From Pelagophyceae sp. CCMP2097 (lineage: Eukaryota; Sar; Pelagophyceae), in contig MU657182.1 of NCBI GenBank assembly GCA_026770575.1, forward strand, positions 229,034-293,033: a stretch of 64,000 nucleotides of DNA. Direction: 5' to 3'. Shown in pieces: positions 1 to 64,000 of the stretch. Below the pieces are notes generated by a model that made no database searches, was not told the origin of the DNA, and saw only the letters and a program-made list of their open reading frames with translations. The position numbers were made by a program, and so were the translations under genes. Position 1 is the stretch's first letter; each line of letters begins with the position of its first letter.

Positions 1-937
1 GGTAGCGCGGCTGCGGCGCGCCCATTTCGGCGTCGCTTGCAGCGGCCTCGGGAAAGAGCTTGGCCACGTCGACGGGCAAGTTCAATTCGTCGAGGAGCGC
101 GCGCACCGTCTCCGTCGACGGCCTTGCCGCCCAGGCCAGGTTGAGCGCGAGGAACGGGGCCTGGGCCTCGATGCGGTGCACGACGCGGATGCTGCGCTCG
201 CCGCAGGATTCGCACGACCGCGGGCTTTCTTCTTTGGTCTCGCGCACGGCGCGCTCCACCGCCGTCAGTCCCGCGCCATTTGCGGCGAGGACGCACGCGG
301 CGGAGACGGCGGCGACCATGGAGTCGACGTCGGAGTAGACAGCGCCGCCGCCGCCGCCGCAGAGTACGCACGCCTCGCCGACGAGCGCCCCGCGCGTCGC
401 AAACGCCGGCCGGAGCCGCGCGGCGGAGACTAAAGTCTCCAGGACCTCGACTGCGTCGGCGTAGGAAAACGCCTTCGCGAGGTCGCTGCCCGCGCTGCCG
501 CCGCCTGCGAGGATCTGCCGAAGAGTTTCGTTTTGCCTCGAGGGGCACTCCTTCGCCGCGACACCGTCCAACACAGCATTCAGCGCAGCGTCGACGTCGG
601 CCTCGCTCCGGAGCTTGAGGAGGCGTTTCGGTAAAGCGGCGACGGCGCAGGCGAGGGCTTCGAGGGAGCAGTTGTTTTGCATTGAAACGTCCGCCGCCCG
701 CCTTGCAGAAGCGCCGTGGCTCGCAGCCGCAAACGCCGCCGGCACTGCCGCTCTTTCAGCCTTTTGCTCCGGCGCCGGCGCGGCCGTGGAGACGTGCGAC
801 GCAAACTTCTTTTTTTTGCCTTTGCTTGCCTTGCCAAACAACGACGTCACCGACGGCGCCTCAGCCGGCGCCTCGACCACCGGCGCCTCGCCCGGTATCG
901 ACGGCGCGGCGACCTCGGCGGCCTGGAAGTCCGCCAT
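1..937 (-). CDS. Ubiquitin carboxyl-terminal hydrolase-like protein (partial, probably inactive type)
   Basis: An open frame runs on the minus strand from an ATG at 937-935 to the window edge with no stop (about 312 codons), so the 3' end is missing. The first 65 residues are low complexity with a basic KASKGKKKKF patch. The recognisable part is near 260-300: a CxxC zinc-binding pair (SCESCGER), a basic-hydrophobic strand (IRVVHRIEAQAPF) and LALNLAWAA, then LNLPVDVAKLF. This order resembles the finger/strand region of the plant UCH-like proteins that carry DUF627/DUF629, many of which lack a full catalytic triad. I see no catalytic Cys box in the visible part, so enzyme activity is not supported. 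The gene is divergent from the kinesin at 1057, with about 120 bp between the starts. Confidence 0.5.
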   Translation of the reverse strand, partial: MADFQAAEVAAPSIPGEAPVVEAPAEAPSVTSLFGKASKGKKKKFASHVSTAAPAPEQKAERAAVPAAFAAASHGASARRAADVSMQNNCSLEALACAVAALPKRLLKLRSEADVDAALNAVLDGVAAKECPSRQNETLRQILAGGGSAGSDLAKAFSYADAVEVLETLVSAARLRPAFATRGALVGEACVLCGGGGGAVYSDVDSMVAAVSAACVLAANGAGLTAVERAVRETKEESPRSCESCGERSIRVVHRIEAQAPFLALNLAWAARPSTETVRALLDELNLPVDVAKLFPEAAASDAEMGAPQPRY

Positions 938-1056
938 GGTCGGCGGCCCGTCTGAGAGCGCCGCGCGCTCAGGCTCGGGTATCCAAAAGTGTCGCTAATC
1001 GGGCCCGTCACGTGAACGAGCCCGTTGCCTTTCTCACGTTGGAATCTCACGTTGGC

Positions 1057-4000
1057 ATGGAGGCCGCCGTCGTCGTGTGCGCTAGGCTGCGGCCGACGAA
1101 GCGCACCGAGGGCCTGGCGGTGCACACCGCCGAGGACGGCGCCGTCGTCTTGCCGGAAGGGGTTCGCCAGGCGTTTGATTTCGCATATGGCGAGAGCGAG
1201 TCGACGGAAGCTGTCTACGCCGGCGTCGCGCAGGGCATTGTGCGACGCGCTCTGGGCGGCGAAAGCGGCGCCATCTTCGTCTATGGCCAGACTGCTTCGG
1301 GGAAGACTTATACCATGGGTGGTGACAAGGGCTCTCCGGGGCTCATGGCCCTCGCGGCTACAGACCTCCTCGACGAAATCGCGAAACAGTCGGGCAGGGA
1401 GTTCCTCCTCCGACTCTCCCTCGTCGAAGTCTACAACGAGGTGCGGTGGGGCCGCTTGCGAAGGTTCCGGCCGAAAACCGTCCTAGGCCATCCGCGATTT
1501 GCTCGTGCCGCCGCCGGCAAAGGGCAAGGAGAATGCGGCGGCGGCCGAGTCCGGCGTGAAGCTGCGCGAGGGCCGCAAGGGCGTGCCGTTCCTCGAGGGC
1601 GTCACGTCCGTGCCCGTGACGTGCATCGCCGACGTCGAGCAAGCTCTGCAGCGCGGCGCGGCGTCGAGGAACACGAAGCAGACGCGCATGAACCTGCAGT
1701 CGTCGCGGTCGCACGCGGTGCTGGAGATTTGCATCGAGTCAAAGGTCGCCGGCGACGCCTCCGGGCCTGTGCTCTCCGCTAGATTGGCGTTCGTCGACCT
1801 CGCCGGGTCGGAAAAGTCGGCGCAGCACGACGCGGCGACGACGACGCTCGCGCGCGACAACGCGCAGCGCGACGCGGCGCAGCGGCGGAATGAGGGGAAC
1901 AAAATTAACAAATCCTTATCGACGCTCGCAAACGTTGTCCAGCAGCTCGGCGACCGCGCGGCGGGCGCAAAGGCGGCGCACGTCAACTTCCGCGACTCTG
2001 CGCTGACCAACTTGCTTCGACGCGCTTTGGACACGCCGAGCGGGGCAAGGCTGGCGATCGTCTTGTGTTGCGCCGCGGCTTCGCAGTACGCGCCCGAGAC
2101 GCGCGCGACGCTGGCCTTTGGCCGCCTCGCGAAAAGAGTGGACCTCCAGCCGCGCGTCTGCGAGGTCGTGGACATGGAATCAGACCTAAGAAAGGTCCGT
2201 GTCGAGGCCCCGGGAGGGCCGTCGGAGCGTCCCGGTTAGGTCCGTTCCAGACTCCACGCCGTCCTCGGCGAGCGCGCCGCGCTCCTCGCCGCCGTCGCCT
2301 CGACGAAGGCCCTCGAGGCGACGAACGAGGCCTTGGAGGCCCGGAACGCGCGGCACGAGGCCGACATTTTCGACCTTACTCGAACAATAGACGACCTCAA
2401 CAGGAACATCATCCTCGGCGGCATCGCCGACCAGGCCCTGCCATTTGTGCAGCAGTCCGCCGAGAGCGTCGACCTCAGGGCCGCGCAAGCCGACGCCGCG
2501 CAGCTCCGGGCCAAGCTCGCCCAAAGAGACGCCGACCAAGACGCCGCGCTCGCCGACCGCGCCGCCGAGCGAGACGCCGAGAGCCTCGAGCTTCAGGCCG
2601 CGCAGGCCGACGCGGCGGCGCTCCGNNNNNNNNNNNNNNNNNNNNNNNNNNNNNNNNNNNNNNNNNNNNNNNNNNNNNNNNNNNNNNNNNNNNNNNNNNN
2701 NNNNNNNNNNNNNNNNNNNNNNNNNNNNNNNNNNNNNNNNNNNNNNNNNNNNNNNNNNNNNNNNNNNNNNNNNNNNNNNNNNNNNNNNNNNNNNNNNNNN
2801 NNNNNNNNNNNNNNNNNNNNNNNNNNNNNNNNNNNNNNNNNNNNNNNNNNNNNNNNNNNNNNNNNNNNNNNNNNNNNNNNNNNNNNNNNNNNNNNNNNNN
2901 NNNNNNNNNNNNNNNNNNNNNNNNNNNNNNNNNNNNNNNNNNNNNNNNNNNNNNNNNNNNNNNNNNNNNNNNNNNNNNNNNNNNNNNNNNNNNNNNNNNN
3001 NNNNNNNNNNNNNNNNNNNNNNNNNNNNNNNNNNNNNNNNNNNNNNNNNNNNNNNNNNNNNNNNNNNNNNNNNNNNNNNNGCGCAGGCCGACGCGGCGGC
3101 GCTCCGTGAACAGCTTGACGAGCGAGGCGCCGAGGGCCTCGTGCTTCAGGCAGCGCAGGCCGACGCGGCGGCGCTTCGTGAAAAGTTGGCCGAGCGAGAC
3201 GCCGAGCAAGCTGCCGCGCTCGGAGAGCGTGCCGCCGCGCTCGGCGAGCGCGACGCCGAGGCCCTCGCGCTCCAAGCCGCGCAGGCCGACGCGACCGCGC
3301 TCCGCGCACGCCTGGCCGAGCGCGACGGCGAGGCCCTCGAGCTCCAGACCGCACAGGTCGACGCCACCGCGCTCCGCGCACGCCTGGCCGAGCGAGACGC
3401 CGCACTCAGGGATGCCGCCGCGCTCGACGAGCGAGACGCCGAGGGCCTTGCGCTCCAAGCCGACGTGGCGGCGCTTCGCGAAAAGCTGGCCGCGCGAGAC
3501 GCCGAGGCCCTCGAGCTCCAAGCCGCGCAGGCCGACGCCACCGCGCTCCGCGCACGCCTGGCCGAGCGCGACGACGAGAGCCTCGACATTTGCGTCGCGC
3601 AGGCCGATGCTACCGCGCTTCGCGCGAGCCTCGCTGAGCGCGACGCCGAGCGAGACGCCGCGTTCGCCGAGCGTGCATCCGCGCTCGCCGGGCGAGATGC
3701 TGCGCTTAGCGAGCGCGACGCCTCGATCCTCGAGCTCCGCACCGCGCAGGCCGACGCGGCGGCGCTCCAAACGAGCCTCGCCGAGCACCTCGCCGAACTA
3801 GACGCCGAGCGCAACGCCGAGCGTGCCGCCGCGCTCGGCGAGCGCGACGCTGCGCTTGGCGAGCGCGATGCCTCAAGCCTCGAGCTTCAAGCCGCGCAAG
3901 CCGACGCCGCCGAACTCCGCGCACGCCTGGCCGAGCGAGACGCCGAGCGCGGCGCGGCGCTCGCCGAGCACGACGCAGCTCTCGCCGAGCGCGACGCGGC

Positions 4001-4823
4001 GACGGCGCGGCTCGAGGCGCTCGACGCTCGACGCGGGCGCTCGCCTCGGGCCTTGGCGCCCCCGACGACGCCGCCACCGCCGTCGTCTCCGGAGCTGGCG
4101 TCGCCGCGGGAGCCGCTTTCGCCGCCGCCGCCAGTCTCGGAGCTGGCGTCGCCGCGGGAGCCGCTTTCGCCGCCGCCGCCATCGGACCTGCCGTATTCGC
4201 CGAGATCACCGGCCGCGGGGCCGCCGCCGCCGCTGGAAGAATATTGCATGCCGTCGCCGGCCTCGGCGCCGCCAGCTTCAGAGCTGCCGTCGTCGCCGCC
4301 GTCACCGGCCTCGGAGCTGCCGCCGCCGCCGCCGTCGCCGGCCTCGGAGCCGTCAGCCTCGGACCTTTCGTCGTCGCCGAGATCATCCGGGCCAGCCGCG
4401 GGGCCGCCGCCGCCGCTGCCGTCGCCGGGCTCGGCGCCGCCGGCTTCAGCGGAGCCGCCGCCGCCGGCCTCTGCAGCGCCGCCGGACTCGACGCCGTCGG
4501 CCTCTGCGGCGCCGGCCGCCGCCGCGGGCCCGCAACCTGCGTCGTCCGGCCCGGCCGCGCGTGCCCCCGGCGCTTCGAAGCCTTGGCTCGCGGAGCCGCC
4601 GCCGCCGGGGGCGATGGTGTCAGCGGATTGGTACGCCCGGCAAGCGGCTTACAACAACCAGTACAAAGACGTCGACGGCTCCCGCGCCGAGGCCCGCGCT
4701 GAAGTTGCCCACGACTTCGCCCTCCGCAAGCAACTCGCCGACATGTGCCGCGGCATGCAGGCCAAGCGAGCGCAGCAGCGCGCGCGGCGCCGCGGGCCCG
4801 AAGATGCCGCCGGACCGGGCTAA
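1057..4823 (+). CDS. Kinesin motor protein with long repetitive coiled-coil stalk
   Basis: Microtubule motor with an N-terminal head. Exon 1 (1057-1440) starts MEAAVVVCARLRP and carries the P-loop GQTASGKTYTM. The 46-nt intron 1441-1486 joins VYNE to AIRDLL, the expected motor strand. Exon 2 (1487-2194) has switch I NLQSSRSH, switch II DLAGSEK and GNKINKSLSTLANV. A 45-nt intron (2195-2239) leads to a coiled-coil stalk built of AAQADAxALRxxLAERDAE-type repeats, a proline/serine-rich stretch (about 4060-4610) and a short basic tail. The motor at the very N-terminus, starting almost directly with the first beta strand, is like kinesin-7 (CENP-E type), but subfamily is uncertain. The assembly gap lies inside the stalk, and the frame differs on its two sides, so gap length or a hidden intron is unresolved. 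Confidence 0.9.
2626..3080. other. Assembly gap (455 N)
   Basis: A run of N interrupts the kinesin stalk inside its repeat array. Repeats of this kind often collapse in assembly, so true length is unknown. The coding frame before and after the gap does not agree if the gap is taken at face value. Confidence 0.99.
3081..4030 (+). repeat. In-frame tandem repeats coding the kinesin stalk
   Basis: Degenerate units of about 60-90 nt encode variations of LQAAQADAxALRARLAERDAE. They keep heptad-like hydrophobic spacing and an Ala/Asp/Glu/Arg composition, as in a coiled coil. The same units lie before the gap (about 2470-2625), so the gap falls inside one array. High GC and periodicity produce long spurious frames on both strands here. 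Confidence 0.85.
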
Positions 4824-4986
4824 AGCCGGGCCCATCAACTCACAGCAAAACGACTAAGGGAAGCTTCTTCTATGCACTCCAAGAGGCTTTGCTTTGGACA
4901 AACGCTGTCGAAAGCAATCTTCGCAACCCTCAAGCCGCGTGCCGAGGATGTCCCCGACCCTTGTCCGCGCAGGGTTGCACCTCGAC

Positions 4987-5018
4987 TTGCTTGCTTAATA
5001 TCCACCCTGGGTGGGGCT
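4987..5018 (+). repeat. Dispersed short motif, copy 1
   Basis: A TTGCTTGCTTAA box is followed by the palindromic core CCACCCTGGGTGG and GGGCTG. The same arrangement recurs at 21655-21685, inverted at 44364-44396, and in degenerate form at 56489-56517. It lies in the 398-bp spacer between the kinesin stop and the amidase start; I see nothing else in that spacer. Confidence 0.7.
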
Positions 5019-5221
5019 GGCCCAGGCGGGAATAACCGTCGACTTCAATTCTGAAAAGCCCCAAAAGTTCTTCCGGCTCGGATTTGCAAAACAATCGCGG
5101 TTTGCATCTCCACGAATTCCGTTGTGGACGTTTTCCTGGCAACTGGCTGGAAATTCAGACTTTTCGCGTACGCACGACGAGAAAAAAAGCCAAAGCAGCA
5201 AAGTCAAGACACCTTAAGACG

Positions 5222-7022
5222 ATGCGGTCGTCCTTGACGGCGCTGGCTCTGGCGGGCGCGGCGGCGCAAAAGCACATCGCGCTGTCCAACGAGACGGTGC
5301 ACTGGGGCTACTTTTCAAAACTCCTGTCGCCCGTGGTGACCATCAAGTCCGGTGAGACGGTAATCGTCGAGATGGCGACGCACCACGCCTGCGACGACTG
5401 GGACAAGATGATCAAGGGCGACGCGGGCATGGAGTCCATCTACAAGTGGAACGAAAAAGTGAAGAGGGAGGCCTTCCGCGGCGCCACGGGCACGGGCGAC
5501 GGCGTGAGTCGCCGCTTCCTCACGGAAATGCTTCAAAGCTCTCGGTAGGTGCACGTCCTGACGGGCCCGATCTTCGTGGCCGGCGCCGAACCCGGAGACG
5601 TGTTGAAGGTCGAGATCGTCGACCTGGCGCCTCGGCCGAACCCGATGGGGCAGACGTTTGGGTCCAACGCCAACGCCTGGTGGGGGTACCAGGCGCGCGT
5701 GCCCAACGCCGACGGAACGGGGTACACCTCCGGCTCCAAGACGATGACGCCCGGGTCCAGCGACGAGGTCAACACCATCTACGAGCTCGTCAAGTCAAAG
5801 ACCGTGAGCAGTCATCGGCTGAGTCGTCGACTTTTGAGGAATCTTTTTGACCCTCGGCCTTTGTAGGACGGTAACTTCTACGCGACCCCGTCGTACGCCT
5901 TCCAGTGGCCGACACTGACGGACCCGGACGGCGTCACGCGCGACTATATTGACTATCCCGGGACGTGCGTCCCGCACGACGCGCACGGCACCACCAAGAT
6001 TTCTGGAGACGTGGAGAAGATGGGCTGGACCAAACCCGCCGACATCGTGTACAACGACGACGTCTTTCCTGCGGCGATCCCCGTCAACCTCCACGTCGGC
6101 TGCATGGGCCTCGCACCGGCATCCCACTCCGCCGTCGACTCCATCCCGCCCATGAAGACGGGCGGCAACCTCGACAACAAGCGCATTGGGGTGGGGACGA
6201 CCATGTGAGTATTCCACACGTTGGAGATGTGGCAAAGGTCTGCTGTTTCAGGTACTACCCCGTGGAGGTCGCTGGCGCACTGCTGAGCATGGGAGACGCC
6301 CACCTCGCCCAGGGCGACTCGGAGCTGGACGGCACGGGCATCGAGACTTCGATCACAGGCGAGTTCAAGATAACTCTGGTGAAGAAGAAGGACTTGGACG
6401 CCTGGCAGGTGCGTCTCCCGTTTGGCCCTTTCATCTTCGGACGTTTGCCATCGAGGCCGGTAGGTGGACTTGGACTTCCCCATGGGCGAGACTGACTCGC
6501 ACTGGATCGTGCACTCGTTCACGGAGATTGACTCTTTAAAAACGTATTTCGACAACCCGACGTATCCATCAAAGGACAGGAGCGGAAACGGCGCAGTGCC
6601 CAGCTCGAGGCGCAAGCGCCGGCGGTTGCGCTGCCCGTCCCCGTTCGAGCCGGCCTCGCCGTGGTGGCGCGGGTGCCGCGGGGGAGACGACATTCTCTGG
6701 CTCGAGTCGGGGCCGTGTCGCTAAAGCGGTTTAAGCTTTATGACCGAAAGGAATTTTACAGAAGGCGTTAAGCTTTATTTCCGTAACAAGAAGCTTTTTA
6801 TAAATGATTTTCCCGCGGTTCCACAACCCGATGGATATCTTCGGCGCCTCTTCGATTGACAAGGCCATGGTCCACACGTTCGCTCAAACTAGAAAGTTCT
6901 TGATGGCGAATTATGGCGTCACGGACGACGAGGCCACCACTTACATCACGCAGGGCGTCGACTTTGGGATCACGCAAGTCGTCGACGGCAACTTTGGCGT
7001 CCACGCGCTGGTGACGCCATAA
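5222..7022 (+). CDS. Acetamidase/formamidase family protein, copy 1 (interrupted)
   Basis: FmdA/AmdA-family hydrolase, expected to release ammonia from formamide or short amides. The start MRSSLTALALAGAAA looks like a secretory signal. Exons: 5222-5503, 5549-5803, 5867-6204, 6252-6408 and 6464 onward, with introns of 45, 63, 47 and 55 nt that all keep frame. Family blocks include VEMATHHACDDWDKM, FGSNANAWWGYQARV, MGWTKPADIVYNDD and NLHVGCMGLAP. After TYFDNP the frame enters a 271-bp insert with a stop at 6722-6724. The rest of the domain (MDIFGASS to GNFGVHALVTP) resumes at 6827-7022 in a frame that only excision of the insert would restore. No GT/GC-AG pair does this, so the copy is probably broken. 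The coding match to copy 2 is strong. Confidence 0.85.
6561..6831. mobile_element. 271-bp insertion flanked by a 13-bp direct repeat
   Basis: The sequence TTC(G/C)ACAACCCGA occurs at 6548-6560 and again at 6819-6831, matching at 12 of 13 positions. Removing one repeat plus the intervening DNA (271 bp) rejoins the amidase frame and aligns with copy 2, which lacks the insert at 8300-8350. Inside, a TTAAGCTTTAT box occurs twice (about 6732 and 6769). I found no terminal inverted repeat and no coding content. It could be a small non-autonomous element or a non-canonical intron. Confidence 0.55.
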
Positions 7023-7047
7023 TTCGCCAAAAGACGTCTTCGAGAAT

Positions 7048-8646
7048 CCTCTCAAGGAGACCACGCCCGTGACGGCCGTGGACCTCGGCACGGCCGACAT
7101 CGCGCTATCCAACGAGTGCACTGGTGCGTCTTCTTGCCAGTGTGGTGTTTGCCTTTCTATCCGCGCGTCTAGGGGCTACTTTTCCAAGAACGTCGAGCCC
7201 GTGCTGATCGTCTCCTCCGGCGTCGAGGTCGTCGTCGAGATGGCGACGCACCACGCCTGCGACGACTGGGACAAGATGATCAAGGGCGATGAAGGCATGG
7301 AGTCCATCTTCCACTGGGACGCAAAGGAGAAGCGAGAGGCCTTCCGCGGCGCGACGGGCAACGGCGACGGCGTAAGTTTGCGAGCCGCAGGCTCCACCGA
7401 ACCATGCAATTCTTTAGGTCCACGTGCTCACGGGCCCCATCTTCGTCGAGGAGGCCGAGCCGGGCGACCTCTTGAAGGTGACTATTTTGGACCTGCAGCC
7501 GCGCATCAACGCCGAGGGCCGCGCGTTCGGGTCAAACGCAAATGCGTGGTGGGGCTACCAGGCCAGGATGCCGCAGGCCGACGGGTCCTTTTTTGAAGCC
7601 GGCGACCATTCGGGCACGCCGGGCTTCGACGAGGAGACGGTGACGATTTACGAGCTGGTCACCGACGCCGGCAACGGCATGTCCTACGCCGTCCCATCTT
7701 ACGCCTTCAAGTGGCCGACGCTGACGGACCCGGACGGCACGCAACGCAATTACATCAAGTACCCTGGGACCTGCGTGCCCCACGACTCGCGCGACGGCAC
7801 TTTGGTCTCGAAGGACGTCGAAGAAATGGGCTGGACCAAGGAGGAGGACGTGGTGTACTTTGACGACAGTGCCTTTCCCTTTGGTGCTCTGTACCGCACG
7901 CCCCCCGCAGCCCTTTTGTCGTAGTGTACCCCGCCAAGATCCCGATCAAATTCCACGTCGGCTGCATGGGTCTGCCGCCGGCGTCGCACGACGCGGTGGA
8001 CTCGATCCCGCCCATGGTGACCGGTGGCAACTTGGACAACCGCAAAATCGGCGTCGGGACTTCCATGTACTACCCCGTGGAAGTCGCCGGTGCTCTACTG
8101 AGCATGGGCGACGCGCACACTGCCCAAGGCGACTCTGAATTGGACGGCACTGCGATCGAAACGTCGTTGACGGGCAAGTTCAAAATCGAACTCATCAAGG
8201 CAAAAGACTTTAACGCCTGGCAGTCCGAGATCAACTTCCCCCTCGGCGAGACGGACGAGGAGTACCTGATCCACGCCTTTACTGAACGAGATTATCTGGA
8301 GACGTACTTTGAGAACCCGTCGATGATCTTCTCGGCAAGTACGCCAATCGACAAGGCCATGAAAAACGCCTTCATCCAGACCAGGCGGTTTTTGATGGCC
8401 GCCTACGAGCTCTCCGACGCCGAGGCGACGACGATCATCACGACGGGCGTCGACTTTGCCGTGACGCAAGTCGTCGACGGCAACTTTGGCGTCCACGCTG
8501 TTGTCCCCAAGTCGCTTTTCAAGATGCACGCCTTCGTCTCCCTCGACTGCCCCGCGGCCTGCGTCAAGGGCAAGAGCCGCCGCAGCCGCAACTTGAAGTT
8601 TGGGTTCATGATGCACACGGCCTGCTCCATGTGCTACGAGGCCTAG
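7048..8646 (+). CDS. Acetamidase/formamidase family protein, copy 2
   Basis: Second tandem copy, same family and block order as copy 1 (VVVEMATHHACDDWDKM, FGSNANAWWGYQARM, MGWTKEEDVVYFDD, KFHVGCMGLPP, VVDGNFGVHAVVP). Introns are seen at 7372-7417 and 7884-7924. There is no intron where copy 1 has those at 6205-6251 and 6409-6463, so the copies have gained or lost introns since duplication. A C-terminal Cys-rich tail (DCPAACVKGKSRR... CSMCYEA) is absent from copy 1. No ATG precedes GYFSKNVEP in frame. One possibility is that copies 1 and 2 form one transcript, because a 38-nt intron (about 7010-7047) would join VHAL to NPLKETTPVTAV in frame. Around 7118-7175, splicing of a 57-nt intron or read-through both keep frame. 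Confidence 0.85.
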
Positions 8647-8831
8647 GCCACCACGTACCGCGCCGGAACCACGTACCTCCACGCGCCCAGAGGCTGGCAC
8701 CGCACCACAGACGCGATCGGCATGTCCATCTTCCTCATCCAAAGGCCCGGCACCGCGCCACATACGCGCCCGACCCGCGGCCTTTTTGTACACATACCCT
8801 TCCGGGCGACGGGCCTCCTTCTCCCATACAT

Positions 8832-10922
8832 TTACAGAACGGCCCCTCTTTCAAAGGCTTGGAGGTACTCCGTACGCCTCGTGGAAGAGGTGAGGACGTC
8901 AAACGCCTGAGGAAGCCAGTTGGGCGCGCGTCCCTCGTCTCGCGTCCCTCGTCTCCAGAAGGACCGCACCTCTTTTGCGTCTCTGAAGCGCTTGGTGGAC
9001 GCTTCGACGCCTCCCGGGCTCCGCTTGCTCGTCTTGTCCGGGTGGTGCTCGAGCGCCACTTTGCGAAAGGCCTTTTTAGCTGCCGACGTTGTAAAAGTGG
9101 AAATGTCGAGGTCGAGCACCTCGAGCCTGCCAAAGGCCAGTCTTGATCCCCCAGCCTCGCGCTGCCGCTCCGACCAAAACTGTGACGGTTCGGGTTTTCA
9201 GACTTTGCGACGCGGCGCCGAGCAGCCGCGGATTCCGTCTTTTCGGCTGCGCGGGCGGCGGCCTCGGCTGCGCAGGCGGCGCCCTCGGCTGCGCGGGCCT
9301 CGGCCGCGCGGGCGGTGGCGCCTTTGCAAGGAGCGCCTGCGCCTCAGCCCGCGCCTCTGCGCCGATAGCGGCGTCGGCGCCGCCGCGCCGCGCCGCGTGC
9401 ACGACCGCCGCAAAGTCGCTCATCGCTTCAACGCCCCTGCCCAGCCAGGCGAACCTGCGCGTTTCGCCTCTTCGCGCGTGCGGCTCGCGGAAAAGGACCG
9501 CCCAATTCAGGCGCACGCTTTGCCGCGGCGGAGCTTGGCTTTCAGGTTCTCGTCGTCAAACTCCAACGCCCGCCTACGACAGGGCGGTATCGACCGACGC
9601 GCCTCTCACGGCCTCGATTGCGGCGTCGGTCCATCTGCTAACGCTCAATACGCCCTGCTGCCGCTCACGGCGCGGTATTGCCGTGGCGGTTTTCACACTT
9701 TGGACGCGGCGGCGCGCTCTGCGGCGGATCGAGCGCGATTCGCCATCTCGACGGCGCCCCACGCGCCCGCGGCCGCGTGCGCCGCCGCCACTACAATGCG
9801 ACAGTCGCGCGGCCCGAGGCAGAAGAGTCCCGCCCGCCGACATCAAGGACCCGCCGCCGGAAACGCACTGAGCCAGGCGCCCGCGGCGTTTGCGAACTCG
9901 CAGCCCACGTCCCGCAGCGTCACGTCCGAGCGAATCCCGCCCTGTGTCAGTAGTTGCTCGGCGTGCTGCTCGAAGCGCTTGCCAGCGCCGGCGTAGTCGC
10001 CGGCCGCGTAGATGCGCCGAGTCTCGGCCTTGTGCGCTTCCCGCGCCGCCGCAAACGCGTCCGGTTGCGTCGGAACGGGCGGCGCGCGGTTCAGCGGCCG
10101 CGGCGGCGCGGCGCGCGTGGGCGGCGGCGGCGGGCCCGGCGCGAACGGGGCGCCGTGGAATTGAGGCCGCCACGACTGCGTCGCCGCGAGAGGAGGCCGT
10201 GCGGGCGCGCGCTGCCGGGGCGCCTCGCCCGCCAGCCCCGCGCCGTCCGTGGACCGGCGCCGCCGCTTCTCCGGCCGCGGCGTTGCGCCGGATGCGGCGT
10301 CCGGCGGCGCGGGGCCGCGGGCCGGCGGCGGGGCCCAGTCGCTCGCCTTTTTGAACGCATTCTCCGCTCGCTGCGAGGCTTCCGACCGCGTCGCGGGCCG
10401 CACCGCACGCACAGGCCGCCGCGCAGCGCCGGCGCCGGACGGCGCCGCTTGAGTCGCGCCGTCGCTTGATCGGCGCCGCTTCTCCGCTTTTGGCGCTTCT
10501 TCCGCTCTGGTGGCGCCTTCCGGCGGCGCCCGCGCGCTCGCCGAGGGCGCGCCGGCGCGCTGCGAGGCGGCGGACGGCCCTGCGGCCGTCGTCGGCCGAG
10601 GCGCGGTCCATTTTGTGCTCGGCCGCGGCGTGCGGGGCGCCGGCGCCGTTTGTGCGTCTGCCGGGCCGGTTGACCTCCGCGGCCGCTTCCCCGGCCGGTC
10701 CGCGCCGGCGGCGACGTCGGCGCCGGCCGTGGCGTCGGCGCCAGGGGCGGTGTCTGCACCAGGGGCGGCGGCATCGGAAGCCCGCGACCGCTTCTCCGGC
10801 GGCCGCGCCTCCGCGACCCGCCCCGGCGACGCAAACGCGCGGCGCCGGAACACCTTGCCGGTGCTCAGATTCACGCCGTCGGGCCGCAGCGCGGGCCGCT
10901 GCAACGAGCGCATACGCGGCAT
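8832..10922 (-). CDS. TPR- and J-domain co-chaperone
   Basis: Multi-exon minus-strand gene from an ATG at 10922 (MPRMRS) to a stop at 8832-8834. The N-terminal third is a basic, Ala/Pro-rich low-complexity region. TPR-like helices follow (AHKAETRRIYAAGDYAGAGK; RWTDAAIEAVRGA; LKAKLRRGKAFAWLGR), then a C-terminal J domain with helix II AFRKVALEHHPDK, including the HPD loop, and AFDVLTSSTRRTEYL. Introns with good frame support: 9791-9868 (donor GTGCGT), 9658-9698, 9455-9516 and 8907-8969. The join near 9570 (after VDTALS) and the one near 9190 are unresolved. TPR-plus-J architecture is that of Hsp70 co-chaperones such as DNAJC7 or DNAJC3; which of these it corresponds to is not clear. Confidence 0.68.
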
Positions 10923-11320
10923 GGCGCTCGAGCGTCGCTTTTTTTCCTCAAGAAATCCTTGAGTCGAAAAGTTTCCGATATTTCTCCGTTTTGCAAAGTA
11001 CACACCAAACGTACATAAATTCCTCTGTGCGACGTGTGTTGCGCAATCGACCCGACGCGCCGACGGAGCCACTCGGACCTCTGAGGACCGCGAGGCCGCG
11101 GAGACTGAAGAGGGTGCGGAGACTTCAGAGGGCGCAGAGCCTTTTCGAAGAGCCGAATGAATGGCACTTAAAACTCAGGACTCGACGTCCAATCTCGACG
11201 AGTCAAACCCTCATGCCTCGGGGACGCTAGGCCGCTCGTTCGAAAAGGCGGATGTGCCCCGCGGCTGCGGTGCACGCACGTCGCACTAAAAATTTGCCGC
11301 CGCCGTGCGCGCCTCTACGT
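10923..11320. other. Intergenic spacer
   Basis: Upstream of the TPR-J gene and downstream of the phosphate symporter. It includes a lower-GC stretch around 10960-11030. I see no gene or clear motif. Confidence 0.5.
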
Positions 11321-13963
11321 TCAGGGCGCGCCGAGCGCGGGTCTGAGGCAGGCGAAGCAGATTGCGGAGATGATGCCCGACCTACGCATGCAGTGACGCC
11401 GGCGTCGATGCAGGACGCGCAGAGGGTTGATGCAGGACGCGCAGAGGGCCAGTCTCGGAGCCCTTTTCCGTCGCGGGATTCGCGGCGCGGGGCCGGGCAT
11501 GAACGGTGTGAGGACCCAGGAGCAGAAGATGGTGAAGAGCAGCTTCCGGTTCAGCGACTTGGACACGTCCTCGCCCGAGACGAGGGCCTACGTTCGCGCT
11601 CGCCGCAGGGCCGTCGACCGAGTCCCAGCGTCTCGCCGCGGTCCCCCGCCGACAAGCATGTGCGGGCGACGCACGACGCCGACGACGGCGCCGATGCACA
11701 GCTGCGTCGTCGAGACGGGCCTACCGGTGGCGTGCGTCGGCTCCCGAGGCCGACGTCGGGCGCAGATTCGTCGAGCCAGACGCGGGGGCTCGCCAGCCCT
11801 CTGCGGAGGAGATGAGCGAGGCGAGCGAGTAGCCGAGTTCGATGTTGAAGCCGCGGCTCGGCGTGATCTTGGTACAATCGCGGCCGACCTAAAAATGGAA
11901 TGAGCTTGGTACATATTCACACGAAAATGGTACAATTGTACAAAGTCACTCGATATTCAAAATGACGCGGCCATCTACGGTGCGCATGACGCGCTTGCCG
12001 AACATGGCCAGCCCGACTGCGACGCCGAGGCCGGCGTAGGCGTAGAGCCTAGGGCGCACGGCGTTTCCGCGGCACTGAGGACGGCCCTTTTCCCCGAGTC
12101 GCCCCTACGCGATGCGACTCGCCATCGCGGCGTGCGGACGTTTGCGGCGACGAAGCCCTGCCTCTGCGTCTGCCAGATGGCGGCGATTGGAGCCACTTCG
12201 TTGGCGATATCGTTTGCGCCCGCCGCAAACCTACGTTGGCGATATCATTTGGCCAGTGTATACATCCGCCCCCTCGATGGTGGCACGACGGCGGCGACGC
12301 ACGCCGAGAGCGCGGCGCTGCATATTTGCGCGGAGCCGAAGACCTTTTCCACCGCAGGGTCGTACGTTCGCGCGGACCTATTCGGTATGAAATGTGGAGC
12401 GGTATGAAATGTGGAGCGCCTTTGCATCGAGACGGGTGGAGCGCCATAAGACGCACGCGTGCGCGGCGCGCGTGTCGTCGTGGATTTCGCCCGTGAATAT
12501 TTCGATCTGGTCCGGCCCAGGCGCCGAGTCGCGCACCGCCGCTGAAGAGGTGTTTCGCGGCGGCGGTTCATCCAGCGAGATGTGGTCCATGGCGGCCTCG
12601 GCGTCCTGGTCCTCGAACGCGGAGTGGAACGTGGAAGGGGAGTCATCGTCGACCATTGGACTTTTGGCAGAAACCATCTCGACGCTCCGCGCCGCCTCTG
12701 CCTCGATGCGCCTTTCTTCTCGCGCGCCGGGCTCGTCGACGGCGGCGTACGCGTCGGCCACCGCGGCCTCCGCGACGCCCGTGCGGCCCATTGCATAGTC
12801 GGCCGGAGTAAAGGTGAGCACTTCCGGGTAGACTGAAAAGACTGTCAACGTCAGATACGCCGTCGTGACGCCGATGAGGATGCAAAACAGAACTTCTAGA
12901 GCGGTGGCGTGGTTGACGGGGTCGGCGACGTCGCGCGGGTCCCAGCCGCGCGTGTGAGGATGGTGCTGCTGCTGAACTACGATGAACCACGCAAGTGCGA
13001 ACGAGATCGCCCCGACGGCAAAGGCCATCATCGGCGGCGCGCGCTTCAACGCCAGCGCCGGCTCCACCTAGAGTTCGAGCGGTCCGGCCGACGCCCCCGA
13101 ACACGCGACGACCGCCCGGATGACCTCTCAAAGGCCCCTAAAGTCTCCCTGCGACGCACGGTGAGGAGGAGCTTGGAGGAGACGAGGAAGAGGATCATGG
13201 CAAAGGCCATTGAGATCAACGGGGCGAAGAACCACTGCAGCACGATGCCGACGACGCCGCCGCAGGAGAAGCGGCTCGTCTCCCTGGAATACTCGCAGAC
13301 GCCGCCCTCGGAGACCCACAAGACGCCCGACGGGCCGTTGAACGCCAGCATCGCGCCGACGATGCCGCCCAGGACGGCCTGCGTCGTCGAGACGGGCATG
13401 GCCTTGATGGTCGCGAGCGTGACGTACCTGCGCAAGTCGACTCAGGACCCGAGGGGCCGTCGAGAGGTGCCCGAGACGGCCGTCGGAACCCGAGCGGTCA
13501 AAGGGCGGTCTTCCTCGTATTCAGAAACTACGCCGCTGCAAACGAGACCGTCCCAATCATCGCGCAAAGCATGAGAAGCTGCAGTTCTTCCGGTTTCCCG
13601 ACGTCGCCTTCCCCACTCGGCGCAAACTTCTTGAGGTCGACGATGCCCTTGCGGATCGTCTGCGTCACCGCGCCGGACATGGATACCGCGCCGAGGACGT
13701 TCATCACCGCCGCGATGCAAAAAGCTTGCCGCATCCTAAAGCGGCGCTATGCGCGCGGCGCTATGCACGCGGCCCGGGCGGCGGGGCCTCACGTGATGAC
13801 GCCCGAGCCGACGCTGGTGCCAAAAGCGTTCGCGACGTCGTTCCTGCAGGCGCCGTCGGGCGCTGCCAGGAAAAGGCCAAAAAGACGCCACGTACGCGCC
13901 CATGCACATGGCCATGAGAAAGCAGACGATGAAGCCCAGCGGCACCAGCCAGTCCGTCCCCAT
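11321..13963 (-). CDS. Sodium/phosphate symporter, PiT (Pho4) family
   Basis: Integral membrane inorganic phosphate transporter. Reading down from MGTDWLVPLGFIVCF at 13963, nearly every family block appears once introns are removed: MGANDVANAFGTSVGS across the intron 13844-13895; LRQAF-like MRQAFCIAAVMNVLGA; MPVSTTQAVLGGIVGA; SAFAAGANDIANEVAPIAA across 12231-12302 (donor GTGCGT); GLAMFGKRVMRTVG then TKITPSRGFNIELG; PVSTTQLCIGAVVGV; and a last helix SGIISAICFACLRP. The two ND(V/I)AN motifs and two PVSTTQ motifs are the inverted repeats typical of PiT carriers. A long acidic cytosolic loop lies between the halves, as is usual. At least eight introns; two contain perfect tandem duplications (11407-11450, 12384-12417). 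Likely used in phosphate scavenging. Confidence 0.93.
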
Positions 13964-14130
13964 GGCGCCCGGCGCGACGACGCCGCCTCCCTCAGGCTAA
14001 CCCTGCCCTACCGAATCGCCTCTGGGATTTTGGAGACACCTCTCGGAACCTGCGGGTTTCCTCCCATTTCGGCGAGGAATCTGCGTGCGACTGGTGGGCA
14101 GTGGTGGCCGCGGCGGCGTCCACGGGAGAG

Positions 14131-14262
14131 ATGGACGAGGCGCAGATGGCCGACCTCTTGGCGCCCATCGGCCACCTGGGTGCGGCGGGGCTCTGCGGTT
14201 TTCTGCTGGTCCTGTGGCGCAAGCGACGGCCCCTTAGTCGCGCGACGGCCCCGGGGCTTTAG
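14131..14262 (+). CDS. Possible 43-residue membrane microprotein
   Basis: A short frame (MDEAQMADLL... LCGFLLVLWRKRR) has one hydrophobic segment followed by basic residues, as in a small single-pass protein. It lies between the symporter start and the MIT gene ATG at 14271. It may instead be 5' leader sequence. No family recognised. Confidence 0.2.
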   Translation: MDEAQMADLLAPIGHLGAAGLCGFLLVLWRKRRPLSRATAPGL

Positions 14263-14270
14263 GCGCGTCC

Positions 14271-15285
14271 ATGACGGCTTTGGAGGTCAGCGACGAAGAG
14301 GCGCAGCGCGCGATGGACGACGTCCTCGCCGGCGGCAACGGCGGTGGCGACGACGCCGACGGTGCGAGGCGCCTTTGCAGAGGCGCGCCTTGACGTGCCT
14401 TGTTAGGCCGGGCGCGCGCCGGCGCTCTGCGCGCCAAGTCGGAAGCGCGCGACCTGGTTCGCGAGGCGCTGCGGCACGCGCAGCTGGCGGCGCAGCTGGA
14501 GTCCGGCGATTCGGCGGCGCGGCGGAAAGCGCTTTTGTATTTTGAAAAAGCGCTGGAAGAATACGCCGCAGCGCTCCAGGGTGAGCTCCCGCATCAGAGG
14601 CGCAGACGCTCCCCGGAGAAGAGCGTAGGCGGCGGCGTGCCCGACGCCTCGGCACCCCGCCTCGTCGAGCTCATGGGGTCGTACTTGGACAAGGCGTGAG
14701 TATACGCAATCGACTTTGGATGCGCGTGCTGATGCCGCCTCGCTAGGCGAACTATCCGAGAACACCTCGCCGACCCGAATCTGGACGACGGTGCCGACGG
14801 CGAGCGGCGCCGGAGGGTCCTCACCGTCCTGGCCCAGCGAGGTGCGTCTTTATCCGAGCTGCGGAAGACACACCGTGCGGACCGTCGCTTTCGCAGGCTG
14901 TTCCGTGCTCGCGCGTGCCGTCGCCGTCTCCGCAGCGTCCGCATGCTCGAGCTCTTGGGGCGCCCGAAGAGCCGCCCCCGCAGGCGCGCAAAGCCGCGCT
15001 GCTCGTCGACGGCGACGACGCGTCCCCTCGGCAACTCGACTGGCGGCGATTCGTGCTCTACTCCGACGCCGCCGACTGCTTCATCACGTACCTAAAGTGA
15101 GCCCCCTCGCATGCCGCGACGCTGGCCCGCCGCGTCGGCACCGCTCGGGATACGCGGACCTGCGTAGGCTCTTCGCCGGGCGGCCGCCCGACGCGGTGAC
15201 GCAGGCGACGACGGACGTGCTGTCGCAGCTCGAAGCCGTCGCGCCGATGTTGCAACGTTTACCGCCGCCGCCGCCGCCGCCGTGA
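14271..15285 (+). CDS. MIT-domain-like helical protein
   Basis: Six exons are joined by in-frame introns: a donor near 14371, GTGAGC near 14582, GTGAGT at about 14697, GTGCGT near 14842 and GTGAGC at about 15097. The predicted protein begins MTALEVSDEEAQRAMDDV. It then has a three-helix stretch (KSEARDLVREALRHAQLAAQ, ALLYFEKALEEYAAAL, APRLVELMGSYLDKA) with the length and pattern of a MIT (microtubule interacting and trafficking) domain. A further helix (RTIREHLADPNLD) and a Pro-rich linker follow, then DWRRFVLYSDAADCFITYLK, and the tail ends in a run of prolines. MIT domains bind ESCRT-III tails, so a membrane-trafficking role is possible but inferred. Orthologue not identified. Confidence 0.55.
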
Positions 15286-15600
15286 CGCTGCTCGAGACCC
15301 GCCGCCGCTCGCCCTCGAAGATCCGCACTCCAGAAATGCGGACATCGAAGGGCGCTTTATACATAAGCACGTGCTATATGATCCCTCTAGACCGCGGCGA
15401 GAGCGACGGGTCGATGTCTACCGGAATTCGTGCCTCGGGCTCAGCCGTCCGGCGCCATCGCCTCGTCGGCAGCGCTCCGGGATCCACCGAGGGTCCTCCT
15501 CGGGACCGTTGCTGCGAAGGTTGCTTCGAGAGAGTGCGCAGTCGCTTAGAGTTCCAATAGAGAGAGTCAGCAGAGAGCTGCTCAGTCGAGCATCGATTGC

Positions 15601-15678
15601 GATGCTTCGAGGGATGGCCGTCGGCTGCGCGATGCGGTCGATGCTTCGAGGGATGGCCGTCGGCTGCGCGACGCGGTC
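15601..15678. repeat. 39-bp tandem duplication
   Basis: Two adjacent 39-bp units (15601-15639, 15640-15678) differ at one base. They sit in the 463-bp spacer between the convergent MIT and MYND genes. Nothing else is evident in this spacer. Confidence 0.85.
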
Positions 15679-15748
15679 GGGTCAGCGGCGCCGAGATGGC
15701 AGCGGTCGGCCTCGGAGATGCGGCGCCGAGCTGGCAGCGGGCTCTGGA

Positions 15749-16789
15749 TCAGCCGGTGGCACGCGCCGCGAGCGCTTCGACCATGCCCGCAGCATCGGCG
15801 TCCCCCTTGGCCGCGGCGCGCTTGAAGAGGCGCATCGCCTCCTCGAGGTCCTGCGGCACGCCGTGGCCGTTTTTATAACATTCGCCGAGGTTGGAGAGCG
15901 CGTCCGCCCAGCCCTGCGCCGCGGCGAGCCGGTACCACCGCACGGCTTCGTCGAAAGACTGGGCCACGCCCTCGCCGTCGTAGAACATTGCGCCGAGGCT
16001 GCATTGAGCATCAGGATGGCCTTGCTCGGCTGCGCGTCGGTACCACTGCGCGGCGGCCTTGTGGTTGATCTTCACGCCGTGGTCATGACGATAACACTCT
16101 CCCAGATTCACCTGAGCTATCGCGTGTCCTTGCGCAGCGGCGAGCTCGTACATCTGGATCGCCCGCTTAAAGCTCTTCTTGAGACCCATCTCGCCATCAC
16201 TGTACGCGCCTCCGAGCTCCACCTGCGCGTTGCCTTCACCCTTGTCTACATGCTTCTGCACGCGGCGCAGCCACTCGGCGTCCGACGTATGGCCTCGCGA
16301 TCGGCAGAGCGGGCAGCGCTTGTCGTACTCGTCGCACTTGAGGGAGCATACCGTGCAGATCATCTTGCAGCAGCACTCGTAGAATGTTTGTCCGTCATCT
16401 TCGACCGGGAGTAAGTCCAGGCAGATGGCGCAAGTGCCGCGCCAGTCCGTCGAGTCGTCGTTCAGCGCGCTGGCCTTGACCAACGCCGTCTCTCGAACAG
16501 CCGATAAGCGCGCCGCCCCCTTTAAACCAGCTGTCGGCGCGACGTCTTCGACGATGGGCGGCTCGTCCTTGATCTTCAGCTTCACCGGCATGAGCTCGTC
16601 GAGGAGCCGGTCCGAGAACTCGGTGGCCAGCTTCTTGCACTGCTCCTTGTGCCCACCCTCCTTCCAGTAGACGAGCTGGCACGCCTTGGAGCAGTAGTGG
16701 CGCGATTTGCACTTGGCGCAGTGCTTGCCGTTCGGCGCGGCGCAGACGCAGCAGGGCGCGGGGGCGGACCCCGCTTGCGGGTCGACCAT
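15749..16789 (-). CDS. MYND - RING - Sel1-repeat protein
   Basis: Single-exon frame of 346 residues from MVDPQAG at 16789. Residues about 10-50 form a MYND zinc finger (CCVCAAPNGKHCAKCKS, HYCSKACQ, H..QC). A RING-like set of Cys follows near 130-180 (CAICLDLLP, YECCCKMICTVC, CPLCRSR). From about 200 onward come at least four Sel1 repeats (for example AIAQVNLGECYRHDHGVK, DAQCSLGAMFYDGEGVAQ, ALSNLGECYKNGHGVPQD). This points to a ubiquitin ligase or protein-interaction adaptor. The frame stays open to 17038, but the Met before the MYND finger is the natural start. A decayed relative lies at 48185-49308. It is divergent from BUD13, with a 407-bp shared upstream region in which I see no clear signal. 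Confidence 0.88.
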   Translation of the reverse strand: MVDPQAGSAPAPCCVCAAPNGKHCAKCKSRHYCSKACQLVYWKEGGHKEQCKKLATEFSDRLLDELMPVKLKIKDEPPIVEDVAPTAGLKGAARLSAVRETALVKASALNDDSTDWRGTCAICLDLLPVEDDGQTFYECCCKMICTVCSLKCDEYDKRCPLCRSRGHTSDAEWLRRVQKHVDKGEGNAQVELGGAYSDGEMGLKKSFKRAIQMYELAAAQGHAIAQVNLGECYRHDHGVKINHKAAAQWYRRAAEQGHPDAQCSLGAMFYDGEGVAQSFDEAVRWYRLAAAQGWADALSNLGECYKNGHGVPQDLEEAMRLFKRAAAKGDADAAGMVEALAARATG

Positions 16790-17196
16790 CCTGGGGCCCG
16801 AAAGCGCTCTGGCGCCCGGGCGGCCGCGCTCGGGAGTCGGGCCCGCGGGACGGACTCTGTGAACTTTCACGCGCTGCGCGCCCCCTCGACAGCACGTGGC
16901 TCGCCGCGCCTGCCTCTCCCCGCCAAGTTTTCCACGCGTACGCGCGAGCGACGGCGAGGAAACAGGGTAGAGGGATTTCCCACCCGAGGAACCGCACTCC
17001 TCCCCACGCCCACTGCGTGGCCGCGGGAAATCACCCACCTGGCGGACTGCAACCGGAAACCCCCGGTCCCCACCTCCGCTGGCTAGCTGCGCTGCGATTG
17101 GACCGGGTGCTTAAATCAAACCCTCACGCCTCACGCGCTCGCCGAAGTCCCTGTCGTCCAAAACCTCGAGACGCGCGCGCGCGGACGCGACGTCGG

Positions 17197-19170
17197 ATGG
17201 CTCCCACCGCGATGGAGGCGTACCTTCAAAAGTACAAGAGCGGCGGCGCGAAGAAGAAGAAGAAGGCTTCGAAGAAGGCGGCGGGGCTGCAGATTGTTGA
17301 GATGGAAGATGAATTTGGAGACGCCAAAAAGAAGCGTGCCGTCGACGATGAAGACGACGCGCCCCAAATCGTCGACCAGCGCAGCGACGACGACGACGAC
17401 GCGCCCGGCGGGAACTTCTCCCTCGAGAAGCGAGGCGGCTGGTGCGCACGCCGACTCGCGAAATGCACGCTCGACTCGTCGGCGTAGGTCCGCCGTCGAC
17501 GCCGCCGCCGACTCGGACGCTTCTCCGCCGCGGCGACGGCGCGCGGAATCGGACGACGACGCTTCGCCGCCGCGCCGCCGCGCCGCGAGCGACTCCGACG
17601 CGTCGCCGCCGAGGCGCGGCCGCGTCAACTCCGACGACGACGACAGTAGCGACGAAGACGCGCCGCGCAAGCAGCAGCGCGGCCGCGTCGACAGCGACGA
17701 CGATGCATCGCCGCCGCGCAAGAAGAGAGTCGACAGCGACGACGACGCCTCGCCTCCGCGCAAGCCGCGCGTCGACAGCGATGACGACGCTTCACCTTCG
17801 CGCAAGCCGCGCGCCGACAGCGACGACGATGCATCGCCCCCGCGCAAGCAGCGGCGCGCGGCGAGCAGCGACGGCGACGCTTCGCCTCGGCGCAAGCCGA
17901 AGACGCGCGTGGACAGCGACGGCGACGCCTCGCCGCCGCGCAAGCGCCGCGCCGACAGCGACGACGCCTCGCCGCCGCGGCGCAAGGCTGCGGCGTCGAG
18001 TGATCGCCCCGCCGCCGACGCGGCGCCGCCGGCCAAGGAGGAAGAGTCTCAAAAGATGAGTTCGGGCCACCGCGCGGGCGTGCTCTCCGGGGCGGAGTTC
18101 AAAAAGGCTGAAGTCGAGCTCCGCGAGGCCAAGAAGCGCGCGGCCGCCAGCATGGACAAGGAGGCCGCCGGCGCAAACGCCTCGACGTGAGTCTCGAAAC
18201 GCCGCCCGTCGAAAAAGTCGGACCGCGTTGTGCACTGACACTCTCGTTTTGTAGCGTCTATCGTGACAAGGGCGGCAAGAAGCTGGACCTACGCGACGAG
18301 TTTACGCGCATCGAGGCGGAGCGCGCGGCCAAGGTTCAAGAGGCCAAGGAACAGCCGGGACCGGTGTCGGAGACTGTCCAAGGGTGTCGGAGACTGTCCA
18401 AGGCAATCGCGGACCCTCGCAGTCATGAGAAGCACAGAGGCCCGACCGACGCCCGGCGGGAAACGCTGCCCTCGTCCGTCGCTTCCGCCTGGTGGTTCCA
18501 CGGAGTCGACGCGTTTCCCCTTTCGTATACGCGTTGCCCCGTCGTATACAGTGGTATGGCATGGTCGCACCCTTTCGTTTCCAGGTACGAGTGGGGCCGG
18601 GGCACGAAGCAAAAGGCGGACGAGGCGGCGGCGCGCGCCGAGCTTGCTGCGATGGCTTCGACGGCGTTTGCTCGGCGGGCCGACGACACCGACTTGGAGA
18701 AAATGCGCAAGTCTGTGATCCACAGCGACGACCCCATGGCCGCCTACTTCCGCGAAAAGGGCGCGCAAGTCGAGGACGCGCCCGACCAGGTGCAGGCCGG
18801 CGCGCAAAGCGGTGCGTTCCTTTGTTCGACGGCCGCCGCGGTCACGGGCCGCGCGCGGCCGAGATCCGTCGCCGCGGGTCGACGATGCGCGCCTCGCGAC
18901 GCGCGCTTCTTAGCTTCGAGCGGCAAGCCGAAGTACAAGGGGCCGCCGCCGCCTCCGAATCGCTTCAATATTCGTGCGTCTTGTCGTCCTGCATCCGCAT
19001 TATTCGCTGTGGCCGCGCTCGGGCCTGTCCGAGGGCGCTTCGTAGGCCCGGGCTACCGATGGGACGGCATCGACCGCGGCAACGGCTGGGAAGGCAAGGT
19101 GTTCAACAAATCCAACGTTGCGGTTGGACTCAAAAACGAGAAGTACAGCTGGTCCTGCGCCGACATGTAA
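17197..19170 (+). CDS. BUD13: BUD13 homologue, RES splicing complex
   Basis: Pre-mRNA splicing factor of the RES (retention and splicing) complex. It begins MAPTAMEAYLQKYKSGG; the second Met at 17212 is also possible. The middle has about ten DSDDDASPPRKPR-like units, the same kind of repeat as in animal BUD13. The conserved C-terminal half follows: SSGHRAGVLSG, VYRDKGGKKLDL, YEWGRGTKQ, then PPPPPNRFNI joined across an intron to RPGYRWDGIDRGNG(W)E, the family hallmark. Introns: 17442-17487, 18187-18254, one ending at 18584, 18812-18913 and 18974-19045, the last two with GTGCGT donors. The exon end before YEWGRG (about 18345) is unclear because of a 20-bp tandem duplication at 18363-18402. The stop is 19168-19170. 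Confidence 0.92.
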
Positions 19171-19641
19171 ACTGCGCCGACATGTGCACGCGCCGCCGCC
19201 GGAAACGGGCGCCTATAATACAAAAGCATTGTGCAACTCCTCGCGGCAATGCCGAATTGGTCTCGGATCGAAACGGTGGCTCTTGCAAGGCACCGGCCGC
19301 TCGATGCTTGCGGGCCGCGTGCGATCCACGAGGGCTCCGTGCAGGCTGCGACAAGGGATGCGTGCGGGCTGGTTCCAATTGCAAGGAGCGCGGCCGTGCC
19401 TGGCAGTGGCTGCTGACTCGCGCCCCGTTGCTTCGCCCCGTTGCTTCGACGCGCCGCCCACACGCATCCATACGCATCCATACGCCGAGTACACCCCACC
19501 TTTTGCGAGACAGTATCGAATGAAAGAGCTATCGAACGAAAGAGCTTGCTTTTAGTACAATACGATGCTGTGTTGCTAAAGGCACTTCCCCGCGACGGGC
19601 GAGCCGTCATAAGTGCCGGGCCCGACGTCTTTGATGGTCGC

Positions 19642-20323
19642 TTACTGCACGCCGCCAAGGCCGTCCATGGCGTCGGGCGCCTTGTACCCGGGCGTGTTGA
19701 CGATGGAGATGGCGTGGATCACGCCGTTGTCGCACTGGATGTCGACCGGGTACTTCTCGCCCGTGGCCGCGCCCGACGGGCCCTGGCCGATGATCGAGTC
19801 ATCGAGGAAGGTCTTGCGCGCGAAGCGCTTGTACGTGAGCGACGAGCCCTCGACCGTCGGCTGGTCCTTGCCGATCGAGCCGGTCGAGACCGAGCCCGGG
19901 AGCACGTGGTACTTGAGCACCTCCGCCGTGATGGAGCCCTTGTAGTCCGTGACCGCCGAGTCGACGGGCGCGAGGAGCGTGTACGGGCCCGGGCCGGACA
20001 GCGTGGCCGTGAGGCCCGCCGCGTCGATAGCCGCGACAATCTTGCCGAAGTTGTCGTAGCCCTTGATCTCGTTCTCCTCGTGGCCATCGTTGTTCGAGCC
20101 CCACGGGATGCCCGGGCCCTACACAGACGCGGTGATGCCACATCGACAAGGCGCACAGCGAGTACAGGCATGGATTTGGGGGGTCAAGGTGAATCTTCAC
20201 CTGGAGGGTCTTCAGCGTGTCGATGATCGACGCCGACAGCTGCGTCGGGGCGCGCGCATGCTGCGTCGACGACGGCGCGAAGGCCGCGACCGACGTAGCA
20301 AGGAGGAGCGTCTTGGTCAGCAT
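19642..20323 (-). CDS. Fasciclin (FAS1) domain protein, copy A, likely plastid-targeted
   Basis: Two exons (20201-20323 and 19642-20118, intron 20119-20200) give 199 residues. The start MLTKTLLLATSVAAFAPSS is a signal peptide followed by AFAP; a Phe just after the cleavage site is the heterokont plastid-import signature. A single FAS1 domain follows, with H1-like NFGKIVAAIDAAGLTATLSG, PYTLLAPVDSAV and H2-like DNGVIHAISIVNTP. FAS1 domains mediate adhesion at membranes or matrices; a function in the plastid is not established. It is nearly identical to copy B at 22174-22854. Confidence 0.88.
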
Positions 20324-20894
20324 GATGGGAGTGGTAAGATAGACTGGAGTTGAGGTCTGGGCTCTAACTTCAACTCGGCACGCGCCGCGCCCCGTACTTG
20401 TATCTTAAAAATCGATCCTCTTGTAAAGATCAAAGTTTGAGGCCAATTTTCTGGAATTTCTGGGGGGAATCTGTCTTTTTACTTATTTGGTAGGATTTCA
20501 CTTTGAGGAACTATTTCTCCAAGAACATCCGGTCTTTGCCGAATCGCAGTCTGGATCCACGTCCACAGCTGCCGATTTGTCAATTGACGTCTTCCGCTGC
20601 GACAGGCCGCGCCTGCAGACTCCCCCGGAAATCTTATTGTCTGACTCGCAATCCGCCGAGTTTGCGCCCGTTCTAATAATTGATTGATCAGATGACGTAT
20701 AACGAAATATATTGCAGCCAACTGGGACGGTCCTGACCACCCATCTTTATTGATACTTCATCTACTAGGAATTCCTAGTAGGAATACTAGTATAATATAT
20801 TTCGCTGATGAGAAATCGTGTCATCGTAGCAACGTCGGAAAGCGATTTCCAACGTGATTTTTGTGATTGTCGTGTCGACCTCAGATGGCGTTGG

Positions 20895-21046
20895 AATCGC
20901 CGGGGGTGAGCTTACGTGACGTGTGTCGTGGACGAACAGGGCGTGGACGAGCAGTGACAAGTAGAGCCTCGAATATTTCCGTAGAAAGAGGACACCGAGT
21001 ATACCTGGCGGATGGGGCGCGTCCGACGAGGACGCGGGCCTACGGT
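20895..21046 (+). repeat. Dispersed about 152-bp repeat, copy 1
   Basis: Runs from AATCGCCGGGGG to GGGCCTACGGT. It matches 21413-21565 in the same orientation with scattered differences, and 23262-23369 in inverted orientation. No coding evidence. Confidence 0.75.
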
Positions 21047-21412
21047 ATAGAAGGATTGCAATCCCCTCTCGAGGCTCCTTGTCACTGCACGTCGTCCAAC
21101 ACAGAGCACCCGAAACTAATTCAGAGGAGTCGATCTCAAAAGGATATAGATCTAATAAGAAGGAACTATTCAAATCATTTTGCTTTCATCGAGCGGTCGC
21201 AGCACTCGAGGCGGCCGCATCTGCGGGGGCCCGATGCGACGCCGAGAGACAGCAATCCGCCGATGGAAAACAAACAAAACGAGAACGCTCCCAGCCTTTG
21301 CAGCACTCCGCGACAAAGAGTACCATTGCCTCTCGAGCCCGGGCGTCCTAGGTTGGCTGGGATACATGTATACAAGGGGCCAACGACGCTGCATGATGGA
21401 GGAGAACGCTTG

Positions 21413-21565
21413 AATCGCCGGGGGAAGGCTTACGCGACACGTGTCGTGGACGAGCAGGGCGTGGACGAGCAGTGACAAGGAGAGCTCCGGAAGTTCCCGT
21501 AGAACAGAGGACACCGGGTATACCTGGCGGACGGGACGCGTCCAACGAGGACGCGGGCCTACGGT
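21413..21565 (+). repeat. Dispersed about 152-bp repeat, copy 2
   Basis: Second direct copy. Internal landmarks shared with copy 1 are GTGTCGTGGACGA, GTGGACGAGCAGTGACAA, AGAGGACACCG and GTATACCTGGCGGA. Confidence 0.75.
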
Positions 21566-22173
21566 GGAGTTACGCGACGCGGGAACTGCGCTCAATTGGC
21601 GACTATGCCCATTTTGTTTTTCCCATTTTGCCCCGCTCAACGCAAGGCAAGTCCTTGCTTGCTTAAATCCACCCTGGGTGGGGCAGCTCGTCAAGGGACT
21701 GGCTCGCTTTGGGCGGCTGCAGTCCGGCATCAATGGGGGAAGGCGTCTTTGTACGTATAGGATCCATTCTAATCTGCCAAAGATCGCCTTTTCAAAACTC
21801 CGCCCACTCCGCGTCCTCCGCGCGCCCTTCGCGCCCCAAAGAGGCGCTTGGCGGGGTCAGCCCGGCCATAGACCGGCTCGCCATGGTCGACTTCCACTCG
21901 ACGGAGCCACGCTAGGACGCACCACCGAAAGGCGGCGCCAGCAACGACCTTCACTACTTTCAAAAAAACAAAAGTCGAGAGAGCTCCCGGGCCCGGTGTT
22001 AACAGAAGGCTGCGCGTCCCTCGCACGGCACGTGCAACTAGCACTCGGCCAGATTGGATTGGCCGGACAAAGTGTTTACTCAACGATAACGCGGTGCAAA
22101 AGGCACTTCAGCGCGACAGGTGAGGTGTCGCGATTGAGTGCTGAGGCGGGAAACCGACGACTTTGACGGTCGC

Positions 22174-22854
22174 TTACTGCACGCCGCCAAGGCCGTCCAT
22201 GGCGTCGGGCGCCTTGTACCCGGGCGTGTTGACGATGGAGATGGCGTGGATCACGCCGTTGTCGCACTGGATGTCGACCGGGTACTTCTCGCCCGTGGCC
22301 GCGCCCGACGGGCCCTGGCCGATGATCGAGTCATCGAGGAAGGTCTTGCGCGCGAAGCGCTTGTACGTGAGCGACGAGCCCTCGACCGTCGGCTGGTCCT
22401 TGCCGATCGAGCCGGTCGAGACCGAGCCCGGGAGCACGTGGTACTTGAGCACCTCCGCCGTGATGGAGCCCTTGTAGTCCGTGACCGCCGAGTCGACGGG
22501 CGCGAGGAGCGTGTACGGGCCCGGGCCGGACAGCGTGGCCGTGAGGCCCGCCGCGTCGATAGCCGCGACAATCTTGCCGAAGTTGTCGTAGCCCTTGATC
22601 TCGTTCTCCTCGTGGCCATCGTTGTTCGAGCCCCACGGGATGCCCGGGCCCTACACAGACGCGGTGATGCCACATCGACACGGCGCACAGCGAGTACAGG
22701 CATGGATTTGGGGGTCAAGGTAAATCTTCACCTGGAGGGTCTTCAGCGTGTCGATGATCGACGCCGACAGCTGCGTCGGGGCGCGCGCATGCTGCGTCGA
22801 CGACGGCGCGAAGGCCGCGACCGACGTAGCGAGGAGGAGCGTCTTGGTCAGCAT
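22174..22854 (-). CDS. Fasciclin (FAS1) domain protein, copy B, likely plastid-targeted
   Basis: Same two-exon structure as copy A (22732-22854 and 22174-22650; intron 22651-22731). By eye the coding sequence differs from copy A at one synonymous site near the start, while the short intron differs at about three positions including a one-base deletion. The upstream regions quickly diverge. This is a very recent duplication or one kept alike by gene conversion. The AFAP presequence is retained, so targeting should be the same. Confidence 0.88.
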
Positions 22855-23618
22855 GATGAAGTAAGTTGAGGTTGGGCCGGGGAGTGGTTGGTGAAGGATT
22901 AATCGGTACGTTGGGCGCTACTTCAACTTGAGTTTTATATAAATGCCGAAAACCCGGCGTCGAGAATGTTTTTTACCCGACCGGCTCCTTATGGGGTCCA
23001 TAACCTACATAAAAGACCCGTGATACCCACCCTTGCCCCTGGTAATACCTCGTACTTTGATGCTCGAAAGACCTTTAAGCTTTTGAAAAAGGTCGGTATC
23101 CAAGTTCGCTCCGTGAAGATATAGGATTCCTACCGGGACGTCGTCGCCTTCCGAGAGACTCCCGCCCTCCTCGTCCACGACACGCGTCGCGTAAGCCACA
23201 CCCTCCCCGGGCGCCCTGCTCTTCCACGACACGCGTCGCGTAAGCCATCCTCCCCGGGCCTCCCATCCGACAGGTATACTTGGTGTCCTCTTTCTACGGA
23301 AATCTTTGGAGCTCTCTTTGTCACTGCTCGTTCACGCCCTGCTCGTCCACGACACGCGTCGCGTAAGCCTACCCCCCGGCCATGCCGTGCACACGCGAGG
23401 TCCCCTGCCCTCGGGTCGTGTGCGCCTCAAATGATCTCTTGCAATGAATCTGTGCGCAGCCTTCGGCCTCCGCGGCTTGCACAGTGGTACCGGGCAGCCG
23501 CTTGCCCAAACCTTCTTTGGCGAGGTGTGTCCCTTTTAAGAAACAGGCTAGGCTCTATACTTTTCCGCCCATCTTTTTCCGAGTCGCGAGCGGCGAGCGC
23601 GGCGCGCTCTCCCCCGCG
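22855..23618. other. Spacer with an inverted partial repeat
   Basis: Divergent upstream region of fasciclin copy B and CAND1. At 23262-23369 there is a partial inverted copy of the 152-bp repeat. The box TCCACGACACGCGTCGCGTAAGCC, part of that repeat, recurs around 23175 and 23222, so fragments are stacked here. No gene is seen. Confidence 0.6.
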
Positions 23619-26600
23619 ATGAACCTCAACGAGCTGCTCGACAAGACGAGCAACTGGGATAAAGATGAGCGCTACATGGCCACCTCGGATCTGTGCTCGG
23701 AACTGCAAAAGGTACGCCGCCTTCCTCCCGCCACACGCCCACGATGCCTTTCGCCGGTGCGCCGCTCGACGCCTTGAACGCAGGACATCAAGATCGACGC
23801 CACCATGGAGCGCCGAATTTGCGCTTCCGTGCTGAAGCAGCTGGACGATCAGTCCAACGACGTCCAGTCCATCGCGGTCAAATGCCTCGGCGTCTTGCTG
23901 AAAAAGGTCCACGAGGAGCAGGTCCGTATTTACCCCCGATGCACCCGGAAAGTCAAAAGGCCCGACGACCCCACCAAGAGGCCGGCCTCGATAGAGTTGC
24001 GAGAGGCCGCTCGCGAGAGGCCGCTCGCGAGAGGCCGCGTCGCGCCGCCGCGTCTCGTCGTTTTGGTGGCACGCTTGCGCCTCGAGGTCGGCGAGATCTC
24101 GGAGAAGCTCTGCTCGCTGATCCTCGACGGCAAGGACGAACTCCGCGACATTTACTCAATTGGGCTCAAGACGCTGCGCGCGCCCGCGTCGACGCCTCAA
24201 GTCGGGGATGCCCGTTGGCGGACCGGCGCGGGCCGCCAGGGGCGGCGCCGAAGCCCGGACGTCGTCGTCTGTCACGTGGGCGTCGTCTCACTCGCGGCGC
24301 AGGCTTAAGGACGTTCCGGACGACATGGGGGCTTCTGTCTGCGACCGGCTCACCAAGCGCCTCCTCTCCGGCGTCGCCCAAGACGACAAGGTCGAGGTGA
24401 AGCTCGAGTCTTTCGAGAACCTGACCGACCTGCTGAAGCGGTTTGGCCAGCTGGTCCACGACGACCACGCAAACATCCTCGAGGTACAATTGTATAGGCG
24501 TCCTTTGCAAAGTCTTTGCAAAGTTTGCAAAGTCCGAACGAGACGGCACCGAGACCGGAGCCCCGCGCCCGAGGGCGGGGCGCGTGACGAGGGCCCCGTG
24601 CCAGGGCCCTCGGCCGGGACGTGAGGCCAGGTCCCCACGCCGCGACGCGGACCCTTGACGGGCCTTGTGACTCGGGCTGATACCGGGTCTTTGAGACCGG
24701 GTCCTCGATCATCCTCGGCGGGGCCTCGACGGGTCGATCGGGTCCCTCTACGGTCCCGCTTCCTCGACGGAAAACCCAGTGAGAGGCAACGCGGGTCTCG
24801 CTCAAAGTCAAGCCCATGTCCACATGCGCGCCACGCAGGTCGCGCTGAAGCAGCTCTCCGACACCAAGGCCGTCGTGCGCAAGCGCGCGGTGCGAATTTC
24901 CCCCGGGCCGCGCCAGGAAGGCCCCTCGTCGAGGAGCCCTGTCATCGCACGCGTCGCCACCGCCCGCGGCGAGCCGACGCGCCGCGTTTTAGGCGGCGTG
25001 CCTCGCCGCGCTCGCGACGTCTGCCGAAGAGAGCCTCCTCGAGCAGTACGTTTCCACGTGTTGAAGAAAGCATTTTTCAACGGCCTGTGTTGCCTTTCCG
25101 TGCCTTTCCTTGACGCTGCGGCCAGTCGGTGCACGAGGCCCTTCTTGCGAGGCTCCCATTTGGGAGCTTTCGTCGCGGTCTCGAATCGATCAAAACCCGC
25201 TCGACGGACGGCGTAGGCTCTTTTCCACTCTCCTCAAGCGCATCGACGCCGCCGGCGACGACGCAGAGTCGGCGCGCACGCTCATCCAGACCATCGGCAC
25301 CATCTCGCGCGCCGTGGGCGGGCGCCTCGGGCGACACCTCGACGAAGTGAGCTTCCTCTTTTGGCGGCGGGGCGCTCGGGGCGGCGGCCGAGGCCCTGAA
25401 TCGACCATCATCGCCTTAAAATCCGGTGTCTAGGTCGTGCCGGTCTTCATCCGTCACATTGGGGACGCGGCCAACGAGGAGCAGCAGACGGAGGAGGTGA
25501 ACGAGCTCCGTAAACGCCCGCGTCGGCAGTGTTGAAACGGATCGTCGCAGCAACGGTGCAAGCCGAGTTTTTGGGCGGCATCAGAGGCTCCTCGGGGTTT
25601 CGGAGGCCGCCCCTTTCGCTGTATTGCGGACCGCAGGAGTGTCTTTTGGCCGTCGCACCGTGGCGCGCCCGTCGCACCATGGACTCTAGGCGAAAACTGC
25701 TTTCAGGGCCTCGAATCCTTCGTCCTCCGCTGCTCGTCGGAGATCGCGCCGCACCTCGGGCCCCTGCTGCAGGCGCGCGGCCCGGCCCCCTCTTCCATTT
25801 CCGAAAGGGCGACGACGGTGGGCCTTGCCTGACTGACCCGCGAGCGCAGGTCTCGATGACGTTTGCGGCCTACGACCCCAACTACGCTTATGATGATGAT
25901 GATGAGATGGACGGCGGCGGGGACGACGAAGACGAAGCTTTTGAGGACGATGATTACGGGGGCGACGACGACGACGACGACACGTCGTGGAAAGTCCGCC
26001 GCGCCGCGATTAAACTTTGCGCCGCCATCGTCACGAGCAGGCCCCAGATGCTCGACGAACTCTTCAGTGCGTGGGGGGCGCCGTTGAAGCCCCGTTGCGA
26101 CGAGGGTGCAAGTGGCCATGCTTTGGGCCATGCAAAGCAAGTCCAGACTGCACTGAGAGGCACTTTTGAGTGCACCGAGAGGCACCTTTTGAGACCCTTT
26201 TCGACCGCGCTTCCCAGGCTCGCTGGCGCCGGCGCTGATCAAGCGCTTTAAGGAGCGCGAGGAGAACGTGTGTCGCGGTGTCGGACGGCAATCTCGGATC
26301 TCAAAGTCATCAAAGAGTCCCTCATGCAAGAGCGGTCACCGAGTCGCGCGTGGGAGCAGAGGGTTGATCGGCGCCCGAGGCGCGCACTCGAACAAGGGCG
26401 CGCGGTTCCGGGTGCCTTTTGAGCGTGGTCATGATGATCTCACGGCCCTCGACAGGGAGACGCGCCTCATCAATGTCAGGCGTTGCCTAGGTCCGAGTCG
26501 ACGTCATCGAGACGCTCACCGCGCTGCTGCGCACGTCGGCGGTGTCCCCGTTCGAGGCGCTCGCGTTCGGCGCGCGGAAGCACCCGCCGCAGCTGGCGGC

Positions 26601-29600
26601 GCTGGTGCCGGCGGCGGTGGAGGCAGGGCTGAAGCAGCTGACCGCCAAATCCAAAAAGTCGAGCGGCGGAGAAAAGCCAAAGGCGGCGACGTACGGCATG
26701 CTGCGCGCTTTGTGCGCCGCGCAGCCGGGCTTGCTCGGCGCGCACTCGGAGGCGCTGGTGAAAGCGTGAGTTTTCCGCGCCTGCAAAAGGTGGGGACACC
26801 CGGACGCACGTCCCCAAAAAACGGACGCGCGTCCCCCAAAAAACGGACGCGCGTCCAAAGTTCGAAATTCGCACCGCCCTCCGCTCCGGGCGGTTTGGGG
26901 GAGGCGGCTCCTTTGGCTCTTTGGGAACGCGGGAGAGACGACAAGGGGTGCCGGAAGCGGCGGGGTATTCCAAGTCGACGGGCGGACGCAGGTGCGAGGT
27001 GGGCCTCAAGGACAAGTCCCAGCCTTTAAAGCTCGACGCTGCTGCTCTGCTGCGGTGCGCGGTGGAGACGCACGGCGCCGAAGTGTTCGCGCAGCACGTC
27101 CCGAAGCTGATCCCGATTGTGGCTTGCCTCGTGAAGGAAGACTGGTACAAGCTCATTGCTGAAGGCTTGCGCTTAGTGGCCACCTTTGCCGCCGTGGCGC
27201 GGCCGAACGCCGCGTCGGCGTCGGCGAAGGCGGCGACGGCGTCGTCGTTTGGAGATGCGGATCTGGTGAAGATGGCGCAGTCTTTATATTCGGCTTTGGA
27301 GCCTCGGCTGTACGCTCACGACATCGACCACGAGATCAAAGAGTGCGCCATCGCCGCCGTCGGCGCGTTGGCCACTCGACTGGGAGACAAGCTCGTCGCT
27401 CTCCCGTCGGCGAAAGCGGATTCCAACGACGTGCTCGGCGAGGTGATTGCGCTTCTTGGGGAGCGCCTGAAGAACGAGTCGACTCGCTTGGCGGCACTCC
27501 GCGCTCTGGGAGACGTCGCGTCGTCGGCGCTGTCTTTGGACGTGTCGGTGATGCTGCGCGACGACTCGGTGGCGGAATTGTCGGCGCTGCTGAGGCAGCA
27601 GTCGCGGCTTTTGAAACAAACGACATTGGAGACTCTTCGACTGCTCATCGAGTCCAAGAATGCGGCAGAGCAAATGTCCGCCTCGCTCTTGGCGACGCTC
27701 CTCAGCGAGTCTGCGCCGCTGGTCTCCGACGACGACTTGCACTTGGCGCATCTGGCCATCCACGCCTCGCTCGCGGCCATCCGTGCGCCCCGCGTCCCTT
27801 CCGAAGAAGAGCCCTGCGCACCGACAATATGATACAGCAAGCGGGGATCGGTGAGAGGGCCCCGCGCGTGGGTGAGCCGCGACGTGGATTGTAGGGAAAT
27901 TCGCCTCTTCGAAGAACGCGCCATCGGCGTCCGACTTCAAGGTGGTCTGCGATATGGCAGAGGCGCGCACGCTCCCGGCGGCGCTGGCCCTCGCGGCGTC
28001 GCCGCTCCTCCAGGGCGTGGCGCTGTCTTCCGTCGGCGAGTTATTTGAGGCTTTTCCTAGACGCGCTTTTCCCCGAGTTATTTGAGGCTTTTCCTAGACG
28101 CGCTTTTCCTAGGCGAGTTATTTGAGGCTTTATGCTTGCTGGCCCCGCACTGCGCCGACCTCAGCTTCGCCTCTCTTTCCCGCGCTCTGGGCGACGCCGT
28201 CTGCTCCGACGCGGCCCACGCGGGCAAGGCCAAGGGCGACGCCAAGGCGCCGCGCGCGGCGCCGAAGCAGGCCATGGCCAACGTCGGGCTCACGCTGGCC
28301 GTGCTCTGCGCCAACGCCGACGCGGCAACGCGCGCCGCAGCCGTGCGCGACATGCTCGCCACCGTCTCCGCCGCCGGCGACGGGAGCGCGACGGTGGCGC
28401 CGACGGAGGCGTTTTCTCGGCGTCACGTGGCGACTTTGACGCTTGGGGAGTTGGGGCGGCGCGCGGCACTGCAGCGCAACGTCTGGGACGCCCTCTTCGC
28501 CGCTCTGGCCGCGGAACGCGAGGACGAGCACAAGGCTGCCGCCGCCTGCGCTCTGGGGCTCGTGACGGCGGGGGGGGCGTCGACGCACCTGGAACCCTTG
28601 CTCGCGGCGCTCGAGGATTCAGCCTGCGCGGACCGCGAGTACGTCCTCCTCGTCGCTCTCAAGGAGGTCTGCGTCGCCGTCGCGGCGTCGGCGGCCGCCG
28701 ACGCCAAGTCTGCGCTCTGCGCCGCCGCGCCGCGGGCTTTAAAAAGGCTGCTGGCGTCGAGCGACTCTGCGGACGAGCCCACCCGGAACATGGTCGCCGA
28801 GTGCGTCGGGGCGCTCGTGCTGCTCGCGCCAGAGGTGCGTTGAAATGCCATTGCATACTCTGCAACTTGATTGAGCCTGGTCCGCTGGAGATGGTTATAT
28901 AAAGAGCGCTGGAGATGGTTATATAAAGAGCCTCGTCACACGCGTAGGCCGTCGCCGCCGACTGCCTCGACGTGCTCCTCGCGCGCGCGCGGCCCGACGA
29001 CGAGGCCGACGCGCGCGCGCGCTGGACGGGCGTCGCCGCTCTGAAGCACGCCGCCTCGGCGCCCGCGGACAGGCTGGGCGCCGCGGCAGTGGCCGCGGTG
29101 AGTCCTTTGTGGTTTTCACAGCGACCCGCGAGCGACTCTGTAGGTCGCGCCGCGCGTCCTCACGGCGACGGCTCTGCTGGACGACCCGGACCTTTCCGTG
29201 AAGCGGCAGGCGGTGGTCATGTTGAATGCGTGCGCGTACCACGCCCCGCAGCTGCTTCCGTGCCCGCTCGGCGCCGTCGTGGCCACGGTGGCCGCTTTGG
29301 TGGACCTGCGCCTCGAGCGCGTCGTCGACCTCGGGCCCTTTAAGCACAAGGTCGACGACGGGCTGCCGATCCGTAAGGCGGCGCTGGCCGCCGTCTCGAC
29401 GCTCATCGACGCCAAGCTCGTCGACTGCTCGGCGATCGTGCGTCTCCTCCCGATGTGTCTTCTCGCGCCCGGGAGATGTGTCGTCTCGCGAGTCGGCGCG
29501 GACCCGCAAATAGGTGGCGTGCGTGGCGACTTCGCTGCTGGACAAGTCTGAGGACGTGCAGATCGCCGGCCACCTCCTCGTCGTCAAGCTCTCCGCCGTC

Positions 29601-30081
29601 GCACCCGACACGCTGCAAGCGCCCGCGTCCCATCAAAGGGGGCTCGACGCCACCGTGTGCCCGATGCCCCGTGCAAAGACCATGCGTCGAAACCCGGCAC
29701 GACGCACACACACGCACCCCCGCAGGTCTGCGCACGTGACCCCCATCGTGGACGCTTTGGACAAGACGGTCAACAAGAAGACCAAGGACTCCAAGGCCGG
29801 CACCGAGGCGGAGAGGGCCATGTCCGTCGTCCGGTCCGCCCTCAAGGCCGCCATCGCGCTCTCCACGGCGAGCGACCCGCGTCGCGGAAGCGCCCCTTCC
29901 CCTGAAACGGGGTCGCCGACGCCCCCGGTGCCTTTAGCGCGATGCTTCTTGGCAGGTGCGCGCGGCGCACCCGGCGCGCGAGTTCATCGCCAAGTCGATG
30001 AAGAAGGAGAAGCTCATGGCGGAGTTGATCCGCCTCGACCCAAAGCTCGAGCCCAAGCCGGCGCCGGCAGCTCTGGAGTAG
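23619..30081 (+). CDS. CAND1: CAND1, cullin-associated NEDD8-dissociated protein
   Basis: HEAT-repeat exchange factor that binds non-neddylated cullin-RBX1 and swaps substrate receptors of SCF ligases. The gene starts [21 protein letters not shown]; intron 23712-23783 leads to [13 protein letters not shown]. About twenty exons follow. Diagnostic stretches: [14 protein letters not shown] with an acidic loop then [17 protein letters not shown] (about 25870-26060); a long exon 27000-27830; [22 protein letters not shown] (about 29338-29405); and the C-terminal [19 protein letters not shown] ending at TAG 30079-30081. The hairpin YDPNY and FKHxVDDGL blocks are specific to CAND1. A 37/40-bp tandem triplication at 28038-28132 upsets the frame in one exon. 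Several internal exon ends are approximate. Confidence 0.92.
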
Positions 30082-30476
30082 GCCAGACGTAGACGCGCCG
30101 GCCGCGCCCGCAACCCGACCGACCCCGCGACGACGCCGGCCCAGGCCACGATCGAGACACCTCCCCAGACTGCATGCCTCGGACCATGCCTCCCATCTCG
30201 AAACGCCGCACGCGGCCGGGCCGGACCTCGGAGGCCCTCTAAGCTCCGCGACAGTGTGAATCCCAGCGCCCGACGGGGCTGCCGAGGCTCTCGAGGCAAC
30301 GAGGTGACCAGAGCGGAGGTCTCTTGGACCCGGGCCCCCCCTCGGCGAGTCCTCGGGTTGACCTCGGGTCCGAGTTCAGACCTTCGCTGAATGCATATTT
30401 TGGCGATAAGTTCAGAATCGAAGACATTCCGAACATCGACGTCGGCGGGTCGTTCGAAGGTCGGCGTCGGGAGAGC

Positions 30477-30820
30477 ATGGACGTCGATGCCGCGACGCGG
30501 GCCGCGACGTGGGCGGGCCTCGTCGGCGCGGCGCCCGTCGGCGCGGGGAGCGCGGCGGTGGTCCTCGCCGCGCATAAACTGTGGCCGGCTTTTGCGAAGG
30601 GGCTCGGCGCCTCGGGCAAGGTGCGCCTCGTGCACCGAGTGCGGCCCGCCGGGGTGCCGCGGAGGCTGGTCACACGTCTTGGGAGGGGACTGCTCACAGA
30701 GTACTCGGCTCACAAACTGCTCAGGTGAGCTGCATCATCATCCCGCCCTTCTTCGCGTTTGTCCTCTACGGGGAACATTCCATCAACCTGACCAAGCGGC
30801 AAAACGGTGGCGCACGATAG
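30477..30820 (+). CDS. Small two-helix membrane protein
   Basis: Two exons (30477-30620 and 30725-30820; 104-nt intron) encode 79 residues: MDVDAATRAATWAGLVGAAP... then VSCIIIPPFFAFVLYGEHSI. Two hydrophobic segments are separated by a short basic loop (HKLWPAFAKGLGASGK). No family recognised. The 30082-30476 spacer before it has no other supported feature. The frame extends upstream of the chosen ATG to 30324, but that part is low complexity. Confidence 0.5.
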
Positions 30821-30927
30821 CGGCCCGCCGCCTCAAGCGGCAAAACGGCGGCGCGCGAGAGCGGTTCGTGTACATCAAATTTATCACATATCTTTGTCTT
30901 CCGGGGCGCCCGAGGGTCGCCAGTTTG

Positions 30928-32815
30928 TCAGTCGCCGAGGTCCGAGTCGTCGTCGCTGTCGCCGCCGTAGGCCAGCTTCCGGCGCGCGCCGCGGAGCTGC
31001 AGTACCGATGACGACTTGGGCGTTTTTCCGACGACGACGAGGCCGCCGCCCTCGTCGTCGTCGTCGTCGTCGTCTTCCGTGGCGTCGCCGAGGTGCGGCG
31101 CGGGTCTCTCTCCGCCGCCGCGCGCCGCGCGCGAGATGCGCGTGCCGACGGCGCGGAGCGTGGCCGCGCACTTGAAAGTCGTCGCCGCCGCTCTTTCCAA
31201 GTCGCCGATGGCCGCCAGCGCGTGCGCGGAAACGTCGGCGACTTTCAAGCAGTCCGCGGCCGCCAGAGTCGCGCGCAGCAAGACCCGCGCCGCTATGTGC
31301 GGCTTGGACTCGTGCGCGCCGGTGCGCTCGTACGTGCGTGTCGTCGCCAGGTGTGCCATGGCGGAAAGCGTCTCCGGGCGCCGCCTTAAAGCGCGCGCGA
31401 GGGCGGCGCCCACGTCGTCCGTGAGCACGACGGCAGCGTCCAAGCGCGCCACCTCGTCGGCCAAAGCTTGCAGCGCGCCGCGCCGCTGCCGGCGCACGTC
31501 GCCGAGGAGCCAGGCCACGGCGCAGCGCGCTGCGCAATCGGCGCGCGCGCGCTGCGCCAGGACGGCGGGCCAGCGGCTCCTGCGGACGCGAACGCAAAAG
31601 CTCACAGCCGCGCGCGCGCACTGCCGCCGTGCCCCGGCCCAGCCGCCGCTGCCTTGTTCCTCGCTGGGCCGCGCCAAATCGAGGCGCGCGACGCGCCGGA
31701 GGCGCTCGGGCCAGCCGGCCTCTAAAAGTGCGACGAGGACGGAGTCGTGCTGCGACGCGTCCTCCTGCGGCGTTTGCGGCGAATCGTTGCCCGGCGTCGG
31801 CGAAACCGTCACCGCCTGCGCCGGCGGCGGCGGTGACGCCGGCGGCGCAGGCTGCTGGAGGCCCTCGACAAAGGCGAGAATGGCCTCGGGCCCGTGACTT
31901 GATTTCAACGCCGACCGCTCAAGCGTCGCGAAGAGCGCCGTGAGGAAGGTGACCAAGTAAGCGCGGTGCGGCTGGAAGATGTCGTCGACGTTTGCGAACA
32001 AGTCGCACCTGCGCGCGTCGTCTCAAAAGGGGTCGGCGCGCGGCGGCTCAAAGGGGACGCACCAGAACTCGTGCAGGCCCTCGAGAGGCGGCGCGTTGGC
32101 GCGGAGCGCGGACGCGTCAAACGCCCCACCGCCTCGCAGCGCTCTTGCCACGTCGCACGCCGTGCGCAGCGGCTCCAGCGCCGGCCTCGGGAAGCCGCCG
32201 CCGCCGCCGCACCGCAGCGGCGCCCAGCCGAGGTCGGCCATGGCCGCGCAGGCGCCTCGGACGCCTTCGGCGAGCGTGAAGGAGCCAATATCGTCGTCGC
32301 GGAAGCAGGAAAGCGACGCAATCGTCCCAAAGTCGCGGGCCTCGAGGTAGCCGAGGGCGCGCGCGGCGCACTGCGGTGGCAGGCCTTGGAGGAGGCCAGC
32401 GCCGGCGCCGAGTCGAAGCCGCATGCGTGGCTTGAGGTCCAACCCTCCGCAGCCTCTGCGGTGGCGCTTCGACGCGCGCGCCGCGGCGGCGCCCGCCACG
32501 TGCCGGCTCAGCGCCGCCGCGGCCGCCTCGTAGAGGTCCGTCGCCGCCGCCGCCGCCTGCGCCGGACGATGCGTCGGTCGCTCGAGAGCCCGAGGTCGGC
32601 TCGCGCGCGGGCGCGGGCGCGGCGGGCGGCGGGCGCACCTCGGGGCTCAGCGGGCCGGGCTTGTGGCGCCGCAGCGCCGCCGTCGAGGACCGCAGCGTCT
32701 GCGCGAGCGGGGCGGCTGCCGGCGGCGCCAGCGAAGAAATCGGCGCCAGAGCTGGCGCCGGCGCCGCAGCGAAGCGGCACGGCGCGGGCCGGCGGCGGCC
32801 CTGCTTCGGCGGCAT
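30928..32815 (-). CDS. F-box-like protein of unknown role
   Basis: Three exons (32639-32815, 32063-32556, 30928-32008) with introns of 82 and 54 nt give 583 residues from MPPKQGRRRP. The Pro/Ala-rich start is followed, near residue 100, by LLQGLPPQCAARALGYLEARDFGTIASLSC, whose spacing resembles an F-box. The rest is Ala/Arg-rich helical sequence (HIAARVLLRATLAAADCLKV, AHALAAIGDLERAA) with an acidic EDDDDDDDEGGG loop close to the end. The second intron uses a GTGCGT donor and removes an in-frame TGA, joining HEFW to CDLFANVDDIF. An SCF substrate-receptor role would follow if the F-box is real; that is inference. Confidence 0.5.
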
Positions 32816-33451
32816 GCCCCGGACGCCCCCGAGGCGCCGGGCAGCGCCCTCGCACGACGCGGATTCGCGATGCTTCTCCAGATCCAGACTTAAAACTTGT
32901 CGCTACCTTTTTGTGACTTGACGCAACACTTACTATGTGACTAGTGTACCGCACTTGGGGCCTTCTCGGCGGCTTAAGGCGGCGCGGCCCCCGAGAGGTT
33001 TCGCCAGGGGGACGGCGAGGCTCCGTCGTGGGTCGATCGAGGCCGCTCTTACGCTGCTCGAGTTCGGGGTCCAGGGCGCCGGGGGGCGCCTCTGGGGTCG
33101 GGGTCCGGGCTCTTTGGCCGCGGTCGCTGGGCGCGGCCACGGGCACGGGGCTTCTCGAGGGCCGGCCGGCGCGGGCGCGTCGCGGGCCGCGTCCGCGGAC
33201 CGTCCTTTTGCCGGCGCGGGTGCGCGCGCGTCCCGCGCGGCCGGGTCGCGCGTGTCCGGGTCGCGGACGAAGCGCGCCGCTCGACCGCGTCGCGCGACCG
33301 CGTGCCGTCGACGACCTGGTCGATGGCGACCGATCGAGGGCGTATGGACAGGCCGCTGCTCGTGTGCCGGCCGCGCCTGGGCCTGCCCGCGTCGGGGAAC
33401 CAACTGCGAGGCAGGTCGCTGCTCGTCGGACTCCACGGCGGCGAGTCCCTT
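32816..33451. other. Intergenic region
   Basis: 636 bp between the F-box-like gene start and the glycosyltransferase stop. Very GC-rich from 32960, with long frames on both strands that have only Arg/Pro/Ala composition and no motif. I see no supportable gene. Confidence 0.5.
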
Positions 33452-34923
33452 TTACGGCGGGAAGAAGAGTTCCCTGAAGGCGGTGCAGCCGTTCTTGCCG
33501 GCCAGGGGCTTTGTCGGCGTTTGGTGGTGCAGGGCGGGCTCCATCTGATCCGGCCTCGAGGGCCCTTTCGGCGCCGTAAAAGCCTCGACGCGCACGAGTC
33601 GCGTCAGGTCAGCGCAGTGCACGCCGCCGGCGAGTATTGCGTCGAGGTCCGCCGCTTCGAGAGAATCGAGGCGCTGCCGGTTTTCCACGGCGTCGAAGAC
33701 AGCCCCGAAATACTCCGCCAGGGCCGCGGGCCTCAAAAACGTGTGCGCCACGGCCCGGGCGTGGTGCACTAAAGCCTGCGCCCAAACAGCGTCGGCCTTT
33801 AAAGCTTGGACGGTCGTGAAAACTGTCGAGACGTCGACGTCGAGGTGCGTGGTGTTGTGCTCCAGGGCTGCATAATACCACTGCTTCACCTGCATGTCCC
33901 CCGCAGATTCAAAAGATGCGTGCCACCTTAAAACCACCGCGCCGAGGAGCCAGAGGTAATTCAAGTTGCGTGAGTAGCTGCCGGAGACCGACCCCGGTAA
34001 GTCGGCGAGGAACTGATACTTCACATAACCTTCGTGCGGCACGGCCGCGGCGAGTACGGCCGCGCAGCCTCGGGCCAGCGCGGCGCGGTGCGCGTTTGTG
34101 AGCGGCAGCGACGCGCAGGTCAGAGCTTTTTTACGTGGCTTGCAGTCATTAAACTTTACGTCGAATGTATCTTTCATGCTCATCCCCAGCGCCGCCGCCT
34201 CCAGCCGCGCATAATTCCCAACCTCCTTGGCGCAGCTAGCGTTCGACGCGTCCGCCGTGCCGCTCAGCTTGCCACGCCAGAACCTAAAAAGTTGAATCGC
34301 AACATTTCCCGGTCGAAGAAGACGCACACGCGTTTATCTCGGTTGTCCCACTTTCTCCTCGACGAAACCTGCGTCAGTTTGTCGTAGTCCTGCATCCACT
34401 CTTGCTTGAGGTGGCCGAAGTACGGGTTCGGTACTAGGATATCATCGCATCGGCCTTGCATTGTCGCAATCACGAGAGCGGGCACGTCCGAGGCACCTTT
34501 ACACCCATCGCCGTGGTCTCGCCGGCCCGACGAGGACGGATCGAAGACGTAGACAGCGCTCTCGCCGCGGTTGCGCTGCGAGATTATTGATTGGATGAGG
34601 CGCGCGTGGAGACCGGATTTGACGTCCACCTTGAGCGACGGGCCGTCGACGTAGACACGTCCGCGGATGATCCAGACAATCTTTCTGCGCCGTCGCGCGT
34701 CGCGGTCCAGCAAAGCCGAGCTGACGGCGTGTTTCGCCGCCGCCGACGCCGAAACGCTTCGCCGCAACACGCGCGCCTCGACGCTCCTTTCCAGAGCGTC
34801 AAACACGCGCAATTTTGCCGCCGCCGCGTCGTACTCCGCCGGCGCCGCCCACGCCGCGCACACGAGGAGGATGAGCAGCGCCGCCATCGCCGCGCGGCCG
34901 TCGGAGGTCTTCAATTTTACCAC
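33452..34923 (-). CDS. GT90 (CAP10/POGLUT-like) glycosyltransferase
   Basis: Two exons (34328-34923, 33452-34283) with a 44-nt intron (donor GTGCGT) give up to 475 residues. The hydrophobic MAALLILLVCAAWAAP, 13 residues in, looks like a signal anchor and may be the true start (34887). Family features of CAP10/KDELC-type O-glycosyltransferases: RDKRV then FWRGKLSGTA at the exon junction (the conserved WRG), YARLEAAALGMSMKDTFDVKF, and HEGYVKYQFLADLPG with SGSYSRNLNYLWLLGAVVL, where the family has the nucleotide-sugar loop and Arg. Predicted to act in the secretory pathway on glycoproteins or polysaccharides; the donor sugar cannot be told. Confidence 0.8.
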
Positions 34924-35265
34924 AGCAAATACAAATGCATGTTGAGATTTTTAGAATTCATCAGACGGCAGTTTCCTAAGGAATTCCTACAAATTGTACT
35001 ACAATTATTGTAGACATAATTTCGGAATTGTTCGATACATTACTTTGGACTAGGAAGGGTCCCGAGAACGTCGAGACGTGGCTTAACGTGGCACCCGCCC
35101 TTGAACCGGCGGACCAGACGCAGGCCCGACCCTCACCACTTCCTTCGAGGACCGCTGAATGACTGGTGTCTGCCCTTTGCGAGAGGGCGAAAGTCGAGTC
35201 GAAAAGCGCGATCAGATATCGTATTAGCATTGGGGCAGGCCTCGCCGCGGGCGCCGTCGGGGACC
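34924..35265. other. Intergenic region with palindromes
   Basis: 342 bp upstream of the glycosyltransferase. It contains AAGGAATTCCTAC near 34979 and dyad-like TTGTACTACAATTATTGTAG shortly after. The rest shows nothing clear. Confidence 0.5.
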
Positions 35266-38200
35266 CTAGGACTCCGAGTCTCTTCGGCCGCGATGACTGC
35301 CGTGCGCCGGCGAAAGCTGGCCGCGCGGCGTCTGGCCGCGCGGCGTCTGGCCGCTTTTCGGTATTCGCGGCGTCGCGGCCGGGGGGCGCTTTTCGTCGGC
35401 GGCGAGGCACGCCACGGCGTAGTCTGCGGCGTCGAGCTCTTCCGAAATGAACTCGTTTGTCGGGATGCGCGTCGCGGTTCGGCGGAGTCGGCGGAGCCAC
35501 ATGCGGAAGAGGGTGCGGCCGTGCGCCACGTCCGTAGCGACTCTCAAAACCACCGGCTGGGCGCCGGCGGTGGACAGCGTAAACGTGCCGCCGTCGGCGT
35601 CAACGTCTATATCCGTGACGTGCGCCATTTCCAGCTGTTGGCGCGCCTCAGCGTCACCGCGGGCGCGCAGCAGAGTGAGGCGGCCGTCCACCAGCACCGC
35701 CCAGCGCGGGGCCCACGAGGGTGACGTCAAGATTCGGTCCTCTAAAATGTCGAGGTGGCCGCACATGCACGTCGCCGGCGACACCTGAGCGACGACAACG
35801 GAAACGTGGCCGTGTGGCGTCCGGCCGCAATTCTTTAAATGTAGAGGTCTTCCGCGGCCGACGTCGACGTGGTGCACCGCCGCGTCGAGGGACAGGCGGA
35901 GGCGGCCGCGCGTAAAGGCGTGCGGCAGATACGCCGACGAACCCTTGCGCCGGTAGCCGCGCGGCGGACGATTTTCCGCTTTGCCGCGCGCGGGTTTCGG
36001 CGCCGGCGCGGGCCACGGCGTGGGACGCGAGACGTCGAGCCTCGCTTGTCCCAAAAAGTCGGCGACTGCAGATCCCGTCGCGGACGGGTCGGCGATGGTG
36101 ATGGCCACCGCGCCGCCGGAACCGTCGACTGCTAATTGAACAGTGCAGCCCCATTCCGTCGCAAAGTCTTCGCCGCGGAAGACTTGAGGGGTGCAGCTCA
36201 CGTCCACCTGCCGAGGCGACGAGCAGACGGCGGCCACGACGACGTCGACAGACGTCCGCCGGCCCTCGAGCGACTTGCCGGGCGTCTGCGGGCGTGAGGC
36301 GGGCGTCATGGGCCGCGATGCGGGCGTCTTCGGCCGCGGCGTCGTGCCGCCGTCGCCTTCCTCGGCGGGCGGCTGTGGCGGTCTGTAGGCGGAGACAAAG
36401 ACGAGCGGAGCGTTTTGGTTCAGCTTCAAGTCGGCCTTGGCCAGATTCGAGGCGCGGTCCACGGCCACGGCCAGCAGCGCCGGCCGGCCCGCGAGGCTTA
36501 AAAGCCTCAAAATATGCGTCCGAGGCAGGCACGTCGGCGAGAGGCAGGCGGCGAGGTAGCCGCGCACGAAAGCCGCCAGGCGAGTCGAAGCGCGGTGCAG
36601 GCCTAGAGAAGCGGGGTCCAGCGAGCTTCTGCCGCTCTTCCGTCGTTGCGGCGTCGGTCGAGTGCACGCACCGACGTTTTGGAGCCAAAACATCCTTGTT
36701 CGTATCATACGATGGTTCGTCTGGATCGTCACCACCGCCCGCTTCTTCACCGCGCACCGCCGCCGCTTGCGGTCGAGCAAGAGCGACGCGGCCGCGAGGA
36801 GGCGCCACTTTCGGTGCTGCATGGGCCGGTTCGCCTGCCGTTGGCCTCTCTTCGACCGCGCGGCCCGGAGCTGGCCCAGGAGCCTCCGTGCGCGGGAGCG
36901 GCTGTAGAGGGCCTGGAGCACGCGGGCCGCCGCGTACAGGCGGACTTCGCCGAGGCGCCGGCCTTTTTGCCGAAACTGGTACGTGCTCCATTTCTTTTGC
37001 AAACATACAGCCGCCGCGTGCGCCACGCGCAGCCGCACGACGCGCATGGCGTACCTTCTCAGACAGCGCACCAGCACGGCGGCGGCGGCGACTCTTTGCG
37101 CCGCGACGAGGCGTTGGACTGAAGCTCGTCGAGTTCGCGGCGCGATAAAGCGCTGCAAACGATTCGCAGCATCGCTTTCGTTTTCCAGCGAGCCGCGCCG
37201 GCGGTCCTGCCGCCAGGACTTGAGAGCGGCGCAGGTGCGCTGGCCGGCGAGGGCCTCTGAGAGAGCGGCTAATTCCTCGTGATGGGCAGAAAACACTTTA
37301 TGAAACGCGTGCAAAATCTTCGGCACGGAAGCCGAGGCGTGGGCCTGTTGCAGCGCCGAGAGAGCCTTCCTGGCGCGCATCGCCGGGTCGAGAGCCGGGC
37401 GCAGGTCGAGCTCCCACCACTGCTTCATAATCGCCAGAGAGACGCTTTGGACGTGCGCGTCCAGCTCTAAACGGAGGTGGCGGTGGCGCGCGGCGAGGCT
37501 GACGTCGTGCATCTTGTCCACGACAGCAATCTCGTAGATGTTGCCCGAAGACGCTCTGGGTACTCTGGCGGACGTGGCCGCGAGGAGTTTGGCCTCGACG
37601 TGGTCTCTTAACTGCCCCATCAACGTAGACAACTCGCGGTCCCCGACTTCGTCGTCGTCGTCGTAAACGGACGAGTTCGTCGACTCGTCGTCGTCATCAA
37701 CCACGCCGAGGTCATTGAGAGAATCGTCATCGCACTTTAAATAAGCTGCCAACCCCGCAGACTTCAAACGTTGCCGCGCGTTCATGCGCCCATACAAACG
37801 CGCCGCCTGCAGCTGGCGCGGCCGCTGCGCCACGTCCTCCAGAGCCGAACGCACGCCTTCGCTGGCTAAGACCACGAGCGCCGCACGTAGCGAAGAGCCA
37901 TCGACGCATTCAAAACGAGCGCGAGAGCAGTAGCCGGCGTGTATCGCGCCGACTTCTAACTCGTCGAGGTGCACGTGGAGCAGCTCTTGCAAGAGTTGGG
38001 CGAACGATAAGGCGTCGACGTCGCCGGCCAGAGCGTGCAGTCCGTCTTCTTTGGAACCGAGTTTGTCGCACGCGCACGCGGCGGCGCACAGCTTGATCAA
38101 CGCGATCCGTAAGAAGATGCGCTGTTCGGCGCCGGCGCCGCACTCGTCGGGCGACCAGTCTGTGTAAACGGAATCGCCAAAGTACTTCCTCCGCTGCGCC

Positions 38201-38925
38201 TTTAAAGCTCTTTGCCGCCGCTGCGCCGCCGCGACGGAGGCGCGTGAGACCTGCGAAACCGAAGGCGGCGGCGCCAGCGAATTCCGTGCCAGGCGGCCGG
38301 GGCCCGCGGGGAACGGCGAGACGCGGTGCGCCGTCACCCGCCGCAGCGACGTCGACGAGAGCCGCAGGCTGCCCTTGGCCAGTGCGGCGTCGCCCTTGGC
38401 CACGGACAGCTGGCCCTTTGCCACGGTGGCCAGGGTGGCCAGGCTGCCTTTGGCCACGGGGGACAGGCCCTTTGCGTTGCGCTGCCTTAGGAGACCCTTG
38501 CGGCCTCGCTCGATGGCGCCGAGCTCTGCGTAGAAGATTGCAAAGTCGCCGGAGTCCACCGTTCGCTCGGCGTCTTCCGGGCTTGGGCTCGGGGCCGTCA
38601 CGGCGATGAGGTCGAAGAGCGCGCCCAGCTCCTTTGGCGAGAGCACGACCGGCGCCACGTGGCGCTGCAGCAGAGCGCGGAAGCACCGCGCGTCGAGCGG
38701 CGACCGCCTTAGTCGCCAGACGTCGGGCAGCGGCGCCGCGGCGGCGGCCGCTCTGAGCTTGTGCACCGCGCGCCGACGATCCAGCGGCGTGCCATCAAAC
38801 GAGACGCCCTTGAGCTCGAACGCGATGCGCTCGATGCGCGCGAGGACCGACGACGCGCGCAGCAGCGGCGGCGTCGGAGACAGCGACGCCGCGCGCAGCG
38901 GCGACTGCTCCAGCGGCTCGAGCAT
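35266..38925 (-). CDS. Large IQ-motif / C2 / PH domain protein
   Basis: Single exon of 1219 residues from MLEPLEQSPLRAAS, unusual here for its lack of introns. Order seen: an N-terminal helical region; VAKG repeats near 155-185 (VAKGSLATLATVAKGQLSVA); an EF-hand-like half near 265-340; an acidic DDDDESTNSSVYDDDDE segment; IQ-like motifs in the middle (AAVCLQKKW, AARVLQALYSRSRARRLL, AVVTIQTNHRMI) that could bind calmodulin; a C2-like beta region (RPALLAVAVDRASNLAKADL); PTTPRPKTPASRPMT-type Pro/Thr repeats; and a C-terminal PH-like domain (GHLDILEDRI... PRWAVLVDGRLTLLRA... LFRMWLRRLRR). Probably a calcium- and lipid-responsive scaffold. No orthologue identified. Confidence 0.75.
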   Translation of the reverse strand: MLEPLEQSPLRAASLSPTPPLLRASSVLARIERIAFELKGVSFDGTPLDRRRAVHKLRAAAAAAPLPDVWRLRRSPLDARCFRALLQRHVAPVVLSPKELGALFDLIAVTAPSPSPEDAERTVDSGDFAIFYAELGAIERGRKGLLRQRNAKGLSPVAKGSLATLATVAKGQLSVAKGDAALAKGSLRLSSTSLRRVTAHRVSPFPAGPGRLARNSLAPPPSVSQVSRASVAAAQRRQRALKAQRRKYFGDSVYTDWSPDECGAGAEQRIFLRIALIKLCAAACACDKLGSKEDGLHALAGDVDALSFAQLLQELLHVHLDELEVGAIHAGYCSRARFECVDGSSLRAALVVLASEGVRSALEDVAQRPRQLQAARLYGRMNARQRLKSAGLAAYLKCDDDSLNDLGVVDDDDESTNSSVYDDDDEVGDRELSTLMGQLRDHVEAKLLAATSARVPRASSGNIYEIAVVDKMHDVSLAARHRHLRLELDAHVQSVSLAIMKQWWELDLRPALDPAMRARKALSALQQAHASASVPKILHAFHKVFSAHHEELAALSEALAGQRTCAALKSWRQDRRRGSLENESDAANRLQRFIAPRTRRASVQRLVAAQRVAAAAVLVRCLRRYAMRVVRLRVAHAAAVCLQKKWSTYQFRQKGRRLGEVRLYAAARVLQALYSRSRARRLLGQLRAARSKRGQRQANRPMQHRKWRLLAAASLLLDRKRRRCAVKKRAVVTIQTNHRMIRTRMFWLQNVGACTRPTPQRRKSGRSSLDPASLGLHRASTRLAAFVRGYLAACLSPTCLPRTHILRLLSLAGRPALLAVAVDRASNLAKADLKLNQNAPLVFVSAYRPPQPPAEEGDGGTTPRPKTPASRPMTPASRPQTPGKSLEGRRTSVDVVVAAVCSSPRQVDVSCTPQVFRGEDFATEWGCTVQLAVDGSGGAVAITIADPSATGSAVADFLGQARLDVSRPTPWPAPAPKPARGKAENRPPRGYRRKGSSAYLPHAFTRGRLRLSLDAAVHHVDVGRGRPLHLKNCGRTPHGHVSVVVAQVSPATCMCGHLDILEDRILTSPSWAPRWAVLVDGRLTLLRARGDAEARQQLEMAHVTDIDVDADGGTFTLSTAGAQPVVLRVATDVAHGRTLFRMWLRRLRRTATRIPTNEFISEELDAADYAVACLAADEKRPPAATPRIPKSGQTPRGQTPRGQLSPAHGSHRGRRDSES

Positions 38926-39224
38926 CGCCCCTCGCCAACTCTAAAGAACAAGCTCTATAAGGATGCCGCCGAACGCCGCCTCGCAGCGGCCTCGGCGGCG
39001 ATCACGCCGGGCGCCCGAGCCGGGATGCCTTCTCCGGATCCCGGAGAGCTCGCTCGAGCGTGCTTCGCGTTGGGTCTATGAAAACCCGCTGTGCGGCTCC
39101 GTCCGTTCGATGCGGTTCCGCGGGTCAGACCGCCTTTGCTTTTTGCGAGGTTTTGAACCCGACGCACGCCGCCCCGTCGTCGCTCGGCCTTTGCGCTTCG
39201 CCGCCCCCCGGGAGCGCCGTCGGG

Positions 39225-40977
39225 ATGCCTGACGCCGCGGGCGAGTGCCAGACGGCTAACAAAAAGGAGTATGACCCCAATGAGGAGGTGGAGACGCCGG
39301 ATGAGCTCGACGCCGGCGACATCGAGCTGCTCAAGACGTACGGCAACGGGCCGTGAGTGCCGCAAGCGCCGCCTTGCGCGGCCGTCGATGCCGGAACTTT
39401 CAGCGTCCGAGCGCGATCGGGCTCAGGTACACCCTGGCGCTGAAAAAGGTGGACGAGGACATCAAAAAGGCGGTGCAAAAGGTGAAAGACCTGATCGGCA
39501 TCAAGGACTCGGACACGGGCCTCTGCGCGCCTTCGATGTGGGACCTGGTCTCCGACAAGCAGATGTTGCAGGAGGAGCAGCCGCTGCAGGTGGCGAGGTG
39601 CGTGCCACGCCAGCACCCGAGATTTCTGCCGCCGGCGGCACGGGGCTTTGGTGGTGCAGAGCGCCGGCCCCGAAGCCGGACAAAACCGGCCGGCCGGCGG
39701 TAATTCCCCGCCGCCGCCGCCGCGGCGTAAGCGATGTTTCGAGTTTCCCGGCGGAGACGCGTTTCCCTAGATGCACCAAGATCATCGACGAGGGCGACGA
39801 GGAGAACTGCAAGTACGTGATCAACGTGAAGCAGATCGCCAAGTTCGTCGTCGGCCTCGGCGAAAAGGTGGCGCCGACGGACGTGGAGGAGGGCATGCGC
39901 GTGGGCGTCGACCGTACCAAGTACGCCATCCAGATCCCTTTACCCCCGAAGATCGACCCGACGGTGTCGTTGATGACGGTCGAGGACAAGCCGGATGTGA
40001 CGTACGACGAGGTCGGCGGCGCGCGCGAGGCTTTGGAAAAGTTGCGAGAGGTAGTCGAGCTGCCGCTCCTCCACCCGGAGCGCTTCCTCACTTTGGGCAT
40101 CGACCCGCCAAAGGGTGTTTTGCTCTACGGGCCGCCGGGCACGGGCAAGACGCTCTCCGCGCGCGCCGTGGCGAACCGCACCGACGCCTGCTTCATCCGC
40201 GTCATCGGGTCGGAGCTGGTGCAGAAGTACGTCGGCGAGGGCGCGCGCATGGTGCGCGAGCTCTTTACGCTGGCGAGGTCGAAAAAGGCGTGCATCATCT
40301 TCTTCGACGAGATTGACGCCATTGGAGGGTCGCGCTCTGGGGGGGACGACGGCGGCACTGATAATGAGGTGCAGCGCACCATGCTTCAAATCGTCACGGA
40401 GCTCGACGGCTTCGACCCGCGCGGCAACATCAAGGTCTTGATGGCCACGAACCGGCCCGACACGCTCGACCCGGCGCTGCTGCGGCCGGGCCGCTTGGAC
40501 CGCAAGGTCGAGTTTGGCCTGCCCGATTTGGAAGGCCGGACTCATATCCTCCGCATCCACGCAAAGACCATGGCCTGCGACCGCGACATCCGCTTCGAGT
40601 TGTTGGCCAGACTCTGCCCGAACACGACGGGCGCCGAGCTCCGCTCCGTCTGCACCGAGGCCGGCATGCGCGCGAACCGCGTCGATATTGATTTTGGAGG
40701 GGGGGCTGCACCCTCCCCTCCATGTCGGGCCCACGTCTCCCGGGTCCCCTTTCCACGCTCTCCCCGCAGGTACGCGATCCGCGCGCGCCGCAAGTCGATT
40801 ACGGAAAAGGACATGATCGACGCGGTGAACAAGGTCAGTCGAGGGGAACAATTCCTGAAGAGCATCCTCACGTCCTTTGGGTCTGTCTGCCCGGGAATGT
40901 CCATTTACTATTACTTGTAGGTCATCAAAGGCTACCAAAAGTTCTCCTCGACGCCAAAGTACATGGTCTACAACTAG
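39225..40977 (+). CDS. PSMC2: 26S proteasome regulatory ATPase Rpt1 (PSMC2)
   Basis: AAA ATPase of the 19S base ring that unfolds ubiquitinated substrates. Exons 39225-39352, 39427-39597, 39771-40667, 40770-40833 and 40921-40977 give 438 residues. Motifs: Walker [19 protein letters not shown], Walker [36 protein letters not shown]. The Rpt1-specific C-terminus [12 protein letters not shown] carries the end region that docks on the 20S core. The fourth junction only gives the conserved [12 protein letters not shown] if a GC-AG intron (40668-40769) is removed. Without it, 34 extra residues are read in frame. Close to Rpt4 on the same strand. Confidence 0.96.
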
Positions 40978-41209
40978 CGCCCCGTTTCGCCGCGGCGGCG
41001 CCACACCGGCAAGGGCCGCCCGGGGCCGCCAGAGCCGAGACGCGAAAGAGTCTCGACTAAAAAAACACCGCCACCTTGACGAGTCAATGACGACCTGTCG
41101 GATCCGTTACTTGGAGCACGTTTTCGCGTGCCGCTCTGCGGCCGCGAGGACAGCAGTCCGCGAGATGCGCCCGACGACGCGCACGGCTGCGTCGAACGAA
41201 GCAAAGGTT

Positions 41210-42218
41210 TTACGAGCCGCGCTCGTCGTCCGGCGCCATCGAGGCGTCGCGGCCCGCGGGCTCTGGTATTTGCTCGATGGGGTAGATGGGCTCTGCGAGC
41301 GAGGACTTGTAGAGCCTTGGGAATCGCTCGACGAGTTTAAGGAGCTCGTCGTTGGAATATGAAGTGTCCTCCTTGTCGAGGCTGCGCCAGGGCGGCTCTT
41401 GGAATTCGGGCTTCCAGGGCGTCGCGAGCTGGAACCACTTGAACTCGTCGTCCGTTTTCCCCGTCTCCGGGTCCTGGCGCGAGTAGCGCAGCACAGAGCC
41501 GTTGTCGATGCGCTCGGATTCACTGAGCTCGTCCGCCAAGTCACGATACCTAGGCAGCAAACGTTGGACTCGGATCCGGCCCGTTCTTCATCGGGGCACT
41601 TCTAACCCGAACCCTCACCCTTACGTGATTTGGTTGAGCCTTTCGAAGCGTAAGCGAAAGGCCCACATGATTTCGCCGTGGCAGACCATCAACACGCGCC
41701 GGTCCACCATGTGCCGGTGCAGAAACTCCAGCATCGAGTCCACGCGCAGCAGCACCTATTCGATGCGTAGAAGCACCTCGCTCAACGGCCACAAAGAGGC
41801 GCGCCTGTGCGAGCGACTCTCCCCCGCTCGGCGCAAAGTAGAGGCCGTGCCTCTTGCGCCGCGCGTCCTCGGGCTCGAAGCGCCGCGATGGCGGCGTCAG
41901 GTCCCACGCGCCCCAGTCGCGTTCGCGCAAGTTGCACTCCGTCTTCCATGAAGCGCCGTCCAGCCTGAGCAGACCGGCAGTCTCCATCGCCCTTAAGTAT
42001 TCGCTCGTGTAAAACGCGTCAAACGTCGGCGCCGCGTGCTTCTCCAGCCAGGCGCCGGCTTCCGCTGCTTGGGCCCGCCCAGTGTCCGTGAGACGCCACA
42101 GAGAGCTATGTCGTGTGAGGAACTTGCCCGAATAAAGAGACGTGTCGCCCTGCACGCTACGCCGGTAAGCGATGTTGCCCTCGGACTCGCCGTGGCGTAC
42201 TAGAACCAGCTCGAGCAT
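41210..42218 (-). CDS. Histidine phosphatase (phosphoglycerate mutase-like) superfamily protein
   Basis: Begins [15 protein letters not shown], the RHG catalytic motif (phosphohistidine), then [33 protein letters not shown], the conserved Glu/Arg block [10 protein letters not shown], and the second catalytic His in [10 protein letters not shown]. The intron 41550-41624 joins ERLNQIT to [13 protein letters not shown]. An additional short excision near 41740-41790 is needed to reach [12 protein letters not shown], and its borders are unclear. The frame is open upstream through Met codons at 42356 and 42371 ([16 protein letters not shown]...). That stretch is Arg-rich without acids, like a mitochondrial presequence, so a longer targeted form is possible. 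Substrate unknown. Confidence 0.82.
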
Positions 42219-42560
42219 TCGGTGCGGCGCCGCGCGGCGCGTCTGCAAGGAGCGCCGCTGGCCGTATATAGGGAGGCGCCGCTGGCCGCTTGCAGGGAGG
42301 CGCCGCGTCTGCAAGCCAGCGGCGAAGCGCCGGATAGCCGCGAGGCGACCCTGCATCGCCGGCACAGTCATCGTATCATCCCTCGCCGTTGGCGCCTTGT
42401 CACGTAACTTGGGGACGGCGTCCAAAAGCACAAGTAGTACTCGCCGAAAAAATCGTCTTCGAGACTCGCTTTTAAACGCGCGGCCCACGTCCGCGCCCCC
42501 GACGTTGCGCGGCGCGCTCCCCCCGGCGGCCCCCGCGGTGCCCCCGCCCCGCAGCGCGCC

Positions 42561-44202
42561 ATGGCCGACGACGACGAGACGGCGGTGCGGCTCCAGGCCC
42601 TGGACCAGCTCAAGTCCAAGGTGCGCAAGCCGCCGCGGCCGGGTTTCCGCGCGCCGGGTCCGCCGTCCCGGAGGGCGCGGCGGGCGTGCCGGCACGCAAG
42701 CGCCGCGCCAGCACGCGGGAATTATGCGAACGCGCCTCGTTGACGAGACGCAGTCGAGTGCCTCACGCGGCCGCCGCGCCTCTGAACGCGCCCGACGCTC
42801 GCTAGGTGCGCGAGCACCGCGAGATCGAGGCCAAGCTGAAGAAGGCGCGCCTCGACTCGCGCGAGGTGCGTCGCCCCGCGGGGAGGCTGCTCGATGCTCG
42901 GAATCGCAGTCCGCCCGAGCGGGGCCTCGACCCTCGTGCTCATGCAGGCGGTGGTCGAGTTTGACAAGACGGAGAATGCGCTCATGGCGCTGCAGTCCGT
43001 CGGCCAGATTATTGGCGACGTGCTGCGGCAGCTGGACTCTGAGCGATTCATCGTCAAGGCCTCTTCCGGTGCGCCCGGGGGGGGGAAGGCTGCAATTGCC
43101 GAGGCTGGACGTGTGTCCGGGTATTTTTGGACCTGTGTCCGGGCATTTTTGGACGTTGCTCTTAGGCCCGCGGTACGTCGTCGGGTGCCGGAACAAGCTG
43201 GACAAGTCCAAGCTGAAGCCGGGCACGCGCGTCACTCTGGACATGACGACGCTGACGATCATGCGCAACCTGCCACGCGAAGTCGACCCTACTGTCTTCC
43301 ACATGCTCAACGAGGACCCGGGCGGCATCTCCTTTGGCGAGATCGGCGGCCTCCAGGACCAGGCGCGTTTTCCATCTGGGGTCTCGTCTGCCGTCTCCCT
43401 CTGGGGTCTCGTCTGCCGTCTCCCCGGAGTCGAAAATGAAAACCCTCGCCATCAGGTGCGCGAGCTGCGCGAGGTCGTCGAGTTGCCTCTGACCAACCCA
43501 GAGCTCTTCGTGCGCGTGGGCATCAAGCCGCCAAAGGGCGTGCTGCTCTACGGCCCGCCGGGCACGGGCAAGACGCTGCTGGCCCGGGCGCTGGCGTCGA
43601 ACATCAACGCCACGTTCTTAAAGGTCGTGGCTTCCGCAATCGTGGACAAGTACATTGGCGAGTCGGCGCGCGTCATCCGCGAGATGTTCGGGTTCGCGAA
43701 GGACCACCAGCCGTGCGTCATTTTCATGGACGAGATTGACGCGATTGGCGGTTCTCGCTTCTCCGAGGGCACTTCGGCCGATCGCGAGATCCAGCGCACT
43801 TTGATGGAGCTCCTGAACCAGCTCGACGGCTTCGAGCAGCTGGGCCAGGTGAAGATGGTCATGGCCACGAACCGGCCGGACATTCTGGACCCGGCGCTGC
43901 TGCGGCCCGGACGCCTGGATCGTAAGATCGAAATCCCGCTGCCAAACGAGGCGGCGAGGCTCGACATCTTGAAGATCCACGCGCTGCCCATCACGAAGCG
44001 AGGCGAGGTGGACTACGAAAGCGTGTGCAAGCTCGCCGATGGCTTCAACGGCGCCGATCTGCGCAACATTTGCACGGAAGCCGGGCTCTTCGCCATCCGG
44101 GCGGACCGCGACTACGTCTTGGAGGAGGACTTTATGAAGGCCGCGCGCAAGATCGCCGAGAACAAGAAGCTGGAGTCCAAGGCCTCATACGACAAGCCAT
44201 AG
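42561..44202 (+). CDS. PSMC6: 26S proteasome regulatory ATPase Rpt4 (PSMC6)
   Basis: AAA ATPase of the 19S base. Starts [20 protein letters not shown]; short exons give [38 protein letters not shown] and [19 protein letters not shown] (OB domain), followed by [12 protein letters not shown], Walker [17 protein letters not shown], Walker [39 protein letters not shown] and [17 protein letters not shown]. The [13 protein letters not shown] junction requires removing 43363-43455, whose donor is GC (GCGCGT). Left in, it adds 31 in-frame residues no Rpt4 has. That intron holds a perfect 25-bp tandem duplication. Divergent from the phosphatase, about 340 bp away. Confidence 0.96.
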
Positions 44203-44363
44203 GCGCTCCGACTCCGACGACCGCGAGGCGCTGGGACCGCGCAGCGCGCCGCCGGCAGGCGACGGCGGCCGGCGTGGCGGGCGGTGCCGGCCGCGGGAGG
44301 CCGGGTTGGCCGCGGCGACGACCAGGGCCGCCCAATTCACACTAAGAACGTTCCCCTTTGGGG

Positions 44364-44396
44364 CAGCCCCACCCAGGGTGGATCTTAAGCAAGCAA
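44364..44396 (-). repeat. Dispersed short motif, inverted copy
   Basis: Reverse-orientation copy of the TTGCTTGCTTAA plus CCACCCTGGGTGG motif, 160 bp after the Rpt4 stop and in the spacer before the convergent coiled-coil gene. Confidence 0.7.
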
Positions 44397-44509
44397 CGAC
44401 ATTCCGGAAGCGCTGGCGACGCGCTGAGGCGGCGACCCCTGGCGGCCGTGCGGGTTTGCGGGGGCTCGGCCGGGGTGGTACGAGGTGATTGAGTTACGGA
44501 TCGCCGGGG

Positions 44510-47500
44510 TCACGCGGCGTCGAGGTCGCGCGCCGCTTTTGCGAACGCGCCGGGTTGCGGCAAATCATCGAGTGCGCGCCGCAGAATCGAATGAGGCTTG
44601 GCCTCCAACTGCAGCGAAGGCGGCGGCCAGGGATCCGGCGGCGCCGCCCGGGAAACGTGCGGCGCGAAGGATCCGCGCGGCGCGTCGTTTTCGTCGTACG
44701 CGGCGGGCGGCGGCAGCGCGGGCCACGACCGCGGCGGCGCGCGCGGCGGGGCGTCCGAGTAGGCGTCCGAGTACGCGTAGGCATCTGAGGCGTCGTCGCG
44801 CGGCGCGCGCGGCCCCGCGAGAGCGCCGTAGTCGGGTCCAAAGTCAGGCGCGTCGAAGGCCGGTCCTACAAAGTCGGCCGCGCCGGACGCTGGCGCTGAA
44901 ACGAGCGCGCGGCCGGCCTCGTTGCCGACGAGCGCGAGCGCGCGGCCGGGCGTCGCCGTCGACGCCGCGTGGCGCAGGCCGACGACTTGGCGAGCGAACG
45001 CTTGCTGCTGGGCGAGTACGGCGAATCTCGTCTTTTCAAAGTCGGCTGTGCGGTGCGACAGCGCCTGCCGCTCCGCCGCACAGCGCCGCTCGATACCCTC
45101 GGCGCGCCTGCCGCGACGCCGTCAGCGGCCTCGAACCCGCAAAAAGGGTCCCGACTCACTCGAGCGCGTCGAGGCCACGCTGCAAATCGGCGTCGACAGC
45201 GGTGCGCCTATCGACGATCAGTCGATCGACGATGCAGTCGTCAACGAATCCAATCCATCGATGGAATTGATGCCATGCGGTATATCGATGCTGTCTTTTG
45301 GGGAGGCGGTCGTCTGGGTTTTGTCGCAGACTCGACGCGCGGGCGGCGCCCAGTCGTTGTCGCACCTTGCTTCGAGGTCCGCACGGTCGGCGCGGAGCTG
45401 GTCGAGGCCGCGCTGCGCGTGCGCCTGCGCGGCGCTCGCGCGCTGCGCCTGTTCCGCGGCGCGCTCCGCGGCGGCGTCGGCGGCGTCAAATTTTGGCTGG
45501 AGTGCCGCACGTTTCGTCGCAAACTCCAGCCGGTCCTCTGCGAACTTGTTCCGCGCCACGTCCAACTGCGCCGCCTCGCGCGCCAGCGCCGCGCGGCCGG
45601 CGTCGAGCGCGGCCGCATGGCCCGAGAGCCGCTCGCGCTCCCGTCTCGCCGACTCGTCGGCCACCGCGCGGCTCGCCGCCAGAGACCGCCGCAGCCTAAT
45701 CGACCGTGACGCGCCAAAGCGATAGGGCGACGAGGCGAGAAAGAAGGCGCCAAACGAGTGTTCGCGGGCGCGGCTTCGCACTCGTCGGCCTCGACGTCGA
45801 CGCGCCGTGCCTTGACGCGGTGCTCCTCTTCGAGCGAGGCGCGCTGGCCGTCGAGGCCCTTGGCAAAGGCCTCGCGCTCGCGCGCCTACGTGCGTGAGCC
45901 TCTTTTCTGCGTCGTGAGCACACACATCCGGCGACTGGGCCCGCATGCCCATCTCGTCCCCGGCCAGCTACGCACGAGCGCGACGCGGTCGTCGGCGAGG
46001 CGTACCCGGTTGTCGTCGAGGCGTCTATCTTCGGCGGCGACGCGCCGCGCCTCGAGCTCCGGCAGCCGCTCCAGCAGATTCTCGCACCGGCGCTCGGCAG
46101 AATCGATGGCCGCGCGCAACACAGACGCCTCGGCTGCCGCAATCGCAGACTCCTCGGCCCTGTCGGAGAGTCCGCCGACGCACCGACATTCTCTCGAGCC
46201 GTCCATTGGGCGCATCGACCGAGCCAGCCGCCTCTCGAGCGAGCACCAAATCCCCGAAAGGGCGACGCACGCTCGTTTCTCCTCGGCGGCGCGTTCCGAC
46301 GCGTTTGCGGCTGCTTCGGCGGCGAGCATGGCCGCGTGCGCCGCGAGCGCGTCGGCCTGCTCCACGCGTAGAGCGAGGGCCGCGGAGACGTCGTCGCGCG
46401 CCGAAACGGCCGCGTCGCGCGCCGCCGACGCCGCCGAGAGGCGCGCCTCGAGGTCTTTGCTCAAGGCAGTCGCCACAGCGAGCCTAAAGGCCAGGTTTGT
46501 GTCGTTCGCCGGGCGGCGTACGCCATTCAAACGTACGCGCGGGCGGCGTCGCGCGCGCCGTCTAGCGCCCCGTGCAGCTGCGCCTCGTGTTCTTTCCCTG
46601 CGTTTCAAAGGCGTCGCAGCGGCGGTGCGACGCAGCCGCAAGCGTGAGGGTTGGGCGATGGCAGATCGGCCACTTTCAAGTCGGGTGCGCCTCACGTCGT
46701 TGCATCGCGCGCTGCTGCGCGAGGCCGCGCTCCGCGGCGCGCTGGTGGCCCTCGCGGCGGTGCTGCCGCTCGCCGTGGACGAGGTCGACTTCGAGCTGCT
46801 CTAGAGCCGCCTAAGTGGCAACGTGAGCGTCGCTCCGGAAAGCACCCGTGACCGTCCGGAAGCACCCGTCTTCTTGCGACGATGCGTATTGTACGACGAT
46901 GCGCGTCCTCTGGCGTGCGTCGATCCACCGGCTGCCGCAAACGCGGTTGGAATTCCTGTGTCGTCAAGAGTGGCGCTGGGCGGCGCCTCGAGCGGCCCGC
47001 GCGCGGCGTGGCTCTCCGGTGCAAGTTTCGAAATCTGCGACCGGAGATCTGCCACCTGCTGCGGGAGCCGCGCCGAGCTCGCCAGAGCATGCAGCAGCGC
47101 GTCGAGCGACGGCGGCGGCGGCGGCACGGCGGCCGCCGCGGCCCGCGCGCCGGCGGCCGCGCGGCTCTTGACGCGAGCAGAGGCGACGGACCCCTTTTCA
47201 AAGTCCGACGAGTACGCCATGGACGACGCGGCGCTCGGTAACGCGCGCGCCCGAAATGCGGCCGGCCGCGCGGGGGCCGGCGCGGGGCCCTGCGGAGCGC
47301 GCGTCACAGAGGCCCGGTGCGCCGCTCTCTTCGATCTCAAAGGTGCACGGCGCCTGCTCTCAGAGCGTGGAGTACGCACCGTCGACTCGTTTTCGAAGTC
47401 GTCCCCATACGATTTTGCCGCCGAGGGTTCAAAGTCCTCAGCATACGACGCGCTCGACTGCAGCGCGTCGGCGTCGGCGTCAAAGTCTTCAGAGTACTCG

Positions 47501-48028
47501 GCCTCGTCGTCCGTCGGATTCGGCGTCGCGTCGTTGGCAAAGGGCCGCCGCGGCGCCGACGTGGCCTTGCGACGAGAAAACGTCACAGAACGTTTCGAGA
47601 CTTCAAGATCTGATGCCACAGAGTCCACCGACGACGCCGCGAGCCTGCAAAGCCAGCGGTCGACGAGGCCCGCGAGGCACGCCCGCGCGGCTGGGGACCG
47701 CGCGGCTGGGGACCGCGCGGCCGAGGACCGCGCGGCCGGGAACTGCTCGGCCCTCGCCCGGACGCCGCACGGCGCCTCTGCGCGAGGTGCTGCGGCGTGC
47801 CTAGACACGCCATCCGTGCCGCGTCGGGCGGCGCCGCGGCGTCCGGGCCGCGCGAGCCCCGGCGAGGACCGGGCAAGGGCTCACGAGTAATAATAATAAA
47901 AATAATTTAGGAATCACGGGGCGGAAGGGCTCACGAGTAGCCAGGCGCGCCTTGGACGTCGAGCGCTCGACGGACCCGGCGAGCGACTCGTCCAGCTCGA
48001 ACGATCCCTCGTACGTCGGCGACTCCAT
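44510..48028 (-). CDS. Coiled-coil protein with EDF-type acidic repeats
   Basis: Minus-strand multi-exon gene from MESPTYEGSFELDESLAG at 48028 to a TGA at 44510-44512. The N-terminal part has spaced YSEDF/YAEDF/YGDDF/YSSDF motifs (about 47480-47215), then a long Ala/Arg/Glu-rich coiled coil (for example LRAAIDSAERRCENLLERLPELEARR; LDAGRAALAREAAQLDVARNK). A Pro-rich C-terminal part follows (PPRSWPALPPPAAYDENDAP) and the end is AFAKAARDLDAA. The layout recalls centriole or transition-fibre coiled-coil proteins such as FBF1, but this is only composition. Introns are numerous and only partly resolved; around 45180-45310 an ATCGAT-rich, lower-GC stretch is probably intronic. Confidence 0.45.
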
Positions 48029-48184
48029 CGCGCTGAAAGGCGGCCGCGCGACCGGAGACAGGACCGCCGCGGGCCGGCCTAGGCTCGGTCGTTCCGATCG
48101 GGGTTCGGTCACTTTGGCGATCAACCGCCGGCGCCTTGCGCTCGATCGGACGGCGTCCTTGCGAGACGATGGTCGTCGTCGACT

Positions 48185-49308
48185 TTATTTAAACAGGAGG
48201 TATGCGGTACAACGGATGATTGCCTCATCCACCTCGGTGGAGGTAGACCCCTTTGCCACGGCGAGCTTGTACAAGCGCAGCGCCTCGATTTCATCTCGCA
48301 GAACGCCATGACCGAATTCATAAGCCATGCCGAGTAATTAGAGTGCTTGTGGTTGGCCTTGCGCCGCGGCGAGGCGCCACCACCGCGCGGCTTCCTCGTT
48401 CGACTGCGCCACGCCCTCGCCGTTGCGGAACATGAGGCCAAGAGATACCTGAGCATCAGGATATCCTTGGTCGGCTGCACGTCGATACCACTGCGCGGCG
48501 GTCGTGTAGTTCATCCTGCCGACCCCCCCCTTCGTGTAACACGCCCCCAATAAATTCTGAGCTTGTGGATGTCCTTGCGCCGCCGCGAGCTTGTACAGCT
48601 GCAACGCCCGCTTCAAGTTCTTCTTGGGACCCATGCCACCACAAGAGTACTCGATTCCGAGCTGCACCTGTGCCCCGGCGTCGCCCTTGTCCACGTGCTT
48701 CTGCAGCCGGCACAGATACTCGGCAGCCGACGCGTAGGGCGCGCTTCGGCACAGCGGGCAGCGGTCGTCGTACTCTTGCACTTGACGTGGCACGCCTTAC
48801 ATAAGGTGCTGCAGCAGCACTCGCAGAATGCTCGTTCGACCGCAGAAGCTGGAAGCAGATCGAGGAAGATGGCGCACGTGCCGTGCCAGCCCGGCGTGCC
48901 GTCATTCGTCGTTGCCGTCCGACTCGGAACAGCCGGGAAGCGCGCTGCCGCCTTGGAAGCCGGCGCGACGTCCTCGACGAAGACGCTTGTTCGCGGTTCC
49001 GCCTCGGTCTCCTTCAGGTCCAGCTCCTCCGGCATGACCGAGTCGAGGAGGCCATAACCCGGCACGAAGTCCTCGACAGCGAAGTTTGTCCCGGGCGCCT
49101 CCTCCTCGGTCTTCAGGTCGAGCTTCTCCGCGAAGAGCGAGTCGAGGCGGTCTTGGAAGTCCGCTGCGAGCTGCTTGCACTGCGTCTTGTGCCCGCGCTC
49201 GCGCCAGTCTACGACCTGGCACGCCTTGGAGCAGTAGTGGCGCGACTTGCACTTGGTGCAGTGCGTGCCGCCTGGCGCGTCGCAGACGCAGCACGGCTTG
49301 GGGGCCAT
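48185..49308 (-). pseudogene. Decayed MYND - RING - Sel1 protein gene
   Basis: Relative of the gene at 15749-16789. From MAPKPCCVCDAPGG at 49308 it has the MYND finger (HCTKCKSRHYCSKACQ) and a RING-like part (CAIFLDLLP, CECCCSTLCKACHVKC). The frame then breaks by one base near 48785: the intact copy reads KCDEYDKRCPLC, this one needs a shift to reach EYDDRCPLCRS. Sel1 repeats follow in the new frame (AQVQLGIEYSCGG, AQNLLGACYTKGG, AQVSLGLMFRNGEGV). A TAA at 48338-48340 stands where ALSNLGECY is expected; in frame beyond it the last repeat continues to TAA at 48185. Two independent lesions argue for a pseudogene rather than a base error. Confidence 0.78.
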
Positions 49309-49447
49309 CGCCCGTCTGGCAGGTGGCAACGTGTCGCATGCTTTAGACTTGATCAATTGTTGTGAACGTCCCGAAGTCGCCGAACAGATCTCCCCGCCGA
49401 CGAGTTTTGCGCCTTTGTGCCGTCTCTGGTGCGCGCGCTTCATCCGG

Positions 49448-51201
49448 ATGGCCGGCGAGCATGGCCACATGGTCTACGAGGACGAGGACGACTCGCTGCA
49501 CTTTCTGCCGACGATATCTAACGACGCCAACGAGATCGTCCCCGGCCTTTGGCTGGGCGGCGAGGGCAACGTCTCGGACGTCGTTTGGCTGAAGCTCAAC
49601 GGCATCTCGCGAATCATCACCATCAACGCCTACGCCCTCGAGGGCGACGTCTCGCACCTGTCGGCGGCGCTTCAACAATGGCACGCGGCCCATGTGAAGG
49701 TCACGTACATCCACGCGCTAGACACGCCTACTCAAATGGTCCGAAAACGCGCCAAAAACCGCGCAGAGTCGAGCGGGCAGGGGACACCCACGGAGTTCCC
49801 CCGCCTCCCGGTCACGGACTCACGAGCCCGCGCTCCGCCCTCGTGTCACAGGTCGTCCAACACTTTGGCCCGGCGTTGAAGGTCGTCAACGACGTAAGCG
49901 CCCGCGCCCGCACGAACCCAAACCCAACCCTTGATGGCCCCCGGCGCAGGCTCTGGACCGCGGCGAGAAGGTCGTCATTCACTGCGGCCGCGGCATCTCG
50001 CGCTCCGCGACGCTCGCGAGGACCCGCGTCCGCCGCGCGCGCGCGAGAGGATGCCGCGCGCGCGCGAGAGGCCGCCGTGCACGCAAGAGGCCGCACGCGC
50101 ACGCGAGAGGCCGCCGCGCGCGCGAGAGAGCGCCGCGATGCGTTTCAAACGGAGCGTTCTGGAGCGTTCTGGAACGACTCGCTGGCCCCCGTTTGACGCC
50201 AGCGATAGGTCATCTCGACGCTGATGCACCGCCTGCGCCTGTCGTACACGGACGCTTTTGCGCTCGTCTCGGCGAAGCGGTCGTGCATCTACCCAAACGT
50301 GTGTGCCAAAACGCGCGCCCGCCGCGCAAACGAGCCGCGTGCAGGTCGGCTTCCAGCTCCAGCTCTTCCTCTACGAGAAGCACGGCGCGGACCCGGTGCG
50401 TTTTCGGCGTTTGGAGGCCGATGCGCCCCGGTCGCGGCCCCCGCGCCAAGCTCCATGCCCGTGCGCAGGCGGCGGCGGAGAAAGCGTCAGTCGAATGCGC
50501 CCTGCGCGTCGCGCCGTCGCCGACGTGTATCGCTGGCCCGCGGGGGCGTGTGCCTCGGAGGCGGCGTCGACGCGGCGCTTAGGTGCGCAAGCTTCAACAT
50601 TGCGGCCGAGGTCATGATCTCGATTCAAAAGACGCTTCAAAACGTTGAGGAGCAGATGGACTCTATGTTCAACGACGTGCGTCCCCCTCTTGCGCGCGCG
50701 GTCCGGAAAACGGCCGCAGGACGCACTCTGCGACGACGCGGCGCGGTGGCTGGATTACGGCTTCTTCTTCCAAAACTGCCGAGAGTATCTCGGACACGTC
50801 GACATCGGCCTGCCGCATAAACTCATGGCGCGCGTCGACGACGTCGGCAGGCGCCTCCGCAACCTCGGCTTGGTCTTCGACGGCAGCGGTGCGTTGAAAG
50901 CCCAAGCAGAGAGGCGCTCGGACGCGCGTCTCTAGGCGTCGACATGGCCTTGCGCGTCGGCCGCGTCATGGACGTCTGGCACGGCCTCACGGCGCGCATG
51001 CTCGCCGCGGAGAACGCACCGCCCAGAACCGACGCCGGATACGTCTCCCGGCTCAACGCCCCCGCCGTGGCCGCGCCCGCCGAGGCCGAGGCCGCGCTCG
51101 CGCCCGCCGAGGCCGAGGCCGCGCCCGCGGCCGGCGCGGCGGCGGGCGCGGACGGCGCCGCCGAAGACGCGGACAGGGGGAAGCGGCGACGCTTCTCCTG
51201 A
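49448..51201 (+). CDS. Dual-specificity protein phosphatase with extra C-terminal region
   Basis: DSP/tyrosine phosphatase fold: EIVPGLWLGGEGNVSD, a general-acid loop region YIHALDTP, VVQHFGPALKVVND, then the active site VIHCGRGISRSATL (HCxxGxxRS, with the nucleophilic Cys and Arg) joined to VISTLMHRLRLSYTDAFALV and CIYPN/VGFQLQLFLYEKHGA. The join after SRSATL uses a GC donor (intron 50016-50208). Downstream exons (about 50590-51201) encode FNIAAEVMISIQKTLQNVEEQ, LDYGFFFQNCREYLGHVDIGLP and GVDMALRVGRVMDVWHGL, then an Ala/Glu repeat and a KRRRFS end. Whether these belong to the same transcript is likely but unproven, since one junction near 50400-50580 is not clear. Start at 49448; 49469 is an alternative. 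Confidence 0.78.
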
Positions 51202-51531
51202 CGCCCGCGCGGCACCTGGGCCTCTCGTAAAGGCGTACAATGGAGTGCATCTCCCGAGCCGGGATGACGCGGTCGCACTTCAAATCGGGCAACGGCATGG
51301 AACCCGGGAGCGAACGGGACCCATCCAGGCCGCGCGAGCCTCCGATCCGCTTGGGAGCTTGTACGACGCGCACGAAACGCGTGTCATCGTGGCTTTCGAA
51401 GACAGGACGTGACAGGAAATCCGCGTCGCAAAATTTCTACCAAATCTTTAGTTATATCCGTTGAAAAGTCAAAAATACAAATTCAACAAAAGTGCAGGCC
51501 CTCTCATCGATCGCCAAAGAATATGGCCGTT

Positions 51532-51785
51532 GGAGGCCCCTGTGCCCCGACGGGCCCACAGATCCTGCCTCTTAAGCATCGAACAGCATAGTTGACGTAC
51601 TAAGAGGCCATACGACCCTTAGGAGGCAGGAAATTCCGCCGTTCCATCGATTTGGAAAACGACCGTTTTGCAGCCTGCCCCGGAGGCCCCTGTGGCCCCG
51701 ACGGGGCCGCAGATCCGGCCTCTTAAGCATCGAGATGTCTAGTTGAGATGTTTAGAGGCCGCACAGCCCTTAAGAGGCAGGAAAT
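51532..51785. repeat. Duplicated about 103-bp hairpin-bearing unit
   Basis: Two units (51532-51634 and 51682-51785, period 150 bp) share GGAGGCCCCTGTG, CCTCTTAAGCATCGA and GAGGCAGGAAAT. Each has complementary CCTCTTAAG and CTTAAGAGG-like arms, so a stem-loop could form. They lie in AT-richer DNA that holds no gene (51202-52430). Confidence 0.7.
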
Positions 51786-52850
51786 ACGACCGTTTTGAGT
51801 CACAGTGATGCACTTGGCAAACGCGGTTTTGAGCAAGCCTCCCGCCCAAACGACGGCTCCGTCGCCGTTCTAAGTGGGCGCGATCTTCAAGGTAGACGAT
51901 TCCTTCCAACCGCGAACAATGTCGCCGCCGCGCCCAGGGCTCTATGGACCACGCGGCCCTCCATGGTCTCTCGTGAGAAATCGCCTAAAAAAAATTTGCA
52001 TGTTCATATGCAAATTATCATTCAACTGATCCTTTCAAAAGTTTGGGGGTAATTCTAAAGTTTAAAAGATGTTCTAAATATTTTAAAGTCGGTCCAAACT
52101 CCTTTCAACGGACATTTAACCTAAGGAACTGGTAGAGAAAAAGGGTCCAAGAGTTGGAAACTTCAAAATTAATGCCGAATCGGGGTTCTCTTCGGAACTC
52201 AAAACTTCAAGAACCGAAATTTGAATCATTGTGACGTATTTCCTTAACATAAATGTTTTAATGTTCTGGTGTATAAATGATAATGTAATACCAGCTCTCC
52301 ACATGTATAATTGGTTTTGCCAAACCGTGACTTCTGAGCGCAAACTCCACATTGCGCGCGCCGTCGGACTCCAACACACTCCGACATTGGAAAGAGTTCG
52401 TCGCGTGCCTACGAACCACCTTATGTGAAACCGACAGCACCGCCCAAGCCCCGTGGACCGCGCGCCGCCAACTTCGAGGATTGCACTTTTCCGTCCCGGC
52501 GGCCGTCCTCACTCCGTAGCGCACCGTTTTCGCCGCGCATAGGCCCACGAGAACCGCGCCGCCGCCCTCCGCGCAGCCGCATCGGACCGCCGCCGAGCTG
52601 CGCCGCCGCTTGCGCCGCGCGCCAAGAAAACAATCTCCGCGCGCGAGTCAAACATTTCCGTGATAGCCAAAAATTGACACTCCGCGACCCGGCCACGGGT
52701 CCACAGACCGGCTACGGGATTTTTAGAACGCGCGTTGGCTACGACTCGGTCGGTCCTAGGGCGTGGTGCATCAAAGGTGGCGATAGCGCGTTATTTTTTG
52801 GTGGGTCCAACCGTGTGGAACTCTGGCAATTTCCTATCGCGTTAGTTTAA

Positions 52851-53290
52851 GGGGGGGTCCGGGGGGTCTCCCCCCGGCACCCGCGAGAGTCCGGGGTCGG
52901 CGGACGGGCCTTTGCCACTGGGGTCGTCGCCGCGTGGCAGTAGGGAACTTCAGCCACTGGGGTCGTCGCCACGAAGCAGTAGTACCAGGGACAACGCAAC
53001 GAGGACAACGCTTTGAGCCGGTCGCGGCGCGCGCGCAACGGACGTTTTGAGCCGGTCGCGGCGCGAGCGCAACGGACGCCGCCCGAGGAGCGGAGCGACG
53101 AGGACAACGCGACGAGGACAACACGACGAGAGGGGGGGGTCCGGGGGGTCTCCCCCCGGCACCGCGAGAGACAGTCCGGGGCCGGCGGACGGGCCTTCGC
53201 CACTGGGGTCGTCGCCGCGGGGCAGTAGTACTAGGGACAACGCGACGAGGACAACGCTTTGAGCCGGTCGCGGCGCGCGCGCAACGGACG
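52851..53290. repeat. Nested GC-rich duplications
   Basis: Two long units (52851-53044 and 53133-53290) share GGGGTCCGGGGGGTCTCCCC, GCCACTGGGGTCGTCGCC and TTTGAGCCGGTCGCGGCGCG. Within the first unit the CACTGGGGTCGTCGCC box and the GAGCCGGTCGCGG box are themselves duplicated. The 51202-53586 spacer contains no supported gene. Confidence 0.75.
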
Positions 53291-53586
53291 CCACCCAAGT
53301 CGTGACGCCACAAGTCCGAGTGGCATCGCGATCGCAGCCCATCAAACGGTCCGTCCCGGACAAAAATTACAACCAGCCCGTCCCGGACGGAGATTCTAAA
53401 CACCTTCCATCGCCCGTCGCGCCCTCCACGGGACCCCTCCGAACTGACTACCCTCGCCCACGACCGACCTACCCTCGCCCACGACCTCATCGAATCCCTC
53501 TTATACACCAGCTCCGAAGCCCGGCGACCCCTATTTGTAGGAATTCTCAAGTTGGAAAGAAGTCATCCAACGTGGCGAGAACCGTC

Positions 53587-56509
53587 ATGGCGCCCGCTGC
53601 CTTCGCGGCCCCGACGGACGAGATGCGCGCCTTCAACGCGATGGGCGCCAGCTCGTGCGTCGGGCAGTCGGCGAAGCTGGACTTCATCGTGCGCGACCGC
53701 GCCCCCACTACGGCAAAAGCCCCCCCGCGGCGATGCGCTGCCAGTGGCCGCGGCGAAACCGGAGCGTCTAAGAGGTTGCGTCGAGGAGCGCGTGCCGAGG
53801 CGCAGCGTAGGCTCGCCTCGGCGGGTGCATCGCCATTGGCTACGTGCCTTTGATGGTCCTCTTCAAGGCCTCCGTGGTGAACGTCGGAGACAACCCCGAC
53901 CACGCCCAGGCGAGTCGCAAAAGAGGTTGCGGCCGTCGAAATGGGAAGTGTAGGTGGTTTTGATCACAGCAACGATCTTCGGCGCCTTTACCTTTCACAG
54001 CGTCACCTCGCTCTCGCGCTGGGACGTCTTCCGCCAATCCAAGGCCCCGGAGGACGACGTCAAGCGCATCGCCGTCTCCGGCGCGAGGCAGGCGGATTTG
54101 GCCATTTTGATCGTCTCGGTGGTCTCGTTTGTCGGGTTTCTTTCCCATTTGTCAATGGCTCTGGCCAAGATGCCCGTCGCGAATTCCGGCTTCGGCCGCC
54201 GCCAGCACGCCGCACGGTGGGCAGAGTGGTGCACGGCCGTGCCGCTCCTGATGCTGCTCATGCGCATGTTCGACGACGCCGTGCGTGTTTTATCGTTTGT
54301 ATCCTTGGCATAGCCCCCAGGGTAGGTGGTGCACGACCAGACGCTGGGCGCGGCGTCGCCGTCGTGGCAGGCTCGGGCGGCGGCCAAGGCTCGGCAAAGG
54401 TTGGCGCCTCCGGGCGGGCCTTTGGTGGTGATGAAGTGGTTCTGGACGGACGAGGCCGCGGCCGGGTGGCGGTCGTTTCTTTCGCTGACGCTGTCCACAT
54501 ACCTCGGCGCCGTCTTCTCGCTGGCGGGGGACCTCTTTCCGTTTTGGTTAAACGCTGTATTACTCGCTGGATCCATAGCACTCTTTTGCCCCATTTTTTT
54601 CAACCTCTGGAGGCAGCTGGAATGGGCGAGGCACGTCCGCGACACGGCCGAGGGCGCCACGCTGGTGGAGCAGATGGGGCACGTCGTGGCTTTAGAAAGG
54701 AGCGAAAGGCGGGTCTCTTTATGCTTCTCCTGCTCGGTGACTTGGTCGTTATTCGCTCTTGTTTACGTCGGCGGCGCGCTCCGCCTCTATTCAGAAAGGG
54801 TCGAGATGACGGCTTTAGACATTTTGGACGTCATGTCCAAAGCTTTATATGCGGCAGCTTTAGGCAAGTCGCACCTCGAGTCGATGTCCCCGGCCAAGAC
54901 TTTGGAAAGGCTCCTCTCTCTCGAACGATTTGCGACGGACCAGCGCCGCGCCTTTCTCAGGTACGTGATGCACGAGGTGCGAGTGCCTCTGAATACGGTG
55001 CATTTGGGTATCCACGCCATTCACGTTGAATTGCAAACCGCAGCGGAGCACAGGCTGCCCGCCCCGGTTTTAGCCACTTTGACCGACGTGGAAGCCATCC
55101 TGGGCGAGGTGAAGCAGTCCGTGACTGTCATGTCGGCGACGTTGGACGACGTGCTCAGTTTCGCGGCAATCGAGGAAGGCCGAATGGATTTAAATTGGGC
55201 GCCGTTTTGTCCCTCGAAGACTTTCCGAGCCGCACTGGACATGTTCGCCGGCGCGGCGGCGGCCAAGGGCATCACTCTCGTTTTAGAGGCGGACCCGGCG
55301 CACGCCGACTTCCTGCGCGGCGATGGGCGAAAATTGGCCGCGGTGGTCCATAATTTCGTCAGCAATGCGATCAAGTTCTCCGCGACCGGAACAACGATCC
55401 TCGTCACCGCCTCAGCAAGGCCGTTGTTTGACCTCTCGCGCGAAAGCTCGAGGCAGTCTACCAAGATTGGGTGCGACGACGATACCGAATCGGGTTTGCC
55501 AAAGTCGGTCCGGCGAGAGAAGCGAGGTTTCGCAGAGGTCTCGCAGTCGACGCGCTCCATCCCGACGCCCCTCGCGCTGGACTCGGAGGAGGAGTCTCAA
55601 GGAGACGCGCTTTGCGCCTTGCTCCGCGTGGAGGTCAAGGACGCCGGAGTTGGCATCAGGGAAGAAGACCAAAAACGTTTATTTACTGCTTTTTCGCAAA
55701 TCCGCCCTGGCGAGCTGCAAGACGGCCGCGGGTCCGGCCTCGGGTTGGCGATTGCGAAGCACGTGGTCCAGCTCCACGGCGGCACGATTGGCTGCCGGTC
55801 TCGCCTCGGGGAAGGGTCCACGTTCTCCTTTTCGGTCGTCTTGAACGTCGCTTCCAGAGCCGACTTTCGAGTCGAGGCTTCTGCGGCGTCGCCCCGGCCA
55901 AACGCGCAGAAGACGGCGCGGTACACGCCCTCTGAAGGGAGCGACGAGGTCTCGGCGTTCTTCGGCGGCAGTGCGCAATCAGAATCTTCTCGACCGCCGT
56001 CGTTTCTGGAATCGAGACCCCCGTCGTTCGAATCTCCGAGACCCGCGTCCTTCGACATCGTGGTGAATAGCGGCAACGTCGCGGCGGCGTCGGGGGCCCG
56101 ACAACGCTTTGCTTTAGTGGCGGATGACGTCCACATCAACCGCAAACTGCTCGCGCGCGTCCTCCAAAAGGAGGGCTTCGACTGCGACCACGCGGACACG
56201 GGCGCCGCGGCGGTGGAGGTGTATAGGCAAGCGGCGGCGAGTGGGAAGGCTTTTGATTTGATTTGTATGGATGCGGTCATGCCCGTGATGGGCGGCTTGG
56301 ACGCTACGAAGATCATCCGAGCCGACGGCTACACCGGTTTATTAGTCGGGTGCACGGGCAACGCCCTCGAAGAGGACATCCGCGACTTTATTGCCGCGGG
56401 CGCGGACCATGTTTTGACCAAGCCCATCTCCATACAAAAGCTCCGCTCTCTCTACAAAGAACGCCGAGCCAAGGACCCTCCGGTGGAGACCCCCGCCCAG
56501 TGTGGATGA
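53587..56509 (+). CDS. Histidine-kinase rhodopsin (rhodopsin - histidine kinase - receiver)
   Basis: Four exons (53587-53688, 53811-53909, 53954-54280, 54326-56509) give 903 residues. Residues about 35-350 form a membrane domain matching microbial rhodopsin. Helix B is VGFLSHLSMALA; helix C RWAEWCTAVPLL aligns with bacteriorhodopsin R82, D85 (here Glu158), W86 and P91. Helix F is TWSLFALVY (W182 kept). Helix G LDVMSK has D344 and K348, the retinal Schiff-base lysine. An added N-terminal helix (IAIGYVPLMVLF) makes eight, as in other enzyme rhodopsins. Then come the H-box RYVMHEVRVPLN (His392), N-box VHNFVSNAIKF, G1 DAGVGIREE, G2 GRGSGLGLAIAK, a Ser/Pro linker, and a receiver with phospho-acceptor LICMDAVMP (Asp825) and TKPI. 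Predicted light-driven phosphorelay sensor. Intron 53910-53953 is GC-AG. Confidence 0.87.
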
Positions 56510-56517
56510 GAAGCAAG
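56489..56517 (-). repeat. Dispersed short motif, degenerate copy
   Basis: GCCCAGTGTGGATGAGAAGCAAG resembles the inverted motif at 44364-44396 and spans the stop codon of the rhodopsin-kinase gene. Confidence 0.35.
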
Positions 56518-56655
56518 GACCGAGCCCAAGTCGTATAACACAACGGCGCGCGCCCGGAGCGACCGCGCCCCCCCATTTTTGACAAGCACGCCAGCGAAAG
56601 ACGACGTCTTGACCATAACTCACTTTTGCCCCAGACGAGGCGTGGGAAAACTCGG

Positions 56656-57362
56656 TTACGGCGTCTCGATGGCGTCGCGGTTGGTTTCGTCCTTGTCCGC
56701 GGCCGGCGCGGGCTTGGCGGAGGGCTTGGTCAACGCCGAGGCGAGGTGGGCCTTGCGGTGCTCGACGTATTCGACGATTTCTGGCAGTAACGCCAATGCT
56801 TTCTTGGTGAGCAGCTGCGGCTCCGTCTTGCCAACCGCGCGAGCCACGTACGCCTTGAGCCCAAAGCCCTCGAGGTCCGGCACGACGAGGCGCGTCACCT
56901 AGACAATGCTCTTCCTAAGCTCAAAGGACGACCCTCCATCGAGCCTCTGCCGGCCCTGGCGCCAGTCTGCGCACCTTCTTCGGGTCGACAATGTACAGAC
57001 CCAGCGACGTGTGCCGGCCGATCGTGCGCACGCCCTTGCCCTTGTAGTAGCCCTTGCCCGCCTTCTTCGACGTCAGCGGCGCGCGCCTATGCGAGCCTCG
57101 ACAGGCGCAAAGACAAAAGGGAAAGCGCCGGCGCGGGGGCCACCGACTCTGCAGCCGTCGGCGGATTGTAGAGGCTTTCTCGAGACCCCGGTCCGTTTCC
57201 GGCGCGCTCGTTTCCGACGGGCGCGGGCACTTGCTTAGTCCGCGCCTTGGAAAACACCTTATTCGCGAAAAAACGCAGCGACTGGGTAAACGGCGAGGGA
57301 CCGGCCAGGTGGCTCCCCGCGCCGAAGCGCTTCACCGCGACGAGGAACTGCGAGCCGAACAT
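56656..57362 (-). CDS. Mitochondrial ribosomal protein mL41
   Basis: Three exons from MFGSQFLVAVKRFG at 57362. After a short N-terminal presequence-like part (PSPFTQSLRFFANK) the second exon gives the family core KKAGKGYYKGKGVRTIGRHTS then LGLYIVDPKKV, and the third VTRLVVPDLEGFGLKAYVARAV. These are the hallmark blocks of mL41 (yeast YmL27), a large-subunit mitoribosome protein. A C-terminal helical and Lys/Ala-rich tail runs to the stop at 56656. The first donor is probably GT at the second of two overlapping sites (AAGGTG|T region), which keeps frame; exact border uncertain. Convergent with the rhodopsin kinase, 146 bp apart. Confidence 0.82.
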
Positions 57363-57725
57363 TGCGAGGGCGGGTCACGGATGCCGCTTGCCGTCGGAGC
57401 TGCTCTCGGGCCGGCGCAACGGTCACGAGGGGGAGCGCGCCTAAAAACCTGAGCCCGCCCCGATGCCGACCCTCGCGCGACGGCGATAGATGGCCCTCGG
57501 CGACGTGCGCAGACCGCGGTCCTGCTGTTGTGGCGCACAAAAATGGACCCGCACGCTCTGTTTTTGCGAGCTTCGCCAAAAACAAGGTGCATGCCGCGCC
57601 GGCGCTAACGGCGCGGCGCAGGCGCCGCTCCTGTTGCTTCGAGCGTCTGCCCTCTGCCGCGTCTCTTCCGTTGCGAGGCGTCGGCGTCTCGGGGCGTCGT
57701 TTCCTTACGTCGCCGGCGGGGCCCC

Positions 57726-60194
57726 TCAGAACGTCGTCGAGAACGGGTTGGACGAGTCTCTGGCGTGCGGCGCGGGCGGCTCGAACTGGTTCGGCGACTG
57801 CGCAAAGCCCGGCTGCGGATAGCCTGGCGGCGGATAGCTCGATTGCGGATAGCTCCCCAGCTGCGCAAAGTCTTGCTGATCATCATGATAGCCTGAGCCC
57901 GGCTGGGCAAAGTCCTGCCGCGCGTAGATCGGCTGCGAATAGCTCGGCTGCGCGTAGCCCGGCTGCGCGTACGTCGGCTGTGCGTAGCCCGGCGCCACGG
58001 GCACGGCGCGGACGGTGTTCCCAGGCGGCGCGGCAAAGACGTTGTCGTCATCGTAGTCGCGCGCGGGGGCCTCGTAGTCGCGCGCGGGGACCTCGTAGTC
58101 GCGCGCTTCCGCGCGCGAGGGCAGCGCCAGCCGCGCGCGCACGACTTCAAACGCCTCGCGCTGCGCTCTTGCTGCAGCGATGTTCTCGCGCGCGACGAGC
58201 TTGAGCTCTTGAGCCAGGTCGGCACCGCGGAGCCTGGCGCCATGAGTCGCCCCGCGCGGGCTCCGCACTCCAGAGGGCCCCGCGCGCTCTTCTGGGGAGC
58301 TCTTTCGGAAAGGAGGCGCGCCTGTGATGGAACGCAAACTCGACGGCGACGCGCTGCGTCGCGTCTTCCAGCGCCTGCATCGTCCGCCGCTCCGCCTCGT
58401 CCGCCGACGCTGCGACCTAATTCGACCCTCAAGGGCCGCCCCGAGCCTTGCGACGGGGGCCGACAGGCGTCAACGCACCGCGCGGGCCTGGGCGGCTTTG
58501 GCCTCTTGGTCTCGCATGGCGGCGTCGGCTTGGACCCGGCGCTTGACTGCGTCGTTTGCGGGCGACTTTTTGACCGCGCCGCAGGAGACCAACTCCGAGA
58601 TGCGCCCCCCATCACACCGCAGCGGCTCGGCGACGCGCGCCTCGGCGCCCTGCGCCATCGCCGCGGCGAGCGGCGACACAAAGCCCTCGCGCTCCGCCGA
58701 CGTCAGCGCCACTGCGCGCGTCACCGGCGACGGGGCCGAGAACCTCGGCTCCGCGGGCGCCGCCCACCGCACCGCGTCGACGACGGGCAGCTGCCGCGAG
58801 TCGTCCTACGAGGCGCCGTCGGGGTGCGGAGCGCCAGACCCCCCGGGACATTTTACTTGGTCGAACAAACAGAAGACGCACGCCGATGCGGGCGTCTCGC
58901 TGCTTCTCGCGCGCCATGGCCAGCGCCGCCTCGGCGCGCGCGTGGAGCGTGCGCTCGCGCGCGGCGCGCGCCTTGGCGTTGCCGACTGCTGCGGCGACGA
59001 CTGCGCGGTCGCGCAGCGCCGAGACGGCGCAAAGCGTCGAGAGCCGCGCGTCCTCCACGGCCGTCGCAAGAACCGCCGCCGTCGCCGCCGCGCCACCGCC
59101 GCCGGCGCGCGCCATGGCTTCGGACAGGTCCGCCAGCGGCTGCGACGCGCGAGGATCAAACTCGTACCTATTTTTGCGATGGGTGCCACCGCGGCTCGAG
59201 CTTGGCCCCCGCGACCCTCAGATCTCTCTCGGTCTGACCTGGCGAGCGCTCTGAGCGCGGCTGCGACGTGGCGGACCTCGTCGTCGCGGCGCGCCGTGGC
59301 GACGGCTATAGCGTTGGCGCGGCGCGCGAGCTCCACTTCGCATTCGTCCCGGTGATGTTCGCGATCCAAAGCGGCTTCGAACGCGGCGGCGACGGCGGAC
59401 TCGTCGAGGCGGCCGCGGCGGCGCAGGACGTCGAGCGCGGCGTCGATGGCTGCGCCGTCTGGCGGCGGCGGCCGCGGCGGCCTCTTCACCTTGGCCTTTT
59501 CGGGCGCAGCCACGCGGCCGATGCTCCCGCCGCGGTCGGCGGTTTGCGCGTCTTCGCTGGCAGGCTGCGTTTGCGGGCCGCGGACGAGGCGGCGGAGGCT
59601 GTCTAGAGCCCCAGCCACACGCCCTGCCTGCTCGTTCGTCGGCGCGTGCCGTCTGCCGGCGAGGAGCGAGTCGCGCTTCGCGTCGGCGTCGAGCTTCGTT
59701 TTCGCGGCGGAAAAGGTGGGTTCGTCGGGCGCGTAGAGGAAGGCGGTGACGCACTCGCTCTGGGCAAACTCTTCGCGCCCCACGATCCTCGCCACGTAGC
59801 GCGTCGCGCACTGCGACCATCTCGCCAGGTACTCGTCCGACGCGGCCACGTTGCGGGCCGCCGGCAAAGCGCCCAGTGACCCGGGCGTCGGCGGCAGCAC
59901 CGCGCCTACGCGTGCACGTTCGTCCGGAAAGCGTTTCAGGAAAGCGCTAACGCGCGCCGCTGGACGCACCCGGGAAGCGCATGGAGAGCTGCTCCGAGAG
60001 CCAGACGAAGTCGTCGCGCTTGCGCAGCACGTAGCCGCTGGCCGACGCCGACTGGACCTGCGGCGCGCGTCCAGCGGGTGCCTCGGACGCGGCCCACCCC
60101 GTGCGGCGGGACGCGGTCTGCGCGCCTTGGCCGCGGCGCAGTCGGGCTTGCCGCGCTCCGAGAGGCGCATCGCCTCGGCCACGACTGCAGCCAT
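57726..60194 (-). CDS. Sorting nexin (PX domain, BAR-like helices, NPF tail)
   Basis: Starts MAAVVAEAMRLSERGKPD at 60194. After intron 60058-60125 (GC-AG) comes SASGYVLRKRDDFVWLSEQL then SMRFPG, which an intron with a GTGCGT donor joins to AVLPPTPGS: the PX-domain basic loop and Pro-rich loop that bind phosphoinositides. The PX end is seen in YLARWSQCATRYVARIVGRE and SECVTAFL. Long Ala/Arg/Glu helices follow (about 59500-58200), as in a BAR-type dimerisation domain. The C-terminus has YAQPxYAQP repeats and ends NPFSTTF; NPF binds EH domains of endocytic proteins. Suggested role: endosomal sorting. Exon borders in the helical part are approximate. Confidence 0.75.
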
Positions 60195-60975
60195 GGTGGT
60201 GCGAGGGGGCTTCAAGATCCCGAATCCTTTGACAATTTAACCGCGGCGCCGACGAGCGTGCCGCGCGCGCGGGGCGACCGCCGCGCGCCGCAAAGCCCAC
60301 AGCTGGAGGCGCGAGTGCCTTTTGACCGCTCGCCGCTGCGCGCTCGCGCCGCGGGGCCTCGAAAATAGAGCTCGAGAGTCGACTCGGAGAACCAAAGCAC
60401 TTTTTTGAGAAGGATTTGATGAGTTCACTCACAGGTGCCTTTCAGGGCTCAATCACATTTGTAACCCTTGCACTTGGAGCCCGCTCGTAACTAGGTGCAC
60501 ACGCGCGCACATACGGTGCAATTCGGAAACACTCCCGCTGGCGAACGCTCCTGGCGACCGGGGAGCCACAAGGACCGGCCCAAGCCTTGCCAGCGGCTGT
60601 CAATGAGGGGTCGGCTGACCGAGGCCTTAAGAGGCCCCGAGCCCAAGGTGCTCTCTTCCACGTTGAGCACTGCGGGCGTTACATTGTAGGCAAGTTGTAC
60701 GCGCAGGTCTACGGCTGGGCCCACACAACGGCGGTTTGTGGCGCGCCTCAAGTCGCGCAGCGATCAGACCTGCTTTTTAATTTCTGTTGCAAATTTTGGA
60801 AAGTCGAAAAATGGTCAGGGGAATAATTGGCCAAGTTTGTGACGTCACTGGTGTTCGCAACCTCGACTCGTGACGGCAAAAGATTCGAAGATCGGGGTTC
60901 TTCGACCGCTATGGAGGTGTTCCCGCTGCCGGTGGACGAGCCCTCAACTGCGGGGCGGCGCGGCCGTCGGCGGCG
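60195..60975. other. Intergenic region
   Basis: Divergent upstream region of the sorting nexin and the ABC transporter. No repeat, RNA gene or convincing frame is seen. The first exon of the transporter probably begins near the right end but no start can be chosen. Confidence 0.5.
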
Positions 60976-63573
60976 CACGCGTTTTCGTTCAAACACGTTT
61001 CCTTCACCGTGAAGCTCTAAGGCCGCGAAAAACGCATCGTCGACGACGTCTCCGCGGGCGTGAGCAGCCGCGCGGGGAGCGGCGAGCGCACGACGCCGGG
61101 TGGCGGGAGCGGCGAGCGCACGACGCCGGGCGGCGGGAGCGGCGAGAGCGCGCCGCCGGACATAATTCGATTTCGACGCGCGGGGCCCTGTACCTTTCGC
61201 GGCGCAGGTGGCGCCCGGGCGCGTTTTGGCCATCACGGGCCCCTCCGGCGCGGGCAAGACGACGCTGATCAACGTCCTCACTCTGTCTGCGTTTGGCGGC
61301 GTCTCGCGCGGATTGGTCACCCTCGGCGGCCGTGCGATGACGCAGAAATTGTTCTCGCGCAAGTGCTTTGTCGTGCCCCAATACGACACGCACTGGGCCT
61401 TCCTCACCCTGCGCGAGACGCTCCAGTACGCCGCAGAGCTCTACCTGTCCGGCGTCGGCGCGGTTGAAAGAGCGGATGCCATTGACGCAATCGAGAAGAA
61501 GATGGGCTTGGTCTCCTGCAGCAACACCATCGTCGGCAACGAGTTCAAACAGGGACTCTCCGGCGGCCAGAAGAGGCGCCTCAGCATCGCAGTCGGCCTG
61601 TTGAAGAACCCGCAGCTCCTCTTCTTGAACGAACCCACGGACCCCGCCTAAAGTGCCGAGCGGCGGTGGCAGGCCTCGACGCGGCGGCGGCGGCGAACAT
61701 CATGGTCTTCATCCGGGAGCTCGCCGAGCGCGAGCGCCTCTGCGTCGTCGCGACGATCCACCAGCCCTCGACCAAGGTCCGAATCGCGTTTGTCGTCGCA
61801 TCCCGCCGCATCCAAACAAACGGAGTCCGCCACCCAAAGCGCCACCAAAGGCCCATAGGTGTACGAGGGCTTCGACCAGGTCATGGTCCTCGCCTCTGGC
61901 CGCATCGCCTACTGCGGCGCCGCCGGCGAGGCCGTCAACGCCTACCTCGCCGCCATCGGCGAGGCCGTGCCGCAGTTTACCAACCCCGCCGAGTTTGTCC
62001 TCGACTTGGTCAACGCCGACTTCCAGGCAATCGGGCAAGAAGGCAAGGTGCATTTGTTGGTGAAGAGGGAGCGTCGGACCGCGCCATAGATCGCGGCGAT
62101 TCTGGAGACGTGGCGCGTGCGTAGGCGATTCTGGAGACTTGGAGAGTACGCGGCCACGAATGGTCCGGCTCCGAGGCGGTTAAGGCGGACGCGGCCGAGG
62201 CCAAGGCTTTATCCGCGGAGCCCGAATCATCCTCGCGTGGCGTGGCCCTGGGCGCGCAAGTCTCCGTGATGCTGCGGCGGCACACGCTCCTCTCGCTGCG
62301 CGACCCGGCGCTGTACATTGGGCGCGCGCTGGTCATTCTTATCGGGAACATTTACTTTTCCCTCGTCTAGGAATTCCTACTTAAGCTTCCAGATGCGCGT
62401 CCCAAAACAATCTCAGGTGCTGAACCGCCTCTGGCTCTGCGTCTGGCTTATTGGTGTCCCGGCCAACCTCGGCGTCGTCGTCGTGATTGCGCTCAATTCA
62501 GAGTTCAAGTCCATCAAGCGCGAGATCCAAAATGGCATGTGCTCGCCCGTGGCGTACCTCGTCGCAAAGTCGTGCATCGAGCTTCCGTGAGAGTCCGAGT
62601 ACGACGGGATGCAGTCGGCTTCGACGGGGTACACGCCCTTGTTCTTCGCGGCCTGGGAATGGGGCTGCCCCGCCCGCAGTACCTCGCGCGGTAAAGCGAG
62701 CTTGACGTGGACCCAGGTTCTTCGTTCTCTTTGCGATCTGCGGCCTCGTGCCAAGCGCCTTCGGCCCGGCTTCGGGATCTCCATTTCTCGTGGGACATCT
62801 TCGTGCCGTTTGCCATAATCCAACGCATTTGAATTTAAGTTGCTTATTGTGATTTTGAAGTTTTTAAGTTTTTGGATTTTTTGGATTTGGATGGCCTGCC
62901 TTTTCCTTTCGAGTGCGCCGCCGCGCTCCTCGCCGTGAGCTTCGACAACCCGCTCCTTGGGATGATGAACTTCATGGGCGTCTGGTTCTCCGGCTTCCTC
63001 TACGGCGGCTTCCTCATCGCCGGTGCCTCGACGCGAAAGGCGCCGGGCCCCTGCCGCAAAGTCGCCGCCGACCCGAACACGGCGACGGCGAGGCCGCGCA
63101 CACAGGCAAGGACATGGTCTGGCCGCTGAAGATCTTCTACTACGTGATGCCGCTGCGATACGGCGTGAGGTGAGGGTTGATTGTTTATATCCCGGGAAAG
63201 ATGTGCAGACGCGGAGTATACCGGGCTGGCCGGCGTAAGGTCTATGGTCCAGACGGAATTCGCGTCGCGCGACTTCCACCGCTACCGCGCCTGCGTCGCA
63301 AAAGGCGGCGCGTGCTACGGCAAGAAGGGTACCGACGTCCTCCACGCCGTCCACCTGACTTCGTACCCGAACTTTGACTCGAAATCGACGTACGTGCCGC
63401 GTTTGAAGACGCGGCACCGGGCAGCGCGGTAAACGCGCCCCGTAGCTACGTCGATGACATCGTCGCCCTCGTCGTCCTCGCCCTCGGCTTCAAGCTCTTC
63501 TACCTGCTGACGTCGTACCGAAAGTCGCGAAAGGCCAGCACCATCCTGCCGCCGATCGAAGACGCCCACTGAG
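60976..63573 (+). pseudogene. ABCG-family half transporter, interrupted
   Basis: ATP-driven membrane transporter of the ABCG (White/PDR) type, NBD before TMD. Seen in order: FSFKHVSFTVKL, then an in-frame TAA (61018-61020), GREKRIVDDVSAG, VAPGRVLAITGPSGAGKTTL (Walker A), signature LSGGQKRRLSI, and Walker B LLFLNEPT, where the usual Asp is Asn. A TAA follows at 61649-61651 before AGLDAAAAANIM. Then H-loop IHQPST, YEGFDQVMVLASGRIAYCG, and TMD pieces VMLRRHTLLSLRDPALYIGR, VPANLGVVVVIALNSEFK, GMMNFMGVWFSGFLYGGFLI and VALVVLALGFKLFYLL. Two stops and a changed Walker B suggest decay; sequencing error is the alternative. A GT-AG intron (62368-62416) carries TAGGAATTCCTA. Confidence 0.65.
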
Positions 63574-63718
63574 GCACCGCTCATTTTTCTACGAAATCAG
63601 ATCACGACCTCGAGGAGCCCTCACAGAGACGCTGCCCACCCCAGTCGCGAGACCGACTGGCCCGCCGCGCCGCCGGCAGGACCGTGCTTTCGCTGTCTCG
63701 AACGACGATTGGGCTGAG

Positions 63719-64000
63719 ATGATGGCCGTGAGGTACGGCCTTCCGAGCCCGGCGTGCGCGCCCTTCGTGGGGCGCCGACTCTTGGACGTCGAGCTCGGCA
63801 AGCACGGGCACGAGCTCTTGAGCCACCCCACCTTCGTCAACCGCAAGAGCGCGCGCACCGAGTATCACGACGGGAATTTGGAGAGCCTGGCCGCCGGTCT
63901 CGCCGAGGCCAACGTGCCGTGCAGCACCGAAGTCTTCGGCCTCTTTGCGAGCGTCTGCGCCGGCGGCGGCGCGGCGGCACGCGACACGTTTCGCGGGTTT
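63719..64000 (+). CDS. Hypothetical protein (5' part, cut by window edge)
   Basis: An open frame without stop from MMAVRYGLPSPACAPFVG to the window end (about 94 codons), with balanced composition (FVNRKSARTEYHDGNLESL, VPCSTEVFGLFASVC). The frame is also open upstream to about 63600 (AFAVSNDDWAE). The start may therefore be further upstream or in another exon. No family recognised. Confidence 0.4.
   Translation, partial: MMAVRYGLPSPACAPFVGRRLLDVELGKHGHELLSHPTFVNRKSARTEYHDGNLESLAAGLAEANVPCSTEVFGLFASVCAGGGAAARDTFRGF

Follow-up and report, generated by a model that had tools for sequence, protein, structure and literature searches.

The window, a stretch of 64,000 nucleotides from the marine stramenopile (ochrophyte) alga Pelagophyceae sp. 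CCMP2097, a member of the brown-algal lineage, carries a forward-strand gene of four exons (Table 1) whose splicing yields 903 codons followed by a stop, the frame being open throughout. All three introns have GTAG at the acceptor and only intron 2 has a GC donor; alternative splice choices likewise leave the frame open. The original prediction of such a four-exon gene is borne out by this open frame and by an identical deposited protein, P0001 (M885DRAFT_96678, 903 AA; 100% identity over the residues 30-410 searched). Each residue that it had singled out (R155, E158, W159, P164, W316, D344, K348, H392 and D825) lies at its predicted number in the spliced translation. The deposited record is called 'hypothetical protein' and bears no functional name; its depositors arrived at the same gene model. 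The 90% cluster of the protein has one member, with NCBI/nr as its only source. P0002, a transcriptome-derived relative, also fits the model in both its sequence and its length. An artefact in which wrong splicing joins two neighbouring genes, a rhodopsin fragment and a kinase, to which the GC donor and the fact that no transcript of the window gene was seen might point, was rejected as scarcely credible on two grounds: helices D to G and the kinase share a single unbroken frame of 727 codons, and both P0002 and P0003, the latter from an assembled contig, show the same domain order and the same 44-residue spacing between retinal lysine and phospho-acceptor histidine.

The convergent neighbour of this gene encodes mitochondrial ribosomal protein L27 (MRP-L27), which is split into two pieces; the Pfam cut-off is exceeded by one of them (36.9 bits) and not reached by the other (16.2 bits). 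The region upstream contains direct repeats that form three two-copy families (92, 59 and 31 nt, copies 95, 93 and 100% alike, spaced by 246, 285 and 282 nt, respectively) and a looser family of three copies of 61 nt.

Table 1. Features of the rhodopsin-kinase gene and its surroundings (positions in the window)
Feature	Position	Strand	Description
Direct repeats	52851-53314		Upstream of the gene
Whole gene	53587-56509	+	Four exons
Exon 1	53587-53688	+	Start codon, N-terminus (aa 1-34), predicted cytosolic; matches P0001
Intron 1	53689-53810	+	GT-AG, 122 nt
Exon 2	53811-53909	+	aa 35-67: extra helix TM0 (aa 39-57) and loop, from hydropathy and domain model
Intron 2	53910-53953	+	GC-AG, 44 nt
Exon 3	53954-54280	+	aa 68-176: helices A, B and C; R155-x-x-E158-W159, P164
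Intron 3	54281-54325	+	GT-AG, 45 nt
Exon 4	54326-56509	+	Begins at aa 177
Exon 4, first part	54326-54880	+	aa 177-361: helices D-G; W316, D344, K348 (retinal lysine)
Linker	54881-54940	+	aa 362-381, from helix G to phospho-acceptor helix
Histidine kinase	54941-55849	+	aa 382-684: HisKA (H392), N-box, G1 and G2 boxes, HATPase_c
Receiver domain	56114-56452	+	aa 773-885: D776, D777, D825, K875
MRP-L27	56656-57331	-	Convergent neighbour, two pieces

The N-terminal domain is matched by the Bac_rhodopsin Pfam profile (26.9 bits for a cut-off of 24.6). A profile built from eight other rhodopsin domains, the window protein being excluded, gives 170.2 bits (maximum on shuffled sequences 9.7 with full shuffling, 485 of 500 reported, and 10.8 with block shuffling, 494 of 500). 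With three distant rhodopsin domains only, the score is 24.1 bits (maximum 8.0 for the 480 of 500 full shuffles reported and 7.0 for 469 of 500 block shuffles). The helix C and helix G motifs occur together by chance in 4 of 20,000 full shuffles and in 4 of 20,000 block shuffles.

Hydropathy analysis reveals eight main peaks between residues 39 and 355 and a minor overlapping peak (103-121); two further peaks above threshold fall within the kinase. Since the structure matches of the full-length AlphaFold model (mean pLDDT 60.9) were all kinase or receiver folds, uninformative on the rhodopsin, this domain was folded separately. The resulting model, built from 8 sequences (mean pLDDT 63.1, 0 residues at or above 90), exhibits eight long helices ahead of the kinase helix. 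The extra N-terminal helix corresponds to its H2-30 (residues 31-59) and is located outside the bacteriorhodopsin-aligned part. K348 is placed in the last helix of the bacteriorhodopsin-aligned seven-helix bundle, the position of the retinal lysine in microbial (type I) rhodopsins. Foldseek returned no match for this model at E<=0.001; the best match, short of that threshold, is the rhodopsin phosphodiesterase Rh-PDE of Salpingoeca rosetta, and GPCRs are found among the weaker rows. Eight transmembrane helices with both ends in the cytosol (type Ib) may be the arrangement, and a cytosolic location of the kinase would follow from the domain assignments.

The retinal pocket was compared with that of a pump-like rhodopsin of the same genome (contig C96, L001:1453-2127). 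In this alignment, helix C of the window protein presents the equivalents of Arg82, Glu85, Trp86, Ala89, Pro91 and Leu96, and helices F and G those of Trp182, Phe185, Ala186, Tyr189, Asp212 and Lys216, the numbers being the bacteriorhodopsin positions that we take these residues to occupy. The retinal lysine is invariant in all of the 8 aligned proteins. The structure matches include a crystal structure of P186A bacteriorhodopsin (1q5i), so that in this protein at least the fold accommodates an alanine at position 186. The general fold, common to pumps and channels, would also suit a kinase-linked pump or channel, driven by light, whose main output is an ion flux. However, Glu, Ala and Leu stand where a proton pump has D85, T89 and D96, and the pump-like rhodopsin that has equivalents of these three residues is a separate gene. 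Moreover, Rh-PDE carries the same Glu/Asp pair, and its protonated Glu belongs to the two differences that, according to PMC7644710 (available text), rule out transport. Pump or channel function was rejected on these grounds and is very improbable; no pumping is to be expected with Leu at the D96 position. The glutamate at the D85 position, proposed to shift the colour, is indeed present, but it is not by itself the sign of an odd colour: Glu158 alone brings no surprise in this respect because E164 of Rh-PDE is also a Glu at the D85 position (PMC7644710).

In the short linker, the Pfam scan of the protein found no PAS or HAMP domain, and 44 residues separate K348 from H392. HATPase_c (76.0 bits) and Response_reg (69.5 bits, including the phospho-acceptor D825) are both strong matches. 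The kinase, fused C-terminally to the rhodopsin, displays its H, N and G boxes; HisKA alone scores below the cut-off (19.8 for 26.9 bits), with a standard H-box. The protein ends 18 residues past the receiver match. The Pfam scan detected no cyclase family at E<=1 and no cyclase or phosphodiesterase output domain of the kind that defines rhodopsin guanylyl cyclases and phosphodiesterases; no guanylyl cyclase follows the receiver as in 2c-Cyclop, and the protein showed neither a cyclase nor a DNA-binding output. The proposed assignment to the 'Cop5/HKR type' therefore stands for the rhodopsin-kinase-receiver part and not beyond it, no cyclase domain having been found. Profile, predicted fold and comparison all back the other elements of the original prediction, namely a microbial-rhodopsin domain, an extra N-terminal helix and the presence of rhodopsin, histidine kinase and receiver in one protein.

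Besides the window gene, the CCMP2097 assembly (66.2 Mb, 638 contigs) encodes another rhodopsin kinase, located on contig C4 (L037:965-3348), in which kinase and receiver are intact. A search of the assembly with the H-box pattern retrieved these two genes and nothing else (control pattern, 0 matches). The paralogue has R-W-A-E-R in helix C and E-V-A-S-K in helix G, i.e. W86R and D212E, and W182 is missing. A presumed GC-AG intron lies directly ahead of its H-box. A third gene is located on contig C13 (L002:1096-3318) and corresponds to P0008 (M885DRAFT_510654), with an MMETSP transcriptome as source. Its rhodopsin has Thr at the D85 position and keeps Asp212 and Lys216, and its receiver scores 24.3 bits, under the cut-off of 30.2. 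Between the two, no HATPase_c at E<=1 and no NCBIfam match was detected; this middle region is read as a degenerate kinase and P0008 as a pseudokinase-like rhodopsin. The assembly also includes three matches to RPE65-family carotenoid oxygenases, the usual makers of retinal, on two contigs. Blh-type oxygenases (PF15461) gave no match, a negative of no weight because the control did not match anywhere. HPt domains have two matches on two contigs, candidate partners by their presence in the genome, and receivers at least 46 matches (50 of 58 candidates scored).

The divergence of the C4 paralogue bears on another reading, in which the rhodopsin domain is degenerate, neither binds retinal nor senses light, and anchors in the membrane a kinase that senses something else. 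Between these two genes with intact kinases the sensor has diverged faster, the rhodopsin halves being 34.2% identical and the kinase halves 57.3%, and the pocket changes of the C4 paralogue point the same way. So does the ammonium chemotaxis failure of Cop5/HKR1 mutants (PMC11621555, available text). The window protein, however, keeps the retinal lysine together with the equivalents of Asp212, Trp86, Pro91, Arg82 and Trp182. The invariance of the lysine in the alignment and the carotenoid oxygenase genes of the cell also argue against a degenerate sensor, which we consider unlikely.

A homologue search with the window protein (about 8,000 candidates scored) retrieved 7 proteins, itself and 6 relatives, while searches of the same extent with P0003 and P0008 each returned only the query. 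No named green-algal HKR was among the matches, an observation of little weight with about 8,000 candidates scored each time. P0002 and P0003 (40 and 31% identical to the window protein over the part searched) carry its domains in the same order, the motif FLRYVMHEVRVPLN and the Lys-to-His spacing of 44; neither has a function name. The source of P0002 is transcriptome MMETSP0977, which bears the CCMP2097 taxid. The CCMP2097 assembly contains no near-identical gene, its best matches being 41-52% identical; an assembly gap or contamination may account for this. P0004, P0005 and P0006 are kinases sharing the H-box motif. Their N-terminal multi-helix part receives no Pfam rhodopsin call and keeps Trp86, Pro91 and Lys, with Asn or Ser in place of Asp212. 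The profile of these proteins shows weak matches to microbial rhodopsins, channelrhodopsins among them (best E 0.0097), and aligns with the group of the window protein over 58 columns (hhalign probability 90%). An IMG/VR scan with a profile of three relatives gave 20 pattern matches and 0 relatives, and a viral origin was rejected. Of 34 pattern matches in a prokaryote genome scan, one is a relative, from a proteobacterial MAG, and only in its ATPase part.

It is possible, though doubtful, that pelagophytes and other organisms possess their own branch of compact HKRs without output domain, in which the shaft between retinal helix and kinase is fixed at 44 or 41 residues. Such a branch might include P0004-P0006, with a rhodopsin part invisible to Pfam. 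The three CCMP2097 pockets (E/W/D, E/R/E and T/W/D at D85/W86/D212) might then form a colour set, and the third protein, its kinase lost, might act as a light-controlled receiver or a dimer partner. A heptad-phase reading of the spacings 44, 41 and 54 was dropped, as these numbers share no phase.

The rhodopsin-kinase-receiver combination is best known from green algae. By its domain order the window protein is an HKR without cyclase, in a lineage where HKRs seem undescribed: no description of one in a pelagophyte or other ochrophyte was found in the open-access papers searched. The introduction of PMC7644710 exemplifies the carriers of enzyme rhodopsins by 'fungi, green algae, and choanoflagellates'. 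Three type I rhodopsins of the stramenopile Hyphochytrium have been called the first of a stramenopile, and the available text mentions no kinase fusion (PMC5795050). The CCMP2097 genome was used in PMC12480563, where, in the part available, the rhodopsin tree is of Phaeocystis only. An Ostreococcus rhodopsin kinase is named in PMC13150293. A survey including MMETSP data describes a cluster of likely sensory rhodopsins from diverse taxa (PMC5785536, in part), and HKR-like sequences may sit unremarked in bulk trees of this kind. A Heterosigma plastid paper (PMC2410131) proved, from its available part, to be unrelated.

Taken together, the window protein is very probably a histidine-kinase rhodopsin, in which a retinal photoreceptor of eight predicted helices is coupled directly to a hybrid histidine kinase. 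Sequence and predicted fold show Lys348 at the Schiff-base position, Glu158 and Asp344 as counter-ion candidates, an extra N-terminal helix, His392 as phospho-acceptor with the N, G1 and G2 boxes all intact, and Asp825 in the receiver. Retinal produced by the carotenoid oxygenases of the cell would bind Lys348, with Asp344 as the working counter-ion and Glu158 protonated, as in Rh-PDE. Light would displace helix G; a short uninterrupted helix would transmit this to the kinase dimer, where phosphorylation of His392 and phosphotransfer to Asp825 would change. The phosphate would then pass to a separate HPt protein and a response regulator, since the protein itself showed no output domain. By analogy with the light-inhibited Cop6/2c-Cyclop of Chlamydomonas (PMC6284317, available text), we lean slightly, and without attaching much weight to it, towards inhibition of the kinase output by light.

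If retinal is bound, light would control a histidine kinase with a length of just 903 AA, which might signal through an ordinary phosphorelay; reconstruction in bacteria would probably be less difficult than for the green-algal protein of 2,549 AA. The way in which a kinase dimer is driven by a rhodopsin helix was left to future structural work in 2019 (PMC6798134, available part). Direct tests of this question are offered by the paralogue that lacks a kinase and by the constant distance between Lys and His, and the two odd paralogues on C4 and C13 deserve attention.

Among known systems, the green-algal HKRs (Cop5/HKR1, Ot-HKR and Cop6/2c-Cyclop1) consist of an N-terminal 8-TM rhodopsin leading directly to a histidine kinase and then a receiver (PMC6284317, PMC11621555, in the parts available), a likeness in published domain order to the window protein, for which eight helices are predicted. 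Cr2c-Cyclop1 differs by its length (2549 AA, including a cyclase) and by the 54 residues that separate its retinal lysine K298 from the phospho-acceptor H352 (PMC6284317), compared with 44 in the window protein. Rh-PDE, whose pocket residues are E164, D292 and K296, has the 8 TM with TM0 that are predicted for the window protein and shares with it the Glu at D85 and the Asp at D212; its Asp292 is the counter-ion and its Glu164 stays protonated (PMC7644710, available text). The two differ in their enzyme, which is a phosphodiesterase after a 76-residue linker in Rh-PDE and a histidine kinase after a short linker in the window protein.
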